The notes below the pieces were generated by a model. The model saw only the letters and a list, made by a program, of their open reading frames with translations, was not told the origin of the DNA and ran no database searches. A program made the translations under genes and the position numbers. From contig PBMO01000025.1 in assembly GCA_002722595.1 (NCBI GenBank), positions 1 through 35,291 of the forward strand: a stretch of 35,291 bases of DNA, given 5' to 3'. Position 1 is the first letter of the stretch. Each line of letters opens with the position of its first letter. Origin of the DNA: Methanobacteriota archaeon (lineage in GTDB: Archaea; Thermoplasmatota; Poseidoniia; Poseidoniales; Thalassarchaeaceae). This document shows positions 1-35,291 of the stretch, piece after piece.

Positions 1-332
1 CTAGTGATAACAACATCACCCTCGCGCCAATTTATCCCATGTGCTACCTGATTGATTGAGTGTGTGGCATTAGGTGTGAAGATAATCTCAGATGGATTTT
101 CTGCACCTATGTGGGATGCCATTTTCTTGCGTGTTCTGGCCACTGTTTGGGACACAGAGAGGCCCCAACGATGTACTGATCTCCCGCCACATGATGGGTT
201 GAGTGAGTAATATTGGTTTATCGAAGCAATTACTGAATCAGGTCTCAGAGTCATACACGCATTGTCAAGATAGGCAGGGGAATCAGAATCCACGAGTGCA
301 GGAAATCGTTTACGAAATGCTGCAATATCCAC
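1..332 (-). CDS. Class V aminotransferase / cysteine desulfurase, N-terminal part (cut by left edge)
   Basis: Only the first ~110 codons lie in the window; the gene runs off the left edge. The reading frame opens with GTG at 332-330, directly after an in-frame TAA (335-333) and 4 nt after the upstream gene's TGA, so the two are probably co-transcribed. The N-terminus has the sequence FRKRFPALV followed by YLDNACMTLRP, which corresponds to the F-P-x-L / YLDNAATTxxP opening of SufS/CsdA-type PLP enzymes. Later P-SEIIFTPNATHSINQVA matches the segment that ends in the cofactor-contacting T-x-(A/S)-(T/I). The catalytic lysine and cysteine lie outside the window, so sulfur mobilisation for Fe-S clusters is likely but another class V transferase activity is possible. 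An internal ATG (codon 27) would remove the conserved YLDNA strand and is rejected. Confidence 0.8.
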   Translation of the reverse strand, partial: MDIAAFRKRFPALVDSDSPAYLDNACMTLRPDSVIASINQYYSLNPSCGGRSVHRWGLSVSQTVARTRKKMASHIGAENPSEIIFTPNATHSINQVAHGINWREGDVVIT

Positions 333-336
333 TTAA

Positions 337-1500
337 TCACCACGCTTCATCATCTGAGAAGTGATTTCCAACAGGTGCGCTGCAGTTGCATGCCAAACAG
401 ATGATGCGCGACGATATCCGGGTTCCACAGACTGAACATTTTTCACCGGGAGTTGCACTTCCATTGCATCCATCTATTGCACAAGCAGCACTTATCTCTC
501 CATTTGCGCGCATCTTGACAGGAGTTTCTGCTCCACAATCTGGGCACTTACCGGGGCGGCTTGGTTGAGCTGATTTTTTCTCAGATGATTGTGTTCTACC
601 AACCTGTCGAGAACGATCCGATTCGATTGTGATGTCGGCGCTACCTAGCATGATTTGTGGATACCAAAGCACCACCATGATTAGCCAAACCATGATTAGT
701 CCAGAAATAAGGTGGATGAATTTCAGCAACCACCATCCTGTAATTGCATCAGGCTGCCTTACTGCTACATAGTGAGCACCAGCCCATGAGTGTATTATCA
801 CAAGCACACAATATGAGATTAAACCCACACTCCATGCAAGCAAGGAGTGGTCTCGCATTGCAATGTCAACCTGCCGCGGATCTGGGTGCCAGTGTTTTTC
901 CTCGACATGGAGGTCACGTGTTTCAATTACAGCTCTTTGAAGAATGAAACAAACGAATATGACTAGGATGAGGCCAACTAGCGCCACAGCAAAAGCAAAG
1001 CCAACATATCCAAATGGGAATTGGGGGTCGTATCCATGGGCCCAAAACTGACTAAATTCAGCAGCAAGGAGGGCCACATACATGCTGACTGCCTGTGAAC
1101 GCATCAGTGGGTATATGGACCATAATCTCAGTAAAAATATGGCCCATAAACCAAGTGTCATCAGAGTCAGAATGAATGGCGCCGCTGGAAGGTTTCTAAA
1201 GCCTGAATCCTCGTCGGAGGGGTTTATCCCTACCGAATAATAATCACCGCCACTTGCTAATTCTCCAATTCCGAAATCCCAGCCTGAAAAAATCACTGCT
1301 AAACAACCAACTGCGAGTGTAATCCAATGGCCGTTATTCCACGTACTGCGAATCTTGTAGAACTGAAACATCCACTCGATCTTGAGGTGGTGAAGTGGCT
1401 CTAAACGTGGGTAATCAATGGAAAGGTTCTGCTTTATTTTCAGGTCAGTGAGACGAGTGCCTTCGTGAAAAACCAAGCCTTCTTCGGGCTCGTCTCCCAT
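337..1500 (-). CDS. Multi-pass membrane protein with two C-terminal zinc ribbons
   Basis: I do not recognise this family. In the frame opening at 1536 the protein has about five to six hydrophobic segments (residues ~71-90, 118-142, 175-200, 232-256, 268-293 and perhaps 145-165) and then a hydrophilic tail from ~300. The tail carries two Cys4 sets: C331/C334 with C352/C357, and C367/C370 with C380/C383, plus an extra C385. These look like two tandem zinc ribbons on the cytoplasmic side. The start is uncertain. TTG 1536 and ATGs at 1521 and 1518 are possible, but the purine-rich run GAGGGG lies 6 nt before ATG 1500, so I chose that one (387 aa). The cysteine desulfurase-like gene follows after 4 nt, which may link it to metal or sulfur handling; that link is only positional. 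Confidence 0.7.
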   Translation of the reverse strand: MGDEPEEGLVFHEGTRLTDLKIKQNLSIDYPRLEPLHHLKIEWMFQFYKIRSTWNNGHWITLAVGCLAVIFSGWDFGIGELASGGDYYSVGINPSDEDSGFRNLPAAPFILTLMTLGLWAIFLLRLWSIYPLMRSQAVSMYVALLAAEFSQFWAHGYDPQFPFGYVGFAFAVALVGLILVIFVCFILQRAVIETRDLHVEEKHWHPDPRQVDIAMRDHSLLAWSVGLISYCVLVIIHSWAGAHYVAVRQPDAITGWWLLKFIHLISGLIMVWLIMVVLWYPQIMLGSADITIESDRSRQVGRTQSSEKKSAQPSRPGKCPDCGAETPVKMRANGEISAACAIDGCNGSATPGEKCSVCGTRISSRIICLACNCSAPVGNHFSDDEAW

Positions 1501-1567
1501 CGCCTCCCCCTCTGTCATCATAGGGGGCTGCGACAATCTTGCATTAAGAAATCACCCAACAGCCACA

Positions 1568-1582
1568 GGCAGATTTATCGAT
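1568..1582. promoter_or_regulatory. AT-rich divergent promoter region
   Basis: Between the minus-strand zinc-ribbon gene and the plus-strand gene at 1625 lies the run GATTTATCGATTT. It reads as a TATA-like TTTATC on the plus strand, placing a start site near 1600, and as GATAAATC on the minus strand. It may serve both genes. The call rests on position and AT content only. Confidence 0.35.
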
Positions 1583-1624
1583 TTCACAGCAATTATCTAG
1601 TGCCCATTACCTTTGAGGCTTCAT

Positions 1625-2272
1625 ATGGAAGAAATAGCCAATCATGAAAGAACACCCGTGTCTGCGATTATCATTACGGCAATCATCATATCGTCATGGG
1701 CGTTTTACATCATCATCCATGCCTATATCTCAGCAAAAATGTATGAGGCATCCTCATTGCTAGATTTTCTTTTGATGATTGCTGATTATAACTCGATGAT
1801 GGGTCTCTACCCTGTGTTTTTCCTAGTTGGAACTTATTCAGTTTCTGCGCTAGGAAAAAGCAAAACGGAGGCATTAACATTTGGTATGATGTGTGTCTTC
1901 CTTTCTATCATCCTCGTAACCATTATTTCTACTATAACAGTAGCTATTGTTCTCAATATGGTTTCCGTTGAATATGATGGTGGAAGCGGAATAAATTTCG
2001 GTTTCATCACAAAGTCAATTTTTGCAGGCTTATTGGGGAGTAGTATTCGAATTTCAACTACTGACTACAACCATAAAATGGCAACTACTGAATACAACCA
2101 TAATAGTTTGAAATCTTTTGAGCAGGAACAGGCATTGACAGATATTGGCTCAATAAGTTCCCAGATTCCTATTCCGCAAGCAAGTCTGATAAGCCAGCAA
2201 CAAAGGCTAGAGGCAATCGAGTCCAAAGTAAATAGTGAAAGATTCACAACAATCCTATACGGCAGAAACTAA
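1625..2272 (+). CDS. Small four-helix membrane protein of unknown function
   Basis: About 215 aa. ATG 1625 is chosen because GAGG (1615-1618) sits 6 nt upstream; a TTG at 1613 in the same frame has no ribosome site. Four hydrophobic stretches are visible: an N-terminal one rich in I/A, one near residues 60-76, a long one around 85-115, and one near 122-140. A polar tail of ~75 residues follows. It contains the tandem repeat TTDYNHKM / TTEYNHNS, coded by a 27-bp duplication, and a short helix with QQQRLEAIESKV that could form a coiled coil. No catalytic motif is seen. The gene stands alone between the divergent zinc-ribbon gene and the tRNA pair. Confidence 0.6.
   Translation: MEEIANHERTPVSAIIITAIIISSWAFYIIIHAYISAKMYEASSLLDFLLMIADYNSMMGLYPVFFLVGTYSVSALGKSKTEALTFGMMCVFLSIILVTIISTITVAIVLNMVSVEYDGGSGINFGFITKSIFAGLLGSSIRISTTDYNHKMATTEYNHNSLKSFEQEQALTDIGSISSQIPIPQASLISQQQRLEAIESKVNSERFTTILYGRN
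2055..2103 (+). repeat. Tandem 27-bp duplication inside the membrane protein gene
   Basis: Positions 2055-2076 and 2082-2103 match over 22 bases with one mismatch (C2065 versus A2092), giving a 27-bp period. It is in frame and yields two nine-residue units with the core TT(D/E)YNH. Confidence 0.8.
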
Positions 2273-2285
2273 CGAAGTTTACAAT

Positions 2286-2370
2286 TGGCGCCGAGACGGA
2301 GATTTGAACTCCGGCGGGAAAACCCACGTGATTTCCAGTCACGCGCGATACCAGGCTATGCGACCTCGGC
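2286..2370 (-). tRNA. tRNA-Ser (anticodon GGA)
   Basis: The minus strand folds as a class II tRNA. The acceptor GCCGAGG (2370-2364) pairs with TCTCGGC (2296-2290). The anticodon stem CGTGA/TCACG encloses loop CTGGAAA with anticodon GGA (2336-2334). A long variable arm with GGG-TTTT-CCC is present, and the T arm is CGGAG-TTCAAAT-CTCCG. Discriminator G (2289) is followed by an encoded CCA (2288-2286). No intron is seen. The long variable arm and anticodon agree on serine. Confidence 0.93.
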
Positions 2371-2421
2371 AGTGGTGTGGCGTGTGACCTTTCTGATATG
2401 AGCGTGATGGGTGCGTAGTGG

Positions 2422-2429
2422 TTAAAATA
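2422..2429 (+). promoter_or_regulatory. TATA box of tRNA-Thr
   Basis: TTAAAATA lies 25-32 nt upstream of the first base of the tRNA-Thr, the expected archaeal TATA position. Flanking sequence is much less AT-rich. Confidence 0.6.
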
Positions 2430-2453
2430 TCGGCACCAGTCGCCGTGATTGCT

Positions 2454-2525
2454 GCCACTGTGGCTTAGAGGTATAGCGACGCCTTGGTAAGGCGTAGGTC
2501 GCGAGTTCAATTCTCGCCAGTGGCT
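2454..2525 (+). tRNA. tRNA-Thr (anticodon GGT)
   Basis: Acceptor GCCACTG (2454-2460) pairs perfectly with CAGTGGC (2518-2524). The anticodon stem ACGCC/GGCGT holds loop TTGGTAA with anticodon GGT. The T arm is GCGAG-TTCAATT-CTCGC. The discriminator is T2525 and the next bases are CTTTT, so CCA is not encoded and must be added by the CCA-adding enzyme. The short T run after the gene could end transcription. It is divergent from the tRNA-Ser 83 bp away. Confidence 0.94.
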
Positions 2526-2603
2526 CTTTTCCATCTGACGCAGTCCCCCCAAGGTCTTTCTAACGAGTAAGCCCCGCCAAACTCCGTAGGAGTTGGTGAA
2601 TTT

Positions 2604-5600
2604 TTGAACAACAGGAAAATTCTGGTTTCAGTAATGCTTTGTTGCATGATGTTTAGTTTGCCTTGGGCTTCTGCAGATATTAGCCAATGGATAGGCCCAA
2701 GTCAAATAGCATCCAGTGGGCAGGATGTCGAAGTAGATGGTTGGAATGTGCCCAGCAATGCCACGATATTGGATGGATGGATGACTGCTGAAGACACCAT
2801 GGTCTACGGTGGAAATGGTACCGATTGGCGCGTCGATACAACTACGAATTTTTCAGTCGGGCAGTTTTCTGATACAACTATGGATCACTTTGGCGGACAG
2901 CTTTCACTCGAACCCGATTCTGCAGTTAGCCAAGTAGAATCTTTCCAAGGTAATGTTCAGTTGAACTTCAATAACTGGCCCGAATTTGGAAACACTTCGA
3001 TATGGGAACCTGGCCTTCCTGGTTCGGTTACAAATGGTACCCAAATAGGGCAGACACGTGTTATGAGTTATGGGAGTATCCCAGCTTCTGCCCCATCTGG
3101 TTCGATTGTTGCTGCGACAATAATGGATGGGGCTGTCCCAGGGGGAGAGGTTGCAGCCATACGCTCGCCATCGATTACAATACCTAGTCCTGTAAATCAT
3201 TTTAATTTGACAGTCGAAAATTGGAGGCATACTGGTTCAGATGATGCAGTATGGGTTGAATACAAACTGGATAGTGGCAACTGGACTTGGTTGGAACCAG
3301 TGGGCGGCTATAACTCAAATGCTACACTTTCTGCAACTGCGACTCCTGACGGGACTCCTAGCAATAGCACGACATTTCCTGCTTGGACTAATAGTAATGC
3401 AACGGGTTGGGTTACGAATATCTTCAATCTTGACAATTTGACTGGGATAAATAATTCAGCCACGATAAAAATACGTTTTCGTATTTCGACAGATGTCAAT
3501 ACACCTGGCCGACCAGGATGGTTCATTGATGATGTTGAACTGACAAATGTGGGAGGTGCAACCAATTATTGGCACCATGGCTGTTATTCCGTTTCAGCAA
3601 CGACCTGCAGTTATTCCAACAATGCTGATGCGGCTCTACAGCGCACACTGAATCTATCGGGGCTGGGTGGTTCTGCAACTTTGCGTACTGTTTTGGAGTG
3701 GGATCTCGAGGGTTCTTCTTACGACAATTTTTGGGTCGAAATGTCGACGAATAACAATACCTGGACTGATTTAACAGGTACAACTTATGGTATCCCTGGT
3801 TATTCTTATTCAATAGGTGGCACCACTTATACGGATGAAACTAATGGTTTTGTCACACTTGATCTTTCAATACCAACGACATTCCATGTTGCAAATGCAT
3901 ACCTTCGTTATCGTGTGGAGACTGATGGCTCCGTTACTTCTGGTGGGACTTATGACAATCTTGAGGGACTAACACTCGATTCGATTTCAGTACTTGACGC
4001 GAATGGGAGTGTTCATGTTCACGATAGTTTGAACTCCGCCTCAACAATGTTTCACTATTCTGCAGGTGGGATTAATGATTGGCAATATATCGCAATTGGT
4101 GCTGGTGCAGTTTCATTATCATATGGCTTTGAGGATAGTCAACCGGGGTCTTCTACAGGGATTCCAGCGGGCTGGAGTTCAAGTGGAGATTGGGAATTTG
4201 GCCCACTCCAATCACAACCCAGCGAAGGCCCTACGGTTTGGCCATCTGCACCATTTGGTTGGGGTACCAACCTCGCAGGTGCATACAGTGGGAGCACTTG
4301 GAGTCACCTGTATACTCCCTCTTACGCTATTCCGGCAGGAGCAAGTGCTCGTCTGACGTTTGCACATTGGATGTGCATGGAATCTGGTTATGATGGGGGG
4401 GCAGTATTCATATCAACCGATAACCAAACTTGGAACCATTTTGATCCCGGTAACAATTGGTATGATGCTTCAGGCTTGACATCCCATTTCGGAGCGAACC
4501 TAGCAAATGTTGGAGTTTTCAACGGAGCCACAACAGTACCTCCTGGTGGATTTAATTGCCAAGGCCCTCACAGCTTGTGGAGCACAAAGACTGCTGATTT
4601 AGCGACATATTCTGGGCAGACAGTTTGGTTCCGCTTTTCGATTGAAAGTGATTCAATTATCAGTTATGATGGGTGGTATGTTGACGACATTGGCCTCGAA
4701 GTAGACTATTTCTTAGATGAAGGAGATTGGATTTCTGACGCCTTGATTTTAGATGATTTAGGTAATGGTTTTGTGGATATCGATGGAGTGGTTCCAGAAG
4801 ATACTTGGGCAACTGGGTCAATATTGGACTCTTCTGGGAACATCATTACAGGTTTCAGTAATCTATCATTCCCAATATCACTACATGGGTTGGATCGGGA
4901 TTCTCACACGAGTATCAAGGTGCAGGTGCACATGGGCACAGATAACCCATTCCTGACACCAGTAGTTGATGCTGTGCATGTTGGTTCCATACGTTGGCTA
5001 GATGCGAGGGGAACTGGAAATGGTTGGGATGTTTCTCCCTCATTGGATTTGTGGGACAAAAATCTGACCAACAATGGCTCGTCTGTACTTCAGATAAGTA
5101 GTTCATTTGTCCATTCAAGTCGGCCCATTTTGGGTGTTGATTTTACAGGCATAGGTAGTCAAGTGGCAATTCGCGCAACGGACTCGAATGGTAATGTCAT
5201 TGGCAGTACAGGAATTTCCGGGACGATATCATTTGTCGAACCACAGCCTGGTTTTGGCATTCAAATTGATGTTAATCCTGGTGGAAGGATTTCGAGTTTA
5301 TGGGCAGAGGGAGATTTTGGTAAACCCGCCCTCAATCCAGAAGCAGATATCGCTAGTGATGGTACAATTGATTGGAGTTTCCCTAAGGGTTCGGTCTATG
5401 GTTACCATGGATGGCAACAACTTCTGTATCAGTCTACTACGTCATCAGGCACTGTCAACCACGTACTTGACACAACATCAACAGGACTGCAGATTGGTTC
5501 TTCAGGGGGTACGGTTTCAGTACTAGTTCCAGAAGATGCTACAGTCCAAAGTGCAGTGGTATCAGTTTATGTTTCTTCACTCACAGACCCAACACCCTCT

Positions 5601-8600
5601 CCTGTTGACATATCAGTTGGCTCTTCGCCCAGCGTTACCTTCACAGACGGGTTCTCTACTGTGTCCCTCTCTCCCTCATTTATTGCCCATGTCAACATGG
5701 TTCAACCAACCCACAATCAAGTGCAAAATGGACGGGATTGGCGCGTTGTGGATTTTGATTTATCCAGCACAGGTTTAGCACTTGTAGATATCAATGCAAT
5801 CACGATCGGGTATTCTATCGCTGAGAATGTAACGGGGATAACTCAGCAATTAGTGGATTATCACCGCAACGAACTACAGTCTACGCCTGGCAGTTCAAGT
5901 ATCGACATTCCAGTTACGTACACTGCCGATAGTGGCGCAGTCATAATTGATGGAGGTATTCACCATGAATTGATGATAACAAATTATCCGTTTGTAGTTC
6001 CAACAACAATGTATCCGGATGGCAATGTGGTTGAAATTACTACCAGACATCGTCATCTGTATGATAATTCAGAGATATCTAAGATTACTTTAACTGGAGT
6101 GGGTAGCGACGGTTCCACAATACAAATGCAGGTAAGTGATCCTTCAAACGCTGCGACGTTTAGTCAGTTATCTGGGCAGAGTCAATTGCCAATGGAGACA
6201 GATTGCACTGTTACAGAAATCGCCCAAGGCAACCTTGGTAATGATGTCCTTGAAATTGGTTGGCGATTCCGAGTTTCGTGGACATGGGACGACGTTTCCG
6301 AGATTGAATGGTCTGCACTAGGTTACAATTCTTCAGGTGATGCAATTGCTCCAGCAACAGCACAATCAGGTGGGTCTGGCAGTCAGGCTATTGAAAATGA
6401 TTTGGAGATTAGCGGTTTTGAGGTATATGATGGAGAGGGGCGCCATCTTTCAAATCAATTCTCACCAGATTATCCATTCCATTCGCGTAGTGGATTAGAA
6501 ATCTCAGTTTCTGGCCATCTTAGGTTTCAAAATACAGTGGATACGCGACCATTGCAAAATGACTTCGCAATGATTGTTAATGTGTCCGGAATTGAACAAC
6601 CACTGACCTCTAATGCAGGCGGGACATTTTCTGGTAACGTTACTCTGATGCCAGGATTTGCAGCACATACACTTTCGCCATCAATCGGCCGTGTTGGCCC
6701 TGTAACTGGTGCGACAGGTGCAAATGATTCAACCATCAACCCACCTCAGATCATAGTCCAAATTGATGATGAAGCACCTGAAGCTGGTAACTTCTTGGTG
6801 TCGACATCAGCAGGTTTGCTTGATGCAAATGGATATGTTTGGGATCCGATTAATCCTTTGACTGTTCACATCACTGTTTCTGATGCGCAAGACCGTTCCG
6901 ATGAAGTCAAACTGCACTATTGGCGTGAGGGAATTGATGATTCCAATGCAGATGGTTTCCCACAGGCGCATGAATATCAGACCATGACAGAAAGTTTGTA
7001 CGCCCTTAGAAGTGGTTCTCAACAAGTCACATTTAGTGGGATTCAGGTTGCAAGCAACGGTTTTAATGCCCAAGTTAGCCTCTGGCTAGAAGGCACAGAT
7101 TGGGCCGGTAATTCATATCAGGATGGTGGCACTGGAGGTGGTCCTGGTTTAGCATCAGATTGGGCAACACTTCAAACCGCACAGAACACTGAAACAACCT
7201 TGCTAAATACGGGTTTTGCACTTGATACTGTGAATGAATATCTCCTTGCAGGGCAAATCCATACATTCTCAATGATGATCCAAGACGCAAATGGTGTCCA
7301 GACTCTTGATGATATTGCGGTTTATCTTGCTGGCCAATCCGAAGCCCCACTAGGGCAGTTCAATTATGATCCAAGGCAGGACACATTGTCCACGGTCTCG
7401 GGCAGCCACGTCGAACCAATTTCTGCTACAATTACCACTATTTCTGCAGACACTTCGAGGTTGGACATCGTATTTTCTGTTGATTGGGATACCCCAGTTT
7501 CTCAAACCTGGTATGTCCCTGGGGTGACCGTTACAGACGATACATCTACAGTTGCTAATCTGAATAACTTGAATGCAATGCGGTGGAAGTTGGATAATGT
7601 GCTAACAGCAATTGCATCTAATCTAACCGACCTCACACCACCTTTCACTCAGACCGGTTCCAATTCAATCAATGTACAAGAGGGTGATGAGTTCTTGGTG
7701 AGTGGGAATGTGTTCTATGCTGCTACGAATACGCCCGTGCAGATTCCTATGGAAAATCTATCAGTTAGGGCTTTGATGCTTTATGGGAGTACTCCAATCG
7801 AAAAGGTAGTTCCAGTTGAAATTGGTGGCTATTTCAACGCCCCCTTGGTCCTGCCAATGAGGTCTTCAACAACACCTCAGATACCGGTTGAACTAACTGT
7901 TCTGGGCGTTCCGGGTAGTGGCTCAACAGTACCTAATTCAGATACGATAATAACAATCGATAGTGATTCACCAGAAGTGATTTTTGATACAGTTAGATTC
8001 CCAGTAACCTCTCTCACTAGATTGGAAAGTGATCAACTTTCTGCAAACCAAGTTGATATCATAATTCATGATACTGGTGGCATGGATGAAGATAATATTA
8101 CCATGTACTGGGAGTACTACAGGAATGGTCTCCCTCGCCTAGGAATGGGCGGTTCGGCAACACTTCCTTTCGTGTATTTATTTGATGGGGGGGACTATCA
8201 TTTTGGCTCAGATGTTGACATGCGACCCAAGGATGGAGAGAAACTTTTGGAAGGCGATCAAATCAGCGTTTGGTTTGAAGGAACAGATATCGCTGGCAAC
8301 GAGTTAACTGGTGATGGGACTGACAATTCTCCTCGTGTACCACTTCTCGAGATAATTGAGTTCGTTCCAGAATTGGTTGGATGGGTTATCACACCAGTAG
8401 ATCCGATTTATGGGGAGAATGTCGAGATACTAGTGCAACTAATTAATACAGGAGTTCGAGGTGGCGAATTAAACATCTCACTAGTAGAATTCATAGATGA
8501 TAATTGGTATTTGCATGACACACAAACCTTAGTCCTAACATCGAAGGACTCAGACGCCTCAGTGCTTTTCAACTGGGAGGCATGGAAGCCAGGAGATATT

Positions 8601-9617
8601 GAGTTACACATATATTTTGGAGATGATAGTGCGAATAGAACTGCAGTTCCAGCATTCGAAGTGACAGGTGAAGAGGAGTCAGGTAGTGGGAGTAGTACAA
8701 CCCTATTCCTTGGAGCATTAATTGGTTTACTTGTCATAGTTGTAGTTGGCTTACTTGCAGTAATCGTTCTTCGTAAACCCAGTGAGTCTATTGATGAATA
8801 TGAGGAGATGTGGGATGAGGAACCACAATTTGGGGTTGCATTCTCAGCTAGGCTAGACTATGAGGATGAAACGCTTTGGAATACAGTATCGAGACACGGG
8901 ATTTATGACAAGGATGCATTCTTAGCACATGCCAAGCAATATGATCGGGATAATGACGGCTTCCTTGATGCTGAGGAATTAGATAGGGCAGCTACAGATT
9001 TTACTCGAATGCTATCACAGCAAACAAAATCAACAGAGGCAGTATACCCACTTGACTTCAATGACGAAACTGTTGCATACATAATCACCTCAAATAATAT
9101 CCTTGACAAATCTGCATTCATGCATTTTGCGCACTCATATGATGAAGATAACAATGGATACCTTAAGCACAGTGAATTAACAAGAGCTGCTACTGATTAT
9201 GTGGAATCAGGGAGAAATTCTCCAAGTCCATTGAAAACCTCTCCAGAGCCTAGGAGATTAGCAGTTGCAGAAGTAATATCTGCATTGCCAGAATGGGACG
9301 AAGGGGATGTAAACGCATGGATGGATAAAGGTTGGACTGCTCAACAAATAATCCACGAACATGCATCGCCAGTAAAGCCTCCTGCACCAACAGGATATGG
9401 TGAGGATTTTATTCCAGCGCCTGAATCTGATGGTGTAGAAGTCAGTGCAGATAAAGTTGAACCGCTCGAGCCAGTAGATGTGGTTGACGCAGTCGAAATT
9501 CCTAGTGAAGCCTCTTTGAAACGCCTGAAGAAGGCAGAGTTGGTTGAACTTGCAGAACTCCAGGGAATCAATTCCAGTGGAACCAAGGCAGACATTATCA
9601 AGAGACTTCTAAACTAG
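2604..9617 (+). CDS. Giant membrane-anchored surface protein with cytoplasmic EF-hands and SAP motif
   Basis: 2337 aa. TTG 2604 is the start: GGTGA (2595-2599) lies 4 nt upstream and the frame opens straight into a signal peptide (NNRK, a hydrophobic core, then A-S-A near residue 24). The ectodomain (~25-2030) is beta-rich and threonine/serine/glycine-rich. Three jelly-roll/MAM-like modules occupy ~180-700, the first and third ending in GWFIDDVEL (~305) and GWYVDDIGL (~690), a pattern seen in C-terminal domains of secreted peptidases. Two Ig-like modules end in GTDWAGN (~1497) and GTDIAGN (~1893). A CARDB-like segment follows (~1930-2010). One transmembrane helix lies at ~2033-2057. The tail has two EF-hand loops (2114-2125 and 2180-2191, acidic ligands intact), a helical segment near 2220-2255 and a SAP-like helix-extended-helix at ~2303-2337. 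Likely role: adhesion or sensing at the cell surface. The ligand is unknown. Confidence 0.85.
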   Translation: MNNRKILVSVMLCCMMFSLPWASADISQWIGPSQIASSGQDVEVDGWNVPSNATILDGWMTAEDTMVYGGNGTDWRVDTTTNFSVGQFSDTTMDHFGGQLSLEPDSAVSQVESFQGNVQLNFNNWPEFGNTSIWEPGLPGSVTNGTQIGQTRVMSYGSIPASAPSGSIVAATIMDGAVPGGEVAAIRSPSITIPSPVNHFNLTVENWRHTGSDDAVWVEYKLDSGNWTWLEPVGGYNSNATLSATATPDGTPSNSTTFPAWTNSNATGWVTNIFNLDNLTGINNSATIKIRFRISTDVNTPGRPGWFIDDVELTNVGGATNYWHHGCYSVSATTCSYSNNADAALQRTLNLSGLGGSATLRTVLEWDLEGSSYDNFWVEMSTNNNTWTDLTGTTYGIPGYSYSIGGTTYTDETNGFVTLDLSIPTTFHVANAYLRYRVETDGSVTSGGTYDNLEGLTLDSISVLDANGSVHVHDSLNSASTMFHYSAGGINDWQYIAIGAGAVSLSYGFEDSQPGSSTGIPAGWSSSGDWEFGPLQSQPSEGPTVWPSAPFGWGTNLAGAYSGSTWSHLYTPSYAIPAGASARLTFAHWMCMESGYDGGAVFISTDNQTWNHFDPGNNWYDASGLTSHFGANLANVGVFNGATTVPPGGFNCQGPHSLWSTKTADLATYSGQTVWFRFSIESDSIISYDGWYVDDIGLEVDYFLDEGDWISDALILDDLGNGFVDIDGVVPEDTWATGSILDSSGNIITGFSNLSFPISLHGLDRDSHTSIKVQVHMGTDNPFLTPVVDAVHVGSIRWLDARGTGNGWDVSPSLDLWDKNLTNNGSSVLQISSSFVHSSRPILGVDFTGIGSQVAIRATDSNGNVIGSTGISGTISFVEPQPGFGIQIDVNPGGRISSLWAEGDFGKPALNPEADIASDGTIDWSFPKGSVYGYHGWQQLLYQSTTSSGTVNHVLDTTSTGLQIGSSGGTVSVLVPEDATVQSAVVSVYVSSLTDPTPSPVDISVGSSPSVTFTDGFSTVSLSPSFIAHVNMVQPTHNQVQNGRDWRVVDFDLSSTGLALVDINAITIGYSIAENVTGITQQLVDYHRNELQSTPGSSSIDIPVTYTADSGAVIIDGGIHHELMITNYPFVVPTTMYPDGNVVEITTRHRHLYDNSEISKITLTGVGSDGSTIQMQVSDPSNAATFSQLSGQSQLPMETDCTVTEIAQGNLGNDVLEIGWRFRVSWTWDDVSEIEWSALGYNSSGDAIAPATAQSGGSGSQAIENDLEISGFEVYDGEGRHLSNQFSPDYPFHSRSGLEISVSGHLRFQNTVDTRPLQNDFAMIVNVSGIEQPLTSNAGGTFSGNVTLMPGFAAHTLSPSIGRVGPVTGATGANDSTINPPQIIVQIDDEAPEAGNFLVSTSAGLLDANGYVWDPINPLTVHITVSDAQDRSDEVKLHYWREGIDDSNADGFPQAHEYQTMTESLYALRSGSQQVTFSGIQVASNGFNAQVSLWLEGTDWAGNSYQDGGTGGGPGLASDWATLQTAQNTETTLLNTGFALDTVNEYLLAGQIHTFSMMIQDANGVQTLDDIAVYLAGQSEAPLGQFNYDPRQDTLSTVSGSHVEPISATITTISADTSRLDIVFSVDWDTPVSQTWYVPGVTVTDDTSTVANLNNLNAMRWKLDNVLTAIASNLTDLTPPFTQTGSNSINVQEGDEFLVSGNVFYAATNTPVQIPMENLSVRALMLYGSTPIEKVVPVEIGGYFNAPLVLPMRSSTTPQIPVELTVLGVPGSGSTVPNSDTIITIDSDSPEVIFDTVRFPVTSLTRLESDQLSANQVDIIIHDTGGMDEDNITMYWEYYRNGLPRLGMGGSATLPFVYLFDGGDYHFGSDVDMRPKDGEKLLEGDQISVWFEGTDIAGNELTGDGTDNSPRVPLLEIIEFVPELVGWVITPVDPIYGENVEILVQLINTGVRGGELNISLVEFIDDNWYLHDTQTLVLTSKDSDASVLFNWEAWKPGDIELHIYFGDDSANRTAVPAFEVTGEEESGSGSSTTLFLGALIGLLVIVVVGLLAVIVLRKPSESIDEYEEMWDEEPQFGVAFSARLDYEDETLWNTVSRHGIYDKDAFLAHAKQYDRDNDGFLDAEELDRAATDFTRMLSQQTKSTEAVYPLDFNDETVAYIITSNNILDKSAFMHFAHSYDEDNNGYLKHSELTRAATDYVESGRNSPSPLKTSPEPRRLAVAEVISALPEWDEGDVNAWMDKGWTAQQIIHEHASPVKPPAPTGYGEDFIPAPESDGVEVSADKVEPLEPVDVVDAVEIPSEASLKRLKKAELVELAELQGINSSGTKADIIKRLLN

Positions 9618-9636
9618 TTCGGTTAGTCCAGAAAAT

Positions 9637-9659
9637 GTTTCGAAACGGTTTCCGAAACC
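9637..9659. promoter_or_regulatory. Two abutting palindromes upstream of the small coiled-coil gene
   Basis: GTTTCGAAAC (9637-9646) is a perfect 10-bp palindrome. It is followed immediately by GGTTTC-C-GAAACC (9647-9659), a perfect 6-bp dyad around one base. The two share the half-sites GTTTC/GAAAC. They begin 20 bp after the stop of the giant gene and end 15 bp before the next TATA box, so they look like a double operator rather than a terminator (no T run follows). Confidence 0.55.
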
Positions 9660-9674
9660 TAACATAATCGTTTC

Positions 9675-9696
9675 CTTTATAGACCGGTCTGTAAAG
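9675..9696 (+). promoter_or_regulatory. TATA box embedded in a 22-bp near-perfect palindrome
   Basis: The dyad has outer arms CTTTA (9675-9679) and TAAAG (9692-9696) and a central palindrome AGACCGGTCT (9681-9690). Only the pair 9680/9691 breaks the symmetry. The left arm reads CTTTATAG (9675-9682), a good archaeal TATA box for the gene at 9726, predicting a start site near 9705. A protein bound here would block TBP directly. Confidence 0.6.
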
Positions 9697-9704
9697 TACT
9701 CGCT

Positions 9705-9724
9705 CTGAGGAAGAAATTCCTCAG
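9705..9724 (+). promoter_or_regulatory. 5'-leader hairpin with GAAA tetraloop abutting the start codon
   Basis: CTGAGGAA (9705-9712) pairs perfectly with TTCCTCAG (9717-9724) around the loop GAAA (9713-9716), a GNRA tetraloop. The hairpin ends one base before ATG 9726 and holds the only GAGG ribosome-site-like sequence in its 5' arm, so folding would hide it. It starts about where transcription should begin. Confidence 0.6.
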
Positions 9725-9725
9725 G

Positions 9726-9923
9726 ATGGGACGCGATATGAATAGCAGCGAGCAGCGAAAATTAGCCATAGCAAAAGAGATGCAAAATTTGCAGAGTGAA
9801 GTAGAGGATCTTAGAAAACTAGTCAATACGTTGTTGACAATAATCATGGAAGAAGCAGATGGTATCCAGTCGGGTGCTGCACCTGTTCACGCAGGAGCAC
9901 CTCGTGCAGGGATTTCTATGTGA
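9726..9923 (+). CDS. 65-residue coiled-coil protein of unknown function
   Basis: A short frame with no recognised family. Residues ~8-45 form a continuous amphipathic helix with heptad spacing (A-x-E-M-x-x-L-x-x-E-V-x-x-L-x-x-L-V-x-x-L-L), typical of a small dimeric coiled coil. The C-terminus is a flexible G/A/P segment. No signal peptide or cysteine is present. Start may be ATG 9726 or ATG 9738; the first abuts the leader hairpin, the second has GGATGG upstream. The strong promoter signals and palindromes in front make it a credible gene despite its size. It could be a regulatory or structural adaptor. It is followed by 51 bp of non-coding sequence. Confidence 0.6.
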   Translation: MGRDMNSSEQRKLAIAKEMQNLQSEVEDLRKLVNTLLTIIMEEADGIQSGAAPVHAGAPRAGISM

Positions 9924-9974
9924 TTTACAAGTTAGTTACAAATCAGTTATCATCTGGTACCACGTCCAGTAGAC

Positions 9975-10448
9975 ATGGAAAGGGCGACAGTGATTTTTTT
10001 CCTAGCATCTTTTGGCATGGCTCTCGTCGTAATAGGTGCGAATATTTGGGATTCGCAGCAACCAAATACAGAGGATGACAGGATTTTGGATGTATGTTTA
10101 CAAGATCATACTAATGACATCACTCATTATCATGCCGTATTAATCATCGAAATTAGAGGTGAACAGCAAACTATACCAGCAGAAACAGGGGTTTCACCTG
10201 GTTGCATGCGAGGGATACACACACATGATGAAACTGGCAAACTGCATATTGAAACTCCCGAACCTATGGATGCACGATTGGAGCATTTCTTCGAAATATG
10301 GGGGGAATCATTCACAGATTCCAGCCTACTTGGTGCTACAGTTGAAGCAGGTGAATCAATCACCCTCACTGTCGACGGAGAAGTTGTAGATGACCCCGCT
10401 AACCACCTTTTGGCTGATGGGCAAGAACTCGTCCTAAAGTTGGAATAA
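9975..10448 (+). CDS. Membrane-anchored histidine-rich (HxH / HTHD) extracytoplasmic protein
   Basis: 157 aa with one N-terminal transmembrane or signal-anchor helix (~5-24) and an extracytoplasmic domain. The domain shows H51-Y-H53, then IPAETGVSPGC, then IHTHD (H82, H84) and H91-IE, then a helix with FFEIWG (~105-110). I recall a recurring prokaryotic family of unknown function with H-x-H...IPA...HTHD...HIE...FF-x-WG, usually on the outer face of the membrane. Clustered histidines plus C41 and C77 suggest metal binding, perhaps copper, but this is inference. No clear ribosome site precedes ATG 9975. Its TAA stop abuts the stop of the convergent rtcB with no gap. Confidence 0.7.
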   Translation: MERATVIFFLASFGMALVVIGANIWDSQQPNTEDDRILDVCLQDHTNDITHYHAVLIIEIRGEQQTIPAETGVSPGCMRGIHTHDETGKLHIETPEPMDARLEHFFEIWGESFTDSSLLGATVEAGESITLTVDGEVVDDPANHLLADGQELVLKLE

Positions 10449-11912
10449 TCATCCCTTTATCACACAAAAGGGCTTCATCCGCGCAACGGGTCTTGCCAAT
10501 CCCGCATCATTGGTCAATCTGATAACTTCATCAATATCCTTGTACGCATCCGGTGCTTCTTCAGACAGTACATTTGGGGTGTTAGCGTAGATGTCAATTC
10601 CCTTGGCTGCAAGTTCATCCTGTAATTTCCCTCCATTAATCTCCCGTCTTGCTTGACTTCTAGACATCTGGCGCCCTGCTCCATGGCATGAGGAGGAGAA
10701 TGCCGCATTTGATCCTGACTTGGGGCCGGCAAGGACATACGAATAGGTCCCCATGTCACCCGGTACCAAAACTGGTTGTCCAATTCCACTGAACCTATTA
10801 CCTAACTCAGAGTGATCACCCCCGAGTGCTCTTGTCGCACCTTTACGATGAACGGCGCATGTACAGGACTGACCATGGATTACATGTTCTTCGACTTTAG
10901 CAATATTGTGGCAAACATCGTAAACAACTTCCAATTCACCATCACTGCCGAGGTGTGCATGTAATGCATCCCTGAGCCTCTGTGTTAATGCACTTCGATT
11001 TGCGAAGGCAAAATTTCCAGCTGCTTGCATTGCGTCAAAATAGGCACTTCCCTCTGCGGAGTGAAAAGGTGCTGCTGCTAGTTGACGATCAGGCAATGTA
11101 ATGTCCCATTTTTCAGAATACCATTGGTTACCTGTGCGTTTGTAGCATCGTTCAAGATTCTCCACATGATCTGAGCATACTTGGTGGCCCAGTCCTCGTG
11201 AACCTGAATGAATCATTGCAGTAACCTGCCCTTCTCGGAGTCCGAAGGCTCTCGCAGCTTCTTCGTCAAGAATTGAATCAACAACTTGCAACTCGAGAAA
11301 ATGATTTCCAGAGCCCAGAGTCCCTAGTGCCAATTCTCCTCTCCGAATTGCGCGCTCCGAAATTCTATTCTGGTTGCCATTAAGGAAGCCGTTTGACTCT
11401 ATTGAATGCAGATCTGAATCATAACCAAGACCTAATTCAGCAGCAGCCTTTGCGCCCTCTGAAAGGAGTGAATCAATTTGGTTCCGATTAACTTCAACCC
11501 CACCTTTACCCGATGGTCCTGCTGGAATTCTTCCTTTCAAACGGCGGCCTAATTTCTTCATATCTTTCAAATCAGATAACTCAAGATCTAGTGCACAAAG
11601 ACGTACACCACAATTGATGTCAAAACCCACTCCTCCGGGCGATATTACTCCTCCATTTTCTATATCAGTCGCCACCACTCCACCTATTGGGAAACCATAA
11701 CCGAAGTGAAAATCGGCCATAGCCCATGCGTCACCAACAATACCTGGCAATGCTGCAGTGTTAATCATCTGCTGAGCAGATCCGTCGTTGCTGAGGGACA
11801 GATGATTTTTATCTGCAACAATCATAGCATCTGTTTTCATTAATCCGTGTTTTCGAATCCTGTGTAATCCCGGCCCTGCGGCCTCCAAATGGCCCGTCCA
11901 GTCTACACTCAT
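10449..11912 (-). CDS. rtcB: tRNA-splicing ligase RtcB
   Basis: 487 aa, the usual full length. RtcB joins 2',3'-cyclic-phosphate and 5'-OH RNA ends, using GTP and Mn2+, in tRNA exon ligation and RNA repair. Every known metal and nucleophile position is visible: D98 and C101 in GGVGFDINCGVRL, H204 in GSGNHF, H235 in HSGSRG, H335 in CHNIAK, and H410 in SCHGAGRQMSR, the histidine that takes the GMP. No intein interrupts the gene. ATG 11912 gives a typical N-terminus. It diverges from alaS; the ~105-bp gap holds no convincing TATA box on either strand. Archease and EndA are at 33877-34347 and 29509-30606. Confidence 0.97.
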   Translation of the reverse strand: MSVDWTGHLEAAGPGLHRIRKHGLMKTDAMIVADKNHLSLSNDGSAQQMINTAALPGIVGDAWAMADFHFGYGFPIGGVVATDIENGGVISPGGVGFDINCGVRLCALDLELSDLKDMKKLGRRLKGRIPAGPSGKGGVEVNRNQIDSLLSEGAKAAAELGLGYDSDLHSIESNGFLNGNQNRISERAIRRGELALGTLGSGNHFLELQVVDSILDEEAARAFGLREGQVTAMIHSGSRGLGHQVCSDHVENLERCYKRTGNQWYSEKWDITLPDRQLAAAPFHSAEGSAYFDAMQAAGNFAFANRSALTQRLRDALHAHLGSDGELEVVYDVCHNIAKVEEHVIHGQSCTCAVHRKGATRALGGDHSELGNRFSGIGQPVLVPGDMGTYSYVLAGPKSGSNAAFSSSCHGAGRQMSRSQARREINGGKLQDELAAKGIDIYANTPNVLSEEAPDAYKDIDEVIRLTNDAGLARPVARMKPFCVIKG

Positions 11913-12017
11913 GTGGCGGGGTTGAGTCCCTGTTTGATGTTGGTTTCGGTCACGGTAACCTCTGGTGCCTCCGACTCATTCATCAATAGGCTCCAATTCG
12001 GAGTGGTAGGGATGGCC

Positions 12018-14867
12018 ATGGCTTTCGGAGATATAGACATCCCATATTTCCACGAAAATGGTTTTGTTCGTAAGACCTGTCGAGTCACAGGACTTTGGTT
12101 TTGGACTAGAGATCATGAGAGAGAAACATCAGGAGATACAACCGAAGATGAGTATACATTCATCGGAAACCCCATTATATCCGGTTTCAATCAACGGGGT
12201 AAAGAACTTAAGGATGCGATGAGGGAAGTATTCCTAAGTTATTTCGAAAAACATGAGCACACTCGGATTAATCCATATCCCGTAATTGCTCGATGGCGTG
12301 ATGATATCCATCTGACTATTGCCTCAATCGCTGATTTCCAACCACACGTAACAAGTGGTATTGCACCACCCCCTGCTAATCCATTAACAATATCTCAACC
12401 CTGTATCAGGCTTACAGATGTAGCTGCCGTTGGCCGTTCGGGTCGCCATCTAACAACATTTGAAATGATGGCACATCACTGTTTCAACCGCCCAGATGAG
12501 GGAGATGTCAAGTATTGGGTGCAAGAGTGTATCATGTTCTGTGATGACCTTTTTGTTAATTGCCTTGGAATAGATCCACTGCAAATCACGTATGTTGAAA
12601 ATCCATGGTCTGGAGGAGGTAATGCTGGGCCGGCAGTCGAGGTCATTGTAGGTGGTTTAGAACTTGCGACACTCGTTTTCATGAATCTCGAAGAGCGGGA
12701 GGACGGCGATGTTGAAATCAAAGGTATTCGTTATGGTGAGATGCCACTTCAAATCATTGACACAGGGTATGGACTTGAGAGATTTTGTTGGGCAGCAGCA
12801 GGAACGCCCACAATATACGAAGCAATCTATCCAGAAACAGTATCTTGGTTACAGGAAGAATCGGATTTCCAATCTCGACTGAGTACGATAGGCGATATCG
12901 AGGTGGAATCGTTGCTTTCTGAATTATCACGTTTGGCAGGTATTCTAAACATCGATGTAGGCACTGATGTAGATTCACTTTATTCTAGGCTTTCCGAACG
13001 CCTCTTGGAAAGAGGTGTCGGGGTCTCTGTAACACAACTGAAAGCAGTCACAGCACCACTTTCGGCAATTTATGCAATACCTGATCACATGCATGCTTTA
13101 TGCAACATGTTAGGAGATGCCCTCATTCCTTCCAATTCTAAGGCAGGATACCTAGCCCGAATGTTAGCCCGTAGAGTTTGTCGAATGAAAGACGAGCTTG
13201 GCCTTTCAATCTCATTGTCGGAACTCGGGGCCCATCACATGGATGTAAATTTAGATATGACCGGATTCAGCCAGAGTCGCGACGGTATCTTGCAGATTCT
13301 GGATTTGGAAGAGGAACGTTATCATGAGATGCTGCGTAAGGGAGAGGCAGCAGTTCGAACTGCCTTTTCTAAATATCCAGAAGATATTCAACAGGTACCA
13401 GATGAGGTGCTCTTTAAATTGGCAGAGGAGAGAGGGTTGCAACCAGAAATGGTCGCGAGTATTGCAAACAGTTTAGGCTGGAAAGATATACGAATCCGGG
13501 TTGGGTTCTCTGCAGATATGGCTGCCCGTAATGCTCAACAGACAAAAGCTGCAGCAAAATCTAAACTAAAACCGAAGATATTAGATGTGGACTTGAATCT
13601 ACCCCCTACAGTTAGAGTATTTTATGCAGACACCTCTCAGACACATTTCCAGGCCAATGTACTGTATTGCGGAACTTTAGATCCGTCTTCAATTGAATTT
13701 TCTTCAGAGGTAATGGGCATCCCCACTCATGCTGTTGTTCTTGATCAAACTCTGTTCTACCCAGAGGGTGGGGGCCAACTTGGTGATAGTGGAACAATAG
13801 AAGGTAGAAGGGTTATGGATACACGTGTGGAAGGTTCAGTGATAATCCATTTGACCGATGGTCCCCTTTCAGGGCTGGTTAATGGTGAGATATCCTGGCC
13901 TCGTCGGAAACAATTGATGGATCACCATTCAGCAGTACACGTGGTAGGTGGGAGTGCAAGAGCCCTTCTTGGAGCCCACATTTGGCAAGCAGGCTCTTCT
14001 AAGGGTGAAAGATATGCACGATTAGATGTCACTCATTATCGCCGTTTGACACGTGACGACCTCGATAGAATAGAAGACCATGCGAACGAATTAATTGCAT
14101 CAAATTTGGAGATTGAAAAATTGGTATTCGATAGGGCTGATGCTGATGCAAAGTTTGGTTTTGAATTGTATCAAGGCGGCCCTCCCAAATATAGCCAAAT
14201 TAGAGTGATTCGAATTGGCGATCATGACGTGCAAGCTTGTGGAGGTACGCACCATGACCAAACCAGTGAAATTGGTGAGGTGCGCATCATTCGCAGCAGT
14301 CAAGTCCAAGACGGGGTAGAGAGGTTGCAGATTGTGGCCGGAGAGACAGCACGTGAACACGCCCGCCGCCAAGAGCGGCTTCTCAATGAGTCTGCAGAGG
14401 CGTTGGGAGTATCTATTGAAGACCTCCCAAAGGCAGTAAATCGTTTCTTCGAAGAGTGGAAGTCTCAGCAGAAAAAAATCGAATCACTTGAAGCAGAAAT
14501 CGTTAGGCTACGAACCAGTGGCGGTGGGGATGAAGGCATAGAGGTCGATGGTGTAAGATACGTGATTATGGAAGCAACAGGTGAACTAAAGCAAATGCAG
14601 AAAATGGTTGGTGAACTAACTCGGGACTCATCAAAACCAACGGTTGCAATCGTTGGAAGTCGCGAGGGTGGCGGAAAAATCATCGTTGCTATTACTGAGG
14701 AGACTATTGCTGCAGAAAAACACAACGCAGTAGAGATACTCAACTCGATTGCAGTTCATATTGGAGGTGGAGGTGGTGGTAGGCCAACCTTCGCTCAAGG
14801 CGGCGGATCAAATTCAGACGGACTGGATGCAGCACTCAATGCGGCAAAGAGTGCCCTTGACCTGTAA
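12018..14867 (+). CDS. alaS: Alanyl-tRNA synthetase, archaeal type
   Basis: About 949 aa. It attaches alanine to tRNA-Ala and clears Ser/Gly mischarging. The start is placed at ATG 12018 because the purine run GGTAGGG (12005-12011) is 6 nt upstream and the protein then begins FGDIDIPYFHENGFVRK, as in archaeal AlaRS. ATG 12012 or an earlier ATG at 11889 (which would overlap rtcB) are less likely. The order is the class II catalytic core, the tRNA-recognition helices, the editing domain with H637-x3-H641 and C741-x3-H745 zinc ligands, a coiled coil (~800-830), and a C-terminal DHHA1 domain with a glycine-rich run near 920-935. All editing ligands are intact. Confidence 0.96.
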   Translation: MAFGDIDIPYFHENGFVRKTCRVTGLWFWTRDHERETSGDTTEDEYTFIGNPIISGFNQRGKELKDAMREVFLSYFEKHEHTRINPYPVIARWRDDIHLTIASIADFQPHVTSGIAPPPANPLTISQPCIRLTDVAAVGRSGRHLTTFEMMAHHCFNRPDEGDVKYWVQECIMFCDDLFVNCLGIDPLQITYVENPWSGGGNAGPAVEVIVGGLELATLVFMNLEEREDGDVEIKGIRYGEMPLQIIDTGYGLERFCWAAAGTPTIYEAIYPETVSWLQEESDFQSRLSTIGDIEVESLLSELSRLAGILNIDVGTDVDSLYSRLSERLLERGVGVSVTQLKAVTAPLSAIYAIPDHMHALCNMLGDALIPSNSKAGYLARMLARRVCRMKDELGLSISLSELGAHHMDVNLDMTGFSQSRDGILQILDLEEERYHEMLRKGEAAVRTAFSKYPEDIQQVPDEVLFKLAEERGLQPEMVASIANSLGWKDIRIRVGFSADMAARNAQQTKAAAKSKLKPKILDVDLNLPPTVRVFYADTSQTHFQANVLYCGTLDPSSIEFSSEVMGIPTHAVVLDQTLFYPEGGGQLGDSGTIEGRRVMDTRVEGSVIIHLTDGPLSGLVNGEISWPRRKQLMDHHSAVHVVGGSARALLGAHIWQAGSSKGERYARLDVTHYRRLTRDDLDRIEDHANELIASNLEIEKLVFDRADADAKFGFELYQGGPPKYSQIRVIRIGDHDVQACGGTHHDQTSEIGEVRIIRSSQVQDGVERLQIVAGETAREHARRQERLLNESAEALGVSIEDLPKAVNRFFEEWKSQQKKIESLEAEIVRLRTSGGGDEGIEVDGVRYVIMEATGELKQMQKMVGELTRDSSKPTVAIVGSREGGGKIIVAITEETIAAEKHNAVEILNSIAVHIGGGGGGRPTFAQGGGSNSDGLDAALNAAKSALDL

Positions 14868-14877
14868 TTTATCTGAA

Positions 14878-15519
14878 TCATTCATCTAAGAGGTATTGAA
14901 GGTCCTCAAGAAAAAGTGTTGGTTCCCAATCCAAATCGTTCCACCGAACCCGCTGATTATGGTGTTTATCGATGATGATAGTTGCTGTTGAGTGATCCAC
15001 AAGGTAATCAGGATGGTGCCTACCGCTAGTTTCAGCTGAATCATTTTGATATGAAGTGTTTGAATATGTTTGCAAACCTACATGAAATGATTTCCAAATG
15101 GGTTCTAGTTCCTCGACATCTCCAGTTAAGTGGGGCCAGTTTAAATCCCGAGAAGTAGCATAATCTCTGAGTACATTTTGTGTGTCCCACCAAGGGTCCA
15201 CTGTAATTGATAGGATGCTGAAATTTGTCCCATAATCATCTGGCAATTGCTCACTAACCCAACGTAAATTAGCACTAACAATTGGACAAACGTCAGGACA
15301 ACGAGAATAAACGAACGAGACAATTAGAACTTGATCCTCATAATCTGATAAGTTGGTGTAGTTCCCGTCGATATCGTATAGGCTAAACTCACCAACCTGA
15401 TATTCTGGGTCATCTGCTGGTAAATCCTGTCCGCGGAAAATGTCTACCTCATTTGTTGGAGATGTGCAACCAGGAAGGAATACACAGATGACGAGAATGA
15501 TTGCCAACATGCGTTTCAT
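14878..15519 (-). CDS. SCO1/SenC-family copper chaperone lipoprotein
   Basis: 213 aa with a signal sequence and lipobox LPGC (C18), so it is lipid-anchored outside the cell. The thioredoxin-like fold carries the SCO copper site: C74-P-D-V-C78-P and H176 in VDHS. SCO proteins insert copper into the CuA centre of haem-copper oxidases or act as thiol reductases, so an aerobic terminal oxidase is expected elsewhere in the genome. GAGGTG lies ~5 nt before ATG 15519. The M28 peptidase gene ends 9 nt upstream, so the two share an operon. An insertion rich in N/S/H (~152-172) before the copper histidine is unusual and adds two more histidines (H168, H169). Confidence 0.92.
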   Translation of the reverse strand: MKRMLAIILVICVFLPGCTSPTNEVDIFRGQDLPADDPEYQVGEFSLYDIDGNYTNLSDYEDQVLIVSFVYSRCPDVCPIVSANLRWVSEQLPDDYGTNFSILSITVDPWWDTQNVLRDYATSRDLNWPHLTGDVEELEPIWKSFHVGLQTYSNTSYQNDSAETSGRHHPDYLVDHSTATIIIDKHHNQRVRWNDLDWEPTLFLEDLQYLLDE

Positions 15520-15528
15520 AAAAGCACC

Positions 15529-17115
15529 TCACAATTCGTTGGGGACAGGGGTTTGGTCCATGTGTAAGAAGGCAAACACAGCCCACCATGTTACAATATC
15601 CCATGAGTGTACCAGGTTGTTTATTCCTGTAGAACCATCTGTCCCCATATATTCAATCATGGTTTCCATTGTGTCACACTCTCGGTGATAACAGGGGTAT
15701 CCATCTACCAAACCATTCCAACCGAGGGTTGCAACACCGATGTTTTGGAAGGAATCGTGGTCACTTCTGGCTGTTGGTGATTCGTAGATTGCCACAGTAT
15801 CTTCATAGATATCTCCCCACAACGGGCTCTCACCACCTTCGAGCCAAGCCTCTCTTCCCCGCTCCATTTCGTAACCAAGATTGAGCGCATCAGCACCAAT
15901 CCATTCTGCTAGATGGAACATACCCGGTTGATCTATTGTATCTCCTGTTCCATCCGGCCCTAAGTAAACAGATAGCGCATAATCACCAGGAAAATTCACA
16001 CCCGCCATGTCCAAATTCAGATAATTGCTAACAGTAACATCATCAGGTAAGTCATTAGCAAAAGAACGTGAACCCCACAAACCCTCCTCTTCAGAAGACC
16101 ACAAACAGAATACCATTGTCCTCCTTGCATCAAACTCAGCAAGGACCTCTGCAGTACTCAAAACCATACTTGACCCTGCTGCATTATCATAAGCACCATG
16201 TCTTGTGCCGTAGCCAGGAACACCAATTTCTGCGCCAGGGGTGAACGCTACAGGAGGGGCAATGTCAAAGTGCGCTCCAAAAATCAACCATTCATCAGGA
16301 TATACAGAGCCATCTTTGTAACCACAAATATTGACAGCCCACGCAGTATTCGATTGGAATCTATGGACCTCGACACGGTCTAAATTGTAACCTTTCATTA
16401 CACCTTCGAAATATGTTATTGCATGCTCATAGGAAGGATTAGCGTTACCAATCCACCGGTCTAGATATCCAACTGCACCATCTGGCCCGCAGGTAACACA
16501 AGGGGTATCGTCTGTAATGAAATCAACCCAATCGTAAACAGATCTTCCGTCAACCCAGCCATCGGATGCATCGACACCCTCATCCATAGTCAAATCCGAG
16601 CGCTGTGGGCGTTCGGTTTCGAAATCCTTGATTCCAACTGACCCTCCATCTGAATCGTGTGTGGCCAACCACACCCAAGCCCCATTGTCGCCATTTTCGG
16701 CAACCGTCACTGCACCACCATTGGACGGGTCGTCTCTCCAATTCTGCCAAGATTCATTGGCAGCACGAACTGGCCAGTCAGTACGACCATAATCGCCGAT
16801 CAGCACCATTGCAATCGGATTTCGAGGAGGCAGTAACCATCTGACATTCTCCACAGCTCCTGATTTTAGGTCTAATACAGTACCATTCTGTGCACGGGTA
16901 CTTCCTGGATCAACTACGAAATAGGGGATATATACACTTAGATCTTTTTTTGCCAAGAGTGTAACTTCACTCCAATCACCAGCAACAAGCGAACCGGTGA
17001 GATCTAGATCTTTAGGTCCAGGTGCACCCGTGTCTTCTGAACCGAAACAACCTGAAAGAGGTGCGCAAAGGAGAAGAAAAACCAATAGCAATGCTGTTGG
17101 TAATCTGGAGCGCAT
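15529..17115 (-). CDS. M28-family zinc metallopeptidase lipoprotein
   Basis: 528 aa with a signal peptide and lipobox LSGC (C23). The C-terminal half has all M28 di-zinc ligands: H282 (GAHFD), D310 (GAYDNAAGSS), E342/E343 (SSEEEG), D369 (NLDMAG) and H453 (SDHDSF). M28 enzymes are aminopeptidases or carboxypeptidases that degrade exported peptides. Residues ~40-200 form an N-terminal region I do not recognise, with a pair of cysteines in TPCVTCG (206, 209). The protein probably feeds on extracellular peptides at the membrane surface. The gene has its own TATA box and is likely leaderless, and it continues into the SCO gene. Confidence 0.93.
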   Translation of the reverse strand: MRSRLPTALLLVFLLLCAPLSGCFGSEDTGAPGPKDLDLTGSLVAGDWSEVTLLAKKDLSVYIPYFVVDPGSTRAQNGTVLDLKSGAVENVRWLLPPRNPIAMVLIGDYGRTDWPVRAANESWQNWRDDPSNGGAVTVAENGDNGAWVWLATHDSDGGSVGIKDFETERPQRSDLTMDEGVDASDGWVDGRSVYDWVDFITDDTPCVTCGPDGAVGYLDRWIGNANPSYEHAITYFEGVMKGYNLDRVEVHRFQSNTAWAVNICGYKDGSVYPDEWLIFGAHFDIAPPVAFTPGAEIGVPGYGTRHGAYDNAAGSSMVLSTAEVLAEFDARRTMVFCLWSSEEEGLWGSRSFANDLPDDVTVSNYLNLDMAGVNFPGDYALSVYLGPDGTGDTIDQPGMFHLAEWIGADALNLGYEMERGREAWLEGGESPLWGDIYEDTVAIYESPTARSDHDSFQNIGVATLGWNGLVDGYPCYHRECDTMETMIEYMGTDGSTGINNLVHSWDIVTWWAVFAFLHMDQTPVPNEL

Positions 17116-17132
17116 AAATGTCCCACCACCAC

Positions 17133-17140
17133 CTTATATC
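17133..17140 (-). promoter_or_regulatory. TATA box of the M28 peptidase gene
   Basis: On the minus strand GATATAAG lies ~18-25 nt before the ATG at 17115, implying a leaderless or near-leaderless transcript. It separates this transcript from the upstream LVIVD gene. Confidence 0.55.
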
Positions 17141-17166
17141 TGAACCAATCGGCTTACAAAACCAAG

Positions 17167-18945
17167 TCATCCATTATTCATCAAAACGCCTCGATACGGT
17201 TTGTCGATATCGAGTTGGGCTATGTACAAACCACTAGTTATGCAGGACATGTAGGCGTATCCATCGTGATATTCAACTGCCCATAGGAATGGAATCCAAC
17301 CAAAATCGTAGTACTGACTGCCGAGCGGTTCTCCATAATCACTACCATGGGGGAGATAGAATGCAAGTGTTGCTTCCATGTTTGTTGAGTTCATGTCTTG
17401 TCCAGTGTGTCCTGCCTCGATAAGAGTCTCAACATCGACAATCCACATTCCACCGTGATAATGGCTGATATAGAGCCTTCCGTCCCACGTACCCCCGTGA
17501 CTATTATCGGGTAAATCAGCATCATTGGTTGGGAAGTAGACGCTGTCCAAGTTGTGTGGACTAAACAGTAACCACTCATCGTCATTCGCATGATCCTCGC
17601 ACGATGAACCGAAGCAATGATCCCAAGCGGTCGGGATTTCCCAAGTTGAGTAAAGTGCTGGTTCAAAGTGCACATTGCCATTACTCGTTGTGTAATTGGT
17701 TGTATCCAGAAGGTAGACTAAACCAGTACCAACGGATGTCTGAATTACTTCGACAGCAAGAACAGTGAGGTGCCGGTCTCCTTCAGGCCCTCCTAGATGG
17801 CTGGTATCGACCATCTCGGGGAACGGCTCAGCGTAATGGATGTATGATGCACGGCCTCCATTTTCATTACCAGTGGGGCCACTATCAAACTCTCCATCTC
17901 CATCTAGATCTGCGAAGTCATCCCAGTGCCCCACCTCCGGTGCCCGCCATGTGCAGCCGGCTTGCGTGCCACCCGAAACAGCGCAAGCGGTGCCCATTGC
18001 ATAATATTCCAATGGACTGTTTGTCGGATGTGGTACATCACTGATGTCGAATATACGTAAGCCTGCTTCCCAATATGCGCCGTAGATGTATGTCCGCCCA
18101 TATCTTGGATCATTTTGGTCATTACCTGGCCATGTTTGACTAGTCATGTCGTGTATGTAAATCCAACCACCTCGCGTGGTTTCCCAAGCAACTTCCGCCT
18201 CGCCAACCTTGACAATTCTTGGCAAGTCAGCCCACCCATCAAAGTTCAGGTGTGCAATAGTGATGCCTCCACATGCATCACCTTGGCCGATATCACATTG
18301 CTCATAATCAGGATTGGCAACGAGAATGTACCATTCTCCATCAATCATCTGTGTGTAGAGATTGTGTGGACCACTTGGGTGGTCCCAATCAAACCATGAA
18401 TCGACGTATCTTGGATCTGTTTTGTCTGTGACATCAAGCAATGTCACACTGACTTGGATGGGGTCATCCCAATTTCCAACATTCGGATCAGCATATCCTG
18501 AATCAATCAGCTGATTTTGTAAAATTAGGTATTCATTACCATTGTATTCTAGATACTTGACATCTAGAACTTGTGTATTCGGGTCGTTGTAAACACCCAT
18601 CACTGTGGTGTTGTAAGGGTCTGTAACATCTGTGATGTGCACATCATTCCATCCTGCTTGGTAAGCATACACTCTACCATCTGGTGCAGTCATCACCTGC
18701 ACCTCGGCATTACCTGGACTGGTCAATTCATTGAAATCCGCGAATTCTACGTTTGAACTACTCATATTGTGATGGGCCGGGTCGCGGTGATCATGTTCTT
18801 CACCCTGAATAAGGGGGTCATCCACCAGCGAAACCTCATCATTAGCATCAGAATCACTACTCATGTCAATCATTGCTACAAATCCCAAGGATGCACTCCC
18901 CAGAAAAAGAAGTCCCGCGATGATTAGAGCTTTACGCGTCTCCAT
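17167..18945 (-). CDS. Exported LVIVD-type beta-propeller protein
   Basis: 592 aa. An N-terminal hydrophobic helix (~7-26) acts as signal or membrane anchor, followed by a short histidine/aspartate-rich linker (EEHDHRDPAHH). The rest shows repeated blades of the form (V/L)xxxDVTDPxxxxxxG, for example HITDVTDPYNTTVMGVY, LLDVTDKTDPRYV, LRIFDISDVPHPT and MWIVDVETL, matching the LVIVD repeat of extracellular propellers. An acidic D-L-D-G-D-G-E-F-D motif near the middle probably binds calcium. Several cysteine pairs fit an extracytoplasmic location. Substrate and partner are unknown. It precedes the M28 and SCO genes on the same strand, but those have a separate promoter. Its own promoter is the palindrome-bearing divergent region at 18951-18982. 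Confidence 0.8.
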   Translation of the reverse strand: METRKALIIAGLLFLGSASLGFVAMIDMSSDSDANDEVSLVDDPLIQGEEHDHRDPAHHNMSSSNVEFADFNELTSPGNAEVQVMTAPDGRVYAYQAGWNDVHITDVTDPYNTTVMGVYNDPNTQVLDVKYLEYNGNEYLILQNQLIDSGYADPNVGNWDDPIQVSVTLLDVTDKTDPRYVDSWFDWDHPSGPHNLYTQMIDGEWYILVANPDYEQCDIGQGDACGGITIAHLNFDGWADLPRIVKVGEAEVAWETTRGGWIYIHDMTSQTWPGNDQNDPRYGRTYIYGAYWEAGLRIFDISDVPHPTNSPLEYYAMGTACAVSGGTQAGCTWRAPEVGHWDDFADLDGDGEFDSGPTGNENGGRASYIHYAEPFPEMVDTSHLGGPEGDRHLTVLAVEVIQTSVGTGLVYLLDTTNYTTSNGNVHFEPALYSTWEIPTAWDHCFGSSCEDHANDDEWLLFSPHNLDSVYFPTNDADLPDNSHGGTWDGRLYISHYHGGMWIVDVETLIEAGHTGQDMNSTNMEATLAFYLPHGSDYGEPLGSQYYDFGWIPFLWAVEYHDGYAYMSCITSGLYIAQLDIDKPYRGVLMNNG

Positions 18946-18950
18946 GGCAC

Positions 18951-18969
18951 ACCGACCCTAAGGGTCGGT
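18951..18969. promoter_or_regulatory. Perfect inverted repeat in a divergent promoter
   Basis: ACCGACCC (18951-18958) and GGGTCGGT (18962-18969) are a perfect 8-bp inverted repeat around TAA. It lies 5 nt before the start codon of the minus-strand propeller gene and just upstream of the plus-strand TATA element, where a dimeric regulator could control both genes. Confidence 0.6.
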
Positions 18970-18970
18970 T

Positions 18971-18982
18971 TGTATTTATCTA
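18971..18982. promoter_or_regulatory. Shared bidirectional TATA element
   Basis: TGTATTTATCTA reads as TATTTATC on the plus strand, 22-29 nt before ATG 19002, and as GATAAATA on the minus strand, ~27-35 nt before ATG 18945. Both genes would then be leaderless or nearly so. Confidence 0.5.
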
Positions 18983-19001
18983 CGTTCAGGTACCGCCATC
19001 C

Positions 19002-19589
19002 ATGCGCGGTGTACTAATTGCTCTTCTCTTCGCAATTCCGCTATTGTCTGGCCTCAGTGTGGCACATGAGCCAGAGAGATTCACAGTCATTGTCCGGGAA
19101 GACACTCATTCACCCCTTGAGGCCAATCTTGTCGTCAATGATTCCGTACAATATATCAACGTCGACAGTAGAGAGAACATCACTCATGAAATCGGATTAG
19201 ATCTCAACGGAGATGGTGATTTCGACGACCCCGATGAGTTTTCCTCTGGCCCTCTCAATTACGAATGCGATAGGGTCAACGACACTGATTGTAGAACGGC
19301 TTGGACATTCTTCTTCAATGATACATCTCTGATTGGTAATTACATTTTGTCAGACCTACTTTCTGATGGGACTGAAATTGAGGTGCGGCTGAATATTGCA
19401 GCAGATATCCACATTGAAAATGCACCAGCAATAGGTGAATGCTTTGGCGACTGTGAAGAGGAAGAAACCACAGAAGAGATGAAACGTTCTAGTCAAACAG
19501 ATTTGCAGAAAGGTTTGATGCTAGCTGGTATGACAATGTTTGGCGGTGCATCGGTAATTCTTCTGTCTACTATTATGCAGAAATTATGA
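19002..19589 (+). CDS. Exported C-anchored protein with a calcium-type loop
   Basis: 195 aa. An N-terminal signal peptide ends near A21 (SVAHEP). The middle has a D67-x-N-x-D71-G-D73-F-D75-D loop typical of calcium-binding repeats. Cysteines C89/C97 and C147/C151 could form two disulfides. A beta-rich segment with WTFFFND follows. A C-terminal transmembrane helix lies at ~171-190, with a very acidic stretch just before it. No enzyme motif is seen, and a cupredoxin-like fold is possible but unsupported. It diverges from the LVIVD propeller gene, with which it shares a promoter region and a palindrome, so the two may act together at the cell surface. Confidence 0.65.
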   Translation: MRGVLIALLFAIPLLSGLSVAHEPERFTVIVREDTHSPLEANLVVNDSVQYINVDSRENITHEIGLDLNGDGDFDDPDEFSSGPLNYECDRVNDTDCRTAWTFFFNDTSLIGNYILSDLLSDGTEIEVRLNIAADIHIENAPAIGECFGDCEEEETTEEMKRSSQTDLQKGLMLAGMTMFGGASVILLSTIMQKL

Positions 19590-19606
19590 GTGCTAGAATA
19601 TTTTTG

Positions 19607-20320
19607 TCATGATTCCAAAGCCCTCAGAGCTTCTACATCGAAAAGGCTTGCAGCACGCGATAAGGCCTCTTTGATTGTGAACCAACGGGCTTCCTCAATC
19701 TCATCTTGTTTGGGTGCAAATTTCAAGTCTCCTATGACGGTGCACTTGTATGTGAAGGATAGGAACTGAATACCTTCATTGGTGAAAATTCTCTCAGCGA
19801 TTTGGACGATATCTTCTCCTGAAATTTCTACATTCACACCCAATTCTTCAGAAACTTCGCGTATTGCCCCCTCTAGTGGATGTTCAGCATAATCGACAAA
19901 ACCTCCTGGCAAGGTCCAATGACCTGTAAAGAATCCGCGTTTCACCTTCGCCATCGCCACTTGATTTTTCTGATTTACTAGGATGACCTTGGCCACAACT
20001 CTGTGCATGCTCCTGTACACACATTCTCTGGCTAGAGGGTCAACACAATCATCCGAAATCAGTTTATCTTTCCAAGTCCAGTGTTCGGGCCATTCGATTT
20101 CTGGTAAAGCATAGATTACTTCGTGATATTCACTGCCAAATCGGATCCTGTTTACCCTTCTTTCAGTCCACACAATTCCCATATTTTCTACTTCAGAAGT
20201 GGTGGGCAGTCTTAGAGAAACATCACCATTTCTCCCCATGACTGCCTTCTGAGGGCCTTTGCCATCCAAGTCTACGAGTAGAACCTTACCGTCATGCTCG
20301 AGGTAGAGGGATTGAGTCAT
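19607..20320 (-). CDS. Nudix hydrolase
   Basis: 237 aa. The Nudix box is complete: G140-x5-E146-x7-R154-E155-x2-S-E158-E159-x-G161, preceded by GHWTLPGGF. This Mg2+ site hydrolyses nucleoside diphosphates linked to another moiety. The N-terminal ~100 residues form an extra beta-rich domain with LYLEHDGKVLLVDL that I do not recognise; there is no NADH-pyrophosphatase zinc ribbon. The substrate cannot be read from the sequence. The start ATG 20320 has GAGGTG 4 nt upstream. The mdh gene ends 8 nt before it, so the two are one operon, which would fit a role in NAD(H) or metabolite housekeeping. Confidence 0.9.
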   Translation of the reverse strand: MTQSLYLEHDGKVLLVDLDGKGPQKAVMGRNGDVSLRLPTTSEVENMGIVWTERRVNRIRFGSEYHEVIYALPEIEWPEHWTWKDKLISDDCVDPLARECVYRSMHRVVAKVILVNQKNQVAMAKVKRGFFTGHWTLPGGFVDYAEHPLEGAIREVSEELGVNVEISGEDIVQIAERIFTNEGIQFLSFTYKCTVIGDLKFAPKQDEIEEARWFTIKEALSRAASLFDVEALRALES

Positions 20321-20328
20321 GTTTCACC

Positions 20329-21327
20329 TCAATGGCCCAATAGCTCGCTAACTGCTTCCCGCTCTTCCAAGAGTGCAGTGATGTTTTCATCGATCTTTGA
20401 CTGAGCAAAGGCATCGATATCGAGATTGTCTACCACAATGACCTCGCCATTTTCACATCGGCAAGGGAAGCTGAACACCAACCCTTCTGGAACTCCATAC
20501 CAGCCTTCTGAAGGTAGGGCCATAGATACGATTCTTCCATTCGACCCCTGCCACCAGTCACGCATGTGATCGACCGCAGCAGAAGCAGCAGAAGCAGCAG
20601 ATGAGGCGCCTCGCGCCTCAATAATTGCCTTCCCTCGTGTTGCGACCGTACCAAGGAAATCTCCCTGTAACCAATCCTCACTGAAAACATGAGTTGCCTC
20701 TTTACCATCGACAGATGCAAATCGTGGGTCGGGGTACATGGTGTTCGCGTGATTGCCCCAGATGAATACATCCTGAATCTTTGACGCCGATACTCCTGCA
20801 CGTTCAGCCATCTGCCCGACAGCTCGATTCTGATCAAGCCGAGTCATGGCTGTGAATTGTTTAGAGGGGATGCTGGGCGCGTTTGCGCATGCTATGAGTG
20901 CATTGGTGTTGCAAGGGTTACCGACAGTAATGACCTTCACATTCTGCGAGGCAACCGCATCAATCGCTTGTCCTTGGCCAACGAAGATTGGGCCATTTGC
21001 TGCCACGAGGTCGGCCCGGTCCATGTCCTTGGTGCGCGGACGTGAACCAACGAGGAAAATCGCATCTGCATCTTTGAATGCAATACTGGGATCATCTGTG
21101 CCAACGATGCCGTGAATCAGTGGGAATGCAGAATCCTTCAATTCCATGATGACGCCGTCTAAGCGTTGCATTCCAGATGGTATCTCTAGTAGTTGTAAGG
21201 TCACTGGTTGATTAGATCCAAAACAATCGCCACTAGCGATTCGCCATAATAGTGCATATCCAATGTTGCCAGCAGCACCAGTCACCGCAACACGAATTGT
21301 CTCTTTCATTCCATCATTTTCACACAT
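20329..21327 (-). CDS. mdh: Malate dehydrogenase
   Basis: 332 aa, the usual size. It interconverts malate and oxaloacetate with NAD(P) in the citric acid cycle. The start is placed at ATG 21327 because GAGGA lies 6 nt upstream; a longer frame reaching 21510 lacks a plausible leader. The nucleotide-binding loop is G17-A-A-G-N-I-G23. Substrate arginines are R98 and R104 ([13 protein letters not shown]) and R168. The catalytic pair is D165 and H193 ([12 protein letters not shown]). The pattern matches the cytosolic/bacterial MDH subgroup rather than the LDH-like archaeal enzyme. The alanine/serine run [15 protein letters not shown] is a normal family motif, not a repeat expansion. Confidence 0.95.
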
Positions 21328-21421
21328 GAGTAGTCCTCGTTGCACATGGGGCAGAGATTCACGTCCATATTGGTTACCGTGCAGGGGAATGCTTGAAGGC
21401 ATCCAATTTCTAGTCATATGC

Positions 21422-22102
21422 ATGGAGAAGAGGCAAGCAGCAATAATCGCTTTACTCCTAGTAGGCACAGCTCCTTCTATCTCCACATTCTGCTCCTTTG
21501 TTTTGAACAATGGTGTGGCCTCTCAGCTCATCTTTGTATTCACGAAATTGTGGTTGCTTTGTGTCCCCTTTATTTGGTATCTCAAGATGGATGGAGGCAC
21601 ATTCTCTTGGTCTAAGCCAGAACATGGTGGCTACTGGGTGAGCATCGGTTTAGGGATTACAATGAGTATTGTCATGGTCTCGGCATGGATGTTGCTTGGC
21701 AATGCGATCGATACAAAGTTGCTCGCAGATGCGTTGGAACCAGTCGGTCTAATGGAACCACGAGTATATCTTCTTGCGACCATATATTGGATTCTCATAA
21801 ATTCGCTTCTGGAGGAATACGTTTTCCGGTGGTTTTTGGTCGTAAAATCTGAAGAGCTGGTGGGTGAAGGCATACCTGCTATCATCCTTTCAGCCCTCAT
21901 CTTTGTCGTCCATCATACTGTGGCTTTGTTCGTCTTTGGTTTTCCTTGGTGGGCCAATTTAATATGTAGTTTAGCACTGTTTATCGGGGGGGCGATTTTC
22001 TCTTGGCTCTATGTCCGATATCGTAGTATTTGGATTCCCTATATTGCGCATGCAATTTGTGACATTGCAGTCTTTGGTGTGGGTGCCATCATTCTGTTTT
22101 GA
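21422..22102 (+). CDS. CPBP-family intramembrane metalloprotease (CAAX-protease-like)
   Basis: 226 aa and several membrane helices. The glutamyl intramembrane protease motifs are present: E131-E132-Y-V-F-R136, H164-H165 in VVHHTVALF, and H210-x3-D214 in IAHAICD. Such enzymes cleave peptides or prenylated proteins in the membrane, and many prokaryotic members have unknown substrates. ATG 21422 (MEKRQAA then a hydrophobic helix) is preferred; upstream in-frame ATGs would overlap the divergent mdh gene. No clear ribosome site is present. It precedes pntA by ~108 bp, which hold several palindromes. Confidence 0.85.
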
Positions 22103-22145
22103 TTGACAACTTATCGACCTACAATCGAGGCCGTATGGTTCAATA

Positions 22146-22158
22146 ACCGATTCTCGGT
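22146..22158. promoter_or_regulatory. Dyad ACCGA/TCGGT upstream of pntA
   Basis: ACCGA (22146-22150) and TCGGT (22154-22158) form a 5-bp dyad around TTC. The same outer half-sites occur in the 18951-18969 inverted repeat. It lies within the putative pntA promoter. Short, so possibly chance. Confidence 0.35.
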
Positions 22159-22170
22159 CGAACGTAACTA

Positions 22171-22187
22171 CAACCCCTATGGGGTTG
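22171..22187. promoter_or_regulatory. Inverted repeat just upstream of pntA
   Basis: CAACCCC (22171-22177) and GGGGTTG (22181-22187) form a perfect 7-bp inverted repeat around TAT, ending 23 nt before ATG 22211. It could be an operator or a leader hairpin next to the ribosome site. Confidence 0.5.
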
Positions 22188-22210
22188 GTGATTCGCATAG
22201 GTGAACCAGT

Positions 22211-23374
22211 ATGAAGTTAGGCGTTCTTGTGGAAGGTGGAGATGAAACTCGAGTTGCTATTGTACCGAATTCAGTTCCGAAGTTGATGAAATTGGGCTTT
22301 GAAGTAAACGTCGAATCTGGTGCTGGAATTTCGTCTCACCACTTGGATTCCGAATATGAGGCCAAGGGTGCTTCTATTGTCAGTCGTGAAGTTGCTATTG
22401 GGTGCGAAATTCTGATTTGTATAGGTGCACCTAATTTCTCAGCACTTTCGGAGGGGCAAATTGTTGCTTGTGTATCCGACCCATTCCGACACCCAGAGAG
22501 GGTCAAACAAGCAATGGATTCCAAGATTACGCTGATGAGTATGGACATGATCCCACGTCGTCTTTCTCGTGCCCAAGCGATGGATGTAAACTCCAGTCAG
22601 GATAATTTAGCAGGGTACAAAGCAGTGCTAATGGGGGCGGCTCAAGTACCCAAGGGCATCCCGATGATGACCACTTCTGCTGGCACCGTGCGCCCTGCCA
22701 AATTTGTAATTATGGGCAGTGGAGTGGCTGGTTTGCAAGCGATTGCTACTGCCAAACGATTGGGTGCAATCGTCTATGCTTCCGATGTCCGGAAGTCAAC
22801 TGCTGAACAGATTCAATCCGTGGGTGGTCGATTCATCGAAGTCGACGGGATGGATGACTTTGAGGATGATTCTGGATATGCAAAGCCACTCACTCCAGAG
22901 TTTATTCAGAAGGTCAACGATACGGTTTGTGAAGTTGCTGCTGATGCTGATGTCATCGTTACCACTGCTCGAATTTTTGGCCGACCTGCTCCCATCACCG
23001 TACCTGCATCAGCTGTCTCCAACTTCAAGCCTGGCTCGGTAGTTGTCGACATGAATGCGGATGTAGGCGGTAATTGCGAGTTGACCACCGCTGGTGAAAT
23101 CGTCACAACCGACAATGGTGTAACCATCGTGGGGACAACCAACCTCCCAGGGCAGTTAGCTTCCACTGCGAGTATGTTATACTCAAACAACTTGACCACT
23201 TTTGTAACCTCTCTTGTCAAGGATGGTGAAATTGTCATTGATCCAGATGACGACATATTGTTTGGCGCGCCTGAAGGTAGTGACTTCTACGTCTCCGGCA
23301 TGGGTGGTGTACTAGTTTGTATGAATGGGGAAATCCATGAGAAACAAACACGCCTAGCAGAGGTGGTTGGATGA
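22211..23374 (+). CDS. pntA: NAD(P) transhydrogenase alpha subunit, domain I (PntA, part 1)
   Basis: 387 aa, the soluble NAD(H)-binding part of proton-translocating transhydrogenase, which uses the ion gradient to move hydride from NADH to NADP+. Visible are the RQD-type loop (SSQDNLAGYKAV, ~128-139), the Rossmann motif G169-S-G-V-A-G174, and the downstream acidic D192 binding the adenosine ribose. AGGTGA (22199-22204) sits 6 nt before ATG 22211. The last four bases overlap the next start codon (ATGA, 23371-23374). The split into three polypeptides matches the Rhodospirillum-type arrangement. Confidence 0.96.
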   Translation: MKLGVLVEGGDETRVAIVPNSVPKLMKLGFEVNVESGAGISSHHLDSEYEAKGASIVSREVAIGCEILICIGAPNFSALSEGQIVACVSDPFRHPERVKQAMDSKITLMSMDMIPRRLSRAQAMDVNSSQDNLAGYKAVLMGAAQVPKGIPMMTTSAGTVRPAKFVIMGSGVAGLQAIATAKRLGAIVYASDVRKSTAEQIQSVGGRFIEVDGMDDFEDDSGYAKPLTPEFIQKVNDTVCEVAADADVIVTTARIFGRPAPITVPASAVSNFKPGSVVVDMNADVGGNCELTTAGEIVTTDNGVTIVGTTNLPGQLASTASMLYSNNLTTFVTSLVKDGEIVIDPDDDILFGAPEGSDFYVSGMGGVLVCMNGEIHEKQTRLAEVVG

Positions 23375-23697
23375 GTTTGACGCTTACTGCATTGATAGGT
23401 AGTATCACTGTATTCGTATTGGCTATTTTCCTTGGCTTTGAACTGATTAGCAAGGTGCCACCGACTCTTCATACACCGTTGATGTCCGGCGCCAATGCGA
23501 TTTCAGGCATCACCGTTGTAGGTGCACTCATTCTACTGAATAACAATAGTTGGAACGATGGCGACCCTGGCACTGCAGCTTGGTTGGCTTTCGCTGCACT
23601 TGTAATGGCAACCATCAATGTAGTGGGTGGCTTCATGGTGACCAACAGAATGCTGGAGATGATTGCTGGAAAGAAGAAGAAGAAGGGAGGTGACTGA
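23371..23697 (+). CDS. NAD(P) transhydrogenase alpha subunit, membrane part (PntA, part 2)
   Basis: 108 aa with an N-terminal helix, the conserved SKVPPTLHTPLMSGANAISGI segment, and two further helices, ending in a lysine-rich tail (KKKKKGG). This is the four-helix membrane domain that in E. coli is fused to the C-terminus of PntA; here it is its own gene, as in Rhodospirillum rubrum pntAB. ATGA overlap with the preceding gene indicates translational coupling. Its 3' end carries the strong ribosome site of pntB (GGGAGGTGA, 23685-23693). Confidence 0.95.
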   Translation: MSLTLTALIGSITVFVLAIFLGFELISKVPPTLHTPLMSGANAISGITVVGALILLNNNSWNDGDPGTAAWLAFAALVMATINVVGGFMVTNRMLEMIAGKKKKKGGD

Positions 23698-23698
23698 A

Positions 23699-25144
23699 AT
23701 GGTCGACCCAGTCGTATGGGACATTGGATATCTGATGTCTGCAGCACTCTTTATCCTCGGTATCAAACGATTGTCGAGCCCACGCACCGCACCACAGGGA
23801 AACCGTTTGGGTGCTTACGGAATGCTACTCGCTGTATTGGTCACGATGGCCAAACTCTATTCTGAGGAATTAATCGGTATCGAACTCATTGCGGGAGGCC
23901 TCATCATAGGGTCTGTCATAGGCGCTTGGCTGGCTATTCGAGTCGAAATGACGGGTATGCCCGAACTGGTCGCATTGTTCAATGGGTTTGGTGGCGGCGC
24001 TTCGGCATTAGTAGGATTCTCTGAAGTATTGGATCGCCTCGACAAAGGTAATGTTCCCGATGCAGGTGTTGAACTATATGCAACTTGGATTGCCATCGGT
24101 TTGTCCGGTTTAGTTGGTTGGCTTACCTTAACTGGCAGCCTCATGGCTATGGGTAAATTGATGGGTGGGTTCTACATTCCATTCACTAAGAAGGATGACC
24201 GTGGCCGTCGGAAGTGGGTTAACTTCCCTACTTGGGGACCCCCTTGGTTGAATTTCGTCAAGGGTCTCTTACTAATTGCCTCACTGGCACTGATTGTATT
24301 GACCATTCAGGAACCAGGTAACAAGGACTACGTGTTCTACCTTGTTGGCACGTCTTCTATGCTCGGTGTACTGTTCGTACTACCAATTGGTGGTGCAGAC
24401 ATGCCTGTGGTTGTAAGCCTACTCAACTCACTGTCTGGCATCGCCGCTGCTTTCACAGGATTTGTGATTGGCAACAATGTTCTAATCATCGCCGGTTCAA
24501 TGGTTGGTGCTGCAGGTTTGATTTTGACTTTCATCATGTGCAAGGCGATGAACCGCACACTTCCCGCTGTCCTGTTCAAGTCGTTTGGAGGCGGGGGCAA
24601 AGAAACAGTCACTCGAACAAAAGTTGGTAGCGACCCCGAAGAGGTTGCCATGGTCTGCGATGGCATAAGCAAGTGTGTCATCATCCCTGGTTACGGAATG
24701 GCAGTCAGCCAAGCGCAACATGCTGTCAAGGAATTCGCTGATTTACTCGAAGCAGAAGGTGTCGAGGTCAGTTACGGAATTCACCCTGTTGCGGGTCGAA
24801 TGCCCGGTCACATGAATGTCCTGCTGGCTGAAGCGAATGTCCCGTATGAACAACTCATTGAGATGGACGAAATCAACTCTGAATTACCAGAATGCGATGT
24901 CGCTCTTGTGATTGGTGCCAACGACACAGTCAATCCCGTCGCTCGCAGTGGCGAGGGCCCACTCGGTGGCATGCCCATTATCGATGCTGACAAAGCACGA
25001 GTGGTTGTAATCATCAAGAGAAGTTTATCGGTTGGATATGCTGGTGTCGATAATGATTTGTTCTATGAGGATAAAACGATGATGTTATTCGGTGATGGGA
25101 AGAAAATGATGAACGAATTAAATTCCGCCTTTAAGGACCTTTGA
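23699..25144 (+). CDS. pntB: NAD(P) transhydrogenase beta subunit
   Basis: 481 aa, the usual length. The first ~270 residues form the membrane proton channel (domain II helices). The C-terminal ~190 residues are the NADP(H)-binding domain III, with VIIPGYGMAVSQAQ, GIHPVAGRMPGHMNVLLAEA and VIGANDTVNP. ATG 23699 follows GGGAGGTGA with 5-nt spacing; a TTG at 23663 would add an arginine-rich stretch and is not preferred. The operon ends with the perfect hairpin at 25158-25177. Confidence 0.96.
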   Translation: MVDPVVWDIGYLMSAALFILGIKRLSSPRTAPQGNRLGAYGMLLAVLVTMAKLYSEELIGIELIAGGLIIGSVIGAWLAIRVEMTGMPELVALFNGFGGGASALVGFSEVLDRLDKGNVPDAGVELYATWIAIGLSGLVGWLTLTGSLMAMGKLMGGFYIPFTKKDDRGRRKWVNFPTWGPPWLNFVKGLLLIASLALIVLTIQEPGNKDYVFYLVGTSSMLGVLFVLPIGGADMPVVVSLLNSLSGIAAAFTGFVIGNNVLIIAGSMVGAAGLILTFIMCKAMNRTLPAVLFKSFGGGGKETVTRTKVGSDPEEVAMVCDGISKCVIIPGYGMAVSQAQHAVKEFADLLEAEGVEVSYGIHPVAGRMPGHMNVLLAEANVPYEQLIEMDEINSELPECDVALVIGANDTVNPVARSGEGPLGGMPIIDADKARVVVIIKRSLSVGYAGVDNDLFYEDKTMMLFGDGKKMMNELNSAFKDL

Positions 25145-25157
25145 ATCACATAGAAGA

Positions 25158-25177
25158 GGGGTGCCTATAGGCACCCC
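25158..25177. terminator. Perfect 20-bp palindrome after pntB
   Basis: GGGGTGCC (25158-25165) and GGCACCCC (25170-25177) form a perfect inverted repeat around TATA. As RNA it is a strong 8-bp hairpin 13 nt after the pntB stop, but no T run follows, so it may act as a 3' stabiliser or as a regulator site for the gene at 25232 rather than as a classic terminator. Confidence 0.5.
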
Positions 25178-25231
25178 AATTAAGCAACGGTTAAGGACAT
25201 CAATCCGGTCGAACCACATGGAGGGTTTACC

Positions 25232-26227
25232 TTGTCTCGTGCATCTATTCGATTCGCAGTCCTCCTCACATTGCTCTTACTCTTGGCAGGTCCGGCTTTT
25301 GCCGCACACCTTGGCCCCCCTTCGGATAATAATGGGGATGGGTCTGGAGAAGCGACATGGCGTGCTGGTTGTTCCTGTCATGCTGCATCACCATCAACAT
25401 CTACCTTAGTGAAAGTTTCAGGCGTTCCAGCTGCCTATGAAGCAGGGCTATCTTATACAATGACATTGACACTTGAGCACTCAACAAATGCTGGGGGAGG
25501 GTTCTTCCTCTCTACAGAAGGTGTTGGTACATTTTCTTGGACAGATGATCAACTGATTCGACCAGAAAAGGATAGTGGCGAGGATAAAACTGCAACATCG
25601 ACCGGGTCAGGCATTACCCAATCAGATTACACATCTCCTGCTGAATGGATTTTCACATGGACTGCCCCTTCATCCGACGTAGGCGATATTGGTTTCTGGG
25701 TTGTAGGTAACATGGTTGACGGCGATGGCGCCCCTGGTGCCACAGATCATTGGAATGGGCTCACATTCATCATTAATTCACCATCTACTACAAGTGCAGC
25801 AGCTGATCAAAGCACTAGAGTCATTTCGTCAGGGGATGCTAGTTTATTCGATCAAACAGTAGACGAAGAAGCACTTGAGATTGAACGACAGCACGCGCTC
25901 TCTGAAGTTGTGATGCACAATGGAATTGTATGGTTCTTCATCACACTAATTGCACTTGTTGTAGGTGCAGTTGTACAGAAGGAAATTTTGGAACGCAGGT
26001 ATGGAACTGGTCCAGCCCACCTTGATCGGCAACTCGCATATCCTGAAGGCCTCCGCCGCTCATTATTAGCAATAGGAACAGCATTTTTGGGGATGACTTG
26101 GTTGGCTGGAGATTCTGCAACTTACCTTTGGTCCACAGCTTTCTTCATATCGATTTGGTCTACATATGGTGTTTATCGAACTATTTTGGCAGCTCGTACA
26201 CCTCCAACTGTGAAGGATATGATGTGA
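25232..26227 (+). CDS. Exported CxCH protein resembling choice-of-anchor V proteins, with C-terminal membrane helices
   Basis: 331 aa. TTG 25232 is supported by GGAGGG (25220-25225), 6 nt upstream, and by a clean signal peptide ending at AFA-A (~24). Directly after it comes C47-S-C49-H50, followed by a beta-rich domain (VSGVPAAYEAGLSYTMTLTLE). The order resembles choice-of-anchor V domain proteins, which have CxxCH at this place; here one spacer residue is missing. Three hydrophobic helices follow (~229-248, then two near 275-315), leaving the last residues in the cytoplasm. Covalent haem binding is possible but doubtful with CxCH. It is 9 bp upstream of the TatC fusion gene. Confidence 0.7.
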   Translation: MSRASIRFAVLLTLLLLLAGPAFAAHLGPPSDNNGDGSGEATWRAGCSCHAASPSTSTLVKVSGVPAAYEAGLSYTMTLTLEHSTNAGGGFFLSTEGVGTFSWTDDQLIRPEKDSGEDKTATSTGSGITQSDYTSPAEWIFTWTAPSSDVGDIGFWVVGNMVDGDGAPGATDHWNGLTFIINSPSTTSAAADQSTRVISSGDASLFDQTVDEEALEIERQHALSEVVMHNGIVWFFITLIALVVGAVVQKEILERRYGTGPAHLDRQLAYPEGLRRSLLAIGTAFLGMTWLAGDSATYLWSTAFFISIWSTYGVYRTILAARTPPTVKDMM

Positions 26228-26236
26228 GGGTTTTGA

Positions 26237-27346
26237 GTGGATCTTCATCTCTCAAGAGATAGGCCCCAGTATCTTCGAGCACATGTTGACGAATTGACGA
26301 ATCGTGCATCTGCTCTTTTATTTCTTCTAAGTTTAGCCACTGTTTTGTGGTGGGTTGTAATTGATTCAGTAATCGAAACATGGTTGAATAATTTGCCATT
26401 AGGTATTGCCCATGGCACGATTTCAGTTTATGACCCACATGGTTGGATGAGTACACGATGGTCGATGATATCACTTCTCGCGCTTGTAACAACTCTACCT
26501 TTTGCCGCACATCAGTTGATTCGATTCACGGACCGAGGTCTCTTACCTAGTGAGCGAAAGTGGTTACGAATCGTCACAATTGGAGGTACATCTTTTGCAT
26601 TATTCTGCAGCTATTATTGGTGGGTTTGGGGGTACCCGCTTGCAATTGAGAACTTAGGCTATGCAGGGAATATATCTGGCATAGGCGCACGCTATGATGC
26701 AGTGCAATTATTTGATGTTGGGATTGGTGTTTCTTGGTGGCTATTTTTGGTAATAATCTCTACAATTGGTTTGACAGTCGCTCGTTTACTATCGATGGCC
26801 CTAATCGAACCATTAGATCCATTTAGAATTCGAATCCATGGGACCGTTCTACTTGTTTGGTGGTTGGCTTGCCCTACAGTAATGACCAATATCTGGCCAT
26901 TTGCAGCCCTTAGTTTGGTGATTTTGCCTGAATTTATCCTACTCTTCTCTCCCTCCTTATCCTTAACAACCTCCGGTCGCTCTCCTTCATCAGTCTTTGA
27001 TTCAGAGGGAAAAATACATCGAAAAGCCATCGCTCTTTGCGGTTGTGAAGGTGCCTGTCCAAGTATACCTAGCGAATCACTAAATCCTCATTTAGGATGT
27101 GTAAAATCACAGGCATTGTGTTTAGATGCGGATGCCCGCGACACACTACTTGATTATGTGATTCGAAACCAAGCTACTCAGTTATTGATAAGTGGATGTG
27201 ACGGTACACCATTACCTGTTGATTTTCGACAATCGATAAAGGCAGCATCGTGCGAACTCAGTGGGATGAATTGGCTCGATAACGATACTAAAGAGTCAGA
27301 TAGAATTGAAATGGTCAACCGTTCCATTACATCATTGAATAAATGA
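26237..27346 (+). CDS. tatC: TatC-like translocase subunit fused to a cysteine-rich HdrA-N-like domain
   Basis: 369 aa. GTG 26237 has GAGGG (26226-26230) 6 nt upstream. Residues ~1-240 are TatC-like: the cytoplasmic start with H16-V-D-E19-L, a first helix, a loop, FTDRGLLPSERKWL (E106 corresponds to the conserved ERR region after helix 2), and four more helices ending at ~238. The glutamate usual in the fourth helix of bacterial TatC is not evident (IGVSWWLF). The C-terminal ~110 residues carry C268, C270, C274, C288, C295, C321 and C339. Their layout (ALCGC at a strand end, ALC-x6-LLDYVIR, LLISGC, then F-R-x2-I) resembles the N-terminal domain of heterodisulfide reductase subunit A. The fusion is in one uninterrupted frame. 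The TatC call is firm by pattern; the HdrA resemblance is by eye and its function unknown. Confidence 0.75.
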   Translation: MDLHLSRDRPQYLRAHVDELTNRASALLFLLSLATVLWWVVIDSVIETWLNNLPLGIAHGTISVYDPHGWMSTRWSMISLLALVTTLPFAAHQLIRFTDRGLLPSERKWLRIVTIGGTSFALFCSYYWWVWGYPLAIENLGYAGNISGIGARYDAVQLFDVGIGVSWWLFLVIISTIGLTVARLLSMALIEPLDPFRIRIHGTVLLVWWLACPTVMTNIWPFAALSLVILPEFILLFSPSLSLTTSGRSPSSVFDSEGKIHRKAIALCGCEGACPSIPSESLNPHLGCVKSQALCLDADARDTLLDYVIRNQATQLLISGCDGTPLPVDFRQSIKAASCELSGMNWLDNDTKESDRIEMVNRSITSLNK

Positions 27347-27388
27347 TTACATCAATACTCAAATCGCCGTCGGCTTGAAGGGGCATTA

Positions 27389-29515
27389 TTGTCTCGCGGC
27401 TTTATGAGTCGCCTTGCTAGGGTCGCTATTGCGGTGGCTCTCATACTTGGTGGACAGTGGTTGGCAGGACAACCGGAACTGTATATGCCCCTCTTCGATG
27501 CTATTAGAGAAGAAGTCTATGTGACCAATGATGCGGAAATCGTTGAAATGCAGGATGATGAGCAGTGGTTGGTATTGATAGTTGAATTCCCAGATGCACT
27601 TTCTGGACCAGGGAAAAACCATCAGCGAGCAGATGTAATGCTAACTGGACAGAATTCTGCTGCAACTTATTTTTCAGAAATTACCGGTGGCCGGACTACT
27701 CTAACAGCAGATATCGTGCAGGATATACATACGGCGGATTTTGATGAATCTTCATATGGAAGAGACGCGAATGGTGAACGCGATGTGGGAGATGATGGTT
27801 CAGGTGGTCCAGCAGGACTAGTGGAAGAAGCCATGACTAGTACATTCAGCGACGTCGACCTATCACCGTATGACATCGACGGTGACGGTTGGATAGATCG
27901 ATTATTGGTATTACACACTGGTGGTGCACAAGAAGATGGAGGTGGTACTAATGCCATATGGAGTCATTATGCACCAATTTCTCCAGGTTTCTCCGTTGGA
28001 GATTATTCCATTGGTTCCTATACAATGGCATCATTTTCATCCGGGATGGGGACTATGATTCACGAAATGCTGCATATGTTTGGTGCCGTGGATTTGTATG
28101 ATGTTCACAGCGCAGTACCTAGCAGTGATTGGAGCGGTCTTGGTGCTTGGGATATTATGGCGAGTGGTAATTGGAATGGTAATGGAAGAACTCCCGCTCT
28201 TCCATCATCGGGGACACTTGAGTTGATTGGTGCAAACACTGCACTTGAACTTACAATGGGCCAATACGGGCCTGAAAACCAGACCTATATCATCCAACCA
28301 CATGTTGCCCACACTGGCACTGTCAGAATTGAAATTGCAGCAAATGAATATATCTGGATGGAGTCAAGAATCAATAGTGGATTTGATCGGGAGATACCAT
28401 CTCATGGTTTATTGGTCACACAAGAGGACAGATTTTTCGCAGATTTTGAGCACAATGAAGTAAACCGAGATCCAGATCACGCCTATCTCAAAGTCATTGA
28501 GGCTGATGGTGATGACAGTTTAGCAGCCGGTGATGATGATGATCCGGGAGATGTATTCACAAGTGGTTCCTTTGGTGCAAATGGAATTGAGATTCGTGAT
28601 GGGCATGGTCGCTTGGTACCTTGGGTGGTTTATGTGAATGATTTTGACAGTTCAGGGACTAATGTTACAATAAACCATTTCGGCCCTTCAGGAGCCGAAA
28701 TTCTACCTCCAAGAACTCCTGTTCGTTTGCTTGGGGACGAACAAATAGGTGTGCAATTTTCTGCAAAGGATGACTGCACCCCTTGGTCAAACTTGACTAG
28801 TACAGATGGCCGTAATATCACCTTGGAGAATACAGAAATGCTTGCAGCCGGTGATGATGTAGAGTTGTTCCTCTCGTTTTCAGAATCCGCAGTTTCAGGG
28901 ACGACCGGTTTCATAGAGGGATTAATTGGATGCGGGGGTGTTAATCCAACTGATATTCTGCTCGAGTGGTCAGTTTCTACAAATCGCCTCATACAATTGC
29001 CCTTCCAGGCTGAAATTGACGTGACTGAAATCGTGTCTCTGGAACATATCCTCGCTTTTGATGGAAGTGGTTACAAAGCATATGATGTTGTAATTGAGGG
29101 TCCTTTGTCAAGAATTGCATCTACGAGTAGTTTGCAATCACTGGGTGATGGCAGTGTTTTGACACTAGAGATTAATCCTAATGGCTTACTTTCCCCAGGT
29201 ATGCTTGCGAATGGAAAAGTGCAGTTATACGACGATTTTGGCCTTGCGGGAGAATTCAATGTATCGCTTCAAGCCGAACCTCCTGGCGATGTTGGAAGCG
29301 CTCTCATGTGGCTCGCAGAACCTTCAAACAACATCCAACTAGTATCCATAGTACTCGCCTTCTCAGTGATATTTGGCGGGAGAAAAACGCCCAAAAAACC
29401 ATCAATACCTGGACAGATTATTCCAGCGCACCAACAATCATTACCGATACGCGCACATCACAATTTCGTTAGAGAACCGTATGACGAGTTTGGTAACTTC
29501 CGCGGTAATCAGTGA
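27389..29515 (+). CDS. M6-family metalloprotease (immune-inhibitor-A-like), membrane-anchored
   Basis: 708 aa. TTG 27389 is preceded by AGGGG with 5-nt spacing; ATG 27404 is the alternative. The signal peptide has no twin arginine. The catalytic site is H225-E226-M-L-H229-x2-G232-x2-D235, followed by the methionine-turn region GLGAWDIMASGNW, characteristic of M6 peptidases. Calcium-type acidic motifs (DIDGDGWID, ADGDDSLAAGDDDDPGD) are present. Beta-rich accessory domains follow, then a hydrophobic helix (~645-665) and a short basic tail. It probably degrades proteins outside the cell. It follows the TatC fusion by 42 bp and its stop overlaps that of the convergent endA by 7 bp. Confidence 0.92.
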   Translation: MSRGFMSRLARVAIAVALILGGQWLAGQPELYMPLFDAIREEVYVTNDAEIVEMQDDEQWLVLIVEFPDALSGPGKNHQRADVMLTGQNSAATYFSEITGGRTTLTADIVQDIHTADFDESSYGRDANGERDVGDDGSGGPAGLVEEAMTSTFSDVDLSPYDIDGDGWIDRLLVLHTGGAQEDGGGTNAIWSHYAPISPGFSVGDYSIGSYTMASFSSGMGTMIHEMLHMFGAVDLYDVHSAVPSSDWSGLGAWDIMASGNWNGNGRTPALPSSGTLELIGANTALELTMGQYGPENQTYIIQPHVAHTGTVRIEIAANEYIWMESRINSGFDREIPSHGLLVTQEDRFFADFEHNEVNRDPDHAYLKVIEADGDDSLAAGDDDDPGDVFTSGSFGANGIEIRDGHGRLVPWVVYVNDFDSSGTNVTINHFGPSGAEILPPRTPVRLLGDEQIGVQFSAKDDCTPWSNLTSTDGRNITLENTEMLAAGDDVELFLSFSESAVSGTTGFIEGLIGCGGVNPTDILLEWSVSTNRLIQLPFQAEIDVTEIVSLEHILAFDGSGYKAYDVVIEGPLSRIASTSSLQSLGDGSVLTLEINPNGLLSPGMLANGKVQLYDDFGLAGEFNVSLQAEPPGDVGSALMWLAEPSNNIQLVSIVLAFSVIFGGRKTPKKPSIPGQIIPAHQQSLPIRAHHNFVREPYDEFGNFRGNQ

Positions 29516-30606
29516 CGTTTTGGGTTCGCCCAGCGAGAATCAGAGGGCGGTCTTTCTAGTGCTAAATATCTCCAACCGCCAATTTCCTGCGGCGGTATGG
29601 CACATAGCCAGTTTTTGTTGACACCCGCTGCCAAGCGAGCTACAAGACAAGCCTCCCCCCAATCGAGGGGGGCTTCATCCAATGGGACGATAAGCCACGG
29701 AGCATGATCCTCACCAACAGCGCCCGAATAACCTCTCCATCGGGTACCATACTTGAATCCAGATCGTATTGCAAGTCCACGCGAAATTAAATCGGATAAG
29801 GCCGCAACCAATTTGCCTAATTCTCCATCTGGTTTTGGCATAGTTGGATTAACCACACGACTCACGATACGAGCCTCAACGTTTGAAATCCATATTCCAT
29901 TCTCCAATTCGATGCCCATTCCTTCTAAGGGCCACGTCATATTCTCAGATGGGATCCAGTATCCATTATCTGTTGGCTTAGACAACGACCATGCCTTGGA
30001 AATAAGGCGTCTCTCATCGTTTTCCATTTCCGTGAATGGGTTTCTGAATTTGCCAGTGGGTTGGTGTAGACTTGTCCTATATGTCACCACCCCATGTTCA
30101 TCATCGACAATAAGCAACTCTGCGATTCTTCCACCACTTTCAACATTCGAAGTCCATTGCAATATTTCTTTCCAATCAATTGTGTCCGATGCGTGAAACC
30201 ACCGAATTTCGGAAATAGGGTCATCATCCTTGGGTTGTACCGAACGAGACCAACGCAGTGCCCAAGTTTTCTGATCTAACACAACAGCACTCACAGCAGA
30301 TAAATTTTGCTTCAGAATGACTTTCTCACCAGGGTATCGAAGTGCGTCTAGGACCTCACATTCAAAGAAAATATCACCCTGGACCTCTACAATTTCTTCT
30401 AACCATTTTGGATTCGGTAGCGGTAATCCCCTCAGCCGATGTGCATTGAGTACCTCAGTATTTGTAAGAACAACCCCTCCATTGGTTGGTTTTCCAAAAC
30501 ATCCTCGCTCCCATAACCTGTTTGCAGATCCACCAATTACAGCCCAACCGCCATCACGTGCAACTGGTGCAGGTAACCGACTTCCGCCCGCATTATGAGC
30601 TGCCAT
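29509..30606 (-). CDS. endA: tRNA-splicing endonuclease EndA (fused two-repeat form)
   Basis: 365 aa, about twice the simple ~180-aa archaeal subunit, so it is a fused form that would act as a dimer or in another double-unit arrangement. It cuts pre-tRNA at the bulge-helix-bulge motif. The active C-terminal repeat has GFKYGTRWRGY with Y293, then H301 in EDHAPW and K331 in GVNKNWL, the catalytic triad. The first repeat (~20-210) has the N-terminal fold (GGSANRLWERGCFGKP...) and a diverged domain without the triad; a second N-terminal module lies at ~215-270. ATG 30606 is chosen because GGTGA is 5 nt upstream; GTG 30615 is the alternative. It diverges from the wHTH-repeat gene, and archease lies ~3.3 kb away. 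Confidence 0.92.
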   Translation of the reverse strand: MAAHNAGGSRLPAPVARDGGWAVIGGSANRLWERGCFGKPTNGGVVLTNTEVLNAHRLRGLPLPNPKWLEEIVEVQGDIFFECEVLDALRYPGEKVILKQNLSAVSAVVLDQKTWALRWSRSVQPKDDDPISEIRWFHASDTIDWKEILQWTSNVESGGRIAELLIVDDEHGVVTYRTSLHQPTGKFRNPFTEMENDERRLISKAWSLSKPTDNGYWIPSENMTWPLEGMGIELENGIWISNVEARIVSRVVNPTMPKPDGELGKLVAALSDLISRGLAIRSGFKYGTRWRGYSGAVGEDHAPWLIVPLDEAPLDWGEACLVARLAAGVNKNWLCAIPPQEIGGWRYLALERPPSDSRWANPKRH

Positions 30607-30710
30607 TAATTTCACCGCATCACAGCCGACCTTTGATTTGAACGCCTATTATTGCAGCATTATTGCGAATTACCTAAGTGCATTCGACATTACGGGTTAT
30701 CAGTGGTAGT

Positions 30711-31670
30711 ATGTCTGACGGGATGCTGATGACCCTCACTGTTGAGCAGAGAGTCCTTGTGCATCTTTGGGACACTCCACTTGGCGATAATCCATGGGAA
30801 GGCCGCTCAGAATTGACTCAAGCAGGGGTGTCGCAGGCTGTAGGGATTGCAAGGAAGCACCTGCCACGTACCCTGAAAAAATTGAGAGACAAAAACCACA
30901 TTCATGAGGAAACTAGGCATGTTCCAGGTGCAAAACAGCGCTGTCGTGTTTACAATTTGAGCCCTAGTGGAAGAGAAGCCGCAGGTGAACTTGTTTCGGA
31001 AATCCACAATCGCGTAGTCAAAGCAGATGGGGAAATGACGACTGTTCAGGCGCTACATAATCACTCAACAAACCTTCTAGATCTTCTCCGTAATATTGAC
31101 AGTACAGGGACCTATCGTTTACCTGTCGAAGGCCAGTTAGAAACTCCGAAACAGCTTGATGGTCGAGATTTACCACTTGATTATCGGCTCGGAATCTATG
31201 ATAATATCGTCAGAAGCGCTTGGGCAGATGGTGTTGTTACAAAGGATGAGCAATCTATGTTAGATGATATGGCAATGTACCTCGGATTGGAACCTTCTGA
31301 AACGGAAGACATCGAGAAGCGCGTGCGCGAGGAAAGTGTAGGTACAGACGTAGAAAACACTTCACTATACAAACAGATGTTAGAGGTTGCGTGGCAGGAT
31401 GGAGAAGTTGACGATAGTGAGCAAGCAATGCTTGACACTTTAGCTTCTATGCTTGGACTCGAATCTGCTCGTAATGTTCAACTTGATTGGGTTTGTGAAA
31501 GACTTGATGATCGATTAAAAGGATACTATTCTGCAATGGAAGCGGCTTGGCAAGATGGCAAAGTTAGTGATGATGAAGAAAACATGTTACAGAATATGCG
31601 AAATGCACTGTCCATAACTGACTCTGAGCACAAGACAATACTAGGTGTCGCCCGGGCGAAGTTGAATTAG
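30711..31670 (+). CDS. Winged-helix regulator with three TerB-like acidic helical repeats
   Basis: About 319 aa from ATG 30711. The first ~95 residues are a winged-helix DNA-binding domain of the archaeal MarR-like type (RSELTQAGVSQAVGIARKHLPRTLKKLRDK, then the wing HVPGAKQRCRVYNLSPSGREAAGEL). After a helical linker come three related units with the core A-W-x-D-G-x-V-x-x-D/S-E-x-x-M-L, at residues ~162-193, 220-250 and 272-301. Their spacing and acidic loops resemble TerB/tellurite-resistance-like helical domains, which may bind metal ions. No enzyme motif is seen. A one-component sensor that binds DNA and senses a metal or partner fits the architecture. It begins a set of four closely spaced plus-strand genes. 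A GTG at 30678 is an alternative start. Confidence 0.75.
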   Translation: MSDGMLMTLTVEQRVLVHLWDTPLGDNPWEGRSELTQAGVSQAVGIARKHLPRTLKKLRDKNHIHEETRHVPGAKQRCRVYNLSPSGREAAGELVSEIHNRVVKADGEMTTVQALHNHSTNLLDLLRNIDSTGTYRLPVEGQLETPKQLDGRDLPLDYRLGIYDNIVRSAWADGVVTKDEQSMLDDMAMYLGLEPSETEDIEKRVREESVGTDVENTSLYKQMLEVAWQDGEVDDSEQAMLDTLASMLGLESARNVQLDWVCERLDDRLKGYYSAMEAAWQDGKVSDDEENMLQNMRNALSITDSEHKTILGVARAKLN

Positions 31671-31688
31671 CGCCTCTGCTTCCGAGGT

Positions 31689-32759
31689 ATGAGTAACATG
31701 CCATGGGTCCTAGATGAGATAGTCCAAGCTGAGGTGGATCGTCTAAAGCGTCTGAGGGCTATGGTTGATGAAATGCCACCCAAGAAAGTTACACTTGTTG
31801 GTGATTCTGTCCTCGACAAATATGTTCATGGTTGGGCGAATAGGCTTAATGCTACTGCTCCGGTTCCTGCAGTTAAAGTAACCTCGTCTGAAGCATTTGC
31901 TGGCGCTGCGGCTCATGTGGCTCGCGGACTAATGTCACTTGGCATGATCCCCAATTTGTTCAGTATAATTGGTGGTGACGAGTCTGGGCAGATTCTGGCA
32001 TCTAATCTTAAACGAGAGGGTATTGATACGAGTGGTTTGCGAGTAGTTGCCAATCGCCAAACAGTTGTGAAGACGCGAATATATGGTGCACGTGAATCAC
32101 TTATTGAACAGAACCAGTTGCTGTTGCAAATTGATGAAGAACCGCAGGAAGAAATGCCACCTGCAGTATCTCAAAGGCTGACTGTAACAGCACTCGCCTC
32201 TCTCTCTGATGCGGATGTCCTAGTACTTTCAGACTACAATAAAGGGGCAATTACAGACGCAGGAGCCCAACAATTGATATCTGCTGCAAAGGGAAATGGA
32301 ATCCCGATTATATGTGATCCCAAACTAACAGGCTTGAATCGTACAGAAGGAGCCACATGTGTTCTCTTTGAGATACGCGGTCTTGAGTTGACGAGAAGGC
32401 GTTTGGGCTTGGCATCATCAGCAGAAACAGCTCGAGACTTGATATCAAAGTACAATTGGGAAGCTCTAGTAGTTTTAGGGGGTGTACAAGGTCTCTGGCT
32501 ATATACTGCCGATGCGGAACACCACATACCTTGTTTGTTAGATGATGCTAGGCAGATAATCGGTTTACATGATGCTGCTGCGGTTGCAATGGCTGCAGCA
32601 TTATCCCAAGGGGCATCTCTCCATGATGCCGCAACTTTGGCACATGCGGCGTGTGAAACCATTCTCGGTGCTGAAGAGGGCCAGGAAGTATTGGACCGAA
32701 GGACCTTGTCAGCATCAATGGATGAGCGTGCTTGGCAAATGCAGGTCAGTGATCGCTGA
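31689..32759 (+). CDS. PfkB-family sugar kinase-like protein, RfaE/HldE domain I type, with altered active-site motif
   Basis: 356 aa. The fold signature is clear: VTLVGDSVLDKYVHG, NATAPVPAVKV, AGAAAHVARGL, IGGDESG and DPKLTGLNR align with D-glycero-beta-D-manno-heptose-7-phosphate kinases. Key differences: the usual GAGD anion-hole/base motif is G292-L-H-D295, GGAAN is AGAAAH, and the TPN segment before the nucleotide loop is lost (LFEIRG). The base aspartate is kept, so activity is possible but substrate or ADP/ATP use may differ, or it may be a regulatory pseudokinase. ATG 31689 or ATG 31698 may start it (GAGG at 31684-31687 favours the second). It overlaps the next start codon by one base. 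Confidence 0.8.
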   Translation: MSNMPWVLDEIVQAEVDRLKRLRAMVDEMPPKKVTLVGDSVLDKYVHGWANRLNATAPVPAVKVTSSEAFAGAAAHVARGLMSLGMIPNLFSIIGGDESGQILASNLKREGIDTSGLRVVANRQTVVKTRIYGARESLIEQNQLLLQIDEEPQEEMPPAVSQRLTVTALASLSDADVLVLSDYNKGAITDAGAQQLISAAKGNGIPIICDPKLTGLNRTEGATCVLFEIRGLELTRRRLGLASSAETARDLISKYNWEALVVLGGVQGLWLYTADAEHHIPCLLDDARQIIGLHDAAAVAMAAALSQGASLHDAATLAHAACETILGAEEGQEVLDRRTLSASMDERAWQMQVSDR

Positions 32760-33880
32760 TGGGTGCACTTGACGGTGTCCGCATTCTTGACCTGAGCCGA
32801 ATTTTGGCAGGCCCATGGGCTACACAAATGCTCGCAGATTTGGGTGCAGACGTAGTCAAAATTGAGGCAGATTGGGGCGATGATACCCGGAATTGGGGCC
32901 CTCCATTCATCGGGGAAAATGCTGCATACTTTCACGCCTGTAACCGAGGTAAACGTTCGATGGTTCTCGATTTGAAGTCGAAAGAAGGGCTCGAAACGTT
33001 GCGCCAATTGATCGATTGTGCCGATGTTGTGGTTGAAAACTTCCGCACAGGGACGCTCGAAAAACTAGGCCTCGACACCGATGCCTTTGGAGACAAAATT
33101 CTGTGCAGAATTACCGGATATGGGCAAACAGGACCTCGTGCCACTGAGCCAGGGTATGATATCGCACTGCAGGCAATGACGGGGATTATGTCGGTGACTG
33201 GATCAGCTGACGGGGAACCAGCCAAGGTTGGTGTTGCTTGGATTGATGTGCTGACTGGCATGATGGCCGGTAACGGAATTCTTGCAGCTCTGTTCCATCG
33301 AGAGCGGACCGGCGAAGGGCAAACCATCGACCTGAGTTTGTTTGATGTCGCTCTCATGGCAATGGTGAATCAGGCACAAAATTGGATCGCATCTGGCAGT
33401 GATCCAACTCGCATGGGGCACGCACACCCCAATATCGTACCGTATCAAGCGTTCTTAGCTAAAGACGACTGGTTCATTCTAGCATGTGGAAATGATGCGC
33501 AGTTCGTCAGCGTTTGCAAGGCCACTGGAGCAACCCAACTTCAGCGCGCAGAATTTGCAGATAATGCTGGTCGTTTGGCTGCAAGATCAGAAATCATTGA
33601 TACTCTATCAGATATTATTTCGCAGCATTCTGTAGAATACTGGATTTCAGCATTCAGCAAACATGGTGTGCCTTGTACACCTATCTTGTCTGTATCACAG
33701 GCCTTCAGTGATCAACAGGCTCTTGCGCGCAACGCATTGTGGAATATTGGTGGACAAGACAGCGTTGCCAATGCACTCAGATTCATGTCAAAGACTCCCG
33801 CAAAGCCAGGATTGAGTCCTCCAAAGTTAGGTGAACATACTGCAGAAGTCATTGCAGAATGGTTGGGTGATGTCCAATGA
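32759..33880 (+). CDS. CoA-transferase family III (CaiB/BaiF) protein
   Basis: 373 aa, a near-standard length for the family. It transfers CoA between carboxylic acids through an aspartyl-CoA intermediate. Visible are the N-terminal LDGVRILDLSRILAGPWATQMLADLGADVVKIE, the GDDTRNWGPP loop, and GYDIALQAMTG with the catalytic Asp (D134), followed by GVAWIDVLTGMMAGNGILAAL. Family members act in formyl-CoA, carnitine, alpha-methylacyl-CoA and dicarboxylate metabolism, and the substrate cannot be set from sequence. It is coupled to the kinase-like gene by TGATG overlap (32757-32761) and to archease by ATGA overlap (33877-33880). Confidence 0.93.
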   Translation: MGALDGVRILDLSRILAGPWATQMLADLGADVVKIEADWGDDTRNWGPPFIGENAAYFHACNRGKRSMVLDLKSKEGLETLRQLIDCADVVVENFRTGTLEKLGLDTDAFGDKILCRITGYGQTGPRATEPGYDIALQAMTGIMSVTGSADGEPAKVGVAWIDVLTGMMAGNGILAALFHRERTGEGQTIDLSLFDVALMAMVNQAQNWIASGSDPTRMGHAHPNIVPYQAFLAKDDWFILACGNDAQFVSVCKATGATQLQRAEFADNAGRLAARSEIIDTLSDIISQHSVEYWISAFSKHGVPCTPILSVSQAFSDQQALARNALWNIGGQDSVANALRFMSKTPAKPGLSPPKLGEHTAEVIAEWLGDVQ

Positions 33881-34347
33881 GTTGGTGGGTAATGCCAACC
33901 ACTGCCGACATCGGTATTGTCTGTTTTGCAAATTCATCTTCACGATTATTCGAAGAAGCCGCATTGGGATTACAACATATATTGCTCTCTGACGCAGCAA
34001 AGAAATCGCTTGATTCACATCTTCGACACACAAGTCAGTGGTCTGTTGAAGCAACCAACGAGCGTGATGATTTGACATTGATTCGGTGGCTTGAAGAAGT
34101 GCTTTACAAGTGCGAAGTCGAACGCCAATTTTTGGTCGATTGTCAAATCAGAATCGATGGGGAATTACATGCGCAAGTATCGTGGGTCGATGCCGACATA
34201 ATTGAACGAGAAATTGAGGTCAAAGCGGTGACTCGATACGCACTGGAATGTCGCGCTATTGAACCAAATGAGATTATTTCTGGAGAAGAACAAGTGCCTG
34301 ATTTTCAAGGCCCTGGCTGGTTTTGCAAGGTTATTTTTGACATTTGA
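33877..34347 (+). CDS. Archease (RtcB activator)
   Basis: 156 aa. Archease speeds RtcB guanylylation and multiple turnover. Matching features are the N-terminal TTADIGIVCF, the helix LFEEAALGLQHIL, the central EVKAVTRYALEC, and the terminal WFCKVIFDI* ending, a hallmark of the family. The conserved N-terminal (D)HTAD is PTTAD here, so one residue usually near the metal site is replaced, while D11 is kept. The gene overlaps the CoA-transferase gene by four bases and abuts the stop of the convergent transporter gene. The partner rtcB is at 10449-11912. Confidence 0.9.
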   Translation: MSWWVMPTTADIGIVCFANSSSRLFEEAALGLQHILLSDAAKKSLDSHLRHTSQWSVEATNERDDLTLIRWLEEVLYKCEVERQFLVDCQIRIDGELHAQVSWVDADIIEREIEVKAVTRYALECRAIEPNEIISGEEQVPDFQGPGWFCKVIFDI

Positions 34348-35291
34348 TTATTCTTCACTAGTATGCGATGGTTCACCGGTGTGAACCATGGCCAAGCAGG
34401 TTGCCAATATTGCAGAGAAAAGAATGCTGATTGTCAACAATTGGCCTGTATTTTTGGCTGGAGGGAATGTGGTCATTGACAACAGGAAAAAGACCGATAC
34501 TGAGGAAAGTGCCGCACCCCATCGTGCCGACATATCCAACCGTGTAGGTCGATGATTTGCACTCGCATGTGAAAGATAGTCGGCAGCAAAACCCATGCCC
34601 AGCAATACAGCCAACGCGGTGTTGACACCTCTACCTCCAAACAGAGTTGCCATACCATCGACTGCTGCACCGATTACGATGGATCCTACTGCAATTCTAG
34701 CCGCCTGTTTTGGATTCCTCAACGCAAAGTATGCGACGATGAAAATCACCAACCCAGCCAAGAGGATCTGTGTAATCCGCGATTCTTCAAATGTTTTCGA
34801 GGCCTGTGCGCCTGTGGGCAAATCCCCTCCAACAACACCTTCCATTTGATTACGTTCCATCAGCAAACCTAGATCGTCCATGAATTGAATCGCCGCTTCG
34901 GAGTTTTGTCCATCGATAAACACCGCGATGGCTACGCCAGATGTCACGCCCTCATGCTGCAATCGTTGCGCTAAACTACCGTCTAGGAACAGAGTCTCGC
35001 CTCCCTCTTCGATGGCTTGATCAACGGTGGTGGCGTTTTCCGCTGTGATGCCAATGACCATTGGCGTTCTCAACATACCAGTTTCCAGTGAAATGACACT
35101 GGGGTGGTGTCCGATTTGCAATTGCAAGTTCTGTAGTTTTTGGTAATCATCTTGACTATCACCCTCTAAATCGATAACAACCCATGCCAAGGTGCTGGAC
35201 GCCAAGACATACTTTGACTGCAATTCCTCCATTTCCACCAAGGCTGGGTCGTCTTCGGGTAGGAATTGCTCAATATCCATGACATTCACCC
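34348..35291 (-). CDS. MMPL/RND-superfamily transporter, C-terminal half (cut by right edge)
   Basis: The last ~313 codons are visible and the frame is open to the right edge, so the N-terminal half is missing. Visible order: a segment VMDIEQFLPEDDPALVEMEEL, typical of the extracytoplasmic loop after helix 7 in MMPL proteins; a ~150-residue loop; then five helices (~170-190, 196-215, 225-245, 255-275, 283-303), with GMGFAADYLSH in the third corresponding to the family's G-x-x-x-D-Y motif. MMPL proteins export lipids or hydrophobic compounds using the proton gradient. A GTG at 35289 could be mistaken for a start but leaves half a transporter. Confidence 0.8.
   Translation of the reverse strand, partial: VNVMDIEQFLPEDDPALVEMEELQSKYVLASSTLAWVVIDLEGDSQDDYQKLQNLQLQIGHHPSVISLETGMLRTPMVIGITAENATTVDQAIEEGGETLFLDGSLAQRLQHEGVTSGVAIAVFIDGQNSEAAIQFMDDLGLLMERNQMEGVVGGDLPTGAQASKTFEESRITQILLAGLVIFIVAYFALRNPKQAARIAVGSIVIGAAVDGMATLFGGRGVNTALAVLLGMGFAADYLSHASANHRPTRLDMSARWGAALSSVSVFFLLSMTTFPPAKNTGQLLTISILFSAILATCLAMVHTGEPSHTSEE

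Follow-up and report, generated by a model that had tools for sequence, protein, structure and literature searches.

The window, a 35,291-nucleotide stretch of DNA from Ca. Poseidoniales, encodes a TatC protein, hereafter TatC2, the C-terminus of which carries a domain related to the iron-sulfur N-terminal domain (HdrA-N) of subunit A of heterodisulfide reductase, an enzyme of methanogens. A second TatC, TatC1, is encoded in the same genome (G000:C43), and the two proteins have lost complementary sets of residues. The protein is of a known kind, TatC; what is new is its division in two and the redox-type domain. Computation showed the fusion and how it is conserved, the tail's relation to HdrA-N and the complementary residue loss, as well as the TatA gene and a Rieske client bearing a twin-arginine (RR) signal. 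To explain the whole, we propose that TatC2 is the RR-binding subunit of a heteromer and that an Fe-S tail couples the export of cofactor proteins to redox or Fe-S status, a reading to which we give an even chance.

The gene, its TatC core and the residues expected to contact the signal peptide are located as follows (type 2 designates TatCs of the window's kind).

26237..27346, plus strand: tatC2-hdrAN fusion gene, a single reading frame of 369 codons (369 aa) with a GTG start; supported by the open reading frame, the Pfam TatC match and the AlphaFold2 model
26237..26971, plus strand: TatC core, residues 1-245, six predicted transmembrane (TM) helices; signal-peptide half conserved, TM4-TM6 half divergent
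26282..26293, plus strand: codons H16 to E19, equivalent to E. coli H12 to E15, for contacts with the twin-arginine signal (role in PMC13323110); type-2 TatCs have H in 96/97 and E or D in 89/97
26525..26554, plus strand: codons F97 to E106, equivalent to E. coli F94 to E103, of the loop that binds the twin-arginine motif; F and E in 97/97 type-2 TatCs

An earlier note, made from the sequence alone, had read this frame as a six-helix TatC core followed by a C-terminal tail, and the description held. Pfam TatC (PF00902) matched residues 16-142 with 49.2 bits, above the curated cut-off of 25.1. With the NCBIfam TatC equivalog TIGR00945, the score was 36.2 bits, far below the cut-off of 132.7, showing that the window's TatC is a divergent member. 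In the AlphaFold2 model (pLDDT 85), six long membrane helices are followed by a folded beta-alpha tail, and the TatC fold is supported by Foldseek matches to 9e01, 4b4a and 4hts. TatC was the only domain found by Pfam and NCBIfam in the whole protein, which ends after the HdrA-N-like domain; HdrA's thioredoxin-reductase-like FAD domain and ferredoxin domains are absent according to the same two databases. TatC has an established N-in/C-in topology and the tail should therefore be cytoplasmic.

This C-terminal domain of about 95 residues carries seven cysteines, at positions 268, 270, 274, 288, 295, 321 and 339, exactly where the earlier note had placed them. Its main features are the following.

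27002..27286, plus strand: HdrA-N-like tail core, residues 256-350, supported by hhalign, by profile matches to HdrA and by Foldseek
27038..27046, plus strand: C268-x-C270 codons, conserved in 68/69 and 65/69 fused proteins
27119..27121, plus strand: C295 codon, conserved in 67/69
27197..27199, plus strand: C321 codon, conserved in 68/69, the remaining sequence having an ambiguous residue

No significant match to the tail was obtained from Pfam, NCBIfam or PDB sequences by plain single-sequence and profile HMM searching. Therefore, profile-profile and fold methods were used. With hhalign, the alignment of the tail profile to 22 HdrA N-terminal domains had P=8e-5 with the four cysteines in register, as compared to 0.11 and 0.23 for reversed controls and 0.03-0.7 for unrelated families. 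When the tail profile, built without any HdrA, was searched against the genomes of the phylum, the best matches outside the order were HdrA proteins, and all seven off-order matches that were opened (7/7) were HdrA or HdrA-N fusions. Foldseek searches with the full model returned TatC structures first and then HdrA chains, with a probability of 0.97-1.00. A tail-only model of a relative (pLDDT 92) had HdrA as all six of its best PDB matches. Over the two fold searches, the superposition was moderate (TM-score of the query, TMq, about 0.2-0.3). Overall, tail and HdrA N-terminal domain are related, and the resemblance first seen by eye was upheld by the controlled alignment, the blind profile search and the fold searches.

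Variants of the domain were also observed. In family f2 and genera g6 and g11 (L031:1213-1845 and others), an extra domain of about 70 residues, predicted with high confidence, follows the HdrA-N-like core. The idea that the C-terminal extension of f2 is the HdrA FAD domain was dropped, hhalign having aligned the N-domain only. In L194:693-1841 and L195, HdrA-N occurs attached to ferredoxin and FlpD/MvhD domains while the FAD domain is absent; HdrA-N behaves as a mobile module.

C268, C270, C295 and C321 were all kept in 64/69 fused proteins. C339 (46/69) and C274 (40/69) were less conserved and C288 was not conserved, so that the cysteine conservation sought in orthologues was found for the former four, in part for C339 and C274, and not for C288. 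Tails are about 20-50% identical to the window's tail, and retention of all four cysteines despite this divergence argues for selection on them. Decayed cysteines were seen in the tails of L061, L068, L069 and L072. The HdrA N-terminal domain binds its cluster with one cysteine from a partner HdrA (PMC9012536); therefore, the four tail cysteines do not guarantee HdrA's cluster type. These conserved cysteines probably hold an Fe-S cluster.

By protein search, relatives were found in 169/195 genomes of the class; a search for related loci with the whole protein as query gave no matches. The tail-core profile alone had matches in 122/190 class genomes, always on the TatC2 paralogue, either in frames of TatC length (about 300-530 aa) or in pieces of such frames that are interrupted or lie at contig ends. 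No stand-alone tail gene was found among these 190 genomes with this profile. The fusion is also present in a one-contig genome (G002). Chance and an assembly artefact, the latter named in the earlier note as a way for its reading to fail, were rejected on the grounds of the 122/190 genomes and of this one-contig genome. One fused gene, L007 (G109:C62), alone among the TatC2 fusions has stops in frame, one TAG and one TAA, at the core-tail junction; these point to an assembly error or a recent pseudogene. Named relatives belong to Ca. Poseidoniales (Thalassarchaeaceae, Poseidoniaceae, Marine Group II), and the sister group, f3, is likely Marine Group III. Among the 65 TatC2 loci of named genomes, 47 were fused and 18 short. 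In the TatC2 tree, the tail is absent from the sister group, and the well-supported branches cannot be explained by fewer than three changes. The history of the tail would most simply be one gain followed by several losses, at least three of them independent. Repeated loss in relatives shows that the tail is accessory rather than essential.

Two TatCs, of which the earlier note had seen one, are encoded in most class genomes. The match to solved TatCs was best in the N-terminal half for type 2 and in the C-terminal half for type 1. Residue conservation was mapped on E. coli TatC using 97 type-2 proteins, 31 type-1 proteins and 25 TatCs from outside the class. In type 2, P85, F94 and E103 were found in 97/97, H12 in 96/97 and E15, as E or D, in 89/97. 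In type 1, H12 and P85 were each found in 0/31 and F94 in 1/31, while F169, E/Q170, P172 and P221 were each present in 31/31. Conversely, the TM4-TM6 motifs are lost from type 2 of Poseidoniales, with E/Q170, P172 and P221 each in 0/88. Type 2 of the sister group (n=9) was less decayed (P172 in 9/9, E/Q170 in 4/9). Both halves were kept in the 25 TatCs that belong to other families in the phylum and are single copies in nearly every case.

In the E. coli structure, H12, E15, F94 and E103 hold the twin-arginine motif, and each TatB of the core complex is flanked by TM5 of one TatC and by TM1 of the adjacent TatC (PMC13323110). TatC is moreover an obligate oligomer (PMC5102672). As TatB bridges adjacent TatCs, it makes structural sense that neighbouring subunits could each supply one of the two sites. 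We consider it rather likely, from the reciprocal pattern of residues, that TatC1 and TatC2 form one heteromeric receptor.

Further variation was seen among the TatC frames. In about 30/69 TatC2 sequences, from family f2, the first extracytoplasmic loop contains two cysteines, at the columns of TatC2 residues 56 and 61, which possibly form a disulfide. TatC frames of 478-589 aa with an apparent N-terminal extracytoplasmic domain occur in other Thermoplasmatota-type genomes (L165, L172, L174, L176, L182), and the TatC frame of L169 (654 aa) has a C-terminal repeat-like domain; these are possible other TatC fusions.

A single TatA was found in 27/29 relatives. The best Tat signals in relatives, as scored with the TAT-signal HMM, belonged to the Rieske Fe-S protein of the cytochrome b operon. 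Rieske relatives were present in 113/119 class genomes, only the C-terminal part matching in f3. The motif DRRxF was read in 29/30 Rieske loci, including that of the window's own genome (L221), the exception being an N-terminally truncated match. The strict DNA pattern S/T-RRxF-x-K occurred at background level in this genome, with no match at a real N-terminus. The Rieske Fe-S protein, with its DRRxF signal, is evidently a client of the Tat system. Genomes lacking the tail, and those in which its cysteines have decayed, also have the RR-Rieske protein. The tail is therefore not required for Rieske export.

The genes around tatC2 are kept in the order pntA1-pntA2-pntB, GCxCH protein, TatC2, M6 protease and endA nearly throughout the order, tail-less TatC2 included. 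In the window, the neighbours are the following.

22211..25144, plus strand: pntA1-pntA2-pntB transhydrogenase (PNT) genes, which usually lie next to the block on its upstream side but are not adjacent in genus g8
25232..26227, plus strand: choice-of-anchor-V/Reeler-like protein with a GCxCH motif (NCBIfam NF041895, 72 bits), upstream neighbour in practically all loci
27389..29515, plus strand: M6-family metalloprotease, conserved downstream neighbour

The GCxCH gene ends 10 bases 5' of tatC2, and its product has C-terminal hydrophobic segments that are probable TM helices. In the conserved GC-x-CH motif, a single residue separates the cysteines, in contrast to the CxxCH of c-type haem. A GCxCH paralogue adjoins the Rieske and cytochrome b genes in the Rieske operon (L213-L216). 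The pnt-TatC2-M6 block was also seen in L258 (PATH01000041.1), titled Acidimicrobiaceae bacterium; as this block is archaeal (84% PntB identity), the bin is probably mislabelled.

We propose that in Ca. Poseidoniales TatC2 would act as the signal-peptide-binding subunit of a heteromeric Tat receptor, with the twin-arginine site in its N-terminal half. TatC1 would supply the TM4-TM6 half with the TatA/TatB docking region, and the single TatA would complete the system. The HdrA-N-related domain borne by the cytoplasmic C-terminus of TatC2, in which the four cysteines would most likely hold an Fe-S cluster, may be used to couple the export of cofactor-bearing clients, evidently Rieske, to cytoplasmic redox or Fe-S status, either by acting as a gate or by serving as the docking site of a redox or assembly partner. 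Here, the heteromer, the cluster binding and the regulation are what we infer from the sequences. A role for the cluster in tying export to redox or cluster status, or else in the docking of an assembly partner, is put forward tentatively. Gating or proof-reading of Tat export by an Fe-S tail, as suggested in the earlier note, is plausible. An obligate TatC1-TatC2 heteromer with recognition and TatA docking divided between its subunits, in which the HdrA-derived Fe-S domain on the recognising subunit would switch the export of Rieske and other cofactor proteins by redox state or cluster supply, seems somewhat doubtful.

TatC2 may instead have left export and serve as a membrane anchor or electron conduit by which a cytoplasmic Fe-S domain is linked with the transhydrogenase and the neighbouring GCxCH protein of the membrane. 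Such a role would agree with the highly conserved neighbourhood, with the loss of the TM4-TM6 motifs and with the GCxCH paralogue of the Rieske/cytochrome b operon. However, RR-binding residues are kept near-absolutely in TatC2 and are absent from TatC1, while RR-bearing clients persist, and the gene order is the same beside tail-less TatC2; we regard this role as quite unlikely. Zinc bound by the tail cysteines, or a thiol/disulfide switch made by them, might regulate or stabilise the receptor in place of an Fe-S cluster. This is unlikely, too: the related domains that share the tail's fold and all four of its cysteine positions are of the Fe-S type, even though the spacing of cysteines does not by itself fix the ligand and one HdrA ligand comes from another subunit (PMC9012536). 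The retention of all four cysteines in divergent tails also weighs against a remnant or structural docking domain that has lost its redox role. This last explanation, with which the independent losses of the tail and the four tails with decayed cysteines are consistent, appears very improbable.

It has long been an open question whether Tat receptors sense the state of cargo that bears cofactors, and most known proofreading resides in separate chaperones. A redox-type domain within the signal-binding subunit makes such sensing by the receptor directly testable. A naturally split TatC pair would reveal which halves of TatC are able to work in trans; it amounts to evolution's genetic dissection, in an archaeal group among the most abundant of the surface ocean. 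Together, the fusion and the split pair suggest a possible link between export and redox or Fe-S status. In the open-licence literature, no paper was found on a TatC-HdrA fusion, on a split TatC pair or on Tat in Marine Group II; the one text match proved to be a primer sequence.

As compared to the TatC (PF00902) of the E. coli and A. aeolicus Tat receptors, TatC2 has the six-helix fold and the positions H12, E15, P85, F94, L99 and E103 in common, but it lacks E170 and P172 of TM4, the polar-cluster residues T208/Q215 (TM5-TM6) and P221; it also bears an HdrA-N-like tail and would work beside a reciprocal TatC1. The tail shares with the HdrA N-terminal Fe-S domain (PDB 5ODC, 7BKB) the fold and the C-x-C...C...C pattern in register. 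It differs by a shorter spacing from C-x-C to the third cysteine and by a diverged second half of the domain, and the protein lacks the FAD and ferredoxin domains of HdrA, being fused to a membrane translocase subunit. In haloarchaeal TatCt, two TatC units are joined in one chain and work together, as proposed for TatC1 and TatC2, whereas the Poseidoniales TatCs are separate genes with reciprocal decay and an Fe-S-type tail. Bacillus, like Poseidoniales, has more than one TatC per genome. However, Bacillus TatCd and TatCy are described as isoforms (PMC3827258), whereas each Poseidoniales copy lacks one half of the critical residues.
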